Shown one piece after another: positions 1-64,000 of a DNA stretch of 64,000 bases. The stretch is taken from positions 754,729-818,728 of the forward strand of contig NC_013887.1 in NCBI RefSeq assembly GCF_000025525.1. The letters are read 5' to 3'. The stretch is from Methanocaldococcus sp. FS406-22 (GTDB lineage Archaea > AGJL01 > Methanococci > Methanococcales > Methanocaldococcaceae). Each line of letters begins with the position of its first letter. Within the stretch, counting starts at the first letter, position 1. Position numbers and translations under genes: made by a program. The notes below the pieces were generated by a model. That model saw nothing but the letters and a program-made list of their open reading frames with translations, made no database searches and had not been told where the DNA came from.

Positions 1-598
1 TTGTGATTCCACCAGAGTAGATGATAGGGATGTCAGTTTTTTCAATTAACTCTTTAATTATCTCAACATTTATTCCTTTTAACAAACCTTCAACATCTAC
101 ATTTGTAAATAAGACATAGCCAACCTTATCTTCAAATTCTTTAATAACCTCTAATGGTGTTTTATCTACCTTCTCTTTCCATCCTTTAATAACTACTTTC
201 CCATCTTTACATTCTACAGCCAAAACTATCTTATCTTTTCCAATCTCTTTATTTAAATCATCTATAAATTTTGGCTCTAAAATTGCCTTAGTTCCTACTA
301 TAACTCTATCAACTCCTAAGCCAATCAATTCTTTTGCTATCTCTAAATTTCTAATTCCTCCTCCAACTTCAACTGGAACATTAACTTCTTTTATAATGTT
401 TTTAATAATATCTCTATTATTCCCTGTTCCAAATGCAGCATCTAAATCAATTATATGTAGATACTCTGCCCCTTCATCTACAAATTTTTTAGCAACTTCT
501 ACTGGATTATCTATCTCTAAATGCTTTTTATTTGGGTCTCCCTGAATTAATTGAACACACTTTTTATCTTTTAAATCAACTGCAGGAATTATTATCAT
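1..598 (-). CDS. hisA: HisA, ProFAR isomerase (3' end cut by window)
   Basis: The minus strand reads MIIIPAVDLKDKKCVQLIQG from an ATG at 598 and stays open to the window edge, so the C-terminus is missing. The start (IIPAVDLK), the GDPNKK segment, the IDLDAAFGTGNN strand and VGGGIRN are the phosphate-binding and catalytic signatures of HisA, the TIM-barrel isomerase of the fourth step of histidine biosynthesis. The early Asp in PAVDLK is the expected catalytic acid. A GGTGAT ribosome binding site (604-609) precedes the start. It follows rimI in the same direction but is now separated from it by an insertion of about 150 bp. Confidence 0.95.
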   Translation of the reverse strand, partial: MIIIPAVDLKDKKCVQLIQGDPNKKHLEIDNPVEVAKKFVDEGAEYLHIIDLDAAFGTGNNRDIIKNIIKEVNVPVEVGGGIRNLEIAKELIGLGVDRVIVGTKAILEPKFIDDLNKEIGKDKIVLAVECKDGKVVIKGWKEKVDKTPLEVIKEFEDKVGYVLFTNVDVEGLLKGINVEIIKELIEKTDIPIIYSGGIT

Positions 599-599
599 T

Positions 600-762
600 T
601 AAATCACCACGAAACTTTTAGAAAAAGTTAAACAAAAACTCTTCGAGTTTTTGTAGCTCGAAGCTAACGCTTCGATTAGATGAAAACCTAAACGGTTTTC
701 ATTGCCCGAAGCTAAAGCTTCGGTTTCATCAAAAAGTTTTGAAAGACACTATAAATCACCAC
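600..762. mobile_element. Multi-hairpin insertion flanked by 11-bp direct repeats
   Basis: TAAATCACCAC occurs at 600-610 and again at 752-762. The 141 bp between are almost entirely inverted repeats: AACTTTT/AAAAGTT (about 613-630), CAAAAACTC/GAGTTTTTG (634-654), TCGAAGC/GCTTCGA, ATGAAAACC/GGTTTTCAT and CCGAAGC/GCTTCGG. The repeat contains the rimI stop codon on one side and the hisA ribosome binding site on the other. Before insertion, the rimI TGA would have lain inside the hisA Shine-Dalgarno sequence. The insert has no coding capacity. The family is not recognised. Confidence 0.7.
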
Positions 763-1226
763 AGAGTTATTATTAAAGGCCCTTTAGCATTTGGTTTCTT
801 TTTTATCATCAATATAGCATCTTCCCCATCTTCATAGTATTTTGGAAGGAGCTTTCTATCTCTATAACCCATCTTATAATAAAATTTTCTTGCAACAATG
901 TTTGAAACTCTAACCTCCAAAACTATGTAGTTGCAGTTAGCTATGTTGAAATAATAATTTTCTAATGTTTTTAATAAAGATGTTCCAATTCCAAACCCTC
1001 TATATTCTTTTTTTACAGCTAATGAGACAATATGCCCATTCCCCCAATCCATACTTCCTAAAATATAACCCACAACCTTTCCGTCAATCTCTGCTACATA
1101 AAAACAGTTTGGATACATTGCCCATATTCCTAAAATTAAACTGGTTGGATAAGGGGTTTTAAATGCTTCTTTCTCTATTTCTTCAACCGCATCTAAGTCT
1201 TTAGATGTAAATTTTCTTATTATCAT
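756..1226 (-). CDS. rimI: N-alpha-acetyltransferase RimI/Ard1 type
   Basis: A 156-residue GNAT-fold protein. The acetyl-CoA loop is visible as SLAVKKEYRGFGIGTSLL (Q/RxxGxG/A type) near residue 70, followed by EVRVSNIVARKFYYKMGYR, the usual beta-5/alpha-4 region. GNAT proteins of this group acetylate protein N-termini; archaeal members have broad specificity. Its ATG overlaps the ogt stop codon by 4 bp, so the two are probably translationally coupled. Its stop codon lies in the direct repeat of the hairpin insertion. Family assignment is firm, exact substrate is not. Confidence 0.9.
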   Translation of the reverse strand: MIIRKFTSKDLDAVEEIEKEAFKTPYPTSLILGIWAMYPNCFYVAEIDGKVVGYILGSMDWGNGHIVSLAVKKEYRGFGIGTSLLKTLENYYFNIANCNYIVLEVRVSNIVARKFYYKMGYRDRKLLPKYYEDGEDAILMIKKKPNAKGPLIITLW

Positions 1227-1732
1227 GCTGTTTCATCCTCAGCCTTTTTGTATTTTTTATTTTTAATTCTTTCCCTCTCCAAGATAAATTTTTTCTTATC
1301 TAATCCGTAAGAATAACCCCCCAACGAATTTTTAGCAACAACTCTATGACACGGAATTATTAGAGGTAGAGGATTTCTTTTTAAAGCCATTCCAACAGCT
1401 CTTGGTGAGGTATTTAGTTTTTTGGCTATATCTCCATAGGTTAATGTTTCTCCAAACTCAATATCTTTAACAATATCTAAAACTTTTCTTGTAAAGGTGG
1501 GGACTTCTAATTTATAATTTATTAATTCTCTTGCTTCTTTATCATCAATCTCTGCAAAATATAGTTTTAATATAATTTCGGCTATTTTTAAATACTCTTC
1601 CTTTGGGTTGCTAATAACTTCTCCATTTATGAAATTAAATATCTCCTCCCCTCTTAGAGGGATTGTATTTTTAACCAATTGATTACCTTTAAATATCATC
1701 CCTATAAAATAATCATCTATCTGAACTATCAT
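1223..1732 (-). CDS. ogt: Methylated-DNA--protein-cysteine methyltransferase
   Basis: 169 residues, the expected length for archaeal Ogt. It contains the suicide-acceptor motif PCHRVVA near residue 130, preceded by the helix-turn-helix ETLTYGDIAKKLNTSPRAVGMAL that inserts into DNA. The protein removes alkyl groups from O6-alkylguanine by transfer to its own cysteine. The start has a GTGAGAGA ribosome binding site. Only 19 bp separate this ATG from the divergent tpiA ATG, so each gene's TATA box must lie inside the other gene or upstream of it. Confidence 0.95.
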   Translation of the reverse strand: MIVQIDDYFIGMIFKGNQLVKNTIPLRGEEIFNFINGEVISNPKEEYLKIAEIILKLYFAEIDDKEARELINYKLEVPTFTRKVLDIVKDIEFGETLTYGDIAKKLNTSPRAVGMALKRNPLPLIIPCHRVVAKNSLGGYSYGLDKKKFILERERIKNKKYKKAEDETA

Positions 1733-1745
1733 TCTCTCACGGTGA

Positions 1746-2411
<666 letters not shown>

Positions 2412-2451
2412 ATTATTAAGCTATTATCTTTTAAATTTTTTGGTGAGATTT

Positions 2452-2781
2452 ATGGCTTTGGGGTTAGATAAAAATATAGAGGGGGTTTTATGCTATTTGT
2501 TATTTTGGATTAGTGGATTGATATTTTTGTTATTAGAGAGGGAAGATGACTTTATTAGATTCCATGCTATGCAGTCATTTGTAACATTTTTAAGTTTAAA
2601 CTTGGTGGCTATAGTTGTTTCAGCAATTCCAATAATTGGATGGGTAATTTCTGCTTTAATAAATATTGCAATAATAGTTTTATGGATTGTTGGGATGATT
2701 AAGGCATATAACGGAGAGATGTATAAATTCCCAGTGTTTGGAGACATAGCAGAAAAACACTATAAAGAATTTTTGAAATAA
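2452..2781 (+). CDS. UPF0132 small membrane protein
   Basis: 109 residues from the ATG that follows a GGTGAG ribosome binding site at 2442-2447; an upstream in-frame TTG is not needed. Three hydrophobic segments are visible (about residues 12-27, 39-60 and 63-82). The motif FIRFHAMQSF between the first two is typical of the UPF0132/DUF4870 (Tic20-like) family. The role is unknown. The gene is followed after 18 bp by a UPF0280 gene, so the pair probably forms an operon with tpiA. Confidence 0.8.
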   Translation: MALGLDKNIEGVLCYLLFWISGLIFLLLEREDDFIRFHAMQSFVTFLSLNLVAIVVSAIPIIGWVISALINIAIIVLWIVGMIKAYNGEMYKFPVFGDIAEKHYKEFLK

Positions 2782-2799
2782 AAAAATTCAAGGATTGTT

Positions 2800-3534
2800 A
2801 TGTGGTTCAAAAAAAGGATTATAATAAAAGAGACGAATATACTCTTAAAAGTTGATGATAAGAGGTATTTTAAAAAGGCAGAGGAGATTATTTTAAAAAA
2901 TAGATTGGAGTTAGAGAGATACATATTAAAAAATCCTTATTTTTTAACTTCTTATTTTCCTGTTAGTATAGAAGAGGATGTTCCAGAAATTGTAAAGTTA
3001 ATGGCTATAGCTGGAGAGATTGCCAATGTAGGGCCTATGGCAAGTGTTGCTGGAGTTATTGCTGAGATGTTGGTTAAAAATATTGGAGCAAAAAACATCA
3101 TTGCTGAGAACGGTGGAGATATCTGCTTAAGGGCTAAAAAAGATGTTGTTGTTGGTTTATATGCTGGAAATTCAAGGATTACTGGAGAAGTTGGATTTAG
3201 ATTAAAAAAAGAGAAAATTAGAAATATTTACGGAGTTTGCACTTCCTCAGCTACTGTAGGGCATTCAGTAAGCTTTGGAGAGGCTGATGCAGTAACCGTA
3301 TTTGCAAAAAGCTCTGCCATAGCTGATGCTGCTGCAACAGCAATATGTAATTATTCAAGAGGAAGAGATGTGGAGGAGATGATAAGCAACGCATTAGAAA
3401 AGGCAGATGATATTGAAAAAATAGACGGGGTTTTTGTTGTTGTTGGGGATAAGGTAGGAATCAAAGGAAAAATCCCTGAATTAGTTAAAACAGATAAAAA
3501 AATAACCTTAGGAGAGTTGTTTGAGATGTATTAA
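2800..3534 (+). CDS. UPF0280 family protein (ApbE-like fold)
   Basis: 244 residues. Small-residue-rich stretches VGPMASVAGVIAEMLVKN (about residues 70-90), AENGGDICLR, CTSSATVGHSVSFGEADAVTVFAKS and AIADAAATAICN are the conserved blocks of the UPF0280 family. This family is distantly related to FMN transferase ApbE; no activity is established for it. The C-terminus KTDKKITLGELFEMY is well formed, so the gene is intact. The CRISPR leader begins immediately downstream. Confidence 0.8.
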   Translation: MWFKKRIIIKETNILLKVDDKRYFKKAEEIILKNRLELERYILKNPYFLTSYFPVSIEEDVPEIVKLMAIAGEIANVGPMASVAGVIAEMLVKNIGAKNIIAENGGDICLRAKKDVVVGLYAGNSRITGEVGFRLKKEKIRNIYGVCTSSATVGHSVSFGEADAVTVFAKSSAIADAAATAICNYSRGRDVEEMISNALEKADDIEKIDGVFVVVGDKVGIKGKIPELVKTDKKITLGELFEMY

Positions 3535-3976
3535 TTAGAAAAGTAAAATATTTATATGAGTTTGTTGATAATTTTGATTAAGATGTTTTTAGGTGTTTAT
3601 TATATTGTTGTGTTTGTCTCGTTGAATAGGCTTGGAATTTGATAAGGTTGTTAATTAGATAGTATTTGTTAATTTAGAGGATTTAAATTTAATTTCTAAG
3701 GGTTTGTAAGTTTGATTATTTGGAATATTTGGGTTTATTAAATTATTTAGATTTTTAAAAATTAAGATTGGATATTTAGCTAAATAAAATTTCTCTAACT
3801 AATAAGTTAAATCTTCAAATTTAGAAAGATAAGAATACTTAATTTTGTTAAAAAGGAAAGATTTAAATATTAGTGGGTTTATAAATAAAGACGGTTATTT
3901 ACCCTTAGAAAAATATACTACCAAAAAGTATAAATATAAGAAGAATAATAAAAAATTGATTGTGAATGATTGCCCT
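3535..3976 (+). promoter_or_regulatory. CRISPR leader
   Basis: A 442-bp very AT-rich stretch between the UPF0280 stop and the first repeat, with no convincing gene. A TATA-like TATAAATATA at 3929-3938 lies about 40 bp before the first repeat and is well placed for a pre-crRNA promoter. Another TATA-like site lies near 3550. The intact first repeats on this side and the decayed repeat at the far end both mark this as the leader side. Confidence 0.7.
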
Positions 3977-5252
3977 GTTAAAATCAGACCGATTCGGTAT
4001 GGAAACAAAGCTTATACAAATCGTTAAACTTCCTGATTTTCAAAGTTAAAATCAGACCGATTCGGTATGGAAACATATAAGTATTTTTGAAGATTTTCGA
4101 CTAAAACATCATATTTCGTTAAAATCAGACCGATTCGGTATGGAAACTTAGGACTCTCAGTAAAATCATCTAACAGTGTTCGTTAAAATCAGACCGATTC
4201 GGTATGGAAACTAAGTCATCATATAAGTTATTTATGTTATTAATCTCGTTGTTGTTAAAATCAGACCGATTCGGTATGGAAACCTTCCCAACTTTGAGTA
4301 TAATGCACCAACGAACAATTACAGTTAAAATCAGACCGATTCGGTATGGAAACAATAGGGCAATACCAAATCTAACAATAGCACCAGACCAGTTAAAATC
4401 AGACCGATTCGGTATGGAAACTTGATTTCATGGGGAGGGATGTATGGTATATAGAGAAGTTAAAATCAGACCGATTCGGTATGGAAACGAGTATTCTTAT
4501 TTAAAATGGGAGAGAATATGGAGGTTTGTTAAAATCAGACCGATTCGGTATGGAAACTTGAAAAACAACAAATAATAGAAGTAGAAGACAACAATGGTTA
4601 AAATCAGACCGATTCGGTATGGAAACTAAATCAGATTAAGAATAGGATTTATACGGATTACTTAGTTAAAATCAGACCGATTCGGTATGGAAACAAAATT
4701 AGTTTTTTGAATTTTTCAAAGTCTTCGGAAAAGTTAAAATCAGATCGATTCGGTATGGAAACTTATCAACTTGGTATGGTTCAACTTCGGCAAGGTCTTG
4801 TTCGGTTAAAATCAGACCGATTCGGTATGGAAACTCATGTAATTATGCAATTCATAGTTTCTAATGTAAATAAGCCGTTAAAATCAGACCGATTCGGTAT
4901 GGAAACTCAACTATTGGAGACAGCAATTCTCCCATTGAAGCTATGTTAAAATCAGACCGATTCGGTATGGAAACATCGGCAGGAGCACCTGCGTTAGCAT
5001 ATCCCTGAATTGCTTTGGTTAAAATCAGACCGATTCGGTATGGAAACTTGGATTCATTCACATCCCCCCCACCATTATTATCATTATTAAGTTAAAATCA
5101 GACCGATTCGGTATGGAAACCCGTATTCAAATCTTCCAGAATATTCTAAGTCAGTGTAGTTAAAATCAGACCGATTCGGTATGGAAACACTTTCAAGCTC
5201 CCATTTCCTTATTTTTTATATTGTTAAAATAAGATAGTTGCGGTATAGAAAC
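3977..5252 (+). CRISPR. CRISPR array, 19 repeats and 18 spacers
   Basis: Repeats are 30 bp, beginning GTTAAAATCAGACCG and ending GGTATGGAAAC, at 3977, 4045, 4118, 4182, 4254, 4324, 4392, 4459, 4528, 4597, 4665, 4733, 4805, 4877, 4945, 5018, 5091, 5159 and 5223. The repeat at 4733 has one C-to-T change. The last (5223-5252) differs at several positions and is the degenerate terminal repeat. Spacers are 34-43 bp and all different. Orientation is left to right. No cas gene lies in the window, so the array must be served in trans. The repeat 3' end resembles the GAAAC-type tags of type I/III systems in Methanocaldococcus. Confidence 0.98.
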
Positions 5253-5343
5253 GAAATTATTAAACTTACCATTAATTGTCGCTAAGAAAGCACCGCCCTT
5301 TAGGGCGGTGATGAATTAGGGGAGGTGGGTGGGACAAGCGTAA

Positions 5344-5353
5344 TTTTTATATA
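5344..5353 (+). promoter_or_regulatory. TATA box of the element RNA
   Basis: TTTTTATATA lies about 25-30 bp before the first helix of the RNA. The same TTTTTATATATTCGAA context is conserved in the inverted copy near 53620-53640, although flanking bases differ. Confidence 0.55.
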
Positions 5354-5374
5354 TTCGAAGTTAGAATCTAACGA

Positions 5375-5603
5375 TTGTCCCCAGTCCACGTTATTATGGG
5401 TGGGATTCAGGCGAAATCAAAGATTTCGCTACCTGAAGCAGAAACTTCAGTCTCGAAAATCCCACCGCTGGGGACGTTAAGTTGGGAAAAGGTAGTCCCG
5501 AACCCCGAAAGGGGTAGGGATAGTGGGCTTGGCAACCCATGGAGGGTGAGGGTTTTAAACCCTCTGCTCTCCTAAAGAAACTCCGCCCTTTAGGGCGGAG
5601 AGT
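5375..5603 (+). ncRNA. Structured RNA of the IS605-like element, copy 1
   Basis: The outer helix CCCCAG (5379-5384)/CTGGGG (5468-5473) encloses GGTGGGATT (5399-5407)/AATCCCACC (5458-5466). That helix encloses hairpins GCGAAATC/GATTTCGC and GAAG/CTTC. Further hairpins follow: GTCCC/GGGAT around CCCC/GGGG, TGGG/CCCA, GAGGGTTT/AAACCCTC and the terminal CTCCGCCC/GGGCGGAG. Compared with the 53.5-kb copy, several helices change on both strands together (see findings). By position at the element right end it resembles a TnpB omega RNA without its TnpB. This last point is inference. Confidence 0.65.
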
Positions 5604-5690
5604 ATGTCATTAAAAAACTCCCTACCTAATTAAAATCCCAATACAATATAGAAAATAAGATAAAAAATCAGAAATTTTAAACTCTCATTT

Positions 5691-6374
5691 TTAAAAAGAT
5701 TTGAGTTTAATTATTAATTCTCCAAATAACTTTTCTTGAATTAATTCCGCCTTCCCATCATTAGCTAAGTATAATGAAGGTATAAAATACCTAACTCTCT
5801 CCTCCTTTGTTTTAAATTTCTCCTGATAAACTATAATGCCTTCTCTCATCAAATCCTCTAACAACTCTGCTATTATATCTGAAATATCTTCCTCTTCTAT
5901 AAGCTCTTCTATAATCTCTTCAACTTCATTTATCTTCTTCTCTTTCTTTCTTTTAGATTTTTTAACTTTATTCAACTCTCTTTCAATAGTTTTAATTAAT
6001 TCATCAACAGTAACAGGTTTTTTGCTTTTTTTATCTTTATTTTTATCTTCCTTTTCTTTTTTCCTACTTTTTTTAGGTTGTTCCTCTACATCATCATAAT
6101 CATAATAATCATCATAGTAATCATAATCATCCTCTTCCTCCTCAACCTTACATTCATCATACAAAGCCTCAGACTTCATCCTCAGTAAGATACCACCAAC
6201 AAGAATAACATCGGCAGAAAGCCTAATATCAAACTTCTTAAGCTCTCTAATCTTTTGTATGTAGTAATCTGCTATTTCAGCAATATTAACATCCCAAGGA
6301 TTTAGGTTTTTCTTCTCTATCCCTTCTTTAATCATCCTAACCCAAAGAACAATGTCAAAAGTGGCATCAACCAT
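5691..6374 (-). CDS. scpA: ScpA kleisin (segregation and condensation protein A)
   Basis: About 227 residues from the ATG at 6374, which follows GTGATAATT; an upstream in-frame ATG at 6392 is possible. The N-terminus (VDATFDIVLWVRMIKEGIEKKNLNPWDVNIAEIADYYI...) is the SMC-binding part of ScpA, and the C-terminal EERVRYFIPSLYLAN...KLFGELIIKL is the winged-helix end. Between them lies a highly charged linker (about residues 80-150) rich in Asp/Tyr then Lys. The protein should bridge SMC heads in chromosome compaction. It is downstream of moaC, 15 bp away. Confidence 0.85.
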   Translation of the reverse strand: MVDATFDIVLWVRMIKEGIEKKNLNPWDVNIAEIADYYIQKIRELKKFDIRLSADVILVGGILLRMKSEALYDECKVEEEEDDYDYYDDYYDYDDVEEQPKKSRKKEKEDKNKDKKSKKPVTVDELIKTIERELNKVKKSKRKKEKKINEVEEIIEELIEEEDISDIIAELLEDLMREGIIVYQEKFKTKEERVRYFIPSLYLANDGKAELIQEKLFGELIIKLKSF

Positions 6375-6388
6375 AATTATCACAAAAA

Positions 6389-6847
6389 TCATTTTTTAAT
6401 CTTCTCAACAACTCTAATTCCAAAAATCTCAGCAGTTTTATACTGCCCATTCTCATCCTTTTCAGCAGATTTAACCATATCCCAAATTGTCAATAGAGCT
6501 ATAGAGACCCCAGTTAATGCCTCCATCTCAATACCAGTTTTATAGGTAGTTTTTACTGAACAAATTGCCTTTATCTTATCCTCAAATATCTCAAATTCAA
6601 TATTTACTGAAGTTATTGGTATTGGATGACACATTGGAATTAGCTCATAAGTTTTTTTAACTGCCAAGATTCCAGCTATTTGTGCAGTTGTTAAGACATT
6701 GCCTTTTTTAATTTTATGTTCTTTTATTAATTTAATGGTCTCTGGTTTTAATTTAATATAGCCCTCGGCAACACAAAATCTTTCAACATCATCTTTCTTA
6801 GAGATATCAACCATCTTAACTCCTTTATCATCAACATGTGTTAGCAT
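6389..6847 (-). CDS. moaC: Cyclic pyranopterin monophosphate synthase MoaC
   Basis: 152 residues, usual MoaC length. Conserved blocks are visible: MVDISKK at the start, [13 protein letters not shown] (active-site His region), [34 protein letters not shown] (substrate-binding Lys and Glu residues) and a C-terminal RVVEK. It makes cyclic pyranopterin monophosphate for molybdo- and tungstopterin, needed here by formylmethanofuran dehydrogenase and the aldehyde oxidoreductase encoded in this window. The ribosome binding site GGTGAT precedes the ATG. Confidence 0.95.
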
Positions 6848-6976
6848 TTAATCACCACTATCTTATTAAAATCCTACAATTATACAATAACATTATAAAC
6901 ATTGCCGAATAAACTATATAAATCATTTTCATGGACATATTTATATATGTAAGTTTAAAGTTTATTGGTGATTATC

Positions 6977-8590
6977 ATGGATGAAAAAGCCAAATTAATG
7001 AGATGCATCATTGAAAGAATCTTAGATGAATACAACAGGGGAAACACCTTAGATAAAAAGAGAATTGAGCAGATAAAGGCAGAGTGCTTAAGAATTCATA
7101 GAATTGGTATTGGACATCCATCAAACTCTGAAATCTTACAGTATGCAACTGAAGAAGAGAAGAAGATATTAATCCCTATATTAAGAAAGAAGCCAGTTAG
7201 AACAATCTCCGGAGTGGCAGTTGTAGCAGTTATGACCTCTCCAGAAAAATGCCCTCATGGAAAATGCATCTTCTGCCCCGGAGGAGTTGGAAGTGTGTTT
7301 GGAGATGTGCCACAAAGCTACACTGGAAGAGAACCAGCTACTATGAGAGGTTTAATGTTCAACTTCGACCCATACTTACAAACAAAAGCAAGGATTGAGC
7401 AATTGGAAAAGGTAGGGCATCCAACAAACAAGATAGAGCTTATTATAATGGGAGGAACATTTCCAGCAAGAGAAATAGCTTATCAAGATTGGTTTATTAA
7501 GAGATGCTTAGATGCTATGAACGGTGTTGATGCAAGTAGTTTGGAAGAAGCCCAAAAGATTAATGAAACTGCTGAACATAGATGTGTAGCTCTCTGTATA
7601 GAAACAAGGCCAGATTGTTGTGGAGAGAAGGAGATAAACCAAATGCTAAAATTAGGGACTACAAGGGTAGAGTTGGGAGTTCAAACAATCTACAATGAGA
7701 TTTTAGAATTCTGCAAGAGAGGTCATACAGTTGAAGACACAATAAAAGCAACCCAATTATTAAAAGATAGTGGTTTGAAGGTTTCTTATCACTTAATGCC
7801 GGGAATGCCCGGCTCTGATATGGAGATGGACAAAAAGATGTTTAAAGAGATATTTAGCAATCCAGACTTTATGCCGGATATGGTTAAAATCTATCCATGC
7901 TTGGTTATTGAAGGAACTGAACTCTATGAGATGTGGAAAAAGGGGCTTTATAAACCATACAGAGAAGAGGAGGCAATAGAAATAATTGCCTATGCAAAGT
8001 CAATAATGCCAAAATGGGTTAGAACTTCAAGGATTCAGAGGGATATCCCAGCTACAGTAATAGTTGATGGAGTTAAGAAGAGCAATTTGGGAGAGTTGGT
8101 TTATAAATACATGGAAAAGCATGGAATTAAATGCAAGTGCATAAGATGCAGAGAAGTTGGGCATGTTATGTATAAAAAAGGAATAATGCCAGAGATAGAG
8201 CATATAAAACTATGCAGAGAGGAGTATGAGGCAAGTGGTGGGACTGAGATATTTTTATCCTATGAGGATGTAAAAAACGATATTTTAATAGCATTTTTAA
8301 GATTGAGGGAGCCATATAAGCCATTTAGAAAGGAGATTGATGATAACACCATGTTAGTTAGACAACTCCATGTTTGTGGGCAAGAAAAACCATTAACCAA
8401 GGATTTGAAGGAAATTACATGGCAACATAAGGGTTATGGAAGAAAACTTTTAGAAGAGGCTGAAAGGATAGCAAAAGAAGAATTTGGAAAGAAGAAGATT
8501 TTGGTAACAAGTGGTATTGGAGTTAGAGAATACTACAGAAAGTTAGGATATGAAAGAATTGGGGCTTATATGGGCAAATACTTAGAATAA
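6977..8590 (+). CDS. elp3: Elp3-type tRNA uridine C5 modification enzyme
   Basis: 537 residues from the ATG that follows GGTGAT (6967-6972). The radical SAM cluster motif CPHGKCIFC (C-x4-C-x2-C) lies near residue 90, followed by GGVGSVFGDVPQSYTGREPA. The C-terminal third carries a GNAT acetyltransferase domain with QHKGYGRKLLEEAE and YYRKLGYERIG. Archaeal Elp3 acts alone to attach an acetyl-derived carboxymethyl group to wobble uridine. The gene end overlaps the convergent membrane protein gene by 68 bp. Confidence 0.95.
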   Translation: MDEKAKLMRCIIERILDEYNRGNTLDKKRIEQIKAECLRIHRIGIGHPSNSEILQYATEEEKKILIPILRKKPVRTISGVAVVAVMTSPEKCPHGKCIFCPGGVGSVFGDVPQSYTGREPATMRGLMFNFDPYLQTKARIEQLEKVGHPTNKIELIIMGGTFPAREIAYQDWFIKRCLDAMNGVDASSLEEAQKINETAEHRCVALCIETRPDCCGEKEINQMLKLGTTRVELGVQTIYNEILEFCKRGHTVEDTIKATQLLKDSGLKVSYHLMPGMPGSDMEMDKKMFKEIFSNPDFMPDMVKIYPCLVIEGTELYEMWKKGLYKPYREEEAIEIIAYAKSIMPKWVRTSRIQRDIPATVIVDGVKKSNLGELVYKYMEKHGIKCKCIRCREVGHVMYKKGIMPEIEHIKLCREEYEASGGTEIFLSYEDVKNDILIAFLRLREPYKPFRKEIDDNTMLVRQLHVCGQEKPLTKDLKEITWQHKGYGRKLLEEAERIAKEEFGKKKILVTSGIGVREYYRKLGYERIGAYMGKYLE

Positions 8591-9116
8591 ACGCCACAAC
8601 AAAAGGCAGATATAGATTATCATCCACTTTTATCCTCTTACTTACAAATTCAATTAATGCAGAGGTTAAAGCAACAAAAATTCCATAAATCCCATAAAAT
8701 GGATATAAAATCAAAGATGCAGAGATAAAAAATGCTAAAAATCCTTCAACTGTTTTTCCAAAGTAGCTAATCTTTAATCTTCCATTAATGCCTATAATAG
8801 TGGCTAATGCATCTCCAACGGCAAAAACCAGTATTCCAAAGAATATAGCTTTTATGTCATCAATTAAAATTAAAGAAAACAACATCCCAAAAGCAAAGTA
8901 TATTGCCCCTTTTCCATCCTCTTTCTCTCTTTTGCAGAGATTTAGCAAATCAGATATTATTGGGACGTAATACCTTTTACATAAAAAATATAAGCAGATA
9001 CCAATAACTATACTGACAATTAACGGGATTATTAGTTGTTTTTTAAATATTAGCACTGAGAAGGCTATCAATGTTCCAGCAATTAAATGCACTATTTGCC
9101 TATAAATCTCTCTCAA
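8523..9116 (-). CDS. Dolichol kinase/CTP-dependent lipid kinase family membrane protein
   Basis: 197 residues with about six hydrophobic segments. FAVGDALATIIGINGR, GKTVEGFLAFFISASLI and ALIEFVSKRIKVDDNLYLPF are conserved blocks of the dolichol kinase/phosphatidate cytidylyltransferase-like family, which uses CTP to phosphorylate polyprenols or diacylglycerol. The start is a TTG with a weak ribosome binding site; a GTG eight codons later is an alternative. The C-terminal 68 bp overlap elp3 on the other strand. Substrate cannot be told from sequence. Confidence 0.7.
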   Translation of the reverse strand: MREIYRQIVHLIAGTLIAFSVLIFKKQLIIPLIVSIVIGICLYFLCKRYYVPIISDLLNLCKREKEDGKGAIYFAFGMLFSLILIDDIKAIFFGILVFAVGDALATIIGINGRLKISYFGKTVEGFLAFFISASLILYPFYGIYGIFVALTSALIEFVSKRIKVDDNLYLPFVVAFILSICPYKPQFFHILTFCSIL

Positions 9117-9230
9117 AGTTCCAGCCTTTTTTAGTTTATTTATTATTTATTATTAAGTTCTTTATTATTAATGATATTGCATGAGAAGATATTTATATCT
9201 TTATAAAGCTAAAATACTTATGGTGATATT

Positions 9231-9755
9231 ATGGGAGGTATTAAAAAACTCCTCATCTTAACTTTTGCTGTATGTTTGGTAGTGGGCTTTTCTGGATGTT
9301 TAGAACAGCCAAAGATTGAAGTTGTTGGGCAGAAAATTCAAAAAGTAGATGCAGATAACACAAAGATAGAGATTCAAGTTTTAGTAGATAACCCCAACCC
9401 TATTGGAATAACGATAGATAAAATCTCATTCGATATTTATGCGTTAGTTGATGGAGATAAGGTATATTTAGGACATGGGGAGCAGAGTAATATTAAAATA
9501 ACCTCTGGGAATAGCTCCTTTACTTTGCCAGTAACTATATCCAATAAAAAACTTATTGAAGTAGCTGTAAAAAGTAAAAGCACAAAAATACCTATTGAGA
9601 TTAAAGGAAATATTGCAGTTAATTTATTCATAACAACAGTAAATATTCCAATAGACATCCAGCAAGAAATAGACGTCTCTGAGATAGCAAAGGAAGAGAT
9701 GTTGAAACAATTAAGTAATTTAAATGCTAACCAAATACAATCAATAGCACAATAA
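9231..9755 (+). CDS. LEA14-like lipoprotein
   Basis: 174 residues. A signal peptide (KKLLILTFAVCLVVGFSGC) ends in the lipobox FSGC, so Cys23 is the likely lipidated residue. The rest matches a single LEA14/WHy domain: VDADNTKIEIQVLVDNPNPIGITIDKISFDIY, then alternating strands ending in NIPIDIQQEIDV. Such domains form beta-sandwiches on the outer membrane face; their role in archaea is unknown. A TATA-like TTTATAAAG lies about 30 bp upstream and GGTGATATT precedes the ATG. Confidence 0.75.
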   Translation: MGGIKKLLILTFAVCLVVGFSGCLEQPKIEVVGQKIQKVDADNTKIEIQVLVDNPNPIGITIDKISFDIYALVDGDKVYLGHGEQSNIKITSGNSSFTLPVTISNKKLIEVAVKSKSTKIPIEIKGNIAVNLFITTVNIPIDIQQEIDVSEIAKEEMLKQLSNLNANQIQSIAQ

Positions 9756-9778
9756 TTTTTATAACTCTAAATATTTCT

Positions 9779-10471
9779 CTATTCATCTTTTATAATCTCA
9801 ACTCCATACCTAACAACATTATCCCTCATCAAATAATCTCTAAAATCACATATTTTATAGGTTGTCTCCATAATCTTTTTTGCATACAACGGCTCAACCA
9901 ATGTATTTAAAAAAGCCCTCAAATCGTAAGGGTTTTTAATTTGATATTTATTTTCAGCATCAGAGCAGATAACAACTGGCACATCAAATTTCTTAGCTAA
10001 TTTTAGGTTGTTTCTAAAAAATATTAAAGTCCTTGCCCTCTCATAGCCATCTTTATTTAATAGATTTTTAAAGTTTATCTCTATAGCAACCCTATGTGTT
10101 GATGCCAATCTCGCCAATACATGGTCTATTCCACTATCTTTCCTTCCAAGCTCTGGAGTTGATAAAATATCTACATCATGCATCTCTACAGCAGTTCTAT
10201 TTATTTTTAAAACTCCTCCTTCAACTAATATAATATGGCACTTATTTCTGAATTTTTTTACTTTCTCTCTCAGCTCTTTAGAGTTTTCTGTCTTTATTTT
10301 AACCCCAGAATATACCTTTAGCTTATAACTCTCAGCTATTGCTTTAATTTCTTCATATCTTTCTTTATCAAACTCATCATCATACTGGTAAAAAACAAAC
10401 CCATTCCATTTTAGTTCTTTGAGTAATTTTATATCTTCCTCTTTTTCTATTCTGTTTATATCAATTCTCAT
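9779..10471 (-). CDS. rnp3: RNase P protein component 3 (p30)
   Basis: 230 residues with the PHP-like TIM-barrel fold of Rpp30. Recognisable blocks are the N-terminal MRIDINRI, a central ILVEGGVLKINRTAVEMHDVDILSTPE, GIDHVLARLASTHRVAIEINF and a C-terminal VVICSDAENKYQIKNPYDLRAFL. In archaea this protein pairs with Pop5 and activates RNase P RNA for tRNA 5' maturation. It is followed downstream by the convergent LEA14-like gene and preceded by comB in the same direction (14 bp). Confidence 0.93.
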   Translation of the reverse strand: MRIDINRIEKEEDIKLLKELKWNGFVFYQYDDEFDKERYEEIKAIAESYKLKVYSGVKIKTENSKELREKVKKFRNKCHIILVEGGVLKINRTAVEMHDVDILSTPELGRKDSGIDHVLARLASTHRVAIEINFKNLLNKDGYERARTLIFFRNNLKLAKKFDVPVVICSDAENKYQIKNPYDLRAFLNTLVEPLYAKKIMETTYKICDFRDYLMRDNVVRYGVEIIKDE

Positions 10472-10485
10472 GTTATCACAAGATT

Positions 10486-11160
10486 TTATTTAAATCTAAC
10501 AACTTTACCTTCATCTTTCTTATATATTCCAACTACATCTATACTATTTTCCAATAATGCAAACATAACATCTTTTTCATAACCAAGATTTTTTAAATTC
10601 TCTGCAGATGATGAATTTAAAATCAAAGACATCCAATCATGCTTAACCAATTCTAAAGCAACCTTAGTAAATTCATCAAACTCTCCACTTAGGTATTTTG
10701 CTATAATACCACATCCAATAAAGTCATCTATTGCAAAATTATTTTCTCTATGGCAGGGAACTAAGCTTATATTTTCAAATTCTTCAACTGCCTTAGCAAC
10801 ATACTTCGCATTAACTATTGCTCCTATGAAAATATAATCAGCATCTAAGCTTTTTAAGACCCTCGTTCCGTTTGTGGTTGTTAGAACTACCTTTTCTCCG
10901 TTTTCATATCTTTCCTTTATAATATCTTTATTTGCTAAAATTTCGGTTGGAGAGTTTCCAAAATCAAATCCTTCTATTTTTTTACCTTTTCTCTCTCCAA
11001 TATATATTGCATTCTCTTTTTTAGATGTTGAGGTGGTTATATATACCTCATCTATAAATGATAGGAGTGTTGTTATTGTTGTAGAAGCCCTTAAAACATC
11101 AACAACTATAGCTACATTTCCACATCTGTATTCAGTAAATTTGTTACATAGAGTTATCAT
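10486..11160 (-). CDS. comB: 2-phosphosulfolactate phosphatase ComB
   Basis: 224 residues from the ATG at 11160, chosen because GGTTGAT lies just upstream; a TTG at 11169 is also in frame. Signatures of the ComB family are VVDVLRASTTI near the start, GERKGKKIEGFDFGNSPTE, LTTTNGTRVL and VPCHRENNFAIDDFIGCG. The enzyme hydrolyses 2-phosphosulfolactate, an early step of coenzyme M biosynthesis. It lies 14 bp upstream of rnp3. Confidence 0.93.
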   Translation of the reverse strand: MITLCNKFTEYRCGNVAIVVDVLRASTTITTLLSFIDEVYITTSTSKKENAIYIGERKGKKIEGFDFGNSPTEILANKDIIKERYENGEKVVLTTTNGTRVLKSLDADYIFIGAIVNAKYVAKAVEEFENISLVPCHRENNFAIDDFIGCGIIAKYLSGEFDEFTKVALELVKHDWMSLILNSSSAENLKNLGYEKDVMFALLENSIDVVGIYKKDEGKVVRFK

Positions 11161-11206
11161 ATTTATCAACCATATTAATTTATTTTATGAATTTTGAAAT
11201 CCTGAG

Positions 11207-11851
11207 GTGATAAATATCTTAGGTGTAGAGGAATTTTTACAACTTATTGGAATAATAACAATAGCTATATTTGCATTGGCATTTATATCCTTCATCTTAA
11301 TTTTAATCATTGGTTATATATTACTAAAAAAGAATAAATTAATATTTCCAAGTTTGGCTTTATTTTTGATGGACAATCTCTATTCAATACTACTAAAGCT
11401 ATTCCTCCTTATAGGAACTGAAGATACATTTTATAGAGTAGGGATTGAATTTTATAACAAATATTATGAAGGCAGGTTTAAAAAAGCTAAGAAGAGGGTT
11501 TTAATATTGCCTCACTGCCTTAGGGATACAAAATGCCCAGCCAAATTAACACCAAAGGGTGTTGAATGCATTTTTTGTAATAGATGTAGAGTAGGAGACA
11601 TAATAAAAGTTGCTGAAGAAAAAGGATATAAAGTTTATATAGTCCCTGGTTCTACATTTTTAAAGAGGATTTTAATGGAAGAGAAGCCAGATGCAGTTTT
11701 TGGTGTAGCATGTAATAGAGATTTATTTTATGGAATGAACATGCTTTCAAGAAAAGGTATTCCTTCACAAGGACAACCTTTATTAAGGGATGGATGTATA
11801 AATACTTTGGTCGATGTTGATGAACTCATAACAAGATTAAAATCATTATAA
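11207..11851 (+). CDS. DUF116 family membrane-anchored protein
   Basis: 214 residues with an N-terminal GTG start; GAGGTGAT overlaps that start, so the true initiation codon is uncertain. A long hydrophobic segment (about residues 10-40) precedes the DUF116 core. That core contains LPHCLRDTKCPAK, GVECIFCNRCRVGD and FGVACNRDLFYGMN, with about seven conserved cysteines that suggest a metal or Fe-S site. The function is unknown. The Get3-like ATPase follows 18 bp downstream. Confidence 0.75.
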   Translation: MINILGVEEFLQLIGIITIAIFALAFISFILILIIGYILLKKNKLIFPSLALFLMDNLYSILLKLFLLIGTEDTFYRVGIEFYNKYYEGRFKKAKKRVLILPHCLRDTKCPAKLTPKGVECIFCNRCRVGDIIKVAEEKGYKVYIVPGSTFLKRILMEEKPDAVFGVACNRDLFYGMNMLSRKGIPSQGQPLLRDGCINTLVDVDELITRLKSL

Positions 11852-11869
11852 TAAATAGGGTGATATTGA

Positions 11870-12919
<1,050 letters not shown>

Positions 12920-13036
12920 ATTATTTTTAAATTTTTTGAAAATTTAAACATAAAATTTTGTTGTTTTATTTTTAAGAAAATTTAAACATTTATATATAAA
13001 ATCAAATGTTGAATGTGCAGGATTGAGGTGATTTTT

Positions 13037-14107
13037 ATGTTAGACATTGTTATCTATGGAAATTCAATCCTAAATTATATTTTATGTATTTTAACAATTG
13101 TAGCAAGCATTTTTATTGCAAAAATGGTTGGAAAGTTTATTAAAACCCACTTAATAAAATTTGCAAATGGCACTAAAACAAAATTGGATGATATACTAAT
13201 TTATTCATTAAACACTCCACTATTGGTGTCTATTGTAATACTTGGGATATATTTTGGGATTAAATTTTTAGCTTTACCCTCCCATATATCAGATTTGATT
13301 CATAAAGGAGTTGGGATTGCCTTAACATTCTGTGGAGTTGCATTTGTTGAGAGGTTTGTAGATAAAGCAATTGAACTTTATATTGCCCCGTTAGTTGAAA
13401 AAACAGAGACACACATTGATGACCAACTTTTACCAGCACTGAGGAAACTTTTAAGGTTAATAATCTATATATTTGCTATATTGTTTATTTTGAAAAACTT
13501 GGGGTATGACATAACAACATTGCTCGCTGGTTTGGGAATTGGTGGTTTAGCAGTAGCTTTAGCTATGCAGGACACTACAAAAAACCTCATAGCTGGGTTA
13601 ATAATTATCTTCGACAAACCTTTCAAACTGAAAGATTGGATTATATTTGATGGAGGAGAAGGAATTGTTGAGGAGATTGGAATAAGGAGCACAAGGATAA
13701 GAACATGGGATGATAGCTTGATAATTATGCCAAATTCCTCCCTTGTTGATGCAAAAATAATAAACATGTCTGCGATGAGGAAGAGAAGAGTTAAGATGAC
13801 TATTGGACTAACTTACGATACTCCTCCAGAAAAAATTAAGAGGGCAATTGAGATAATTAAAGATATCTTAGATAATCATGAGGCAGTAGTTGAACCAAAA
13901 AGAGTTCATTTTGTTGAGTATGGTGATTGGAGTTTAAATTTAAGAGTTGAATATTTTATAAAAAATCTTGGTTTTGATTACTACTTAAATGCCTTAAATG
14001 AAATAAATCTAAAAATAAAAGAGGAATTCAAAAAAGAAGGAATAGAAATGGCATTCCCAACATATACTGTTTATTTGGAGAGAGATAATAAAACTTCAGA
14101 TAATTAA
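13037..14107 (+). CDS. MscS-type mechanosensitive channel, first of a tandem pair
   Basis: 356 residues from the ATG that follows GAGGTGAT; an upstream in-frame ATG at 13013 lacks a ribosome binding site. Four or five hydrophobic helices cover residues 1-190. The pore helix is LLAGLGIGGLAVALAMQDTTKNLIAG, followed by the beta domain (IIFDKPFKLKDWI, GIVEEIGIRSTRIRTWDDSLIIMPNS) and an alpha/beta C-terminal domain. It resembles the M. jannaschii large channel MscMJLR. A TATA-like TTTATATATAA lies near 12990. It would release solutes during osmotic downshock. Confidence 0.92.
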   Translation: MLDIVIYGNSILNYILCILTIVASIFIAKMVGKFIKTHLIKFANGTKTKLDDILIYSLNTPLLVSIVILGIYFGIKFLALPSHISDLIHKGVGIALTFCGVAFVERFVDKAIELYIAPLVEKTETHIDDQLLPALRKLLRLIIYIFAILFILKNLGYDITTLLAGLGIGGLAVALAMQDTTKNLIAGLIIIFDKPFKLKDWIIFDGGEGIVEEIGIRSTRIRTWDDSLIIMPNSSLVDAKIINMSAMRKRRVKMTIGLTYDTPPEKIKRAIEIIKDILDNHEAVVEPKRVHFVEYGDWSLNLRVEYFIKNLGFDYYLNALNEINLKIKEEFKKEGIEMAFPTYTVYLERDNKTSDN

Positions 14108-14122
14108 TAATTGAGGGGTATA

Positions 14123-15208
14123 ATGACAATAACTCAAATAATAACTGATATTTTAATGCACAATACTTTAACTAATTATATTTTCTCTATGCTTTCAATT
14201 ATCTTATCAGTAATAATTGGAAAATATGCAAATGCACTTATCGAAAGAATTGCAGATAAATTGCATGAAAAAAGTGGCATAGAGTTGGATGAACTCTTAG
14301 TTAGGGCATTGTCTCTTCCAATTGCAATAGCGATAGTACTAACTGGATTTTATTTTGGAGTAAATTTTTTGTATCTTCCTTCTTCATTAAAAATAACAAT
14401 AAATGAAGGAATCTTAACTGCCTTTATATTGTGCGTTGTTGTATTTTTTGATAGGTTTTTTACTGAACTTGTAGAGAGATATTTAGCACAAACAATATCA
14501 AAAAGGGCTAAAAGAGAAGTCGATGACCAAATTGTCGTTATAACCAAAAAACTCGTGAGATTACTTGTATGGGTTGTTGGACTGTTGTTAATTTTAAGTA
14601 ATCTTGGGTATGATATAAAAACTCTACTTGCTGGTCTGGGGATTGGTGGTTTAGCAGTTGCCTTAGCATCACAAAATCTTGTTTCAAATTTAATTGCTGG
14701 TTTGATAATATTAACTGACAGACCATTTAAAATTGGGAATTGGATAAGTTTTAGTGGTGGTAGCGGAATAGTTGAGGATATTGGGATAAGAAGCACAAAG
14801 ATAAGGGCAACTGACAACTCAATAATTGTAGTTCCAAACTCAAAACTTATAGATGAGATAATCCAAAACGTCCCTTCTAAAAATAAATGGAAGGTTTCAA
14901 CAACTATTGGGATAACCTATAACACACCAGTTGAGAAAATAAAGAAGGCAGAGGAGATTATAAAAAATATCCTCTTAGAACATCCAAATGTAGAGGATGA
15001 GCCAATAACCATTTATTTTAAAGAGTTTGGTGATTGGAGCCTAAACATTCAAGTAGTTTATTATATCAAAAATAACAGATATAATGGCTATCAAAAGTAT
15101 GTGAGCACAATAAACGAAGTTAACTTAAAAATAAAAGAGGAATTTGATAGGGAAGGAATTGAGTTTGCATTTCCAACTTATACGTTGTATCTAAAGAGAG
15201 ATGATTAA
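14123..15208 (+). CDS. MscS-type mechanosensitive channel, second of a tandem pair
   Basis: 361 residues from an ATG after GAGGGG, 15 bp downstream of the first channel gene. It has the same architecture: pore helix LLAGLGIGGLAVALASQNLVSNLIAG, then LTDRPFKIGNWISFSGGSGIVEDIGIRSTKIRATDNSIIVVPNSK, and a matching C-terminus FAFPTYTLYLKRDD. The two are clearly paralogous but far from identical, so the duplication is not recent. Whether they form mixed heptamers cannot be told. Confidence 0.92.
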   Translation: MTITQIITDILMHNTLTNYIFSMLSIILSVIIGKYANALIERIADKLHEKSGIELDELLVRALSLPIAIAIVLTGFYFGVNFLYLPSSLKITINEGILTAFILCVVVFFDRFFTELVERYLAQTISKRAKREVDDQIVVITKKLVRLLVWVVGLLLILSNLGYDIKTLLAGLGIGGLAVALASQNLVSNLIAGLIILTDRPFKIGNWISFSGGSGIVEDIGIRSTKIRATDNSIIVVPNSKLIDEIIQNVPSKNKWKVSTTIGITYNTPVEKIKKAEEIIKNILLEHPNVEDEPITIYFKEFGDWSLNIQVVYYIKNNRYNGYQKYVSTINEVNLKIKEEFDREGIEFAFPTYTLYLKRDD

Positions 15209-16174
15209 TTATTTATCAACAGCTATTGCCACAGTAACTCCATCTCTTTTAAACTTTTTTAACAACAATTTTATGCTATCAAAATCTTTATTTGCTAATC
15301 TTTTAACTGCCAATATTGATGCTGGTTCTGAAACTCCATAAACCCCTAAGTGTTTATATACAAAATCTGACTTTTCTAAATCTATTTTTTTATAAACTTC
15401 ATTAATCTCCTCTCTACCAAAAATAAGCAATGGTTTTTTGAATTTATTTACTACCTCTAAAATTCCTTTCTCATCTCTTTTATCCTCTACTGTAGCAAAG
15501 GCATCAACCCTCCAAATAGGGATGTTTCTTAAAAATAGAGCTTTTTTAATTGCCCAAAAGACCTTATGCCTTTCAATGCCTCTTCTTGCTCCTAAGCCAA
15601 CAGCTATTTTTAAAGGTTTTAATATTATAGAATCATCAACTATAGCCTCATACTCATCATGATAGCTAATTTTATAGCCATTCAAATTTTTTATTTTCCA
15701 ATGCCTTGGAATAGTTAAGCTAACTTCCTCCTCTAAAATCTTCTTGTTTATCTCTAAGATATATTTTCTCTTAGGAGTTTCTAAGAATAGCATCTTAGAT
15801 AGCTCATCAATCCCTACTTTTTCATTAACATCCGTTGCAGTTGTAAAAATAACTCTCCCGTTTATATTGTTAGCTATTAACTTAGAAAAATAGTTTCCTC
15901 CTCCTAAGTGATTTGATAGTAAAGGGATGAGTTCTTTATTTTCATTGCAAACAATAACAAAAGGGTCTTTAAACTTATCATGCTTAATTTTATCCAAAAA
16001 CTTCCTTAAAATTATGCCCGTAGCCATTATAAATATAAAACCTTTCTCAATTCCTTCTATCCTAAAGTCTTTTATATGCTCCACTCTATTATCATAGTGG
16101 TAATAATCTAAAACATGTTTAATTTCTTCAGCTATCCTTTTCCCTCCCTTAGTAACATATACAATTTTAATCAT
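15209..16174 (-). CDS. cbiG: Cobalt-precorrin 5A hydrolase CbiG
   Basis: 321 residues. N-terminal part: VYVTKGGKRIAEEI and GFIFIMATGIILRKFLDKI (CbiG N-domain). Central part: ELIPLLSNHLGGGNYFSKLIANNINGRVIFTTATDVN, the most diagnostic CbiG block. C-terminal part: IAVGLGARRGIERHKVFWAIKKAL and GVYGVSEPASIL. CbiG opens the delta-lactone of cobalt-precorrin 5A in anaerobic cobamide synthesis, needed for methyltransfer in methanogenesis. The stop codon directly abuts the convergent mscS gene. Confidence 0.93.
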   Translation of the reverse strand: MIKIVYVTKGGKRIAEEIKHVLDYYHYDNRVEHIKDFRIEGIEKGFIFIMATGIILRKFLDKIKHDKFKDPFVIVCNENKELIPLLSNHLGGGNYFSKLIANNINGRVIFTTATDVNEKVGIDELSKMLFLETPKRKYILEINKKILEEEVSLTIPRHWKIKNLNGYKISYHDEYEAIVDDSIILKPLKIAVGLGARRGIERHKVFWAIKKALFLRNIPIWRVDAFATVEDKRDEKGILEVVNKFKKPLLIFGREEINEVYKKIDLEKSDFVYKHLGVYGVSEPASILAVKRLANKDFDSIKLLLKKFKRDGVTVAIAVDK

Positions 16175-16243
16175 TATAAATCACACAAAAAGTTTTTATT
16201 AAATTAAATTAATAATAAAAATATATTTTAGAGGTGGATATTT

Positions 16244-16483
16244 ATGGGATTGGAACATCTAATTTTATTGCTATTGCTAATTCTTGTAGCCATTTTATTC
16301 TTTAAATTGACCTATAAAATATTAAGATATTTGGCAATAAATACAATTGTCGGATTGATTTTGGTAGGGATTTTAAACTTCCTCGGAATTACACATATAC
16401 ATCTGAATCTAATAAACTTGTTAATAATAGCGGTTGGGGGAGTTATAGGAGTGTTTATCTTAATTTTACTCTCAATCCTTTAA
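16244..16483 (+). CDS. BofA-like small membrane protein
   Basis: 79 residues made of three hydrophobic segments (about 4-20, 28-48 and 55-79). The motif AINTIVGLILVGILNFLGITHIHLNLINLLIIAVGGVIGVF matches the BofA family, named after a Bacillus sporulation protease regulator but widespread in archaea with unknown role. GAGGTGGAT precedes the ATG, and an AT-rich promoter region with AATATAT lies upstream. Confidence 0.7.
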   Translation: MGLEHLILLLLLILVAILFFKLTYKILRYLAINTIVGLILVGILNFLGITHIHLNLINLLIIAVGGVIGVFILILLSIL

Positions 16484-16515
16484 AAATAAAAATAGTAAAA
16501 AAATTTTTGCAAAAG

Positions 16516-16713
16516 TTAAGCTTTCATTGAATATTTATAAGCTTGACAGGCCCAATAATCTAAAACATCCTTTATTGATTTTAAGTTCTTTTCTTTTCTT
16601 TTTTTAATTCTTGCCATGTTTCTTAGTATTTTTAATGTTCTTTCAATTTCATCCTCACTCATTAAGGTGGCGTCCATCAATAAGCTTATAGCTTTCCTAT
16701 CTATATCATCCAT
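16516..16713 (-). CDS. Small hypothetical protein, 65 aa
   Basis: A charged, helical 65-residue protein ([20 protein letters not shown]...). A GGTGGT ribosome binding site before the ATG and ordinary codon use support it as real. I do not recognise the family. The sequence [31 protein letters not shown] could form a short helical hairpin; no metal or DNA-binding motif is obvious. Confidence 0.55.
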
Positions 16714-17015
16714 GATACCACCTTTTAATACTACAATTTAAGTTAGTATTATAATATATAAGATTTTCGGTGATAAGTATGAAATCATTATTTCTACAAT
16801 ATGTAAAGATTATTTTATAACTATTAAAATTTTTTGGATTAATTTTATTTCATAAAAAGTAGAACTCTAATCATAATATATATTACAAAATCTTAGAATT
16901 TCAATGATAGTATAAATAGCATCTTTCAAAAATTAATAAAATTTATTAAAAATGTTTGAAAGACACTAAAAAAATAGATTCTTAAAAATAAAAAAAGTAG
17001 ATGTTGATATTTCTA
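16714..17015. other. 302-bp AT-rich gap with one possible 13-codon ORF
   Basis: No recognisable gene. On the plus strand GGTGAT is followed four bases later by an ATG (16779) that opens a 13-codon frame (MKSLFLQYVKIIL) ending at 16820, with TAATATATAAG upstream. Near 16948-16960, TTTGAAAGACACTA matches the right edge of the hairpin insertion at 737-751. An imperfect inverted repeat CTTTCAAA/TTTGAAAG lies around it. Confidence 0.4.
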
Positions 17016-17225
17016 TTATAAGGCCATTATCTCACCAACTTCCTCCAACTCTACAGGAAACCCATCCAATTGTTTGGGAATTTGTTTTTTTAGCTCATCA
17101 GTTATTTTTACAACATATACTTTTATACAAGGTTTTCCACCACATTCCCCCACTCCAACGCCTACAACTCCTTTTTTACTTAATAATTCATCTTCATACT
17201 TACTTATCACATCCTCTATTGACAT
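17016..17225 (-). CDS. 69-aa protein resembling the protease pro-region
   Basis: The sequence KKGVVGVGVGECGGKPCIKVYVV followed by IPKQLDGFPVELEEVGEI aligns by eye with residues 67-126 of the trypsin-like protease at 19638-20678 (PNVVGVATGYRVKAGKVVPELCIQVLV ... IPKEINGIRTDVIATGKI). It has no signal peptide and no protease domain. AGGTGTTGAT precedes the ATG. It may be a free pro-domain that acts as inhibitor or chaperone of the protease; this is inference from similarity and proximity. Confidence 0.65.
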   Translation of the reverse strand: MSIEDVISKYEDELLSKKGVVGVGVGECGGKPCIKVYVVKITDELKKQIPKQLDGFPVELEEVGEIMAL

Positions 17226-17262
17226 ATCAACACCTTAAGACTAAATAAAAAATAAAAATAGT

Positions 17263-17520
17263 TTATGTGGATTGCAATATTTCTTTCAGTTTTTCTAACA
17301 TATTTATGTATTCTCGAGCTTCTTTCCTTTCTTCAGCATCCATCTCATCCAAATTTTGATGAGTCTCTTCAATTTCCATAGATATTTCACAGAGAATTTG
17401 TTTTTTATCTATATTTGCTGCTTTCATAAGAACTTTATATGCTGTTTTTAGCTCTTCTATGTTAATATTCTCTCTTTTTAATGCTTCTATACCAAGTGCC
17501 AACATCACTGGTGGAATGCA
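17263..17520 (-). pseudogene. C-terminal part of a gene split by the TnpB transposon
   Basis: Native sequence resumes at CIPPVMLALGIEALKRENIN and runs to EYINMLEKLKEILQST, a helical domain rich in Glu and Lys. The open frame upstream of Cys is transposon DNA, so the ATG at 17571 is a chance start inside the transposon end. Joined to the fragment at 19002-19313, the frame reads KLLAGGG-CIPPVML without gap or shift. I do not recognise the protein. Confidence 0.75.
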
Positions 17521-19001
17521 CCGTTTCCCGTTTCCATAGCTTATCATAGCATTTAATAACTTATCATACAAATCGATAAGTTATGGAAACGGGTTGTCCT
17601 CAACCTATAGCTTCATCGGGAACACCGTTCCCTCAACTATGGTCTCATTGGACTTTTAGGGACAACGGAAAGCCCCCAAAATCTTTTTATCAAATTGAAT
17701 ACAGCTACAGCATCCCTATCAGCATAAAATCCACATTCAAAACAATACATTGGTCTCGAAGGCAGAGCCCTCTCATCGACTAATTTATACAGTTGAGATA
17801 ACCTATTTCCACAATTTGGGCATAATACCGAAGTATAGGCAGGATTTACCTCAACAACTTTAACTCCGAATTCTAAGCATTTATTTTTTAAATAACCTAA
17901 GAATTTTTTAGCAGATATGTTATGCAATTTATGTTTTAGTTTTTTAAATGATTTTTTAGTAATATTTTGGTTAAAATAGGGGGATAAGCCCTCGATAATT
18001 AAAATTGCATTTTTATCTCTAAGTTCTTTAGCTATTTTATTAGCCAACTTCTTTAACTTGTCCTCTCTAATATTTTTTAATCTCCTACCGAATTTTTTAA
18101 GTAAAACAAAACCTTTCCTCTTTAACGGTTTATCCTGCCTATGAATTCCTTTAAATGAGAATTTTTCTTGAATGTTAGCCATTATATTAGAGTATTTTTC
18201 GGTTAATTTCCCTAAATAAGTTTTTATCATCTTTATATTTTCGAAGTTACCATAAGTTATATTATCTAAGTTAAAATCTAATGCATAAACTTCTTTAAAA
18301 TTGTCATTAATTGTTATTTTATTCTCTAATGGAATTAAAACAGCTATCGTCCCCTCTTCTTTATTAAGCCTTAATTTAAAACCTGCCTTTATCTTCCAAC
18401 CCTCTTTTAGCAGTTTAAAAAATTGCTTATGTGGTTTTAGAGGAATAACAATCCTACCATTCGGAGTTGATAATCTTAAGTATAAGGTTTTCTTCCCTTC
18501 TTTATTTATAGAAAATAATCTCTCTATATTGGTTTTGAAATTTTTGTAGTTGAATAAAATATCATCCAACCATAAGGAGACATTTCTAACTTCTGGCTTT
18601 GAAGTGCATGCTTTCTTTTTCTTTTTCATGGCTATAAAGCTCTTTATTCGAGTGGATGCATCTTGAGAGGCAGTATAAATATAATGAGTTGGTAATTTTG
18701 GATATTTAATTTTTATTTCTTCATAGATTCCTTCTCTAATTTTTCTATGGCTTTTTCTCTTATTTTTTAAACCAAAATTTAGGGCAATAGATAAAACGTC
18801 TTTATACATTTCGATAATGTTTTCTATGATTTTTATTTTTGTCTTTGTTAATGGCTTGCTTTTCAATACTATAGTTTTAGTTAGTTTGATTATTTCTGAC
18901 ATGTTTATTCACTAAATAGTTTTTTTGCTGTTTATAATAATCTGTCACTATAAGTATTTATATATTACAACATGCTACAAAAACTAAGAAATGTTTCAAA
19001 C
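17521..19001 (-). mobile_element. TnpB-only IS200/IS605-family transposon
   Basis: About 1,481 bp. The ends are defined by the split gene and by comparison with the deletion derivative at 26254-26552. The left end (high coordinates) begins GTTTGAAAC and shares TTCTTAGTTTTTGTAGCAT with the derivative. The right end ends in GGGAAACGG and carries a long inverted repeat CCCGTTTCCATA.CTTATC/GATAAG.TATGGAAACGGG (17527-17592), plus hairpins GGGAAC/GTTCCC and GGTTG/CAACC. No tnpA is present. The right-end region overlapping the tnpB stop is where TnpB guide (omega) RNAs are encoded. Confidence 0.8.
17637..18902 (-). CDS. tnpB: TnpB RNA-guided endonuclease (OrfB)
   Basis: 421 residues, complete. RuvC-like motifs are intact: YALDFNLDNITYG (first Asp), AILIIEGLSPYFNQ (Glu) and FYADRDAVAVFNLIKRF (last Asp). 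The zinc ribbon CPNCG ... CFECG lies between the last two. An N-terminal helical/beta region precedes them. TnpB proteins cut DNA next to a short motif, guided by RNA from the transposon right end, which favours retention of the element. Absence of tnpA means transposition would need a transposase in trans. Confidence 0.93.
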   Translation of the reverse strand: MSEIIKLTKTIVLKSKPLTKTKIKIIENIIEMYKDVLSIALNFGLKNKRKSHRKIREGIYEEIKIKYPKLPTHYIYTASQDASTRIKSFIAMKKKKKACTSKPEVRNVSLWLDDILFNYKNFKTNIERLFSINKEGKKTLYLRLSTPNGRIVIPLKPHKQFFKLLKEGWKIKAGFKLRLNKEEGTIAVLIPLENKITINDNFKEVYALDFNLDNITYGNFENIKMIKTYLGKLTEKYSNIMANIQEKFSFKGIHRQDKPLKRKGFVLLKKFGRRLKNIREDKLKKLANKIAKELRDKNAILIIEGLSPYFNQNITKKSFKKLKHKLHNISAKKFLGYLKNKCLEFGVKVVEVNPAYTSVLCPNCGNRLSQLYKLVDERALPSRPMYCFECGFYADRDAVAVFNLIKRFWGLSVVPKSPMRP

Positions 19002-19313
19002 CCCTCCCCCAGCAAGTAGTTTAAATTTAACTCTCTTTTCTTCAATTTCTTCTACATGTTCGTGAGCCTCTTTTTCTACAAAATTAGGCAGTATTAAATT
19101 TATGCAGGCAGAATCTTCACATCTAACGATAACTATGGCCCTATCACTGTATATATTGCCTCCACGCATTCCTGCCCTTACAATGTAGCATCCAGGAGGA
19201 AGCTCTACCTCTGCATGGCCGTCTTTTATAACCCAACCTGTAAATACCTCCCCCCAGGCAGTTATATATATGTAAATGCCCAGTTCGTTTAATAACTCTA
19301 CAATTTTTATCTC
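19002..19313 (-). pseudogene. N-terminal part of the transposon-split gene
   Basis: The minus strand is open for 104 codons from a TAA at 19316-19314, reading EIKIVELLNELGIYIYITAWGEVF... through LPPGCYIVRAGMRGGNIYSDRAIVIVRC to VKFKLLAGGG. It meets a stop 1-2 codons into the transposon. The pattern of short strands suggests a beta-sandwich. No good start codon is seen, so the 5' end may also be damaged, possibly by a frameshift near ATGGGTAAGAG (19325). Function is unknown. Its neighbours suggest a link to the protease. Confidence 0.65.
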
Positions 19314-19378
19314 TTACCCATATTGAGTTTTGCCTTTCTCGAAACTGTTTAGTTTTTTGTGAGTATTCGTGAGCAAGC

Positions 19379-19600
19379 TTTATATACTGTAATACTCATA
19401 CGAGTATTTTTGAAGATGACTATCCTCCCGATGAAGTCGATGAGCTAGGCGAGGTGGAGGGAGATAGGATTCCAGTGAGCGTTCGGGGAACTCGTCCTCT
19501 ATGGGCGGGGTAACCCGGGCACTCACTGTCGATAGGGGGATGAAATAGTATGTGTGCTCACAAAAGTACACATGCTATGAATCCCTTTCCCATAATTTCC
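19379..19600 (+). ncRNA. Structured RNA candidate between protease and split gene
   Basis: A GC-rich block in an AT-rich genome with TTTATATA at 19379-19386 placed to start transcription near 19405. Helices: CTAT(C)CTCCC (about 19422-19431) with GGGAGATAG (19459-19467); CAGTGAG (19473-19479) with CTCACTG (19522-19528), enclosing GTTC/GAAC and GGG/CCC hairpins; GGGAT (19537-19541) with ATCCC (19581-19585), enclosing ATAG.ATGTGT (19545-19555) and ACACAT.CTAT (19568-19578). No conserved RNase P, SRP or tRNA motif is seen. The minus strand carries TATATAAA for the split gene. Confidence 0.6.
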
Positions 19601-19637
19601 CCAATTTTTGTTATTAAAAAGATTTAACTCATATGAT

Positions 19638-20678
19638 TTAATAATACTTTTGAGTAGGCTCTAATTCAACTTCCAACGCCATTAAAACATTGTATATGTT
19701 ATTATGAACTGTGATAACTGGAGAACCTGCAAATAGCAAGCCTACAGCTCTTTTGCTCATATCAAGTAGTAAAGAACCAGAATCTCCCCCAGCAGCCATT
19801 CTTGTTGTTATTATTTGATTTTTAAACAAATAACTCACTCCCGGTCCGTACCCCACCATTACTGTTGCGTTAGTAGATAGGATTCTCCCCGTTGTATGTT
19901 GTGTAGTTCTTCCAGTTTTTTGAACCTGTAAGCCAAGCACAGCTTCTCTAACACCAGTAGGAATTCCAATTTTTGCAATATCTGCTTTTATATACTTCAT
20001 ATCCAAAGGTTTAGCTACTGCAGCATCAACTAAATTATATCCTGAAACTAAAGGCACAAATCTCTTTAATCTTGCAATGATATCCATTCTTCCTCCACCA
20101 TCGTATCTTCCAGGTTGCAATATAGGGTCTCCAATGTTTGCATTGTTAGTATTTGCAAGAACGTGATTATTGCTCAATATTAAAAAATCATGGTCTCTTT
20201 TATCTTGAACTATGCATCCAAAAGTTCCTGCAGTTATTTTATAATGCCCTATACTACACCCTGGAAAAGCTGGTCTATATCTCCCTTTATATGTAAGGGC
20301 CTCTATTTTGCCAGTAGCAATTACATCTGTTCTGATGCCATTTATTTCTTTAGGGATAATTTCATACTGTGAAAGCTGAGTTTCTGATATTTTCTTCTCA
20401 ACCAATACCTGTATGCACAGTTCTGGAACAACCTTTCCAGCTTTAACTCTGTATCCAGTAGCTACCCCTACAACATTTGGATACTCGAGGATTTCTTCAT
20501 CTACTTCTTCACGAATCTCTTCAATTTTAGCAATTTTTTCTATTTCACTTTCCTCTAATTCAGGTTCTTCAGGGAGTTCTCTTGAAGCTTTTTCTTTAAA
20601 AAAAGTTTCAAATTCTACTGCAATTTTCTTTGCTTCTTCTGTTAATTCAAAAAATTCTTCTTTAAGCTTTTTTATCAC
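19638..20678 (-). CDS. Trypsin-like (S1 fold) serine protease with pro-region
   Basis: 346 residues. Residues 1-60 are a charged, probably coiled-coil segment without signal peptide. Residues 62-126 form a domain shared with the 69-aa neighbour at 17016-17225. The protease domain follows from about residue 140: LSNNHVLA (His172), GYNLVDAAVAKP (Asp218) and AAGGDSGSLLLD (Ser300) supply a plausible catalytic triad and oxyanion motif. It is likely cytoplasmic. Substrates are unknown; the compact island with a pro-domain-like protein suggests a regulated protease module. GGGTGAGAGT precedes the ATG. Confidence 0.85.
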   Translation of the reverse strand: MIKKLKEEFFELTEEAKKIAVEFETFFKEKASRELPEEPELEESEIEKIAKIEEIREEVDEEILEYPNVVGVATGYRVKAGKVVPELCIQVLVEKKISETQLSQYEIIPKEINGIRTDVIATGKIEALTYKGRYRPAFPGCSIGHYKITAGTFGCIVQDKRDHDFLILSNNHVLANTNNANIGDPILQPGRYDGGGRMDIIARLKRFVPLVSGYNLVDAAVAKPLDMKYIKADIAKIGIPTGVREAVLGLQVQKTGRTTQHTTGRILSTNATVMVGYGPGVSYLFKNQIITTRMAAGGDSGSLLLDMSKRAVGLLFAGSPVITVHNNIYNVLMALEVELEPTQKYY

Positions 20679-20851
20679 ACTCTCACCCCAATACGTACAG
20701 TAATTATTGTAAATATTTCTTTATTTAAAAATTATGAATTATAAACATGTAAATTAAACATGATGTTATAAACCTCTATTAAAATAATACCAAAATATTG
20801 AAATTAATAAATATAATGTAAAAATAAAAAAGAAAAGAGATATTCAGAATT

Positions 20852-21883
20852 TTACTGAATACCCATAGCTTTATTTGTCTTTTCAATTGATTTGAAGTTA
20901 TCTTCCTCCATCTGAAGCATAGCTCTTATACAATCAATATTTTCAGGTATTACAATACTTTCTTGATGGACTGCCTGCATTAGGAATATTTCATTCTCTA
21001 AAACGTTAATGCTTTCTTCCCAGACAACAAGCTCATTTATGTCATACCTTAATCTACCTAAATCCCTTCCATATTCTATTATCTTGGCTGTTGAACTAAA
21101 CCCTTCTTCAGCTTTAACAGTTATAATCCTTGGAGTTTTCTTGATAGCTTCTAAAACATCATCTTTACCAATATTTCCTTCAATCTCTACCATTAAAGTG
21201 TGCATATGCATTAATGTTGTTGGAACTATAACTGCTGATGTTAAGATTTTTCCTTCAAATTCTGGGACAACTGAAACAACGTCAGGACCGTGATGGGAAG
21301 GAACTGTAACTGGATTTGGAGTTATGGCATTTACTGGCCCTGTTTTGTCATCATTTGGGTCAGCTGCCCTTCTTACTAATACGATTCTTGCCTTCTTTAT
21401 CTCTGCAACTGAGTTTATAGCATATAAAATTCTGCATAAACCTGTTGTGTTACATGAAACAACTCTTACGTAATCTTTTCCATAACATCTGTTATAACTC
21501 CACAAAGCGTTGAAGTTGTCTTCAACATCTTTTGCTTTCTCTCCCCCTTGCAATATAGCTTTAACTTTGTGAGGTTTGTAGATGTTTTCTAAGTTTTGTT
21601 TTCCGATTTTCTTAGGAGCTCCATCAACAACAATATCTGCTTCTTCTATAATATCCAATACTGTCCCCTCCACTGGAATTCCCGCATCTTCAAATAATTT
21701 AACTCTCTCTTTATCTGGAATGGCAACAAACAATTTGTATCCTTTCTCAACAGCTAATCTTGCTTCAAAATCTGGTTTTGTCTTTGTAACCCCTATAACT
21801 TCCATATCATCCTGCATTGAAACTGCATCAGCTACTCTCTTCCCAATTGAACCATATCCATTTATTAATACTTTTGCTGGCAT
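20852..21883 (-). CDS. gap: Archaeal glyceraldehyde-3-phosphate dehydrogenase
   Basis: 343 residues from the ATG at 21883, preceded by GGGTGAAT; a GTG-type start four codons earlier is less likely. [17 protein letters not shown] is the NAD(P)-binding glycine motif and [13 protein letters not shown] carries the catalytic Cys. [15 protein letters not shown] is the archaeal-specific histidine region. It acts with the triosephosphate isomerase above in gluconeogenesis. It is not close to bacterial GapA. Confidence 0.96.
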
Positions 21884-22049
21884 AGATTCACCCACTTTTA
21901 TGGTTTAATCCTATATAAATTAGATTTGAGTTTGAGATATAAATATTTATGGCAACTTTATTATCTGCAAAATTCATAAAAAATTATAAAAATAATTGGT
22001 TTTATTTAATAGCTAAAAAGCTTATATTTAAATATTTGCTCTATTTTGA

Positions 22050-22376
22050 TTAATCATACTCTCTCCATGTATGCCCACATTTCTTACACTTGTAGAATCT
22101 TGTTTCTGGTTCATCAGCACATCTTGTCTGTTGTAGCCACCAGTAAGCTTCATTATGCCCACATTTTGGACATTCAATTCTTGTTGTAGGCAGTGTCTCT
22201 AAGCCCTCACTTTCAATAACTGTAATTTTTTCTTTTTTATTTTCTAAGTGTTCCTTGTATTCATACTCTTTACTTCCTTCAGCTGTTGTTTCTTCTTCAT
22301 AACCACAAACAACACATCTCAATTTTCCATCCTTTGGTAGCATTAAGTTGTTGCATTTTGGGCAAAACTTAACCAT
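22050..22376 (-). CDS. tfs: Transcription factor S (TFIIS-like cleavage factor)
   Basis: 108 residues from the ATG after GAGGTGG. The N-terminal zinc ribbon has CPKCNNLM ... CVVCGYEE. The C-terminal TFIIS-type ribbon has CPKCGHNEAYWWLQQTRCADEPETRFYKCKKCGHTWREY. The DE pair in RCADEPET is the acidic tip that stimulates RNA cleavage by backtracked RNA polymerase; the more common Ser of RSADE is Cys here. The start overlaps the nudF end by 8 bp. Confidence 0.95.
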   Translation of the reverse strand: MVKFCPKCNNLMLPKDGKLRCVVCGYEEETTAEGSKEYEYKEHLENKKEKITVIESEGLETLPTTRIECPKCGHNEAYWWLQQTRCADEPETRFYKCKKCGHTWREYD

Positions 22377-22878
22377 TCTTCCACCTCGTATAATCTTCAA
22401 TTATTTTTTTATGGTCAAAGGCTAATTTTGGCAGATTATTTAAATCAAAAAACTTAGCCTCTTTTGCATCATCTCCTGCTTTTAACTCTCCTCCTATAAC
22501 ATCTAAGATGAATACAATTGAGATAACATGCCCTCTCGGGTCTCTATCTGGGGATGAATAAACTCCCAATAAGCTTTTTACCTTTGTTATTAACCCAGTT
22601 TCTTCCCTAATTTCTCTAACAACTGCCTCTTCAACAGTTTCTCCACATTCAACAAATCCTCCCGGAAGGGCAAAACATTCCTTAAATGGATTGTTTTTTC
22701 TTTTTATTAGGAGGATTTTATTGTCTTTTTCAATAATTCCATCAACAGCAATTGCTGGATGAAGATATAGCCTATATTTTTTTAAATCTCTCTTTTTTAT
22801 GATTTTTTTAGAGTATCTCTTTCCAAACAAATTTAGGGCAAATATTTTTCCACTTATGCAGAAACATTTTTTAGACAT
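22369..22878 (-). CDS. nudF: ADP-ribose pyrophosphatase (Nudix)
   Basis: 169 residues from the ATG at 22878 after GTGAGAGC, the known length of the M. jannaschii enzyme. The Nudix box is complete: GGFVECGETVEEAVVREIREETGL (about residues 71-94). Downstream residues SSPDRDPRGHVISIVF match the ADP-ribose-specific subgroup. It hydrolyses ADP-ribose to AMP and ribose 5-phosphate. It is coupled to the downstream TFS gene by overlap. Confidence 0.93.
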   Translation of the reverse strand: MSKKCFCISGKIFALNLFGKRYSKKIIKKRDLKKYRLYLHPAIAVDGIIEKDNKILLIKRKNNPFKECFALPGGFVECGETVEEAVVREIREETGLITKVKSLLGVYSSPDRDPRGHVISIVFILDVIGGELKAGDDAKEAKFFDLNNLPKLAFDHKKIIEDYTRWKNG

Positions 22879-22943
22879 GCTCTCACTTATATATAAAAAC
22901 TTCATTATAATATATGGGAAGATATTTAAAATTTGTGGTGCTT

Positions 22944-23489
22944 ATGAAGGATGAAATAGAAGTTATAGGTTTTGATGATGCCCCCTTTAATAGAACAGAT
23001 AAAGAGTGTATTTTGATAGGTACATATATGAGAGGGAATAGAATAATAGATGGCATTTATTTTAGAAAATTTAAGAAGGACGGGATGGATGTTACAGAGA
23101 AGATAATAGGTATCATTAAAGAAAAGCATTATAAAAAAATAAAAGCAATTTTTTTATCTGGAATAACTTTTGGGGGATTTAATATAGCTGATTTATGGGA
23201 AATAAATAGAGAGACTAAAAAACCAGTTATCGTTGTTATTGATAAGTATCCAAATAAAGAGAAGATGTTTTCAGCTCTTAAAAAATACTTTGATGATGCA
23301 GATGAAAGAATAAAGCTTATAAACAGCTTTCCAGAACCAGAGAAAATAGATAATATTTATATTCAGTATGTTGGAACTAATAGGGATTTTGTTGAGAATA
23401 TTATTGAAAAAACAAAACTTAAAAGTAAAATTCCAGAGTGTTTGAGAATATCTCATTTAATTGGTAGAGGATTTTTAGGATTGAAGTAA
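22944..23489 (+). CDS. UPF0215/DUF99 family protein
   Basis: 181 residues from the ATG at 22944 (GTGGTGCTT upstream); in-frame ATG codons further up lack ribosome binding sites. IEVIGFDDAPFNR and IFLSGITFGGFNIADLWEINRETKKPVIVVID are the hallmark DUF99 segments, a fold likened to endonuclease V. No activity is known for the family. It is divergent from nudF. Confidence 0.8.
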   Translation: MKDEIEVIGFDDAPFNRTDKECILIGTYMRGNRIIDGIYFRKFKKDGMDVTEKIIGIIKEKHYKKIKAIFLSGITFGGFNIADLWEINRETKKPVIVVIDKYPNKEKMFSALKKYFDDADERIKLINSFPEPEKIDNIYIQYVGTNRDFVENIIEKTKLKSKIPECLRISHLIGRGFLGLK

Positions 23490-23500
23490 AATAATTTGAA

Positions 23501-23591
23501 TAGGACTTTCACATTTTTTATATATAATTTGGAACTTAGATGCTAAAGACATCAGTTTTCCTTAAAAAATTTTATTCCTGTGAAAGTCCTA
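23501..23591. mobile_element. 91-bp MITE with 13-bp terminal inverted repeats
   Basis: TAGGACTTTCACA (23501-23513) is mirrored by TGTGAAAGTCCTA (23579-23591). TTGAA flanks both sides and fits a 5-bp target duplication. The 65-bp interior is AT-rich and non-coding. A lone copy of the end (TAGGACTTTCGCA) lies at 34068-34080, so a DNA transposon with these ends has been active in this genome. Confidence 0.7.
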
Positions 23592-23653
23592 TTGAATATT
23601 CAGTGACTGTAGTCATTTGGAGCTTGGCCTTATATGAAAATAGATTATAAAAT

Positions 23654-24586
23654 TTATTCAAAGAGTTCAAATGCTCTCTTATAACATTCTAAAGCATCCT
23701 CAATTTTTCCTAATTTTTCAAGAGCTACTGCTTTACCATGCCAAGCATATACATTAGTAGGACTAATTTCTAATACTTTATCAAACCACTCTAATGCCTT
23801 TTTATATTTCCCTAATTTGTTTAGAACAATCCCATAATAAACGTAAAGTAATGAGCTATTAGGATTTAATTTTAATGCTTTTTCGATGTATTCTTTGGCT
23901 TCGGTTATTCTTCCAAGGAAAATTAAAATTTGTATAACATACAGTAATGCACGAATATCTTTTTCATTTTTCTGAATTATCTTTTCAAAGCATTCTAATG
24001 CCTCCCTAAACTTTCCAAGTTCAAATAATATTTCTCCTTTATATAGTAAGGAAAGATAATCTTTAGGGTTCACTTCTAAAGCTTTTTCAAAACATTCTAA
24101 CGCTTCCTTGAGTTTTCCTTCACTATATAGTATTTCTCCTTTTTCAGCCCAAGCAATAGCTGATTTTGGATAATCTTCGAACATAGTTTCAAGGATTTTT
24201 AATGCTTCGTCAAACTCTCCAAGTCGCATTAATATAGTAGCGGTTATACATTTAGCACCTATATTAGATTCTTGTTTATCTAATTCTAATAATTTTAAAA
24301 ATACTTCTTTTGATTCTTTTAATCTACCCAAACTCATTAATAAAACTCCTTTTAAAAAATATGCTCTACTATAGTCTGGTTTTAATTTTAATGCCTTATC
24401 TAAACATTCTAATGCCTCGTCATACCTTCCTAATGATTTTAATAATCTTCCTTTTCTTACGTAAAAATCTGGAGTTTTTTTAATCTTTAAAAGTTCATCC
24501 AGTATAGAAATAGCCTTTTCATAATCTTTTTTTCTAGCAACTTCTAAATATTTCTTCCATAAATTGTTTTTATCGTTGGTTTCCAT
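23654..24586 (-). CDS. Tetratricopeptide repeat protein
   Basis: 310 residues composed almost wholly of TPR units about 34 residues apart: YVRKGRLLKSLGRYDEALECLDKALKLKPDYS, AYFLKGVLLMSLGRLKESKEVF, AWAEKGEILYSEGKLKEALECFEKALEVNPKD and so on, about eight in total. No signal peptide or catalytic domain is present. It should be a cytoplasmic scaffold of unknown partner. M. jannaschii has several similar TPR proteins. Confidence 0.85.
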   Translation of the reverse strand: METNDKNNLWKKYLEVARKKDYEKAISILDELLKIKKTPDFYVRKGRLLKSLGRYDEALECLDKALKLKPDYSRAYFLKGVLLMSLGRLKESKEVFLKLLELDKQESNIGAKCITATILMRLGEFDEALKILETMFEDYPKSAIAWAEKGEILYSEGKLKEALECFEKALEVNPKDYLSLLYKGEILFELGKFREALECFEKIIQKNEKDIRALLYVIQILIFLGRITEAKEYIEKALKLNPNSSLLYVYYGIVLNKLGKYKKALEWFDKVLEISPTNVYAWHGKAVALEKLGKIEDALECYKRAFELFE

Positions 24587-24750
24587 AAGAATCCCTCATT
24601 TATGAATAATAAAAATATATAAATTATTGCCATAAAAATTATTACTTATATTGTGATATTTATTATTTAAATTTAGTTATTAACCACCTTAAAAGCTTTC
24701 TTATTCTTTAAAATATTCAATAACCTATGTAAAAACATGTTTTAATTATT

Positions 24751-26106
24751 TTATAACTTCACAAAATTGTTTAAGCAATAGATATATTTCCTCCTATTAA
24801 ATTTCTCTTTTATCAAACCGCAGAATATCAATTTATGCAATTCATTGTAAAACTCTTTTGGTGAAATGCCATGTTCTTTAGCAATCTCTAAAAATCTCCC
24901 TTTTCCAGTAATTGTTCCATATTCCTTTAAAATATCAATTAACTTACTCTCAACCTTAACATCTAACTCTTTTAAGATTTTATTTATCCTATCTTTCACG
25001 TTGTTCTCTTTAAGCTCTTTGATTTTTTCTTTTGGTGCATATATTGATATATTCCACAACCTCATCTCAGACGGTTTTAAACTCTGAGCCAACGGAGAAA
25101 CTTCATCTAATCTCTTAACACCATCATCTAAGATTATATAGACGTTATGCTCCTCCATCTTAGGAATTGGATAAATATCAATAAATATATCGCATCCAAA
25201 TTCTTCATAAAACCTACTTTCTAATGATAATACTTGTTTTTCGTCTAAATTAACAAAAATCCATTTCTCTATTGGGTTTAAATCAAAATAGCCATAGGTT
25301 ATGAGATTTTTATAAAGATTTCTTCTGTCTATTCTCTCCATTAGATAGTTTTCAGATATCCTCAAAAATGAAACAAGTGCAATATCATCCATAATAGCTA
25401 AATCTTTTATATCTAAATTTTTCTCCTGTATTTCTTTTATTACTGCCCTTTTTATCATAGTATCTGCTATTCTAACCGTTGGATGCATATAGACAGCTGA
25501 ATACATCTGATGCCTCGCAACCAATAGCGATTCAATTGCCTGAATTCCTTTCTTTAGTATCCCTATCTTAATCTTCCCAAAACTCTCAAAGGTTGTTATG
25601 CTCCTCAAAATTCTTGGTAAATCAATCATTCCATAAGCTGTTCCTGTGTGATAGCTGTCTCTCAACAAATAATCCATTCTATCAGCATCAACATCTCCAG
25701 AAATTATTTTCCCTTCTAAATTTTTCCTATTTAAGGTTTTAATTATCTCACTTTTTGAAAAATTATCCAAATCCATGTGCTTAATTTTCTTTCTGCCAAA
25801 AGATTCATGGCTGTAGCCGCAAATCTCCAATGTGTGAGAAAATGGAGGATGTCCAATATCGTGTAATAAAGCAGAGACTCTTGTAAGCTCAATATCTGCA
25901 TCAATCTTTTCTGCTATCTTTGATGCAATAAACATTGTTCCTAAGGAATGTTCAAACCTTGTATGATTTGCTGATGGATAAACTAAATATGTTAAACCAG
26001 TCTGTTTAATATTTCTCAATCTTTGAAATTCCTCACTATCAATAATCTCCAGCTCTTTTTCGTCTAAATATATATCTTTGTGGATAGAGTCTCTAATAAC
26101 TTTCAT
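24751..26106 (-). CDS. HD-domain phosphohydrolase (dNTPase/SAMHD1-like)
   Basis: 451 residues. Key motifs are NHTRFEHSLGTMFIASKI (first His), ALLHDIGHPPFSHTLE (HD pair) and SGDVDADRMDYLLRDSYHTGTAYG (last Asp). This order is typical of the YdhJ/SAMHD1-like HD family, which hydrolyses nucleotides such as dGTP. The C-terminal 70 residues contain a winged-helix-like segment (LIDILKEYGTITGKGRFLEIAKEHGISPKEF). Physiological substrate is not determinable here. Confidence 0.85.
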   Translation of the reverse strand: MKVIRDSIHKDIYLDEKELEIIDSEEFQRLRNIKQTGLTYLVYPSANHTRFEHSLGTMFIASKIAEKIDADIELTRVSALLHDIGHPPFSHTLEICGYSHESFGRKKIKHMDLDNFSKSEIIKTLNRKNLEGKIISGDVDADRMDYLLRDSYHTGTAYGMIDLPRILRSITTFESFGKIKIGILKKGIQAIESLLVARHQMYSAVYMHPTVRIADTMIKRAVIKEIQEKNLDIKDLAIMDDIALVSFLRISENYLMERIDRRNLYKNLITYGYFDLNPIEKWIFVNLDEKQVLSLESRFYEEFGCDIFIDIYPIPKMEEHNVYIILDDGVKRLDEVSPLAQSLKPSEMRLWNISIYAPKEKIKELKENNVKDRINKILKELDVKVESKLIDILKEYGTITGKGRFLEIAKEHGISPKEFYNELHKLIFCGLIKEKFNRRKYIYCLNNFVKL

Positions 26107-26694
26107 CCTCTCCCAGAGTTTTGGTTTTATTTTTGAGCTTCTAAACTTCTAAATCATCTTATTGGAATGGATATTATTAATTTATTTTAGAGGCATGAAT
26201 ATTTGAAAATAGAGATTATATAAAACAGTATTTATACTTTGTGGAAAAATAGGGTTTGGAACAGTTTCTTAGTTTTTGTAGCATACCATAACATATAAAT
26301 ACTTAGTCGTAGCATTATTTTTATATTATGGTCGATGAGGAGGCTCTGCCTTCGAGACTAATGTAATTGTATCTAAATTTGATAAAAGGTTTTATGGGGC
26401 TGTCTCCGTTCAGCCCGAAGTCCAATGAGTCTATAGTTGAGGGAACGGTGTTCCCGATGAAGCTATAGGTTGAGGACAACCCGTTTCCATAGCTTATCGG
26501 TTTGTATAATAAATTATTAAATGCTATGATAAGCTATGGAAATGGGAAACGGTATAATAATATAAAACCCAAAAAGAAGAATTAGTATTAAGAATTTTAT
26601 AGAATTCTTAAATGGGATTTCCATAAAAATAAATAAGAATAAGATTTTTTATTGCAAATTGACATCATTTGAATGTTATAGTTTTTTGCAAAAT
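26107..26694. other. 588-bp intergenic gap containing the deletion derivative
   Basis: Apart from the transposon derivative (26254-26552) this gap is AT-rich, with no gene I can support. The right 140 bp (26553-26694) hold only poly-A/T tracts downstream of the radical SAM gene. Confidence 0.6.
26254..26552 (+). mobile_element. Deletion derivative of the TnpB transposon (MITE-like)
   Basis: 299 bp in plus orientation. The first about 80 bp match the left end and tnpB leader of the 17.5-19.0 kb element (TTTCTTAGTTTTTGTAGCAT, ATATAAATACTTA). The sequence then jumps to the tnpB 3' end at GTCGATGAG.AGGCTCTGCC, with a further small deletion. The last about 150 bp, from AGTCCAATGAG to GGGAAACGG, are highly similar to the full element, including GGGAACGGTGTTCCC and the long right-end inverted repeat. 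No protein is encoded. It has kept precisely the region expected to encode the guide RNA scaffold. Confidence 0.8.
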
Positions 26695-28521
26695 TTAAAA
26701 TTTAATTTGCTTATGCTCTTTATTTTCTCTATTTTTATTCTTTCTCTGCTTTCTTCTCTTCTCCATCTGATTCATAATCCACTTATAAATAATTCCTTTA
26801 TATCCAACCATTTTAAATCCTTCTAATGCCTTTTCCCAATTTTCCTCCTCTCTATATAGGCAGATGGCTTTTTGAATCTTTTTCTCTTTATAGGTGTAAG
26901 GAACATAAACTTTCTCGTTAGTTATTGGATTTATGCCAGTGTGATACATTGTTGTTGATAGAGTCATAGGAGTTGGGGTGAAAACTTGCACTTGCCTTGA
27001 ATAGCAGTTATTTTTATGGATGAATTCTGCTAACTCAATCATCTCTTTAATAGAGCAATTTGGATGGGCAATAAGCCAATATGGCAAAACTTCTTTTATT
27101 CCTCCAACTTTTTCAGCTATTTCTCTATATTTCTCTAAAAATTTTTTAAATAACCTTCCATCAGGTTTTTGAATTGCCCTACAAACTTTTTTAGAGATGT
27201 GTTCAGGAGCTACCTTCAACCTTCCAGAGACGTGATATTTGGAGAGTTCTTTTATATACTCCTCACCATATTTTTCATCATACATTATTAAATCATATCT
27301 AACTCCACTTCTAACATAAACTCTAACATCATCTCCAACAATATCTCTAATTTTCCTATAGAGCTTAATTAACGGCTTATGATTTATGATTAAATTCTCG
27401 CATGGTTCTGGATAGAGACAATTTTTTGGACATCTATCTGCTAAACCTTTTTTACATCCCATTCTATACATATTTGCTGTTGGTGCTCCAATATCTTGAA
27501 TAACTCCTTTAAAATCTTCATGATTCAATAATTTTCTAATTTCCTTTAAGATGCTTTTTTCACTCCTATTTTGAATAACCTTACCTTGATGATGTAGAAT
27601 TGAGCAGAAGGAACAGCCTCCAAAGCATCCTCTATGTGTTACAACTGAAAACTGAACTGGAACAATTCCTGGGACATAAGAATAAGAAGGATGAGCTCTT
27701 CTCTCAAAAGGCATCTCATATATTTCATCCATTTCCTTTTCAGTTAAATAAATTGGTGGAAATTGAACTAAATATTGATTTCCAACTTTTTGGTAAATAA
27801 CTTTATCCATTGTCATTAACTTCCTATGCATTTCAGCGTATTTTTCTTTGCTATTTACAACTTCTTCATGAGAAGGTAGTTCTTTAGTATCATATCTTTC
27901 CTTTATATCCTCTAACTTTTTTCTATTAACTCTAACTACAGTTCCATTTATTTCTAAATCTTTTATGTTCTCTCCACTTTCTAATGCTTTAGTTATTGAT
28001 AGAATGCTCTTCTCTCCCATCCCATACATTAAAATATCTGCCTTTGAATCAATTAAAACACTCTTTCTAACTTTGTTATCCCAATAATCGTAGTGAGAAA
28101 ATCTCCTCAAAGATGCCTCAATTCCTCCTAAAGCTATAGGAATATTTTTAAATGCCCTTTTTATTAAATTAGTATAAACAATTGTAGCTCTATCTGGCCT
28201 CTTTCTTATCCCTTCATTAGACATTGAGTCAAAGTCCCTCAATCTCTTTTGTGGTGTGTAGTGAGCTAACATACTATCCAAATTCCCAGCAGTTACAGCA
28301 AAAAAGTAATTCGGCTTCCCTAATCTTTTTATATCATCTAAATTTTTCCAATCTGGTTGTGAGATAATCCCAACTCTATAACCATGCTCAACCAAATACC
28401 TCCCAACAACAGAAGCTCCAAATAAATAATGGTCTATGTATGCATCTCCAGTAACAATAATAACATCCAATTCTTCCCATCCCCATTCATCCATCTCTTC
28501 TTTAGTAGTTGGCAAAAACAT
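26695..28521 (-). CDS. UPF0313 radical SAM protein (YgiQ family)
   Basis: 608 residues. N-terminal DUF3362-type start FLPTTKEEMDEWGWEELDVIIVTGDAYIDHYLFG. The radical SAM cluster motif is VVTHRGCFGGCSFCSILHHQG (CxxxCxxC) near residue 290. Another Cys-rich block MGCKKGLADRCPKNCLYPEPCENL follows at about 360. The C-terminus is a basic Lys/Arg/Asn-rich tail. The reaction is unknown; the family contains an N-terminal B12-binding-like region. GAAGTGAT precedes the ATG. Confidence 0.85.
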   Translation of the reverse strand: MFLPTTKEEMDEWGWEELDVIIVTGDAYIDHYLFGASVVGRYLVEHGYRVGIISQPDWKNLDDIKRLGKPNYFFAVTAGNLDSMLAHYTPQKRLRDFDSMSNEGIRKRPDRATIVYTNLIKRAFKNIPIALGGIEASLRRFSHYDYWDNKVRKSVLIDSKADILMYGMGEKSILSITKALESGENIKDLEINGTVVRVNRKKLEDIKERYDTKELPSHEEVVNSKEKYAEMHRKLMTMDKVIYQKVGNQYLVQFPPIYLTEKEMDEIYEMPFERRAHPSYSYVPGIVPVQFSVVTHRGCFGGCSFCSILHHQGKVIQNRSEKSILKEIRKLLNHEDFKGVIQDIGAPTANMYRMGCKKGLADRCPKNCLYPEPCENLIINHKPLIKLYRKIRDIVGDDVRVYVRSGVRYDLIMYDEKYGEEYIKELSKYHVSGRLKVAPEHISKKVCRAIQKPDGRLFKKFLEKYREIAEKVGGIKEVLPYWLIAHPNCSIKEMIELAEFIHKNNCYSRQVQVFTPTPMTLSTTMYHTGINPITNEKVYVPYTYKEKKIQKAICLYREEENWEKALEGFKMVGYKGIIYKWIMNQMEKRRKQRKNKNRENKEHKQIKF

Positions 28522-28543
28522 AAAATATCACTTCAAAAAGTTT

Positions 28544-28594
28544 ATGACACCTCTCCGCTTAAAGCAGAGGTTTCTTAGCGATGATTAATGGCAA
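28544..28594 (-). mobile_element. 51-bp collapsed copy of the RNA-bearing IS605-like element
   Basis: Read on the minus strand, CCATTAAT.ATCGCTAAGAAA (left-end signature) runs straight into CCTCTGC/GCGGAGAGG (right-end hairpin) and GTCAT (right-end terminus). The whole RNA-coding interior is absent. Both full copies have AAGAAA after the left-end CGCT and GAAA before the right-end hairpin, so recombination between these short matches would produce this form. Confidence 0.6.
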
Positions 28595-28711
28595 AATTAT
28601 TTGAGTAAACATTAATAAACATTAAAATAGACGATATAATATATTATTTATTGTTTGTGGGTTAAAACTTATAAAATAAAAGATAAAAAAGGAAAATGGG
28701 AGATTTAGGAT

Positions 28712-31438
<2,727 letters not shown>

Positions 31439-31549
31439 TTAATTTTTATAATAATAATTTTCCTCCCTGGAGATAATATACCGTTGAGGTTCTATATATA
31501 CTTTTCGGTTTTGTTCATGTTTATGGCACATCAAAACATAAAGTTGTAT

Positions 31550-32266
31550 TTATTTATAGAAATACATTGCAATTATTTTATCTGCCCTTATGTATATCTC
31601 CCCAATATCACAGTCTTTTTCCAGTGGTTCGATGACTATAAATGATGTGCCAAATAATTCCTTATTTTCTTTTAGTCTTCCAATTTCTTCCACTGTATTA
31701 TTAACAGTCTCATAAACTATCTTAACTCTAATATCCTCTTCTTCTGGTTCTTCTTTCAATTCAACTTGTGTAAAGTCAGTTACTCTAACAGGTCCAGTTG
31801 GAGTTGTGCTAACAACTACAAATGTTAAAGTAGTTTCTAAAACTTCAATAGTAACCTTTGAACCTTTGCTTAATACTCGTCCTAATATCTTCATCTTAAC
31901 AAAGTCCTCAAATCCAGGACTAAATCTAATTGGCTGAGTAGGAGTTAGAATGATTTCTTCTGCTTCTTTAAGTTCTATTTTTTTAACCTTTACTTTATCT
32001 CCAATAGCTACCCCAGCATTTTGCCTTAAATAACCATCAATTCTGATAATTCCTTTTCCAGCATCTTCTAAGAAGCCCCTATAAGCTATGGCATAAGTTT
32101 TTCCTTTTTGTCCTTCAATCTCAATAACATCTCCTGGTTTTAAGCCCAATTCCTCCATTATGTAGGGATCTATTCTTGCAATACCCCTCCCTACATCTCC
32201 TGGATATGCTTCATCAACTTCCAGCTCTTTAATTAATTCTTCTGATTCTTCAGGAATTTTTGACAT
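31550..32266 (-). CDS. Stand-alone Cdc48 N-domain fused to a novel C-terminal domain
   Basis: 238 residues. Residues about 12-170 are nearly identical to the N-domain of the neighbouring Cdc48 ([71 protein letters not shown]). Both AAA modules are missing. The last 65 residues (VKIVYETVNNTVEEIGRLKENK ... IYIRADKIIAMYFYK) do not match Cdc48 and look like a small alpha/beta domain. The gene lies 126 bp upstream of cdc48 on the same strand. It might compete for or deliver Cdc48 adaptors and substrates; this is inference. Confidence 0.85.
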   Translation of the reverse strand: MSKIPEESEELIKELEVDEAYPGDVGRGIARIDPYIMEELGLKPGDVIEIEGQKGKTYAIAYRGFLEDAGKGIIRIDGYLRQNAGVAIGDKVKVKKIELKEAEEIILTPTQPIRFSPGFEDFVKMKILGRVLSKGSKVTIEVLETTLTFVVVSTTPTGPVRVTDFTQVELKEEPEEEDIRVKIVYETVNNTVEEIGRLKENKELFGTSFIVIEPLEKDCDIGEIYIRADKIIAMYFYK

Positions 32267-32283
32267 TTTATCCCTTATTTTAT

Positions 32284-32637
32284 TTATTCTGGAATATCCA
32301 ATATATGAAACTGATAAACCCTTGTAAATCCACAGTTTCTACATCTTACAATCATCTTCGTTTCTGTTATTGCTATATCTTGGATAGCCTCTTTTTTACA
32401 GTTGAAGCATACAGCATTTTTCTCTAAAAACCATGGCTCATATTTGTGCTGTCTGTTTTTTTCATCTTCAATTATGCTTTCATCTTCAATCCCCACCCTT
32501 CTTAAGATATAATATCTCGTAGCTCCACAGTTAGAGCACTTAACAAACGCCTGGTTTGTATAAATCTCAATTATCTGTTCTGCTTCTTTCTTACAATTAA
32601 AGCAGGTGGTTAATTTTTTTAATGTCCATTTTTCCAT
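32284..32637 (-). CDS. Double zinc-ribbon protein
   Basis: 117 residues from the ATG following TTGGTGATTTT. Two similar halves each carry a CxxC pair set: CFNCKKEAEQIIEI ... VKCSNCGATRYYILRR and CFNCKKEAIQDIAI ... VRCRNCGFTRVYQFHIL. Each half should bind one zinc. The internal duplication is clear. Function is unknown; it immediately precedes the N-domain protein gene (17 bp) and may be co-transcribed with it. Confidence 0.75.
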   Translation of the reverse strand: MEKWTLKKLTTCFNCKKEAEQIIEIYTNQAFVKCSNCGATRYYILRRVGIEDESIIEDEKNRQHKYEPWFLEKNAVCFNCKKEAIQDIAITETKMIVRCRNCGFTRVYQFHILDIPE

Positions 32638-32760
32638 AAAATCACCAAATATTAGATTCCCCCACTTTACCAAATACATTAATAATTTATGTGTGTTATA
32701 CTATATATACACTTTTTGATTTATCATTTATATAATTGTATATTTAATTTGAGGGAAATT

Positions 32761-33696
32761 ATGTTATGTAGCTGTGGAAACGAGGCATTTTATTATCAAA
32801 AGTACTCAAATAGACATTTATGTAAAGATTGTTTTAAAAAAGATATTGAAAGAAGAGCTAAAAAGGTTTTAGGGAAAGATATTATAAGAAATAATGTTAA
32901 AATAGGAATTGGGGTTAGTGGAGGAAAAGACAGCTTAGTTATGGCATATATTTTAAAGAAACTCTTTGAAAACATTCCTAACTCTAAGTTAATTTGTTTT
33001 TTTGTTGATGAGGGGATAAAAGGTTTTAGGGAGAAGGCTAAAGAATACGTTAAAGAATTTTGTGAAGAGCATAATTTAGATTTAAAGATTATAAAATTTG
33101 AGGATGAAATTGGCTATACTTTAGATGAGATTATAAAAAATAATTATTTAAGCAAATTAAATATAGGAAAGCCATGTTCCTTTTGTGGAGTAGTTAGGAG
33201 ATATTTGCTAAATAAATATGCTTTAAAAGAGGGTTGTGACTATTTAGCCATAGGGCATAACTTAGATGATTTCTGCCAGACAATTTTAATGAACTATATC
33301 GAGGGAAATATAAAAAATATTGTCCAGTTTGGTAAGGAGTTTGAGGGAGAAGGATTTGTTAAGAGAATTAAACCACTAAAATTAATTCCTGAAGACGAAG
33401 TTAGGCTTTATGCTGAAATAAATAATATAAGATATCAAAGAGAGCCATGTCCCTATTCCTCTCTATCGTATAGGCATAGAATGAAAAAAATAATTGAGAT
33501 TTTGGAGAAAGAAAAGCCAGGAGTTAAGTTTAGTATATTGAGGGGTTATGAAAAACTTTTAAAATATTTAAATGTTAAAGAAGAAATCAGGAGATGCAAG
33601 ATATGTGGTTTTCCATGTAGTGGAAATTTATGTAAGGTATGTTCATGGCTTAGGTGCTTCAAAACCTATCCAAACCATATCAAACATTCCAAATGA
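32761..33696 (+). CDS. tRNA 2-thiolation enzyme, TtuA/NcsA (Ctu1) family
   Basis: 311 residues from the ATG after GAGGGAAATT. An N-terminal zinc finger CSCGNEAFYY...HLCKDCF precedes the PP-loop GIGVSGGKDSLVMAYIL. A central CSFCGVVRR and later Cys provide the Fe-S cluster site of this family. A C-terminal zinc finger CKICGFPCSGNLCKVC closes the protein. The enzyme activates uridine (U34 or U54) with ATP and inserts sulfur. The longer upstream frame lacks a ribosome binding site. Confidence 0.9.
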   Translation: MLCSCGNEAFYYQKYSNRHLCKDCFKKDIERRAKKVLGKDIIRNNVKIGIGVSGGKDSLVMAYILKKLFENIPNSKLICFFVDEGIKGFREKAKEYVKEFCEEHNLDLKIIKFEDEIGYTLDEIIKNNYLSKLNIGKPCSFCGVVRRYLLNKYALKEGCDYLAIGHNLDDFCQTILMNYIEGNIKNIVQFGKEFEGEGFVKRIKPLKLIPEDEVRLYAEINNIRYQREPCPYSSLSYRHRMKKIIEILEKEKPGVKFSILRGYEKLLKYLNVKEEIRRCKICGFPCSGNLCKVCSWLRCFKTYPNHIKHSK

Positions 33697-33699
33697 TTA

Positions 33700-33862
33700 C
33701 TTCCGAAATAATCTGAATAGGTTTTCATCAGCACCCGCTCCCTTAACGGGACAGACCAACCTCCACGTCCATTTAGGAGGGCAGAGGTTGCCTAAATGTG
33801 AGTTATTAGATTAGTTATCACATTCACGTCCCCCGACGTGGGGACTTTATTCGAATATGACA
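33700..33862 (-). ncRNA. Structured RNA candidate with possible pseudoknot
   Basis: On the minus strand the block contains hairpins CACGTC/GACGTG (about 33847-33832), AATGTGA/TCACATT (around 33825-33796), CAACCTC/GAGGTTG and GATTATTT/AAGTAATC. CATTTAGG just before the CAACCTC helix is complementary to CCTAAATG inside that helix's loop, which allows a pseudoknot. GC content is well above the surroundings. The strand is inferred from a minus-strand TATA-like sequence and GGTGAT-preceded mini-ORF upstream. I see no match to a known RNA family. Confidence 0.5.
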
Positions 33863-34067
33863 ACTTTAACTCCTAAAATCATTTTATATCACCACAAATA
33901 GAATCGACATTTATTATGTTTATGCTTCTAATATATAAGATTTTTTCGGTTCTCTGTGCATGGGAAGTATTTATATGATAATATGCAAAATATGTAAAAA
34001 TATGTCTAACGAACTAATTCGGAACAAATAAACAAAATTATGGGTAATAAAATTGAAAGAAATTAAA
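33863..34067. other. Rest of the gap upstream of RPA
   Basis: AT-rich. On the minus strand GGTGAT is followed by an 11-codon frame (MILGVKVVIFE, about 33892-33857) that ends just before the structured RNA. TAATATATAAGATTTT near 33930 on the plus strand resembles the sequence at 16752 and may be a TATA element. Confidence 0.35.
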
Positions 34068-34080
34068 TAGGACTTTCGCA
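34068..34080 (+). repeat. Solo transposon end
   Basis: TAGGACTTTCGCA matches 12 of 13 bases of the inverted repeat of the MITE at 23501-23591. No partner end is visible nearby, so this is a remnant. It lies 36 bp upstream of the RPA start codon. Confidence 0.55.
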
Positions 34081-34115
34081 GTTTATAATTGTATGTAATT
34101 TTTATGGTGATGATT

Positions 34116-36050
34116 ATGATAGGAGATTATGAGAGATTTAAAAAACTTAAAAAAAAGGTTGCTGAAGCATTAAATATTAGTGAAGAGGAATTGGATAGGA
34201 TGATTGATAAAAAAATTGAAGAAAATGGAGGAATAATATTGAAAGATGCTGCACTAATGATGATTGCAAAAGAACATGGGATTTATGGGGAAGAAAAAGA
34301 TGATGAGGAATTTTTAATTAGCGATATTGAAGAAGGGCAAATAAGTGTTGAGATAACTGGAGTCGTAACTGATGTTTCAGATATAAAAACATTCAAAAGG
34401 AGAGATGGAAGTTTAGGGAAATACAGAAGAATTACAATAGCAGATAAGTCAGGAACTATAAGAATGACTTTATGGGATGATTTGGCTGAATTAGATGTTA
34501 AAGTTGGGGATGTTATTAAAATTGAAAGAGCAAGAGCAAGAAAATGGAGAAACAATTTAGAATTGAGCTCAACATCTGAAACTAAGATTGAAAAATTAGA
34601 GAATTATGAGGGAGAACTTCCAGAGATTAAAGACATATATGATATAGGAGAGCTAAATCCTGGAATGACTGCAACATTTGAAGGAGAAGTTATCTCAGCT
34701 CTCCCAATAAAAGAATTTAAAAGAGCTGATGGTAGTGTTGGGAAATTAAAATCATTTATTGTTAAAGATGAAACTGGGAGTATAAGAGTTACTTTATGGG
34801 ATAATTTAACAGATATCGATGTTGGTAGAGGAGATTACGTCAGAGTTAAAGGTTATATAAGAGATGGTTACTATGGAGGGTTGGAATGCACAGCGAATTA
34901 TGTAGAAATATTGAAAAAAGGAGAAAAGAAAGAAGCTGAGGAAGTAAATATTGAGGATTTAACAGAATATGAAGATGAGTTAGTTAGCGTTAAAGGTAGA
35001 GTTATAGCTATAAGTAGTAAAAAAAGTGTAGATTTGGATGGAGAAATAGCAAGGGTTCAAGACATTATATTGGATAATGGCACTGGAAGAGTGAGAATTT
35101 CATTTTGGAGAGGCAAAACTGCTTTATTAGAAAATATAAAAGAAGGAGATTTGGTAAGAATAACAAATTGTAGGGTAAAGACATTTTATGATAGGGAAGG
35201 AAATAAAAGAGCTGATTTAGTGGCAACTGTAGAAACAGAAATTATTAAAGATGAGAGCATTGAAGCCCCAGAGTATGAGCTAAAATATTGCAAAATTGAA
35301 GATATCTACAACAGGGATGTTGATTGGAATGATATAAACTTAATAGCCCAAGTTGTTGAAGATTATGGAGTTAATGAAATTGAATTTGAAGATAGAGTTA
35401 GAAAAGTAAGAAATTTGTTGTTAGAGGATGGAACTGGAAGAATAAGGTTGAGTTTATGGGATGATTTGGCTGAATTAGATGTTAAAGAAGGAGATATTGT
35501 AGAAATTTTACATGCCTATGCTAAGGAGAGAGGAGATTATATAGATTTAGTTATTGGAAAATATGGAAGGATAATTATAAATCCAGAAGGTGTTGAGATA
35601 AAAAGTAATAGAAAGTTCATAGCTGATATTGAAGATGGGGAAACTGTTGAGATTAGAGGGGCTGTAGTTAAGATATTGAGCGACACTCTCTTCCTTTACC
35701 TATGTCCAAATTGTAGAAAGAAGGTTGTAGAGATTGATGGAATTTATAACTGCCCTATTTGTGGAGACGTTGAACCAGAAGAGGTTTTGAGATTAAATTT
35801 TGTTGTAGATGATGGAACAGGAACTTTATTATGTAGGGCTTATGATAGAAGAGTTGAGAAGATGTTGAAAATGGGGAGAGAGGAGTTAAAGAACTTAACT
35901 ATAGAAATGGTAGAGGATGAAATATTAGGGGAGGAGTTTGTTCTATATGGAAATGTTAGGGTAGAGAATGATGAATTGATTATGGTTGTTAGAAGAGTTA
36001 GTGATGTAGATGTTGAGAAAGAAATAAGAATATTGGAGGAGATGGAATGA
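34116..36050 (+). CDS. rpa: Replication protein A (single-stranded DNA-binding protein)
   Basis: 644 residues from the ATG that follows GGTGATGATT. Four repeated OB-fold modules are visible through their common strand: [59 protein letters not shown] and [21 protein letters not shown]-terminal zinc finger CPNCRKKVV...CPICGD lies near residue 535. The single polypeptide with four OB folds is the RPA of M. jannaschii type, protecting ssDNA in replication and repair. Confidence 0.95.
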
Positions 36051-36106
36051 CAAAAAATAAATAAATATAAGTCAATATTATAACCAAAAAAATTTACGGT
36101 GATGTG

Positions 36107-37411
36107 ATGATTGTTGAGAGAGTTGAAGAGTATTTAGATAGGATAGAAAAAATTAACAAGGATATTAACGCATTAATAGAAGTGAATCCAGATAGAGTTT
36201 TAGAGGAAGCAAAAAAATTAGAAAAAGATGAAAAAGCTAAGAAAAAGCCATTATATGGGAAGCTTATAGTAGTTAAAGCAAACATAAACGTTGAGGGATA
36301 TACAATATCATGTGCATCAAAGACTTTGGAAAATTATATTGCCCCTTATGATGCCACTGTTATAGAGAAGATTAAAGAAAACGGTGGATTGATAATAGGA
36401 ATAGCAAATATGGATGAGTTTGCATGTGGTAGTAGTGGAGAAACTTCCTATTACGGTCCAACAAAAAATCCAAGAGCTAAGGATAGAATTCCTGGAGGAA
36501 GTTCTTCAGGAAGTGCTGCTGCTGTTGCAGCTGATTTATGTGATATGGCTTTAGGTAGTGATACAGGAGGAAGTATTAGAAACCCTGCTTCACATTGCGG
36601 AGTTGTTGGATTTAAGCCAAGTTATGGAGTTGTTAGTAGATATGGTTTATGTGATTTGGCAATGAGTTTTGACCAAATAGGGCCTTTAACAAAAACAGCT
36701 GAAGATGCATTATTATTAACAAACATCATTAAAGGTAAAGATTTGAGAGATACAACAACTGTAGAGACAAAACCATTTGAGAAGAGAGACATCAAAGGCT
36801 TTAAAGTTGGAGTTGTTAAGGAATTTATGGATGTTGCTGATGAGAAGATAAGAGATAAGATAGAGAAAGGCATTGAGGTCTTTAAAGATCTAGGATGTGA
36901 GATTGTTGAATTAAGCTATAAATATGTTGATTTAGCTCTACCAACTTACTATTTAATTAACTACGTTGAGTTTTTCTCATCCACAAGAAGGTATGATGGA
37001 AGAAGATATGGATATAAAATAGAAGAAGTTTGTGGAGAGGAAGTTTTAAGAAGAATTATGATTGGTTCAATGATTAGTCAAAAAGAGTATAGTGGTAAAT
37101 ATTACAAAAACGCTTTAAGAGCAAGGAATTTAATGAAAAATGAGATGATTAAGATTATGAAAGATGTTGATATTATAGTGGGAGCAACAGTTCCTAAGTT
37201 ACCACACAAATTAGGAGAGAAGTTAACACCAATGGAAATGTATAGTTATGATGTCTTAACAGTTCTAGCTAATATCTGCGGTTTGTGTGCTGGAGTAGTT
37301 CCATGTGGAGATATAAATGGAATTCCAGTTGGATTGCAAATCCAAGGAAAACCATTTGAAGATGAAAAGGTTTTAAGTGCAATGATTGCATTTGAAAAGG
37401 CAATGCAATAA
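36107..37411 (+). CDS. gatA: Glutamyl-tRNA(Gln) amidotransferase subunit A
   Basis: 434 residues from the ATG after GGTGAT. The amidase signature is intact: catalytic Lys in LIVVKANINVEGY, and GGSSSGSAAAVAADLCDMALGSDTGGSIRNPASHCGVVGFKPSYGVVSRYGL with the Ser-cis-Ser-Lys triad. It releases ammonia from glutamine for transamidation of misacylated tRNA. The B and C subunits are not in this window. Confidence 0.96.
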   Translation: MIVERVEEYLDRIEKINKDINALIEVNPDRVLEEAKKLEKDEKAKKKPLYGKLIVVKANINVEGYTISCASKTLENYIAPYDATVIEKIKENGGLIIGIANMDEFACGSSGETSYYGPTKNPRAKDRIPGGSSSGSAAAVAADLCDMALGSDTGGSIRNPASHCGVVGFKPSYGVVSRYGLCDLAMSFDQIGPLTKTAEDALLLTNIIKGKDLRDTTTVETKPFEKRDIKGFKVGVVKEFMDVADEKIRDKIEKGIEVFKDLGCEIVELSYKYVDLALPTYYLINYVEFFSSTRRYDGRRYGYKIEEVCGEEVLRRIMIGSMISQKEYSGKYYKNALRARNLMKNEMIKIMKDVDIIVGATVPKLPHKLGEKLTPMEMYSYDVLTVLANICGLCAGVVPCGDINGIPVGLQIQGKPFEDEKVLSAMIAFEKAMQ

Positions 37412-37563
37412 TTAAAAAATATTGGTGCTAAATTTATACTATTTTTTAATATTTTGGACGAATTTTTATTTTTATATTTAAGTTTAAGTTCTAAATTCAA
37501 ATGGAAATATTTTTATTTTTGATTAAATTAAGCTATCTTTTATTTAAAAAATGAGGGGGTTAT

Positions 37564-38022
37564 ATGAGAAATTATATTTTAATATCATTAATTTTGGCAT
37601 CTCTATTTTTATGTCAAAGTGTTTTTGCAGAACCTAATGCATATAACATTACTATAAAAAACCACACCAGTGGGGAAATTATTTATCAAAAAATAGTGCC
37701 CAATGGAGAACAATTTTATGTTGATACAACTAATGGAAATGTCCATATAATTATAAATTATACTTCTCAATCCTCTTATTCTTATAACCGTGTCCGTGTA
37801 ACATCCTCTAATGGCAATACAATTGTAAATATTACTTTTGGAGGTAGTGGAGCAACTACTCATATAGTAAGTAATGGGATTGAGGTAGATATTACACCAA
37901 TAACCTACGACTTTAATTCATCATCTTCATCAACAAAAGCTCCAATTCCATTAGGAGTTTATTTAATTACAACTGCTTTCTTTACCTATATCCTATATAG
38001 AAAATCAAAAAATTTAACTTAA
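37564..38022 (+). CDS. Secreted, membrane-anchored protein of unknown function
   Basis: 152 residues. A signal peptide (ILISLILASLFLCQSVFA, cleavage after FA-E) leads into a small Thr/Ser/Asn-rich beta-strand domain (AYNITIKNHTSGEIIYQKIVPNG). A Ser-rich linker follows, then a C-terminal hydrophobic segment (PLGVYLITTAFFTYILYR). This layout suggests a surface protein held by a C-terminal anchor. GAGGGGGTTAT precedes the ATG. The stop overlaps the convergent phosphoesterase gene by 4 bp. Confidence 0.65.
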   Translation: MRNYILISLILASLFLCQSVFAEPNAYNITIKNHTSGEIIYQKIVPNGEQFYVDTTNGNVHIIINYTSQSSYSYNRVRVTSSNGNTIVNITFGGSGATTHIVSNGIEVDITPITYDFNSSSSSTKAPIPLGVYLITTAFFTYILYRKSKNLT

Positions 38023-38663
38023 AGCCCAGCGAAATCTTCTAAAATAACCATGTTCTTTTTTGTGTCATAGACAAAATAACTCTTTGGGGATGGGTTTACA
38101 ACTATTGTATTTCCAATTTTATCTATGCATCTACTTTCATGTATATGCCCACAGGCACAGAATATTATGTTATTATTAAAATCTTCAATTATCTTTCTAA
38201 TGCTTTTACTTCCAACGTGAATATCTTTGTCTAAATCAACAATATCGGCCATTGTATTATATGGAGGAGCATGGCTAACTAAAAATATGTTTTTTAAGTT
38301 TTTAACTAAGTTTATTAGCTTATTATATATCTCCTCTTCTGTATATTCATTTGGAGTGTTAAAGGGAGTTTTATTACTCCCTCCTATTCCAACAAAATTT
38401 ATATGGTCTATCTTTTTCACTTTTCCATCAATGTTTAATTTAAAGCTATTTAACTCATCTATAACTTCTTTAGTATCACAATTTCCTGGAATGCATAGAA
38501 CTTCCATATAATCTGATAACTCAGCTAATTTCTCTATAACTTCAATCCCTTTACCAAAGTGTGTTATATCCCCACAAACAACCAAAACATCAGCAAAATC
38601 TTTAAATTCCTTAACAGCTGGAGGTAATTTTCCATGCAAATCAGTAATTCCTACTATTTTCAT
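38019..38663 (-). CDS. Metallophosphoesterase
   Basis: 214 residues from the ATG after GGTGAAAT. Calcineurin-like motifs appear in order: GITDLHGK (Asp, His), VVCGDITHFG, CIPGNCDTKEV (GNxD variant), FLVSHAPPYNTMAD and CACGHIHESR (GHxH). The metal site is complete. The family includes YfcE/MJ0936-like phosphodiesterases; the substrate is unknown. Confidence 0.87.
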   Translation of the reverse strand: MKIVGITDLHGKLPPAVKEFKDFADVLVVCGDITHFGKGIEVIEKLAELSDYMEVLCIPGNCDTKEVIDELNSFKLNIDGKVKKIDHINFVGIGGSNKTPFNTPNEYTEEEIYNKLINLVKNLKNIFLVSHAPPYNTMADIVDLDKDIHVGSKSIRKIIEDFNNNIIFCACGHIHESRCIDKIGNTIVVNPSPKSYFVYDTKKNMVILEDFAGL

Positions 38664-38818
38664 ATATTTCACCATTTTATTTTATTTTTTAAGCTTTTGA
38701 AATTTTCAATTTAATTTTTAAGGCGTCCATAAACAACTTTTTATCAGATTGAGAAAATTTCCTAACATAATAAAAATTTAAATAGCTTAACGTTAAAATT
38801 ATTATTGGAGGTGGGAAG

Positions 38819-39472
38819 ATGATAACATGGTATGGTCATGCATGCTTTAAAGTAGATAATGTTTTAATAGACCCATTTGTTCCAAATCCTTTATGTAATT
38901 TGCCTTATGATGAGATAATGAAAGGTGTAGATGTAATAGCAGTAACTCACGGACATGCAGACCACTTAGGAAATGCTGAAGAGTTAGCTAAAACCTACAA
39001 TGTCCCAGTAGTAACTAACCATGAAATTAGTGTCTATTTATCAGAGAGAGGAGTTAATGCAGAAGGTATGAACATTGGAGGAACTATTGAAATAAATGGA
39101 GCAAAATTGACAATGGTTAAGGCAGAGCACTCATCAGATATATCTCCAACAATAAGTGGGGGAGTAGCTGCTGGATTTATTATAAATGATAGAGTATATC
39201 ATGCAGGAGATACTGGTTTGTTTGGAGATATGGAATTAATTGGGGAGATATATGCCCCACAAATAGCTTTATTGCCAATAGGTGGAAGATACACAATGGG
39301 AATTGATGAGGCATTAGTGGCTATTGAGCTTATATATCCAGAGATTGTTATTCCAATGCATTACAACACATTCCCATTGATTGAAGTTGATGTAAATGAG
39401 TTTGTGAAAAAGGCAGAGGCATTAGGAGTAGAGGTTATAGTTCCAAAGGTTGGAGAGCCATTAGATTTATAA
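38819..39472 (+). CDS. UPF0173 metal-dependent hydrolase (beta-lactamase fold)
   Basis: 217 residues. Metal-binding motifs: TWYGHACFKV at the start, VTHGHADHLGN (HxHxDH), AEHSSDI, HAGDTGLFGDM and a final IPMHYNTFP. This is the compact UPF0173 form of the metallo-beta-lactamase fold. Its substrate is unknown. GGAGGTGGGAAG precedes the ATG. Confidence 0.9.
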   Translation: MITWYGHACFKVDNVLIDPFVPNPLCNLPYDEIMKGVDVIAVTHGHADHLGNAEELAKTYNVPVVTNHEISVYLSERGVNAEGMNIGGTIEINGAKLTMVKAEHSSDISPTISGGVAAGFIINDRVYHAGDTGLFGDMELIGEIYAPQIALLPIGGRYTMGIDEALVAIELIYPEIVIPMHYNTFPLIEVDVNEFVKKAEALGVEVIVPKVGEPLDL

Positions 39473-39558
39473 ATTTCATTATTTTTCAATTTTTAAAAAT
39501 TTTATCTATTTATTTAATTCATACAATAAAGTAAAATTAATATTAATGGTGGTTTTGG

Positions 39559-39744
39559 ATGAACATTGTTCAATCATATATTACTGATGAAAAAGGAAAT
39601 ATCAAAGGAGTTATTTTAGATTATAAGACATTTAAAAAGATTGAGGAGTTGTTGTTGGATTATGGACTTTTAAAGGCGATGGAAGAAGTTGAAGATGAGG
39701 AAGAGGTTGATTTAGAAACTGCTAAAAAGTTGTTAGGGCAGTGA
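39559..39744 (+). CDS. Antitoxin of a RelBE-type pair
   Basis: 61 residues, acidic at the C-terminus ([20 protein letters not shown]), with an N-terminal strand-rich start ([36 protein letters not shown]) typical of short Phd/RelB-like archaeal antitoxins. It is separated by 4 bp from the toxin gene, as usual for such operons. GGTGGTTTTGG precedes the ATG. Confidence 0.75.
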
Positions 39745-39748
39745 GATA

Positions 39749-40015
39749 ATGGAAGTATCTTTTAAAAAGTCTTTTATTAAAGATTTAAAGAATTTACCTA
39801 AAAACATCCAAGAAAAGATTAAAAAATTAGTTTTTGAAGAAATTCCAAATAAAAATTGTTTATCTGAAATTCCTAATGTAAAAAAGCTAAAAGGTGCAGA
39901 TAGCTACTACCGAATTAGAGTTGGAGAGTATAGGATTGGTTTTAAATACGAAAATGGAAAGATTGTGTTTTATAGAGTTTTACATAGAAAACAAATTTAC
40001 AAAAAATTTCCATAA
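39749..40015 (+). CDS. relE: RelE/ParE-superfamily toxin
   Basis: 88 residues. The sequence [23 protein letters not shown], then the core [45 protein letters not shown], is the canonical RelE fold. The conserved basic residues are RIRVGEYRI and the C-terminal HRKQIY. Such toxins cleave ribosome-bound mRNA. The gene pair is complete. Confidence 0.88.
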
Positions 40016-40048
40016 TTTTATCGTTCTAAATCATCTAAATTTTTTAAC

Positions 40049-40996
40049 TTATCTTATATTTCTTAACATAGATTTTATATGTTCTATTAACTCAAGAGCA
40101 TCATCCATCTTTTTTAACTCTTCAATGCTAATAACAGGTAAATTTCTATACTCCTTCTCCTTCTCCTCTAATATCAACAAAGAGTAGCCATCTAAAAGCC
40201 TTGACAACTCCCTAACAAATAATGCCTTTCTCTTTACCTCTTCACTATCTTTCTCTTCAATATTTGTTAATAGGATGTTTAAATTGTCATCTACATCCTT
40301 CTCAGCCACAGCATCAAATGGAGCTTTTTCAACAACAAATGAATTAAACCCTAACTCGTTTAGAAAATTTATTGCCTCTTTCTTAAAATCTTCCAAATTT
40401 TCTAATTTGTTTTCTACCTCTTCATCATCAATTGGTTCAAATAAATCAATACCTTTAACTAACGGCACATCTAAGAACTCTTCAATTTTTATAGCTACAT
40501 CTACTGAAGGATTTGCCATTTGTGTTTCATATTTATAGATTGCCTTTCTTGAGACACCAGCAACCTCTGCTAATTTTCCTACAGAGATCCCCATTGCCTC
40601 CCTAACTTCCTTTAAGACTTTTCCATCTATTTTTACAAAGAATCCTCCTCTATTAGCATAAACCACTGGAGGGCTTCCTTCCAAATAATCCCTAAACGTT
40701 TCAAAGGTTACTGCCTTTATATTGTATCTGTCATAAACAACTCCATGCTCCATAGGGGCGTTTCTTGTCCTAATACCAATTATTAGAGGAGTTCCATGTA
40801 ATATTTTGCTAATCTTCTTTAATTCTTTTGACTGTTCTCTACTTAAGCTGTCAATATTCTTTAAAATTTTTAAAATTAATCTAATGTCCTCTTTACTTGC
40901 TACCATATCAAAACAACTTCTTCCTAATGGCTTTGAGACGATGAATTTATGTGCCTTTAATAATTCTATACATTCGGATATTAAAATCTCTCTCAT
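40049..40996 (-). CDS. HTH-type transcriptional regulator (MJ1164-like)
   Basis: 315 residues from the ATG after GGTGATGATT. The first 120 residues resemble a restriction-endonuclease-like or ligand domain (FIVSKPLGRSCFDMVASKEDIRLILKILKNID). A central XRE helix-turn-helix follows: LKEVREAMGISVGKLAEVAGVSRKAIYKYETQMANPSVDVAIKIEEFL (about residues 128-175). A C-terminal domain of about 110 residues ends the protein. It is divergent from the fwd operon across 248 bp and is a candidate regulator of it; that link is inference from position. Confidence 0.82.
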   Translation of the reverse strand: MREILISECIELLKAHKFIVSKPLGRSCFDMVASKEDIRLILKILKNIDSLSREQSKELKKISKILHGTPLIIGIRTRNAPMEHGVVYDRYNIKAVTFETFRDYLEGSPPVVYANRGGFFVKIDGKVLKEVREAMGISVGKLAEVAGVSRKAIYKYETQMANPSVDVAIKIEEFLDVPLVKGIDLFEPIDDEEVENKLENLEDFKKEAINFLNELGFNSFVVEKAPFDAVAEKDVDDNLNILLTNIEEKDSEEVKRKALFVRELSRLLDGYSLLILEEKEKEYRNLPVISIEELKKMDDALELIEHIKSMLRNIR

Positions 40997-41244
40997 AATC
41001 ATCACCGTAAATTCTTCTAATCTAAATCATCATGATATTTATTTTTTATGGTTGTATTTTTATATTATTAAGCTTTACAAATATAAAGCTTTTCTACCAA
41101 AAATAGAACTTTTATTCAATTATAATGAACTATCGATAATAATGTGAGCAAAGCACACACTAATATAAATGAGTTTCTACTTAACTCTTATGTATATTAT
41201 TTATAAATGAAAATCATCAACTAACATAATGTCCATGTGAGAGG
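40997..41244. promoter_or_regulatory. Divergent promoter region between HTH regulator and fwd operon
   Basis: 248 bp, AT-rich. TTATTTATAAATG near 41199-41211 fits a TATA box for the rightward fwd operon. TATTTTTATATTATTAA near 41045-41060 could serve the leftward regulator. No clear operator palindrome was found. Confidence 0.45.
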
Positions 41245-41685
41245 ATGCCAGAGCATATTCTTTCTGGAATAAAGGCAATAGTGGCAATGAAATTAAGAAG
41301 AAAAGGGCTTTTGCAGAGGGAAATAGCAAAAATTATCAAGAGTGATAGATCAATCATCTCTCATTATCTCTCTGGAAGATATCCAAAGGAGAAAATCCTA
41401 AAAGTGGCAAAAACTGTTGAAGAACTTCCTCCAGAGTGCGGAGCTAAGCTTGTCCATTCTTTAACTGACGATAAAGAGCTTGCAAAGAACTTAATAAAAG
41501 AGTTATACTGCATAGAGCTTTTCTGGGATGAAAATTCCTGCATAGCTTGCGGTTCTTGTTTGGGGTGTGCAGCACTCACACTCAATAACTTTGTAGTAAA
41601 TATAAATCATGACTACTGCCATCTATGTGCATCCTGCATATTTAGATGTCCTACAAACTCATTAAAATTCATTAAGGAGGAATAA
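41245..41685 (+). CDS. fwdH: HTH/ferredoxin fusion protein at the head of the fwd operon
   Basis: 146 residues. Residues 1-60 form a helix-turn-helix (KLRRKGLLQREIAKIIKSDRSIISHYLSGRYPKEKIL). The C-terminal half carries two cluster motifs, CIACGSCLGC and CHLCASCIFRCP. The M. jannaschii counterpart is annotated as tungsten formylmethanofuran dehydrogenase subunit H. Domain content suggests an Fe-S-dependent DNA-binding regulator rather than, or besides, an electron carrier. GAGAGG precedes the ATG; fwdF starts 3 bp after the stop. Confidence 0.8.
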   Translation: MPEHILSGIKAIVAMKLRRKGLLQREIAKIIKSDRSIISHYLSGRYPKEKILKVAKTVEELPPECGAKLVHSLTDDKELAKNLIKELYCIELFWDENSCIACGSCLGCAALTLNNFVVNINHDYCHLCASCIFRCPTNSLKFIKEE

Positions 41686-41687
41686 CC

Positions 41688-42758
41688 ATGATTGAGCAAG
41701 TAAAAGAGGTTTATGAAAACGGATTTACCATATATAGAGATGGGGAAGTAGAAAAAAGAGAACTTACATGGAACGACGATGCCTGTGTTGGTTGTGGAAT
41801 CTGTGCCGATATCTGTCCAGTAAGTGCTATTGCTATGGGACCTTTAGGAGCTATTGCTAAGGGAGATATTATAGCCCCAAAATTGGATATTGATAAAGAT
41901 GTTTGTGTTTTGTGTGGAATGTGTGCTTCAGCATGTCCATTTGATGCTATGGATTTAAAAATTAACGGAAAGTCAATAAAAGAGGATGAAAGATATCCAA
42001 AGATTAAGAGAGATATTAAAATCTATCAAGATAAGTGTGTTTTGTGTGAGCAGTGTGAAATGGTTTGTCCTCAAGGGGCTATAGAAGTTGAGAGGGACTT
42101 ACCAGAAAGAAAGAAGTTTGTTATTGGAGAGATAAACATAAACAAAGAAAAATGTGTTCTCTGTGGAATCTGTGCTGAATACTGTCCAGCAGATGCTATA
42201 AACTTAAAATACAACTATCCAACACCAACAAATCCAAAACCAATAACCGATATCGAAGTTGATAAAGATGCATGTGTATTTTGTAAGGTTTGTGAATTCG
42301 TTTGCCCACACGATGCTATTGAAGTTATCTGTTACAAGTGTCCAATGATGAAGAGAATTCCACAAGCAAAATTATATGATGACATTAAAGGAAAGGTTAA
42401 TGTTGATAAAGATGCATGTGTAACATGTGGATGGTGTGCCTTTATATGTCCAGCTGGAGCTATTGAAGTTGAAAAACCATTCAAAGGAGAACTAATAATT
42501 GATGTTGATGCATGTAATGCCTGTGGAGCTTGTATTGCTATATGTCCATGTAGTGCCTTAGAATTCCCAGCACCAAAAGATAAGGCAGAGAAAGTCCCAA
42601 GAATTATTGTAAATCAGAACTTGTGTGTTTTATGTGGAGCTTGTGCTAAGGCATGTCCAGTCAATGCTATAAAAGTTAAGAGAACAGAAATCAACTTTGA
42701 AAGAGAACCAAAGGCAATTGCCTGGAAAGAGGCATTTAAAAAGTTAATGAGCCAATAA
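41688..42758 (+). CDS. fwdF: Polyferredoxin FwdF
   Basis: 356 residues with eight complete CxxCxxCxxxCP motifs (for example CVGCGICADICPV, CVLCGMCASACPF, CVLCEQCEMVCPQ, CVTCGWCAFICPA, CNACGACIAICPC), enough for eight [4Fe-4S] clusters. FwdF wires electrons to the formylmethanofuran dehydrogenase active site. AAGGAGGAATAACC is a strong ribosome binding site. Confidence 0.95.
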   Translation: MIEQVKEVYENGFTIYRDGEVEKRELTWNDDACVGCGICADICPVSAIAMGPLGAIAKGDIIAPKLDIDKDVCVLCGMCASACPFDAMDLKINGKSIKEDERYPKIKRDIKIYQDKCVLCEQCEMVCPQGAIEVERDLPERKKFVIGEININKEKCVLCGICAEYCPADAINLKYNYPTPTNPKPITDIEVDKDACVFCKVCEFVCPHDAIEVICYKCPMMKRIPQAKLYDDIKGKVNVDKDACVTCGWCAFICPAGAIEVEKPFKGELIIDVDACNACGACIAICPCSALEFPAPKDKAEKVPRIIVNQNLCVLCGACAKACPVNAIKVKRTEINFEREPKAIAWKEAFKKLMSQ

Positions 42759-42783
42759 ATTAAAAAATCACAAAGGTGAGGAA

Positions 42784-43032
42784 ATGAAAACCTACGAGTT
42801 AGTAGTTTATCCAGAAAGATGCCATGGATGTGGAAACTGTGTTATCGCATGTCCGGTTAATGCCAAACATCCAGAGACATGGGGAGGTAAAGGGCCTTAC
42901 AGTGATGATGTAGTTATTAGAGTTGAGAATGGGACAGTTACAGTAGTTAATCAAGATTTATGTGGTGGATGTGGAGCTTGTATAGAGGCATGCCCAGTTA
43001 ATGCTATAGAATTAGTTTTTAAGAGAAAATAA
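42784..43032 (+). CDS. fwdG: Ferredoxin-like subunit FwdG
   Basis: 82 residues with two cluster motifs: CHGCGNCVIACPVNA and CGGCGACIEACPVNA. The start MKTYELVVYPERCHGCG matches FwdG, which carries two [4Fe-4S] clusters of the formylmethanofuran dehydrogenase electron path. AAAGGTGAGGAA precedes the ATG. Confidence 0.93.
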   Translation: MKTYELVVYPERCHGCGNCVIACPVNAKHPETWGGKGPYSDDVVIRVENGTVTVVNQDLCGGCGACIEACPVNAIELVFKRK

Positions 43033-43041
43033 GGTGAGATT

Positions 43042-43443
43042 ATGAAGTTTTTCTTAAACACTGGGAGAACTATTTGGCAAGGAGAGGCAATAGAGGCTGG
43101 AAAAAACCTTGATTTGTATGTTAAAGCCGCTGGAGTAGTTTATATTAATGAGGAAGATATGGAAAAATTAGGAGTTAAAGAAGGGGATAAAGTTAAAGTT
43201 AAGTCAGAGTATGGGGAAGTTGTTGTTTATGTAAAAAAAGCTACAGAAAGAATGCCAGAAGGGATGATTTATATTCCAATGGGTCCTTGGGCAAACTGTG
43301 TAGTTAAGCCAGATACACACAGCACTGGAATGCCTACATACAAAGGATATCCTGGATTTTACGTTGAAGTAGAGAAAACAGATGAGGAATTTTTAGATAT
43401 GAGGGCATTAATGAGGAAAAAATACATTGAAGCAGTTGAATAA
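43042..43443 (+). CDS. fwdD: Formylmethanofuran dehydrogenase subunit D
   Basis: 133 residues corresponding to the molybdopterin-dinucleotide-binding domain of the formate dehydrogenase/FwdBD fold: LNTGRTIWQGEAIEAGK, DKVKVKSEYGEVVVYVKKA and IPMGPWANCVVKPDTHSTGMPTYKG. It forms the catalytic tungstopterin unit together with FwdB, which is not encoded in this window. AAGGTGAGATT precedes the ATG. Confidence 0.93.
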   Translation: MKFFLNTGRTIWQGEAIEAGKNLDLYVKAAGVVYINEEDMEKLGVKEGDKVKVKSEYGEVVVYVKKATERMPEGMIYIPMGPWANCVVKPDTHSTGMPTYKGYPGFYVEVEKTDEEFLDMRALMRKKYIEAVE

Positions 43444-43469
43444 ACCAAATATAAACAAATGGTGATAGA

Positions 43470-45173
43470 ATGGAATATATCATAAAAAATGGGATTGTTT
43501 ACGACCCATTAAATGGAATTAATGGAGAAAAGATGGATATTTGTGTTAAAGATGGGAAGATAGTTGAGAGTGTCTCTGATAATGCCAAGGTTATTGATGC
43601 CTCTAACTGTGTTGTAATGCCTGGAGGGGTTGATTCTCACAGCCACGTTGCTGGGGCAAAGGTTAATGTCGGTAGAATGTTTAGACCAGAAGATAGTAAG
43701 ATGGAAATCTTTGCTAAGAAAGGATTGAGAAGTGGAACAGGATTTTCAGTTCCATCAACATATAAAACAGGTTATCAATACTGTGAGATGGGATACACAA
43801 CCGTTGTTGAGGCAGCAATGCCTCCATTAATTGCAAGGCACACACACGAAGAGTTTATGGAAACTCCACAAATAGATAAAGCTGCAATGCCATTATTTGG
43901 AAACAACTGGATGGTCATGGAGTATTTAAAAGAAGGAGATATTAAGGCATGTGCCGCTTATGTTGCTTGGTTGTTAAAGGCAACAAGAGGATTTGCTATA
44001 AAGATAGTCAACCCAGGAGGAACAGAGGCATGGGGTTGGGGTAAAAATGTCCATAGCTTAGACGACCCAGTCCCATACTTTGATATAACACCAAGAGAGA
44101 TTGTTAGAGGATTGGCAGAGGTTAATGAATTGCTTGGTTTACCTCACTCAATCCACGTCCATCCAAACAACTTAGGGCATCCAGGAAACTGGGAAACAAC
44201 CTTAGAGACAATGAAGTGTGTTGAAGGAGTTGAGGCAAAACCAAGAGTTGGAGAGAGAGAAACCTCTTACTACAACACACATGCCCAATTCCACTCCTAT
44301 GGAGGAACTTCATGGAAGGACTTTGAGAGTAAAGCAATAGAGATTGCTGAGTATGTAAACAAATCAAAGCATGTAGTTATTGATGTTGGGCAAGTTACAT
44401 TAGATGAAACAACAACAATGACAGCAGATGGGCCAATGGAATATGACTTACACATGACTAATGGGTTAAAGTGGGCAAACTGTGATGTTGAGCTTGAAAC
44501 AGGTTCTGGAGTTGTTCCATTCATTTACAGTCCAAAAGGGCCGGTTTATTCAGTGCAGTGGGCAATTGGTTTAGAACTCTTCCTCCACACAGATGTTGAT
44601 AAAGTAATGCTAACAACCGACCATCCAAACGCTGGACCTTTCACAAGATATCCAAGAGTTATTGCATGGTTGATGAGTAAGAAGTATAGGGATGAGTGGC
44701 TATACAACAAAGTCCATAAGTGGGCTCAGCAGAGAAGCCATGTAGCAGATAGTGATAAAGAGTATGACTTATATGAAATAGCAAAAGTAACAAGGGCAAA
44801 TCAAGCTAAGGTTTTAGGATTGAGTGAGACAAAAGGACACTTGGGAGTTGGAGCAGAGGCAGATATAGCCATTTATGCAATAGACCCAGAAGAGAAAGAT
44901 GGTAAGAAGATTGAGAAGGCATTTAGATATGCTAAGTATGTATTAAAGAGAGGGGAGATTGTTGTTAAAGATGGAAACATTGTTAAGGAAGTCTTTGGAG
45001 ACACAATCTATGTTGATGTCCAAGTTGGAGAAGATTTAATGAATGAAGTTATGAAAGATATTGAGGAGAAGTTTAGAAGATACTACTCAGTTAACTTAGA
45101 CAACTATCCTGTCTCAGATGAGTATGCAAACAGCTGGAGAGTTATAAAGATAGATGCAACTGATATTAACTAA
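43470..45173 (+). CDS. fwdA: Formylmethanofuran dehydrogenase subunit A
   Basis: 567 residues of the amidohydrolase superfamily. GVDSHSHVAGA places the metal-binding HxH at His57 and His59. FAIKIVNPGG places Lys178, the residue known to be carboxylated in the structurally characterised enzyme. SIHVHPNNLGHPGN and LTTDHPNAGPFTRYP add further metal ligands. FwdA condenses formate with methanofuran after CO2 reduction in FwdBD. AATGGTGATAGA precedes the ATG. Confidence 0.96.
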   Translation: MEYIIKNGIVYDPLNGINGEKMDICVKDGKIVESVSDNAKVIDASNCVVMPGGVDSHSHVAGAKVNVGRMFRPEDSKMEIFAKKGLRSGTGFSVPSTYKTGYQYCEMGYTTVVEAAMPPLIARHTHEEFMETPQIDKAAMPLFGNNWMVMEYLKEGDIKACAAYVAWLLKATRGFAIKIVNPGGTEAWGWGKNVHSLDDPVPYFDITPREIVRGLAEVNELLGLPHSIHVHPNNLGHPGNWETTLETMKCVEGVEAKPRVGERETSYYNTHAQFHSYGGTSWKDFESKAIEIAEYVNKSKHVVIDVGQVTLDETTTMTADGPMEYDLHMTNGLKWANCDVELETGSGVVPFIYSPKGPVYSVQWAIGLELFLHTDVDKVMLTTDHPNAGPFTRYPRVIAWLMSKKYRDEWLYNKVHKWAQQRSHVADSDKEYDLYEIAKVTRANQAKVLGLSETKGHLGVGAEADIAIYAIDPEEKDGKKIEKAFRYAKYVLKRGEIVVKDGNIVKEVFGDTIYVDVQVGEDLMNEVMKDIEEKFRRYYSVNLDNYPVSDEYANSWRVIKIDATDIN

Positions 45174-45214
45174 ATATCTTTTTACTTAATTTAATTTTTT
45201 AACATGTGATTTTG

Positions 45215-45481
45215 ATGATAACCACAACTACTGACAACTTAGAGGGTTTTAAAATCGTCAAGTATTTGGGCGTTGTAATTGGTTATGGAGACGACCCAGA
45301 CGATGCCTTAGAAGATTTAATGGATGTAGCTAAAGAGATGGGGGCTAATGCAGTTATTGGAATAAGAATTTCTAATGAATTAACAACTGAAATTACCTGT
45401 GATGAAAACTATGTAGTCCCAGAACTAACCTATTATGCTTATGGAACGGCTGTTATAGTTGAAAAGATTGATAAAGAATGA
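45215..45481 (+). CDS. YbjQ/UPF0145-type heavy-metal-binding domain protein
   Basis: 88 residues from the ATG at 45215 after TGTGAT. ITTTTDNLEGFKIVKYLGVVIGYG and LEDLMDVAKEMGANAVIGIRIS are the signature of the YbjQ pentameric beta-barrel family. Function is unknown. It sits inside the fwd operon, between fwdA and fwdC, in the same position as in M. jannaschii as I recall it. Confidence 0.85.
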   Translation: MITTTTDNLEGFKIVKYLGVVIGYGDDPDDALEDLMDVAKEMGANAVIGIRISNELTTEITCDENYVVPELTYYAYGTAVIVEKIDKE

Positions 45482-45491
45482 TGGTGATGGT

Positions 45492-46313
45492 ATGAAGGAG
45501 TTGATATTAACATTGCAAAAGGATATTATTGTTCCAGTTGAGATGGATAAAGTATTACCAGAAGTTATTGAAAAGATGAGCTTAGAGGAAATAAAAAATA
45601 TTGAGTTAGTTCAAGGAAGAAAGAGAGTTAAAGTTGCTGACATTTTTGATGTTGAGCTAAATAATATTGAAGGAGACCCAAGAGTTATCATTAAAAACTC
45701 AAACCAAAAATTAAAATACATTGGTTCAAAGATGACAAAAGGGGAGATTGTTGTTGAAGGAGATGCTGGAATGTATGTTGGGGCAGAGATGAAGGGAGGA
45801 AAAATAGTTGTTAATGGAAATGCTGACAGCTGGGCTGGGCAAAATATGAAAGGAGGAGAGTTGTTAATTAAAGGAAATGCAAGGGACTATGTTGGTTCTG
45901 CCTACAGAGGAGACTGGAGAGGTATGAGTGGAGGAACAATTATTGTTGAAGGAAACGCTGGAAATGAGATTGGAGAGTTTATGAGTAAAGGGCTAATTCA
46001 TATAAAAGGAAATGCTGGAATGTTAGCTGGAATTCACCAAAATGGAGGAATCATTATTATTGATGGAGATGTTGATGTGAGAGTTGGTGGGGAGATGAAG
46101 GCAGGAGCCATAGTTGTCTATGGAAAGGTTGAGGAGGTTTTACCTTCATTTAAATATGAGGGGATTGTTGAAAACCCAGTTATAAAGTTGAGTAAAAAAG
46201 ATGCTGGAACTCCAATAACTGGAACATTCTACAAGTTTAGTGGAGATTACGTCTATAACAAACCAAAAGGACAGTTGTATATAGCAGTTGATAGCAACCC
46301 AGATTTAATTTAA
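45492..46313 (+). CDS. fwdC: Formylmethanofuran dehydrogenase subunit C
   Basis: 273 residues from the ATG after GGTGATGGT. The centre is a right-handed beta-helix of GxxGxxGxxxG repeats: GDAGMYVGAEMKGGKIVVNG, GNARDYVGSAYRGDWRGMSGG, GNAGNEIGEFMSKGLIHIKG. This fold is shared with the glutamate synthase C-terminal domain. FwdC is a structural subunit of the complex. It ends the operon. Confidence 0.95.
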   Translation: MKELILTLQKDIIVPVEMDKVLPEVIEKMSLEEIKNIELVQGRKRVKVADIFDVELNNIEGDPRVIIKNSNQKLKYIGSKMTKGEIVVEGDAGMYVGAEMKGGKIVVNGNADSWAGQNMKGGELLIKGNARDYVGSAYRGDWRGMSGGTIIVEGNAGNEIGEFMSKGLIHIKGNAGMLAGIHQNGGIIIIDGDVDVRVGGEMKAGAIVVYGKVEEVLPSFKYEGIVENPVIKLSKKDAGTPITGTFYKFSGDYVYNKPKGQLYIAVDSNPDLI

Positions 46314-46400
46314 GTTCTTAAAACTTTTTTTCTTTTTTTTATTAGGAACTAATTTATAAAAACTAAAATTTAAAAAAGGAAGATTAATTTAAACTCTATT

Positions 46401-48026
<1,626 letters not shown>

Positions 48027-48090
48027 TCAAATTTAAACAATTTTTAACAAAACAATAAGATAAAATAAAAAATAAAAATAATAAGGTTTT

Positions 48091-48217
48091 TATAAGCTAC
48101 ATGGATGTATAACCATAGGGCTATCGCCCTATTGGGATCCCAAATAACACCTCCGAGCGTAAGCGAGGAGGTGTAAAATTTTTGTTCTAACAGTTACAAA
48201 CTACATGGATGAATAAA
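48091..48217. mobile_element. Hairpin cluster between duplicated aroC 3' ends
   Basis: CTACATGGATG occurs at 48097-48107 and 48201-48211, within an imperfect repeat of about 20 bp. Between them are three hairpins: TAGGGC/GCCCTA, the palindrome TTGGGATCCCAA, and ACACCTCC/GGAGGTGT. Each repeat, read on the minus strand, encodes the same aroC ending (HPCSL then stop) with different synonymous codons (AGC TTA TAA and AGT TTG TAA). So the aroC tail was duplicated and the hairpins lie between the old and the new end. Confidence 0.6.
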
Positions 48218-49318
48218 ACCTCCTTTAATCATCAAATCAGCTAATGTTATAGCAACCATCGACTCAGCTACAGGTATAATCCTTGGGACTATAACTGGGT
48301 CATGTCTTCCCTCTATCTCAATTTCAACATTTTCTAAAGTTTTTAAATTTATAGTTCTCTGCTTTTTACCTATTGAAGGAGTTGGCTTTACGGCAATTCT
48401 TAAAACTATTGGAGTTCCACAACTAATTCCTCCCAATATGCCACCGCAGTTGTTTGTTTTAAATCTTATATTTTTGTCGTCATCGAAATACATCTCATCG
48501 TTCATCTCACTTCCATACATTTCAGCCGCTTTAAAACCAACTCCTATCTCAACACCTTTAACAGCATTTATACTCATTAATGCTCTTGCCAATTCGCCAT
48601 TTAATTTATTAAATATTGGATTTCCAACTCCAACAGGGACATTCAGAGCAACTATCTCAACAATACCTCCAACACTATCTTTATTTTCCATGGCTTTTAA
48701 AACATACTCTTCCATATCTTTTTCATTCATAGAAGGGCATCTTAATGGATTGCTTTCAATAATCTCTATTAAACTCTCCAAGGACTTTTCATTCTCAAAA
48801 ACTTCTGGATTTTTATAATAGCTAAAATCCCCCTCAATCTTTCCAATTTTTATAGTGTAGCCAACAATTTTTATGTTGTATGTGTAAGATAAAAGTTTTT
48901 TAGCAACAGCCCCTCCAATAACATGTCCTATGGTTACTCTTCCACTTGCCCGTCCTCCTCCCCTGTAATCATAATTTTTATATTTCAGCCGATAGGTTAA
49001 ATCTGCATGTCCTGGCCTTGGAGTATCTTTTATTTTTGAGTAATCCTTAGGTCGCATATTTTTGTTATATACTATAGCACAAATTGGAGTTCCAGTAGTT
49101 TTTCCCTCAAAAATTCCTGATAAGATTTCAACTTTGTCCTCTTCTTTTCTTGGTGTGGAAAATATGCTCTGCCCTGGTCTTCTTCTGTTTAGCTCTTTTT
49201 GGATATCTTCCTCAGATAACGGTAGATTAGCTGGACATCCATCAACAACTGCTCCAATAGCCTTTCCATGACTTTCTCCAAAAACTGTAACTCTAAACAT
49301 ATCCCCATAAGTGTTCAT
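48194..49318 (-). CDS. aroC: Chorismate synthase
   Basis: 374 residues. Signatures: YGDMFRVTVFGESHGKAIGAVVDGCP, GRASGRVTIGHVIGGAVAKKLL and FKTNNCGGILGGISCGTPI with RHDPVIVPRIIPVAESM. It uses reduced FMN to make chorismate from EPSP. The last codons lie in the repeat that borders the hairpin insertion; the reading frame is preserved. GGTGATTAA precedes the ATG. Confidence 0.96.
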   Translation of the reverse strand: MNTYGDMFRVTVFGESHGKAIGAVVDGCPANLPLSEEDIQKELNRRRPGQSIFSTPRKEEDKVEILSGIFEGKTTGTPICAIVYNKNMRPKDYSKIKDTPRPGHADLTYRLKYKNYDYRGGGRASGRVTIGHVIGGAVAKKLLSYTYNIKIVGYTIKIGKIEGDFSYYKNPEVFENEKSLESLIEIIESNPLRCPSMNEKDMEEYVLKAMENKDSVGGIVEIVALNVPVGVGNPIFNKLNGELARALMSINAVKGVEIGVGFKAAEMYGSEMNDEMYFDDDKNIRFKTNNCGGILGGISCGTPIVLRIAVKPTPSIGKKQRTINLKTLENVEIEIEGRHDPVIVPRIIPVAESMVAITLADLMIKGGFIHPCSL

Positions 49319-49388
49319 TTAATCACCAAAAAAACTTTAATCAAATTTTAAAAACAAAAATAAAAATAAAAAGAGAGAATAAGTAATT

Positions 49389-50681
49389 TTATCTATATAA
49401 AACATCTAAGTGTGCTGGTTCTTTAACTTTAACTTTCTTCTTCTCCATAATCTTCTCAACTGCTTTTTTGAAATCTTCCATTGTTACATAGTCTCTAAGT
49501 TCTCTAATTGCGTTCATCCCTGCCTCTGTACAGATTGCCTTTAATTCAGCCCCTACACATCCCTCAGTCATCTTAGCTATTTCCTCCAAATTAACATCTT
49601 CAGCTAAGTTCATCTTTCTTGTGTGTATCTTTAATATCTCTAATCTACCTTTCTCATCAGGGGCTGGAACTTCAATAATTCTATCAAATCTTCCAGGTCT
49701 TAATATTGCTGGGTCTAAGATATCTGGTCTGTTTGTGGCTCCAATTATCTTAACATCTCCTCTCGCATCGAATCCATCCATCTCTGCCAACAACTGCATT
49801 AATGTTCTCTGAACTTCTCTATCTCCACCAGTTAAAGCGTCTGTTCTTTTTGCAGCAATAGCATCAATTTCATCTATAAATATGATTGATGGTGCTTTTT
49901 CTTTAGCTAATTTGAATATATCTTTAACTAATGAAGCTCCTTCTCCAATAAACTTCTTAACTAATTCAGAACCAACAACCCTTATAAATGTTGCATTTGT
50001 TTCTGTAGCAACTGCCTTAGCCAATAAAGTCTTACCAGTTCCTGGAGGCCCATATAAAAGGATACCTTTTGGTGGTTCAATTCCAACCTTTTCAAACAAC
50101 TCTGGATGTTTCAATGGAAGTTCAACAACTTCTCTAATCTCTTGTATTTGCTTATCTAATCCACCAATATCTTCATATCTAACATTTGGTCTCTCATCAA
50201 CTTCCATTGCTTTAGCCCTATAATCCTTATTTTCTGGCAATACATCAACAACTGTCAATGTTTGCTGATTTAAACAAACTCTCTTTCCAGGGGCTAAATC
50301 CTCTGGATTTACAAAGTGAGAGACATTAACTAAGAAACTTGGTCCAGTAGAGCTTTTAACAACTACTTTTCTCTCCCCTACTTTATCAACTACAGTCCCA
50401 ACTATCAATGGAGGAACTCTCATTCTGTCTAATTCTCTTCTTAAAATTTCATTTTCTTTCATTAGCTGTAAATTCTCTCTTTCAAGTTCCTTTTTTTCTA
50501 ATTCTAATTTTAGTATTCTACTTTCTAATTCTGCAATAACTGCTTTTTCTTTTAGCTGTTCTTTAAGTAAATCATTTTTTAAGTTAGAATCATCACTTAT
50601 TTCCTTTTCTTCTTTAAATTCTTCAGTAAATGCTTTCTTTTCTTTCTTCAATTCAGTTGAGATAAATTCTTCAAAAACCAT
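49389..50681 (-). CDS. pan: Proteasome-activating nucleotidase PAN
   Basis: 430 residues from the ATG after TTGGTGATAATT, the known M. jannaschii length. Residues about 30-90 form the N-terminal coiled coil, followed by the OB domain ([24 protein letters not shown]). The AAA module has GPPGTGKT and [14 protein letters not shown]. The C-terminus ends LYR, an HbYX motif that docks into the 20S core and opens its gate. Confidence 0.97.
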
Positions 50682-50804
50682 AATTATCACCAAGTATGTC
50701 CAAGTTAATGGAGAGCTGTATAATCATCATACTCATTAATCTATTATAGGTTATCATTTATATACGTATGTTATAATAAAAATTCTTATATTTAAATTTT
50801 GTGT

Positions 50805-51851
50805 CTAACTACTTAGGTCTTCATATATATTTTTAACACTCTCCGCACATTTTTTCCAAGAAAATTTTTTTGAAAACTCTTTTCCATTTTTCCCCAAAGT
50901 TTTTCTTAGTTCTTCATTATTTATTAACTCTAAGATTTTTTCTTTTAAATCATTTGGGTTATTTTTCTCAGCCAATAACCCATTATATCCATCAATAACA
51001 ATCTCTTCCAATCCTCCAACCTTCGTGGCTATTACTGGCTTAGAGCATGCCATTCCTTCAACAGCCACCATTCCAAAGCCCTCACTAACTGATGGAACTA
51101 CTAAAAAGCTACATTTTCTCATAAATGAGGCAGTTTCATTAAAACTTTTTCTCCCTAAGAGTTCAATATGGCTTAGATTATTTTTAACAATAAAGTTCTC
51201 TATTTTTTTATATAACTTCCCATCCCCTATGAGTTTAAAATTAAAATCTACATCTTTTACTGCTTCTATTAAAATATCAACCCCCTTTTGTGGAACAAAA
51301 GCTCCAACAAACAATCCAAAGTTGTAATCTCCTTCATTATATAGAATTTCTTTATTTACTCCGTTGTATATAACAACAGCCCTATTTTTTAAATTTTCGT
51401 CTAATTGGTTTTTTATATATCTGCTTACACATATTATCCTATCGGAATTAATTGTGGCATATTTAAAGAAGTATCTTCCTTTTAAAGAGTTTTTTAATAT
51501 TAAAGCGTCACTTCCGTGGAGTGTTAATACATGTGGAATAGACAGCTTATTTTTCAACAAAGCCCCAACACATCCCTGTGGAAACGCATAATGGGAATGA
51601 ATCAAATCAATACCCTCTCTTTTAATAATATCTTTTCCTATTTTATAGGCATTTATTAGATAACTAATCCCCCTAAATTTTTTTAGGTGAGGGACGTTAT
51701 GAATAATTACATTTTTATATTCGTTTTCTTCATAATCATCATAAGTTAGTATATGAAACTCAACATCTTTTAGATGTTTAACCAAATTTTCTACATGTAA
51801 TGTGATTCCTCCAATATGAGGATGATATATAGTTGGCATTAAAACTTTCAT
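50805..51851 (-). CDS. GT4-family glycosyltransferase
   Basis: 348 residues from the ATG at 51851. MPTIYHPHIGGITLHVENLVKHL opens the GT-B N-domain. VVPSVSEGFGMVAVEGMACSKPVIATKVGGLEEIV is the donor-binding E-x7-E motif. LTLHGSDALIL and YNGVNKEILYNEG are also typical. The acceptor is unknown; related archaeal enzymes act in glycolipid or glycoprotein synthesis. Its ribosome binding site is one arm of a perfect palindrome shared with the divergent gene. Confidence 0.87.
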   Translation of the reverse strand: MKVLMPTIYHPHIGGITLHVENLVKHLKDVEFHILTYDDYEENEYKNVIIHNVPHLKKFRGISYLINAYKIGKDIIKREGIDLIHSHYAFPQGCVGALLKNKLSIPHVLTLHGSDALILKNSLKGRYFFKYATINSDRIICVSRYIKNQLDENLKNRAVVIYNGVNKEILYNEGDYNFGLFVGAFVPQKGVDILIEAVKDVDFNFKLIGDGKLYKKIENFIVKNNLSHIELLGRKSFNETASFMRKCSFLVVPSVSEGFGMVAVEGMACSKPVIATKVGGLEEIVIDGYNGLLAEKNNPNDLKEKILELINNEELRKTLGKNGKEFSKKFSWKKCAESVKNIYEDLSS

Positions 51852-51853
51852 AA

Positions 51854-51867
51854 CTATCACGTGATAG
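51854..51867. promoter_or_regulatory. 14-bp palindrome serving as ribosome binding site for two divergent genes
   Basis: CTATCACGTGATAG is a perfect palindrome that fills nearly the whole 17-bp space between the ATG codons of the glycosyltransferase and permease genes. Each strand presents CACGTGAT about 4-8 bases before its own ATG. There is no room for a TATA box, so both promoters must lie within the opposite gene. Confidence 0.7.
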
Positions 51868-51868
51868 C

Positions 51869-52873
51869 ATGAGATTTGAGGAATTTAAATATCTTAGGAA
51901 GGGAGTTATTGTTGGATTGTTAATAATGTTGTTATATATACTTTGGCCATTTATTGATGTTTTAGCTTATTCCTGTGCCTTTGCATATATGGCTTTACCA
52001 ATATATAATTTATTAAGAAAAAAGTTTAATAAAACTATATCAGCAGGTTTAGCAATTAGCATATACATCGTTCCAATTATGGTAATCACAATATATACCA
52101 TACTCACGTTCATGGAAATTATACTATCATTTAATACCAAATCTATAGAGCCATATATAAATGAAATTCTCTCCATATATAATTCTTTTATGTTAGAAAG
52201 AATTATTGACAATGGACAATTCCTTACGAAGTATATTGATGAATTTGTAAAATATCTGATTAACCAAGTTTCTGGAAAGATTGTTGATATTGGCTATTTA
52301 ATAATTAAGGCGATTATGGTTTTATTCTTAACATTCTACTTTTTGAGAGATGGGGATAAAGTTAAAAATTTAATAATTTCATTTGTGCCTGATGAATATA
52401 AAGAAAAGATGAGAATTTATTTAAGTTATCTTCATGACTCCTATAAAAATTTGTTTATAAGCTGTGTTTCGCTTTCTATAATTATAACCATCCTATCATA
52501 CATTGGATATCTCATCGTTGCTGTGCCGTATGCAGAGTTATTTGCAATAATAACTGGAATATTTGCCCTGCTACCAATATTAGGGGGATGGATGGTGTAT
52601 ATCTCAATAGCCATATATTTCTTTCTAATGCATGACTATACTAAGGCAGTTTTTATGTTTATTTATGGAGAGCTCTTCCTTTCTATAGCACCGGATTTTG
52701 TTATAAGACCTTATTTAGTCAAAAAAGAAGTGGATATTCACCCAGTTCTTGTAGTCATTGCATTTTTAATGGCTCCTCTCTCATTAGGACTTAGTGGATT
52801 TGCTATAGGTCCATTGGTTGTTGGAGCTTTAAACGCATTTTATTTAGCAAAATACAGGGATAAAAAAATCTAA
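51869..52873 (+). CDS. AI-2E family (UPF0118) transporter-like membrane protein
   Basis: 334 residues with about eight hydrophobic segments. The C-terminal half carries family blocks LTFYFLRDGDKVKNLIISFVPDEYKEKM, ITGIFALLPILGGWMVYISIAIYFF and DFVIRPYLVKKEVDIHPVLVVIAFLMAPLSLGLSGFAIGPLVVGAL. Members export small molecules or act as Na+/H+ antiporters in bacteria. No substrate is known in methanogens. ribL follows 13 bp downstream. Confidence 0.85.
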   Translation: MRFEEFKYLRKGVIVGLLIMLLYILWPFIDVLAYSCAFAYMALPIYNLLRKKFNKTISAGLAISIYIVPIMVITIYTILTFMEIILSFNTKSIEPYINEILSIYNSFMLERIIDNGQFLTKYIDEFVKYLINQVSGKIVDIGYLIIKAIMVLFLTFYFLRDGDKVKNLIISFVPDEYKEKMRIYLSYLHDSYKNLFISCVSLSIIITILSYIGYLIVAVPYAELFAIITGIFALLPILGGWMVYISIAIYFFLMHDYTKAVFMFIYGELFLSIAPDFVIRPYLVKKEVDIHPVLVVIAFLMAPLSLGLSGFAIGPLVVGALNAFYLAKYRDKKI

Positions 52874-52886
52874 AAAGAGGTAGAAT

Positions 52887-53342
52887 ATGGAAAAGAAAAA
52901 GATAGTAGTAACTGCAGGAACATTTGATATTCTTCACCCCGGACATTATGAGATATTAAAATTTGCTAAGAGTTTGGGAGATGAGTTAATAGTCATTGTT
53001 GCAAGAGACGAAACTGTAAAGAAATTAAAAGGCAGAAAACCAATAATCCCTGAAGAACAGAGAAGAGAAATGGTTGAAGCGTTAAAACCAGTTGACAAAG
53101 CAGTGTTGGGAAGTTTAAAAAATAAATTAGAGCCAATACTAAAGTTGAAGCCAGACATCATTGTTCTCGGTCCTGACCAAACGACATTTGATGAGGAAAC
53201 ATTAAAACAAGAACTTGCTAAATATAATTTATATCCTGAGATTGTTAGATTTAGAGGATATAAAAAATGCCCATTTCATAGTTCTTTTGATATAGTAAAA
53301 GAGATAATTAGGAGATTTTGCAGTAAAGAAATTAAAATTTAA
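52887..53342 (+). CDS. ribL: Archaeal FAD synthetase RibL
   Basis: 151 residues of the cytidylyltransferase fold: [22 protein letters not shown] (HxGH nucleotide motif), [27 protein letters not shown], and a C-terminal Cys-containing [22 protein letters not shown]. RibL adenylylates FMN to FAD. Flavin demand here includes HdrA and a flavoprotein at 55.3 kb. AAGAGGTAGAAT precedes the ATG. Confidence 0.93.
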
Positions 53343-53371
53343 ATAACTCTTTTTATATGACCTTTCGCAAG

Positions 53372-53708
53372 AATGACGGCTCTTCGCCCTAAAGGGCGAA
53401 GTTTCGGGAGAGCAGAGCCTAAGCTCACCCTCCCTGGCTCCGCCAAAGCCACTACCCCTATCCCTTACGGGACTTGGGGCTACCCTTTCCCAACATACAT
53501 CCCCAGCGGTGGGATTTTCGAGACTGAAGTTTCTGCTTCAGGTAGCGAAATCTTTGATTTCGCCTGAATCCCACCCATAATAACGTGGACTGGGGACAAT
53601 AGTTAGATTCTAATTTCGAATATATAAAAATTATGCTTGCTCCACCACCCTCTAATTCATCACTGCCCTAAAAGGTTGTGCTTTCTTAGCGAAGATTATT
53701 AATGGTAA
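53372..53708 (-). mobile_element. Non-autonomous IS200/IS605-like element, copy 2
   Basis: An inverted copy of the 5266-5611 element, 337 bp. On the minus strand it begins CCATTAATAATCTTCGCTAAGAAAGC and ends with hairpin CTTCGCCC/GGGCGAAG and GTCATT. The left-end hairpin is decayed (CACAACC against GGGCAGTG). The central about 120 bp is almost identical to copy 1, while the outer parts differ with conserved pairing. No protein gene is encoded. It fills most of the gap between ribL and the lipoprotein gene. Confidence 0.75.
53380..53610 (-). ncRNA. Structured RNA of the IS605-like element, copy 2
   Basis: On the minus strand the same CCCCAG/CTGGGG three-way structure is followed by hairpins GCCCC/GGGGT around TCCC/GGGA, TGGCT/AGCCA, GAGC/GCTC and CTTCGCCC/GGGCGAAG. 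In copy 1 the same positions read GTCCC/GGGAT, CCCC/GGGG, TGGG/CCCA, GAGGGTTT/AAACCCTC and CTCCGCCC/GGGCGGAG. TTTTTATATA upstream (near 53625-53635) can serve as promoter. Confidence 0.6.
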
Positions 53709-53850
53709 AAATTTTTATTGAATAAAGATGCCCTGTTAATTTCTTATCCTATCACGATTTTCTTATAAGATAAACTATCTTCAAAAAAATAAAAAATTTT
53801 ATATATTATTCGTTTAAAATTTTCTTATGTTCATAATTTGAGGTGATATA

Positions 53851-54987
53851 ATGAAAAAGGTTTATATGTTAGTGGCTCTGCTGGTCTCATCTTTAGTGCT
53901 ATTGGCTGGATGTGTCCAAAACGAAACTTCAGAAGTCCCAACTTTGACAGTTGCATATTTGCCAACAGACCACCATGCAGCACTATTTGTTGCATGTGAC
54001 AACCCAGATTTGTTTAAAGATAAGTATGGAATATACTTAAAAGCAGTTAAAGATAAAGAGGAATATGAGCTGTATAAAGGAGATAAAAAAATAGCAAATG
54101 TAAAGCTTGTGTTAATTAGTACTGGTGGAGCAGATATAATGAATTTGATGAGTCAGGGGAAAGTTGATGTAGCTTTAGTTGGAATTCCACCAGTAATATT
54201 CTATATTGATAAAGGGACTGACGCCAAGATTATAATGAACTTGCATACAGAGGGGTCTGCAGTAGTTGTTAGAAAGGATATTCCAGCAAACAACTGGAAA
54301 GAGTTTATTAATTGGATAAAAGAACAGCATAAAGAAGGAAAACAAGTTAAGATAGGATATCCACTGCCAACTTCAATTCAATATGTTATGATTAGAGATG
54401 CTTTAAAAGCTGAGAACATAACATATACTGAAGACTCTAACGATAAGAGTGCTATGGTTCTATTAATAAACTGCAAAGGGCAAAAGACAATGCCTCAAAT
54501 GTTAGCTCAAAAGCAGTTAGATGCAGTTATTGCATGGGAACCAACACCTGAAATCATAAAGAGTGAAAATATTGGAAAAGTTATTATTTATAGTGGTGAT
54601 TTACCAAGTGCTACAGGAGGAAAATGGACAGACCACCCATGCTGTTGTTTAGCCGCATCTGAAAATGCTTTAAAGAATAAGAGAGAAGCAGTTATAACAT
54701 TTGCAAAACTCTTAAAAGATGCAACAGATGAAATCAACAAAAATAAAGAATTGGCTGTTAAATCATCAGTTAAATGGCTTGGAACTGATGAAGCAATTGA
54801 GAAAGATTCAATTGAACATATAAAGTTTGATTATAGATTAGAACCAATAATACCTCAAGTTATAAAATTCGTTGAAGCTATGAAACTCCAAGGATTAATA
54901 AATGGAAAGTTAAAAGATGTGTCATCAGAAGACGCTAAGAACTTAATATTTGACTTACAAACATATAATGAGATAATAAAGAATTAA
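53851..54987 (+). CDS. ABC-type solute-binding lipoprotein, NMT1/SsuA-like
   Basis: 378 residues. The signal peptide ends in LLAGC, so Cys21 is lipidated. [36 protein letters not shown] and [24 protein letters not shown] are typical of periplasmic binding proteins for sulfonates, nitrate or bicarbonate. [15 protein letters not shown] is an unusual Cys-rich stretch near residue 270. No ATPase or permease gene lies nearby, so it is an orphan or works with a distant transporter. TTGAGGTGATATA precedes the ATG. Confidence 0.82.
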
Positions 54988-55295
54988 CTCTTTCTGCTTT
55001 TTCTATTTTTTAATTTTGATGATATATTCTTGTTAAAATTAAAATTTAAAATAGAGTTTTTTCTATTTTTGATTATTTTTGTGGTTTCTTATTTTAGTGC
55101 AAATATTTATGCACATCATAATATTTTATTGCCCTGGAGTTATAAATATTTTCATAGAAATTTATAAATATGCCTATTTGTTATTTTGATATCAATCTGT
55201 ATATTAATCTTGGGATGACTTATTTTCAGTCATATAACAAAATATATGAAATTTTAGTTTTAAATGTCTGTTGTATTGATATAATGGGTGTTATT
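54988..55295. other. 308-bp gap without a gene
   Basis: AT-rich. A 42-codon in-frame extension of the downstream oxidoreductase is open here but lacks a ribosome binding site. GTTATAAATATT near 55139 is a possible TATA box. Nothing else stands out. Confidence 0.45.
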
Positions 55296-56396
55296 ATGCA
55301 AGTATGTATTATTGGAGCTGGATTGTCAGGGTCTGTATTGTATAGACTACTTTCAGAACATGGTTTTTACATAAATATTTATGACCATGTATTAGTTAGA
55401 GGTTGCAAAAGTATGAATTTTATATTCTCCAGTAAAAATGAGATTTTAACAGTAAAAAAGGTTTTAAGAACGGTGAATATAGATATTAAAGATTATATAA
55501 TTAAAGAGATGAAGGAGGTAAATATTGGTGGAGATAACTATTACTCCAACAAAAAAATTTATATTATAAATAAATCCAAACTAATTGAAGATTTAGTGCC
55601 AAGAACCGTGGTTACGAATAGGGAATTTAATCCTGTTATAAGGAGATATACAACAAAAGTTATTGATACAGGAGTTATAGTGAGAGAATTTGGCACTGAG
55701 GCTGAAACTAAATTTTATGATTTGGTTGTCGATGCTTCTGGATGTGCTAAAGTACTTCAATTAGGTAGTGTGTATGATAAATACAAAAATGATATTAAAA
55801 CATGTCAATTCTTAATAGCCTGTGAAAATGAGGAATCTTCAGAAGAGTTAGATAAATTGTTTATTGATGAAATAAAAATACATAAAGGAAAACCAATGAT
55901 TGGTTATACTTGGACAACCCCTATAGATAACGGACTATATCATGTTGGATGTGCCTATTATAAAAATGACCATACACTATGGACATACTTAACAAAATAC
56001 ACCAAAAAAATGTTTAATAGTGATTATGTTAGAGTTTGTGGATGTACATCAAAAATAAATGGAAATTTAATTTCTAAGAGTTTTATAGGAGGAGTGTATG
56101 AAAAGAGGTGTGTCGCAGGTGTAGGGGAAAGTATAGGCTTAACAACACCCTTAGGTCATGGAAATATTTATGCAATCACATCTGCCTACATCTTATCAAG
56201 ATTTATAAGTAAATACGACTTAGATGAAGCTGTGTTAAAATATAAAGACTACATACCAAAAAAATTTGCTGAATTAGATAAAGAAAAGAAAGCTGTGAGA
56301 AATTTTAATGTGTTAAGGGTTACAAAATTACTAAAGGATTACTATAATATACCAGTTCATGAATCTATTAAAATTATCCTTAAATCTCTCTACTAA
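55296..56396 (+). CDS. FAD-dependent oxidoreductase, geranylgeranyl reductase-like
   Basis: 366 residues from the ATG after GGGTGTTATT. The Rossmann motif VCIIGAGLSGSVLYRLLSEHG is at the very start. YDLVVDASGCAKVLQLG and CVAGVGESIGLTTPLGHGNIYAITSAYILSRFI match the FAD-binding GD-type motif of the lipid/geranylgeranyl reductase group. The start and FAD motif are clear, the substrate is not; reduction of archaeal lipid chains is one possibility. Many lysines and a low overall conservation make a precise name unsafe. Confidence 0.72.
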   Translation: MQVCIIGAGLSGSVLYRLLSEHGFYINIYDHVLVRGCKSMNFIFSSKNEILTVKKVLRTVNIDIKDYIIKEMKEVNIGGDNYYSNKKIYIINKSKLIEDLVPRTVVTNREFNPVIRRYTTKVIDTGVIVREFGTEAETKFYDLVVDASGCAKVLQLGSVYDKYKNDIKTCQFLIACENEESSEELDKLFIDEIKIHKGKPMIGYTWTTPIDNGLYHVGCAYYKNDHTLWTYLTKYTKKMFNSDYVRVCGCTSKINGNLISKSFIGGVYEKRCVAGVGESIGLTTPLGHGNIYAITSAYILSRFISKYDLDEAVLKYKDYIPKKFAELDKEKKAVRNFNVLRVTKLLKDYYNIPVHESIKIILKSLY

Positions 56397-56408
56397 TTGG
56401 GTGATATT

Positions 56409-56879
56409 ATGGCATTAAAGCTATTAAAAGAAGAGAATGGACTTTCTCCAATGCTAAGGGAGTTTAGGTCTTTGGTAGATAAGGATATAGAGAGAGTTGC
56501 ATTTGTTGGTTCTATTGGAGTTTGTCAGCCTTTTGCTGAATTATTTGGCTATGCGATAAGAGATAAAGAATGTTACTTTATTCCGGATGGAAACTTAGAT
56601 AAGGTTAAAAAACTTGTTATTAAAGATGTAGGCATGCAGATGGAAGATTTTAAAAGCTTAGATAAAGTAGATGCCGTTGTTTTGTTTGGTGGTTTAGCAA
56701 TGCCAAAGTATGGAGTTGAGATAGATAAAATCAAAGAATTAATAAAAAAACTATCTCCTAAAAAAGTTATTGGAGTTTGTTTTATGAGCATTTTCCAAAA
56801 GGCTGGATGGGATAAAGAAATTGATTTTGACTACCTAATAGATGGCTTTATTAAAATAAATATTTATGGCAGAGATTAA
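56409..56879 (+). CDS. DUF2124 family protein
   Basis: 156 residues from the ATG following GGGTGATATT. The sequence RVAFVGSIGVCQPFAELFGYAIRDKECYFIPDG, AVVLFGGLAMPKYGVEIDKIKELI and IGVCFMSIFQKAGWDKEIDFDYLIDGFI fits the methanogen-specific DUF2124 family of unknown function, with a flavodoxin-like strand/helix pattern. It lies 12 bp upstream of ribC. Confidence 0.75.
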   Translation: MALKLLKEENGLSPMLREFRSLVDKDIERVAFVGSIGVCQPFAELFGYAIRDKECYFIPDGNLDKVKKLVIKDVGMQMEDFKSLDKVDAVVLFGGLAMPKYGVEIDKIKELIKKLSPKKVIGVCFMSIFQKAGWDKEIDFDYLIDGFIKINIYGRD

Positions 56880-57362
<483 letters not shown>

Positions 57363-59228
57363 TTAGTTGATTCTCCAATCGATACCTAAGAGTTCAGAAT
57401 ATCTATCCAAAACTCTTCTTATATACTCATTCACATCTCCATTTTCAAGCTTTTTGACCCATTCTTCATTACCAAACTCTTTTGCTAAGGCAATAATTAA
57501 ATCCCTAACTCTTTCACTTTCAACTTTTGGTGGATATCCAAGCTTTTTATTATAATTGCAGATATCTCTGTAGAGTCTTATTGAATCTTCAACAACATTT
57601 TCTATACCTAAAAATTCTTTAGCTAAATCATTTAATACTGGCTTTAACCACTTTCTATGGAATCTACAGATTCCGAGATTTTCTATTGGCAACTCTAACT
57701 TTATACTCTCTACAACCAACTCAGCTAACCTCTCTGGCCCATTAAACTCCGGTTTGTAGTAGGTTAAGTACCTCCCCTGAATCACAAACGGCATAAAAAA
57801 CCCCGGAGTCCAATAGAGATTTGGTCCAATTTCTCCCCAATCACCAAATGGAACATAGACGGCAAGGTCATTAAAATTCTTGCCAATCTTATTAACTCTA
57901 CTCTTAAATCTCTCATTCAGTATTTTTGATGCCTTCCTTTTACCCAAGGATAAAATTTTATATATCTCATTTGAATTCTCTACCAAGTTATGCATAAATT
58001 TTATAGCTTGTTCAGTATTATGCTTGGATATCTCTTTAATCTCTTCATCATCTCCTTCTATAACCCTTTTATAGTCAAATATTGGCTTTTTTATATTTAG
58101 CTCCTCCTCTTTCAACAAGCCAACATCTAATAGCTCAAAAACCCAGGCAGTCAAATTACCTATCTCTATTGCATCAAATCCAAGTGCATCTGCTGTTTTA
58201 ACAACCCTATCTGCCTCATACAAATCAAAAATTCCCAATAAAGTTCCATTTGATGCATACGGTTCATAATCAACTTTGTTTTTATTTCTATACTTTTTGC
58301 ATAAAACAGGGCATGGCTCTCCACAGTTTACCCATTTTTTTGGCTCTATTGTTTCTTTATTAAAAGTTTCAAGATAAAATTTAAGTATCTTATCTAAAAT
58401 CTTTTTTCTATCCTCTATATCAATATATGGCATTCTCCAATTAAATATTGGAACTTTCTCTTTATACAAAAGCCAGTTGTTTCCAAACGTTCCTCCAGTT
58501 TTTGTATCTTCATCATATCTATACTTTTTTGTGTGTTCTAAAACAACCTTACTCATTGGTTTTTTATAATAATTTTCAATAATTTTCTTAGCTTTCTCTT
58601 TTTCCTCTTTATCTTCTTTCTCATCTCCAAAGAATGCTATGCCCATTATATTGTGAGCTCTATAAAGAACAGAACCTCCTCCCCCTCTTGCTGCCCAATC
58701 TTCTGAGCCTTCAACAAATTTGCCATTTCTAACTGTTTGAGAGAAAAGTCCCCCCATATTTGTTCTCTTTGCAGCTTCACCAACAACTACACTCCTCAAA
58801 TTTTTATCTTTGTAGAGTTCAAGGATATAGTTACTAACTTCATATACCGTCTTAAGATTTTCTTTAACTTCAATAAAATCTATTCTTAGCTGTCCTTCAT
58901 TCTCAATAACCAATATAGATGGCTTCTCACACTTTCCAATGATTGCTACATTATTTAACCCAGTACTTTTGAATTGATAGCCAGCCCCTCCCATGGATGA
59001 GAAATAAAAACCATCCCAAAGAGGAGATCTAAAGGAAAATATCAACCTATGCCCCCCTATAACTGGCAAAACTCCTCTACCAAAACAAAAAACGTTTTTT
59101 TCATCATAGATGTCATACTTCCAAGTTTCAAATTTATTATGCCAGTAAAGTCCCCAAGTTATTGGTAAAATAGTTTTCTCAATGATTTCAAACTTCTTTG
59201 TTGAAGCATTTATTAGAACATTTTTCAT
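57363..59228 (-). CDS. Tungsten-containing aldehyde:ferredoxin oxidoreductase family protein
   Basis: 621 residues. The N-terminal domain has FCFGRGVLPVIGGHRLIFSFRSPL and SSMGGAGYQFKSTGLNNVAIIGKCEKPSILVIEN, the tungstopterin-binding layout. ARGGGGSVLYRAHNIMGI and LGFDAIEIGNLTAWVFELLD follow. The cluster ligands appear as CGEPCPVLC plus a later Cys in LGICRFHR. The first spacing is C-x3-C-x3-C instead of the canonical C-x2-C-x3-C. It may oxidise aldehydes with ferredoxin. The divergent neighbour binds tungstate/molybdate. Confidence 0.9.
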   Translation of the reverse strand: MKNVLINASTKKFEIIEKTILPITWGLYWHNKFETWKYDIYDEKNVFCFGRGVLPVIGGHRLIFSFRSPLWDGFYFSSMGGAGYQFKSTGLNNVAIIGKCEKPSILVIENEGQLRIDFIEVKENLKTVYEVSNYILELYKDKNLRSVVVGEAAKRTNMGGLFSQTVRNGKFVEGSEDWAARGGGGSVLYRAHNIMGIAFFGDEKEDKEEKEKAKKIIENYYKKPMSKVVLEHTKKYRYDEDTKTGGTFGNNWLLYKEKVPIFNWRMPYIDIEDRKKILDKILKFYLETFNKETIEPKKWVNCGEPCPVLCKKYRNKNKVDYEPYASNGTLLGIFDLYEADRVVKTADALGFDAIEIGNLTAWVFELLDVGLLKEEELNIKKPIFDYKRVIEGDDEEIKEISKHNTEQAIKFMHNLVENSNEIYKILSLGKRKASKILNERFKSRVNKIGKNFNDLAVYVPFGDWGEIGPNLYWTPGFFMPFVIQGRYLTYYKPEFNGPERLAELVVESIKLELPIENLGICRFHRKWLKPVLNDLAKEFLGIENVVEDSIRLYRDICNYNKKLGYPPKVESERVRDLIIALAKEFGNEEWVKKLENGDVNEYIRRVLDRYSELLGIDWRIN

Positions 59229-59371
59229 AGTATCAAACCCTCGATTTTATGATTTATTTTTATTTTTGGATTCTTAGTATTTTATAGGTTTTGTTAATTA
59301 AAAGTGATAAACACAATATTTAAATAAGAAATTAGTTATCTTTACTTTTGGAAAACTATTAAGGAAGGTGA

Positions 59372-61257
<1,886 letters not shown>

Positions 61258-61336
61258 CATGCCACCATTACATTAATTTTTTAAATACTTTATTATCTTT
61301 TAAAAAATATTTAATGCTTTGGCTGGTGATGAATTT

Positions 61337-62242
61337 ATGGCAAATATAAAAGATAAAATCTTTGGCTCTGTCTTTGGGGCAGTTATTGGAGATGCCTTAG
61401 GTATGCCAACTGAAAATCTAACAAAGGAAGAGATAAAAAAGCTGTATGGATTTGTAGATAACTACGTTGAGCCAAAAAACTACCTATCTGGAAAATTAAA
61501 CAAAGGAGAATGGACAGATGACACTGAACAAGCTATCTGCCTAATAAAAAGCTTAACAAAAGAAGGCGTTGATATAAAAAAATTTGCAAAGTGCTTAATA
61601 GCATGGAGAAACAAAAATCCTCCAGATATTGGTTTAACTTCATTAATGGCTATTGAAAAGCTCATGAAAAATGATTACTCTGGAGTTGATAGCAGTAGTT
61701 GTGGAGCGGCGATGAGAATCTATCCATTAGGAATTGTTTTTTACAACAACCTAAACAAACTAAAAGAAGAGGTTATAAAGGCATCAAAAATAACTCACAA
61801 CAACAAAACAGCAATTGCTGGAGCTTTAGCTATAGCATTCTTTGTTAGTAGAGCATTAAAGGACAAAAAAGACTTCAACTTATTAGATGAATGCTACAAC
61901 TACATAAAAGACATAGATGAAGAGTTTGCTAAAAAACTATTAGAGATTAAAAACTTTAGAGATATAGATAAAGCACACAACTACTTTGGAACCGGTGTAA
62001 AAACCGAAGAAGTAGTTCCTTCAGCTATAGCAACCTATTTATTAACAGACAACTTCAAAGAAGGTATGTTAAAATGCATAAATGCTGGAGGAGATACTGA
62101 TAGCTTAGCCTCTATGTATGGAGCTATGGCTGGAGCTTATTATGGTTTTAAAAGCATTCCAAAAGAATGGATTGAAGGTTTAAAAAATAAAGAAGTTATT
62201 TTTGAACTTGCTGAGAAATTGTATTATCTGATTTCTAAATAA
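61337..62242 (+). CDS. ADP-ribosylglycohydrolase family protein (DraG-like)
   Basis: 301 residues from the ATG after [49 protein letters not shown] (di-metal TDDT motif), [35 protein letters not shown] and [21 protein letters not shown] (second metal motif GGDTDS) are all intact. It removes ADP-ribose from proteins or other acceptors. In diazotrophs DraG reactivates nitrogenase reductase; no such target is visible here. Confidence 0.92.
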
Positions 62243-62266
62243 TTTTTAATTTTTAGTTTCTATTTT

Positions 62267-62742
62267 TTAGCTCTTCAACTCTATCCTTGTAATATAATAC
62301 AACTGCCTTTTTGAAAATACTGCTGTGTAAAATCCAACAAAGGCAGAAACTACTGTTGATATTATTTCAATTATTAGCTGTGAAGAAGAAAGAGTAGGAG
62401 AACCCAAAGGTGCTGAATTTAAACATCCGACAAGGTATTTTATTAAAATAAATGGAAGTTGCACAATAAAACTTATTACTATAACAATATTGGTACAATC
62501 ATAAAGATTATTAAGAGTATAACAACTCCAATCCAATATAAAAAACCTCTTTTAAGTAAATCAGCAACATTGTCCCAGTCAGGGAGGATATCATAATTTT
62601 CAACAGTTGTTTTCATTACTCTAACATAGTAGCCATCAACTATAAAACTTATAATTAACGCAATTAAAAATCCAAAACCTCCAATGACTAATAAAGACGA
62701 TAACGTTAAAGAGTTGGTTACATACTCCTCAAATTTTCCCAT
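62267..62742 (-). pseudogene. DUF4013-like membrane protein with a frameshift
   Basis: The upstream frame (from 62742) reads MGKFEEYVTNSLTLSSLLVIGGFGFLIALIISFIVDGYYVRVMKTTVEN...RGFLYWIGVVILLIIFMIVPILL then stops near 62479. A second frame, offset by one base, continues with NIVIVISFIVQLPFILIKYLVG...AFVGFYTAVFSKRQLYYI to 62267. The hydrophobic pattern and the RGFLYWIG motif suggest a DUF4013 protein broken by a one-base change near 62480-62490. Programmed frameshifting or a sequencing error are alternatives. Confidence 0.65.
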
Positions 62743-62939
62743 TCTAACCCTCAGTTTTTGACAGTATTTATTTTGGAATATTTGGAATATTATTATAATA
62801 TATTTAATTTTGTAATTATTATATTGTTATTTTAGTTTATTTAAATCTTATGGACACATTATTACATACATATATTTAAATATATCAATAAATATAGTAA
62901 ATAAAAAATATGTGTGGGGGAGGGGTGTTTAACTGTAAA

Positions 62940-63023
62940 TTTTGTTAATCCACTGGAGCCGGCCCCTTATGGCGCGGGTTATCAGCGGTGAGGTGGGGGG
63001 CTCACCACTATCCCACCCGCGCC
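62940..63023 (-). ncRNA. Strong-hairpin RNA candidate upstream of hdrA
   Basis: GGCGCGGG (62971-62978) pairs with CCCGCGCC (63016-63023). An inner helix GGTGAG/CTCACC leaves internal loops TTATCAGC and ACTATCCCA on the plus strand. On the minus strand TTTATATA (about 63045-63053) lies some 25 bp before the GGCGCGGG, as for archaeal stable RNA genes. The minus transcript continues through ATAAGGGGCCGGCTCC. An AUA directly after the lower stem and two open pocket strands fit a one-hairpin H/ACA guide, but no K-turn is evident. It is not a tRNA. Confidence 0.55.
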
Positions 63024-63147
63024 AACTTGTTATTACAAACTTTACCTATATAAACTTTTCGATACAAAAAACTTTAATTATATTAAAATATTCTTAAATT
63101 AAATAGAACTATTAGATTATTTAATAACTTCCATTAGGCAGTTTAAG

Positions 63148-63163
63148 AATATATATTTTTATA
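63148..63163 (+). promoter_or_regulatory. Promoter region of hdrA
   Basis: An AT-only run AATATATATTTTTATA lies about 50-65 bp before the hdrA ATG, with a good spacing for a short 5' leader. No SECIS-like element is obvious in the leader. Confidence 0.45.
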
Positions 63164-63213
63164 GTTATCTACCTAATTAATTGATTGTGATTTCTATTCT
63201 TGGAGGTGAATCT

Positions 63214-64000
63214 ATGTCCCCAAGAGTTGGGGTATTTGTCTGTTACTGTGGAGCGAACATCAACGGTGTTGTTGATTGTGAAGCAGTAAGAGATTTTGCT
63301 GAAAAATTAGATGGCGTGGTTGTAGCTAAGACATATCCTTTTATGTGTGCTGACCCAGGACAAAACTTGATTAAAGAGGCAATAAAGGAATACAACCTCG
63401 ATAGAGTTGTTGTTGCTGCATGTACACCAAAAATTCACGAACCTACTTTTAGAAATTGTATAAAAGAAGCAGGTTTATCTCCATATTACTTGGAGTTTGT
63501 TAATATCAGAGAGCATTGTTCATTTGTCCACATGCATGAACCAGAAAAAGCAACTAAAAAAGCAATGGAGTTAGTTGCAGGTGCTGTTGAAAGAGCTAAG
63601 AGATTAGAAGATGTTCCACAAAAAGTTGTAGACGTTGATAAATCTTGCCTAATCATTGGAGGAGGTATTGCTGGAATTCAGGCAGCCCTTGACTTAGGAG
63701 ACCAAGGGTATAAAGTATATTTAGCTGAAAAAGAGCCATCAATTGGAGGTAGGATGGCTCAGCTTGCTAAGACATTCCCAACTGATGACTGTGCGCTGTG
63801 AATTTTGGCCCCAAAGATGGTTAGCGTTGCAAACCACCCCAATGTTGAACTCATTACCTATGCTGAAGTTAAAAATGTTGAAGGATACATTGGAAACTTC
63901 GAAGTTACAATTGAAAAGAAACCAAGATACGTTGATGAAAATATCTGTACAGGATGTGGGGCTTGTGCCGCAGTATGTCCAATAGAAGTGCCAAACGAGT
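63214..64000 (+). CDS. hdrA: Heterodisulfide reductase subunit A, selenoprotein (3' end cut by window)
   Basis: The start is the ATG after GGAGGTGAAT. The N-terminus [18 protein letters not shown] carries the HdrA cysteine pair, VMCADPGQ and [11 protein letters not shown] follow, and [38 protein letters not shown] is the FAD-binding motif. Codon 196 is TGA; the frame continues past it with [23 protein letters not shown] and a ferredoxin motif [11 protein letters not shown] up to the window edge. HdrA bifurcates electrons between ferredoxin and the CoM-CoB heterodisulfide. Confidence 0.96.
63799..63801 (+). other. Selenocysteine codon (TGA) in hdrA
   Basis: The context is PTDDCAL-TGA-ILAPKM. 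Most HdrA proteins have Cys at this position, which binds the Fe-S cluster near FAD. M. jannaschii HdrA is an established selenoprotein. The SECIS element is expected in the 3' UTR, beyond this window. Confidence 0.93.

Follow-up and report, generated by a model that had tools for sequence, protein, structure and literature searches.

NAL1 is a crop-yield gene in plants, and its rice product, NARROW LEAF 1, is an oligomeric enzyme that acts on a specific corepressor. Library entries for NAL1-like proteases (PF25608, NAL1_N; PF25819, Nal1_C; PHROG_20754) do not mention a free N-terminal domain linked to the prokaryotic enzymes. Yeast proteinase B inhibitor 2 and Pleurotus POIA1 are stand-alone, propeptide-like inhibitors of subtilases. 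A further inhibitor of this kind, SUB1-ProM of Plasmodium, is encoded at a locus adjacent to subtilase genes and inhibits its cognate protease (PMC6993865). We analyzed a 64,000-nucleotide window from the heat-loving, methanogenic archaeon Methanocaldococcus sp. FS406-22, a strain for which markerless deletion is available (PMC8809328). In it, a protease gene of the NAL1-like kind lies near a gene for a stand-alone version of the protease's N-terminal domain. Like the subtilase inhibitors, this free domain is small, resembles the N-terminal domain of the protease next door, and ends at the domain border. Unlike theirs, its partner has a trypsin fold rather than a subtilisin fold, which belongs to a different clan; no structural match of the free domain to propeptides is detectable, and its inhibitory action is putative.

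The gene at 19638..20678 (minus strand) encodes 346 amino acids from a GTG start; its product, a NAL1-like enzyme with a trypsin fold, is a predicted cytoplasmic serine protease. Pfam matches to NAL1_N (E = 1e-5, residues 60-114), Trypsin_2 (2.5e-4, residues 161-314), and Nal1_C (0.0022) all fall slightly under their curated cut-offs, while PHROG_20754, annotated “protease”, matches residues 51-345 at 1.8e-80. Rice NARROW LEAF 1 is among its relatives in the PDB. The enzyme shares with NAL1-like proteases both the catalytic triad and the order of domains, NAL1_N followed by the trypsin-like domain; the archaeal and bacterial enzymes differ from the library entries in being prokaryotic, about 340 amino acids long, and just under the Pfam cut-offs. 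The first-pass annotation had called an S1-type protease with His172, Asp218, and Ser300 as its triad, and these residues are indeed unchanged across an alignment of 87 proteases, as are G298, D299, and S300 of the GDSG motif. The N-terminal NAL1_N-like domain spans approximately residues 60-128 (20295..20501, minus strand), as judged from the Pfam match and from residues 64-128, which align with the free domain. Relatives of the protease are also encoded by Aeropyrum coil-shaped virus and on viral contigs.

The free domain is a 69-amino acid protein encoded at 17016..17225 (minus strand). BLAST alone gives a weak match to residues 64-128 of the protease (E = 0.008). With the window left out of both builds, a profile of protease N-terminal domains matches the 69-amino acid protein at 5.6e-11, while its counterpart made from free domains matches that protein at 3e-23 and the protease at 1.6e-17; the protein also matches the N-terminus of the PHROG_20754 family (2.2e-5). 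These comparisons bear out the earlier observation that a domain of the protease recurs as a separate protein, and by sequence the two are true homologs. The predicted fold is helix-strand-strand-helix-strand (pLDDT 87). Counting the archaeal protein, whose relatives adjoin proteases at 38 other loci, 19 of 39 free proteins have the domain's last motif as their exact end point, and 27 end no more than two residues from it, as expected of a cleaved pro-domain. That the N-terminal domain is a pro-region, either removed or inhibitory, is an assumption; it may instead be a stable part of the protease. A Thr-Asp-Val (TDV) motif that is near-invariant in the proteases is substituted in the free copies, so the free and internal domains may not be interchangeable. 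A Foldseek search with the predicted fold returned no inhibitor or propeptide with confidence, hmmsearch against PDB sequences returned no match, and NAL1_N was the sole Pfam family matched by 30 free-domain members. Since neither Pfam nor Foldseek places the free domain in the I9 family or fold, we compare it with I9 inhibitors and do not class it as one.

Across genomes, the free domain accompanies the protease. Of 87 protease loci, 39 have a free copy alongside, spread over at least seven phyla of bacteria; its gene lies downstream on the same strand at 30 of the 39, within 30 nt at 16, and with an operon-like overlap of exactly 4 nt at nine. In 24 genomes chosen for the protease, each of the 17 free copies has a protease within about 2.2 kb. 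Among 666 genomes drawn evenly and not selected for the free copy, 31 free copies were found: 24 adjoin a protease, two are apparent orphans, and five could not be assessed because they sit on short contigs or at the end of a contig, leaving 24 of 26 assessable copies beside a protease. The reverse does not hold: about half of the protease loci, especially those of Bacillota, carry no free domain, and the roughly 70 relatives of the protease encoded on viral contigs of IMG/VR are essentially without one. The free copy is thus not essential to the enzyme, and its rarely occurring without a protease, while proteases often occur without it, is the asymmetry expected of an accessory. A tblastn search of plasmids found no free domain at E ≤ 0.1, whereas profile searches detected divergent ones at plasmid loci L014, L016, and L017, so tblastn lacks the sensitivity that this family requires. 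The distribution marks protease and free domain as a real two-gene unit with wide conservation. The first-pass annotation knew of no described system with this composition, and our literature searches likewise found no account of the pair, of DUF6623 (see below), or of the control of prokaryotic NAL1-like proteases.

Between the two genes lies a third, in two parts (5′ part, 19004..19313; 3′ part, 17263..17519; both minus strand). As first proposed, this gene is split by a transposon: its flanks join in frame once an insertion at 17520..19003 (minus strand) is removed. The insertion is a TnpB-only element of the IS200/IS605 type, with tnpB at 17637-18902; its product matches the NCBIfam models guided_TnpB (5.6e-28) and Cas12f1-like_TNB (9.8e-16). 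The genome also contains a 97% copy (C1:602354-603838) and, elsewhere, three short derivatives with the same two ends as the element. The TNB domain, the multicopy state, and ends in common with non-autonomous derivatives are all shared with known elements of this type; nothing about the local one is unusual, and it only accounts for the split gene. An in-frame stop at 19314-19316 limits the upstream half, in which no ATG, GTG, or TTG occurs before the 49th codon. This missing start was overlooked in the first-pass annotation; together with the insertion it means that the third gene is disrupted twice. We found no convincing relative of either piece, searched separately, in 36 Methanococci genomes, of the N-terminal part in 247 genomes of the phylum of G045, plasmids, and viral contigs, or of the gene among all open reading frames of the fetched loci. 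Weak matches at L102 and L104 were dismissed as wrong-frame or unrelated dehydrogenase sequence, and an LLAGGG stretch common to the archaeal gene and bacterial middle proteins was taken as chance because they share no other similarity. At bacterial loci the corresponding position holds unrelated proteins or none. Co-occurrence of all three genes elsewhere therefore stands for the pair of protease and free domain and fails for the third gene, which is not a conserved member.

A candidate structured RNA with its own TATA-like box lies at 19375..19588 (plus strand), abutted by a 32-bp repeat (19342..19373) with three further copies in the genome. Its GC content is about 50%, against roughly 25-40% in the surroundings, and it folds 4.9 standard deviations below shuffled sequences on the plus strand and 3.4 below on the minus strand, in line with the initial description of a GC-rich RNA. 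The hgc-type genes of hyperthermophiles with AT-rich genomes encode structured RNAs rich in GC; the candidate resembles them in composition, strong folding, intergenic position, and TATA-like box, and differs in having no Rfam match and only two copies, both in the source genome. Rfam covariance models assigned no family even at a lax threshold, a model search of 36 Methanococci genomes found the RNA only in the source genome, and searches of viral contigs, phages, and plasmids gave no match. The second copy (C1:1023776-1023989; 89% identical, z = -5.0) is flanked by pantoate-kinase-like and CbiX-like genes, with no protease there, and the RNA was not seen at any bacterial locus. Given its unlinked second copy and its occurrence in only one of the 36 Methanococci genomes, we reject the RNA as a member of the protease unit, contrary to the initial grouping.

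None of the 35 other Methanococci genomes searched contains the protease, the free domain, or the third gene, which points to a decaying horizontal acquisition; the closest relatives are bacterial, at no more than 54% identity. Most likely, the archaeal locus is a horizontally acquired, partly decayed copy of the bacterial two-gene unit, at which the RNA and the transposon would be independent arrivals. Decay could have gone further, leaving a dead relic that was broken by the transposon and other insertions and whose two intact reading frames are unused. The twofold disruption of the middle gene, the inserted repeats and RNA element, the 2.4 kb that now separate protease and small gene, and the lack of the island in sister species are all consistent with such a fate. 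We consider it somewhat unlikely, as both the protease and the 69-amino acid frames are intact, with a full catalytic motif and strong matches to their family profiles.

For the pair itself, we infer, with confidence evenly balanced, that this horizontally acquired two-gene unit works by the free domain binding its cognate protease in trans, as an inhibitor or a folding chaperone. The bound domain would replace or cap the protease's own N-terminal domain, and would thereby keep the enzyme inactive or aid its folding, much as the stand-alone propeptide-like proteins act on subtilases. The gene often found between the two would encode a variable substrate or cargo, and would be dead in the archaeon. 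An adaptor or oligomerization subunit that serves substrate recruitment or assembly, with no inhibition, would fit the linkage data equally well. The oligomeric state of rice NAL1 and its specific corepressor make a docking role for the N-terminal domain plausible, and the free domain has lost the TDV motif but retains the fold that is conserved. We nevertheless judge an adaptor unlikely, since it does not especially predict proteins that end exactly at the domain border, and the loci show no conserved recruited partner, the middle slot being variable.

The middle slot also bears on a maturation module, in which the protease processes the middle-gene product and the small protein keeps the enzyme quiet until needed. 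The order protease, middle gene, small gene occurs at ten loci with a family of ~300-amino acid proteins and at one with a DUF6623 protein. On two Rhizobium plasmids the protease has repeat proteins and peptide-modification genes of the radical SAM and HEXXH kinds as neighbors; bacterial middle products also include repeat-rich peptides next to such genes. The ~300-amino acid protein is predicted to form two N-terminal helices and a beta-sandwich (pLDDT 81); a fold search gave jelly-roll matches, at low TM-scores only. The majority of protease-small gene pairs, however, have no middle gene, the archaeal middle gene shows no relationship to those of bacteria, and no cleavage site was identified, making maturation quite improbable. 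We regard as highly improbable the toxin or defense role suggested in the first-pass annotation. In such a role the protease would be a suicidal or phage-triggered effector held by the small protein. In formal terms, a protease with a small restraining neighbor resembles a toxin-antitoxin pair, and the distribution is patchy with horizontal transfer; yet PADLOC gave no match for the protease, the 69-amino acid protein, or the split gene (TnpB was the sole match of the locus, through its kinship with Cas12f), and the loci we read contain no defense genes. An antidote-dependent toxin should moreover not tolerate loss of its antidote, and yet many proteases, above all in Bacillota, have no free copy; the viral relatives noted above fit a general-purpose enzyme.

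Returning to control in trans, the pairing of the free domain with the adjoining enzyme in many unrelated bacteria suggests that a built-in control of this protease has been overlooked. More tentatively, and somewhat short of even confidence, the pairs may represent a widespread, apparently undescribed class of prokaryotic regulators, in which a free copy of the N-terminal domain controls a NAL1-like protease in trans, an exchangeable third gene supplies the substrate, and horizontal transfer has carried the unit as far as a hyperthermophilic archaeon. Proteases of the NAL1-like kind are common in bacteria and are also present in plants and on viral contigs. Should the free domain prove inhibitory, it would give a protease with a trypsin fold a propeptide-like regulator comparable to those of subtilases; it would also be a natural source of specific inhibitors, and it would bear on the role of the NAL1_N domain in the plant enzyme.

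The 346-aa protease is encoded on the minus strand (20678-19638) and comes first in transcription order, while the 69-aa protein resembling its N-terminal domain (the "free domain") comes last (17225-17016, minus strand). Pfam matches of the protease to NAL1_N (residues 60-114, E = 1e-5), Trypsin_2 and Nal1_C all fall just below the curated cut-offs; PHROG_20754, annotated "protease", matches residues 51-345 (1.8e-80), and a sequence search of the PDB identified streptogrisin-type proteases and rice NARROW LEAF 1 as relatives. H172, D218, G298, D299 and S300 are invariant across 87 aligned proteases, and the catalytic triad assigned in the first-pass annotation (H172, D218, S300) is therefore correct. 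A "putative serine protease" of the spiravirus Aeropyrum coil-shaped virus (L103, 2938-3918) belongs to the same family, with 32% identity and no accompanying free domain.

By BLAST alone, the similarity of the 69-aa protein to the protease is weak (E = 0.008). A profile built from the N-domains of other proteases picks it up at 5.6e-11 (database size fixed at 2000), and one built from bacterial free domains at 3e-23. The core observation of the first-pass annotation, a protease with a free homologue of its own domain, is confirmed. Ten of 30 free proteins match NAL1_N in Pfam, and no other Pfam family was matched among the 30. The predicted fold is helix-strand-strand-helix-strand (pLDDT 87), with which a PDB structure search returned nothing convincing. 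A Thr-Asp-Val motif, near-invariant among the proteases, is missing from the free copies, and the last domain motif lies at most two residues from the C-terminal end in 27 of 39 free proteins.

In 84,980 species genomes, at least 581 relatives were seen; the 80 protease loci listed from among them, six loci from plasmids and the one in the window make a set of 87. The free domain lies near the protease in 39 of these, in phyla including Pseudomonadota, Myxococcota, Thermodesulfobacteriota, Chloroflexota, Actinomycetota, Bacteroidota, Spirochaetota and others. Thirty of the 39 free domains are downstream of the protease on the same strand, 16 of them at a spacing of 30 nt or less, and in nine loci the two genes overlap by exactly 4 nt. 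Because these loci had been selected by the protease, we also started from the free domain: 24 whole genomes with such loci contain 17 free copies, and every one of them has a protease no more than about 2.2 kb away on its contig. We further searched an even draw of 345 + 321 genomes (the phylum of genome G048 and the class of genome G041), not selected for a free copy, with the free-domain profile, counting as free copies matches in an open frame of at most 262 aa; the tally was made by hand from the places listed, with this cut applied. Of 31 free copies, 24 adjoin a protease after reading of the weaker cases, five, situated at the end of a contig or on a short one, are not assessable, and two (G080, G361) are apparent orphans. 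The co-occurrence check that the first-pass annotation called for comes out positive for the protease and the free domain. It is common for a protease to lack a free copy, and practically none of about 70 protease relatives on viral contigs has one.

Between protease and free domain lies a third gene, whose 5′ (19313-19004) and 3′ (17519-17263) fragments, both on the minus strand, are separated by a TnpB insertion (19003-17520, minus strand) with ends defined by one 97% copy and three short derivatives. Joining the flanks across the insertion restores a single reading frame; the gene is additionally broken at its start. Its pieces have no convincing relatives in 36 Methanococci genomes or among the ORFs of the examined loci, and neither does its N-terminal part in 247 genomes of the phylum of genome G045, in plasmids or in viral contigs. 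In the bacteria nearest to the window protease, this slot is occupied by a family of ~300-aa proteins, which adjoins the protease in 14 loci and is followed by the free domain in 10; in one locus the slot holds a DUF6623 protein, and in most other lineages it is empty. An arrangement with another gene between protease and free domain thus recurs, but the gene in the middle is exchangeable, and the third gene is not a conserved member.

The ~300-aa family is unnamed (L024, 3302-4219; L034, 7972-8883; and relatives in Gammaproteobacteria, Myxococcota and Thermodesulfobacteriota), and structure prediction gives it an N-terminal pair of long helices followed by a jelly-roll-like beta-sandwich. The TnpB element's other copies lie in L002, L004, L005 and L006; the three short derivatives among them retain both ends and have lost most of tnpB, i.e., they are non-autonomous relatives. 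On two Rhizobium plasmids (L014, 1069-4624; L017, 351-4614), the protease adjoins a radical SAM gene and a HEXXH peptide-modification gene, beside proteins full of repeated "MHDQTHSEGGG" units; these genes look like a peptide-modification cluster, which may use the neighboring protease.

The GC-rich RNA candidate follows the protease on the opposite strand (19375-19588, plus), with folding z-scores against shuffled sequence of −4.9 on the plus strand and −3.4 on the other. A second copy elsewhere in the genome (1.773 Mb, two contigs; L003, 1501-1714), also GC-rich, is 89% identical (z = −5.0), and both copies have a TATA-like box. The second copy is flanked by pantoate-kinase-like and CbiX-like genes (named from their translations), with no protease beside it. 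A covariance model run over 36 Methanococci genomes matched the same two copies only, and no Rfam family matched. Since the second copy is unlinked to the protease and the RNA occurs in a single one of the genomes searched, it is an independent, genome-specific element and not a conserved part of the island described in the first-pass annotation. A 32-bp repeat adjoins the RNA (19342-19373) and recurs at three other genomic places (L011, L012 and L013, ~1501-1532), where it starts a longer repeat with a TATA-like stretch. The window also encodes a 79-aa membrane protein (16244-16483, plus) with a BofA match (PF07441) above cut-off in an archaeon, and contains a CRISPR array (RF01326; 3977-5188, plus) with 18 or more repeats.

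None of the protease, third gene and free domain was found in 35 other Methanococci genomes, 13 of the same genus. Among the matches listed, the closest protease relatives are bacterial, at no more than 54% identity, and in the protease tree the window enzyme falls among bacterial proteases that have a free domain; support is moderate (88/84 for the nearest group). The simplest reading is that the locus was gained horizontally, in a direction that we infer, and then decayed.

Our comparisons establish the homology, the linkage, the gene order and overlap, and the invariant active site. In the mechanism that we consider most likely, the free domain would be made together with the protease and would bind it. 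SUB1-ProM is a stand-alone propeptide-like inhibitor encoded beside its protease (PMC6993865), although that protease belongs to another clan. The free domain resembles such inhibitors in tending to end at the domain border, which is compatible with a propeptide-like inhibitor. An adaptor or assembly role would account for the linkage to the protease, and fits almost as well. The toxin-antitoxin or defence role suggested by the first-pass annotation is disfavored, because about half of the loci have a protease without the small partner and PADLOC gives no match for the protease, the 69-aa protein or the split gene. Both the family of the protease and regulation by free, pro-domain-like proteins are already known in principle; what looks undescribed, judged from open-licence PMC papers, is the pair of protease and free domain.

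Follow-up and report, generated by a model that had tools for sequence, protein, structure and literature searches.

A stand-alone paralogue of the Cdc48 N-domain is encoded beside cdc48 in Methanocaldococcus sp. FS406-22, at positions 31550..32266 (minus strand) of the 64,000-nucleotide stretch of DNA analysed here (the window). On the evidence of its reading frame, its sequence and its Pfam matches, this protein of 238 residues, which we call SHORT, is a complete Cdc48 N-domain, with the double-psi barrel and the second N subdomain and with neither AAA ring. The frame begins with an ATG start codon and is open throughout.

The N-domain copy and its locus

Residues 14–98 of SHORT (31973..32227, minus strand) match the Pfam family CDC48_N (PF02359; Nn, the double-psi beta-barrel) with an E value of 1.1e-31 and a score of 109.3 bits against a cut-off of 35.1, and residues 114–177 (31736..31927, minus strand) match CDC48_2 (PF02933; Nc) with an E value of 4.4e-18 and 65.1 bits against a cut-off of 22.4, which places both segments in their families. 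A profile search of the 238-residue protein found no match to the AAA models of Pfam, in agreement with a preliminary description of this DNA that had reported both AAA rings missing. Membership of the CDC48 family of AAA ATPases (TIGR01243) calls for two AAA modules and a whole-protein score of 802.65 bits. SHORT scores 242.1 bits, with a match that stops at profile position 188 of 733, and is thus not a CDC48 family AAA ATPase.

The likely parent gene, identified by its open reading frame and Pfam matches, encodes the resident Cdc48 of 903 residues (28712..31423, minus strand). SHORT is identical to it at 150 of 197 positions over the full match (76%, E 7e-97), and the 151-residue core that begins at GDVGRG is 87.4% identical in protein and 85.7% in DNA, so that the initial estimate of close to 85 percent is fair for the core. 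SHORT therefore shares with archaeal Cdc48/VAT (TIGR01243) an Nn plus Nc N-domain that is 76–87% identical to the resident protein, but it differs in the absence of the D1 and D2 AAA rings. An AlphaFold2 model of SHORT, made with 20 sequences from the window and the compared loci as input, has pLDDT values mostly above 90 at residues 11–170 and below 50 at residues 176–238; the fold is confident over Nn and also covers Nc. The model superposes on p97/Cdc48 N-domain structures with Z scores of about 19–22 and an rmsd of mostly 2–3 Å over ~160 residues. The fold predicted for SHORT is thus that of a normal Cdc48 N-domain.

The resident Cdc48 is similar in length to that of most congeners, where frames have 899–918 residues; in other Methanococcales they have about 730–815. 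Its residues ~690–850 (window 28712–29351) resemble a coiled-coil insertion before the C-terminal helix. In three congeners (G013, G003 and G009; loci L052, L053 and L054) Cdc48 carries a roughly 390-residue intein-like insertion in D2, between KWVGES and SEKAIREIF, which is absent from the Cdc48 of the window. A second AAA protein of 434 residues (49389–50693) is Cdc48 D-domain-like and is probably PAN.

In the congeners, a zinc-ribbon gene and cdc48 are adjacent, 61–201 bp apart, with a conserved TATA-like stretch between them. SHORT occupies this gap, between the zinc-ribbon gene (32284..32679, minus strand) and the Cdc48 promoter region, whereas the congeners have the gap alone. The conserved Cdc48 upstream region, with the TATA-like stretch AGTATATATAGAACCTCAACGG, remains intact between SHORT and Cdc48 (31424..31530, minus strand) and is 85% identical to that of the congener G007 over ~100 nt. 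Because SHORT lies 17 nt behind the stop codon of the zinc-ribbon gene and the Cdc48 upstream region follows it, the zinc-ribbon transcript probably carries SHORT as well. The zinc-ribbon protein itself is uncharacterised, contains two ribbons and is conserved beside Cdc48 across the genus; its match to Elf1-like proteins is weak (E 2.6e-6, below the cut-off). Together, the open reading frame, the identity to Cdc48, the Pfam domains and the comparison of loci support the earlier proposal of a partial duplication without the ATPase.

A second Cdc48 N-domain was found in one of the 14 Methanocaldococcus genomes searched, the 1.77-Mb host genome. The preliminary description had reasoned that absence from all other strains, together with frameshifted copies, would point to a transient duplication. 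The first half of this pattern is what we see, since SHORT is absent from 13 of 13 congeners; the second half is not, as none of them contains a frameshifted or stop-containing copy. Stand-alone Cdc48 N-domains are likely to be rare among archaeal genomes: in 294 such genomes, the short frames among the matches listed lie mostly near contig ends.

The C-terminal tail

The tail of SHORT comprises the 64 residues after ELKEEP, and the preliminary description had presented it as a new and unrelated domain of 65 residues. The lack of relatives holds for the end of the tail only. The segment TVEEIGRLKE (31667..31696, minus strand) resembles the linker and D1 entry of Cdc48, with 20 of 30 nt identical. 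The TIGR01243 score also rises by 8 bits when SHORT residues 177–204 are added, and the profile score of the tail was reached by 21 of 3000 shuffled tails. The alignment, profile score and shuffles make a moderate case for the start of the tail being a decayed Cdc48 linker. By contrast, the last 38 codons and the stop (NKELFG...MYFYK; 31550..31666, minus strand) are an orphan for which no relative was detected, and AlphaFold2 gives no confident fold that would mark the tail as a domain.

The tail has the composition of a gene. Its codon score in frame is 0.344 per codon, compared with a median of 0.326 for real genes and negative scores in the other frames, and a run of 64 stop-free codons is improbable under base shuffling (P 0.0007). 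Searches with the tail returned no match in Pfam, PHROGs, phages, plasmids, viral_contigs or genome_contigs, and nothing besides itself at E <0.001 in the 294 archaeal genomes, so that the suggested stand-alone family was not found in any of the sequence databases or genomes searched. A weak match in NCBIfam (E 0.075) and matches in the PDB (E 0.003–0.6; pentatricopeptide repeats and RsgI9) were judged to be due to chance. The last 38 residues do not align significantly with frame-shifted or gapped Cdc48 (P 0.06–0.68). Likewise, the tail was rejected as a derivative of the 3' end of the zinc-ribbon gene, which a simple tandem duplication would have produced (DNA P 0.25–0.88, with no convincing protein frame). 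At the other end of the protein, the N-terminal extension of SHORT has a 15-nt match with one mismatch to the zinc-ribbon tail of G006 (P 0.0005; P 0.12 with the resident gene), a likeness that is at most suggestive.

Divergence, selection and probable gene conversion

Estimated by NG86, dS is 0.58 between SHORT and the resident Cdc48 and 0.47 between SHORT and G007, which is the size of interspecies divergence within the genus. Branch values of dN and dS were solved from the three-way NG86 distances among SHORT, Cdc48 and G007. The SHORT branch has a dN of about 0.06, a dS of about 0.26 and a dN/dS of about 0.2; dN/dS on the Cdc48 branch is about 0.02, so that constraint on SHORT is about ten times weaker. 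These values point to relaxed but clearly purifying selection on the N-domain of SHORT. With its open frame, gene-like codon usage in the tail and this dN/dS, SHORT does not look like a pseudogene, and the ratio and the normal codon usage support the original suggestion that the duplicate has been retained.

Some of the relaxation falls at sites where it might be expected. Changes found only in SHORT, at positions invariant in 16 of 16 Cdc48s, include A57T, V61A, K104E, A108T, Q130R, G141E, G144E and A146T. Where the structural match ends, SHORT and p97 are offset by 14 residues, and in p97 numbering we take G141E, G144E and A146T to correspond to R155, M158 and A160. In p97, R155 sits in the interface between the N-terminal domain and D1 (PMC5102582). 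Relaxed constraint at SHORT positions 141, 144 and 146 is expected since SHORT has no D1.

One stretch of SHORT is much closer to the resident Cdc48 than the remainder. In the tract at 31749..31807 (minus strand; alignment nt 394–452) there is 1 difference in 59 nt, compared with 63 in the 393 nt before it, and over the same 59 nt the orthologues differ from the resident Cdc48 at 5–9 positions. Such a run of few differences between the two genes is unlikely by permutation (P 0.005), and two bases in the tract are common to SHORT and the resident Cdc48 and absent from four close relatives. Some 60 nt near the end of the N-domain part have been homogenised with Cdc48, probably through gene conversion. 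Inside the tract (31749–31807), two coding sites of the resident Cdc48 are unlike those of its close orthologues, and for this reason SHORT may have been the donor.

The occurrence of SHORT in one of 14 species, its relaxed evolution and its orphan tail, for which no family was found, also fit a gene on its way out. SHORT would then be a marginal duplicate, whether local or from an unsampled relative, with a stable but dispensable N-domain that persists because it is harmless and is occasionally converted by Cdc48. The conversion tract is compatible with this since conversion could slow the decay of SHORT without selection on function. However, the frame is intact despite divergence of interspecies size, dN/dS is well below 1 and codon usage in the tail is normal, and a gene that had gone without function for so long would be expected to show more decay. 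We therefore regard decay as a serious but rather doubtful explanation.

An arrival of SHORT from another Methanocaldococcus lineage, followed by local conversion, would be compatible with either functional reading, and we consider it unlikely. In its favour, the DNA identity of SHORT is higher with G007 (87.0%) than with the resident Cdc48 (85.7%), and maximum-likelihood trees place SHORT outside the pair formed by the resident Cdc48 and G012 (79–82% bootstrap for the pair). Nevertheless, a sister relationship of SHORT and the resident Cdc48 is not rejected by the AU test (p 0.107 and 0.184), the position beside cdc48 favours local duplication and no donor copy was found among the genomes searched.

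Possible roles of a free N-domain

The most likely role, which we propose tentatively, is that SHORT, a retained lineage-specific partial duplicate, modulates Cdc48 as a free N-domain. The 5' part of cdc48, covering the N-domain and probably the start of the linker, is present beside cdc48 in a second copy that lacks the ATPase rings and carries a short orphan coding tail. SHORT would be co-expressed with the zinc-ribbon gene. The copy would keep the surface that binds partners, with the surface that docks towards D1 changed, and would act in trans by sharing or competing for cofactors or substrates of Cdc48. We know of no N-domain cofactor of Cdc48 in Methanocaldococcus. The N-domain is the binding site of most Cdc48 cofactors (PMC4192671).

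SHORT can be compared loosely with two proteins that carry Cdc48-N-like domains outside the ATPase. In PH1500 of Pyrococcus horikoshii (2m3x, 4uzr), which has no ATPase, a domain resembling Cdc48 Nc precedes a short C-terminal part. The Nc part of SHORT matches PH1500 (4uzr/2m3x) by phmmer with an E value of 3.4e-4, which qualifies it as Nc-like, but the PH1500 chains have ~145 residues and the match is limited to Nc. The SHORT tail has no detectable sequence similarity to the PH1500 C-terminal part, and the models of the tail are of low confidence. The UT3 domain of Ufd1, a Cdc48 cofactor, has the architecture of the Cdc48 N-domain (PMC4192671). Ufd1 differs in being eukaryotic and in working with Npl4, whereas SHORT closely reproduces the N-domain of a Methanocaldococcus Cdc48 and is a candidate for Cdc48 binding.

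By analogy with these proteins, but evolved independently, SHORT could be an adaptor or tether whose N-domain binds clients or Cdc48 while the tail binds something else or oligomerises. We consider this improbable: the ATPase-less chains of PH1500 with their C-terminal part, the oligomerisation of that family into 12-bladed propellers (PMC9218822), the precedent of Ufd1 UT3 as a cofactor (PMC4192671) and a single-sequence model of the tail with one helix and four strands in the order beta-alpha-beta-beta-beta, to which a mean pLDDT of 51 lends little weight, speak for it, but the tail matches neither the PH1500 C-terminal part nor any family, has pLDDT values of about 50 or below and in part resembles a decayed linker. 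It is equally speculative that SHORT is an independently evolved archaeal trans cofactor of the Ufd1 type, derived from a duplicated N-domain of the organism's own Cdc48 to which a new tail was added, and that it tunes the choice of Cdc48 partners while the two copies still undergo gene conversion.

Given that PH1500 and Ufd1 carry Cdc48-N-like domains outside the ATPase, the idea itself is not new. What appears to be new, as far as the literature and databases show, is to find the resident N-domain closely copied beside cdc48, with a tail of its own. Should the gene be in decay, SHORT would be a lineage-specific duplicate of an ordinary kind, in which gene conversion has left a clear trace. 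In eukaryotes the partners of Cdc48 are well mapped, whereas very little is known of them in archaea. If it acts as a free N-domain, SHORT would offer a natural bait with which to catch the archaeal partners, and it would illustrate how N-domain cofactors of the Ufd1 kind may arise from Cdc48 itself.
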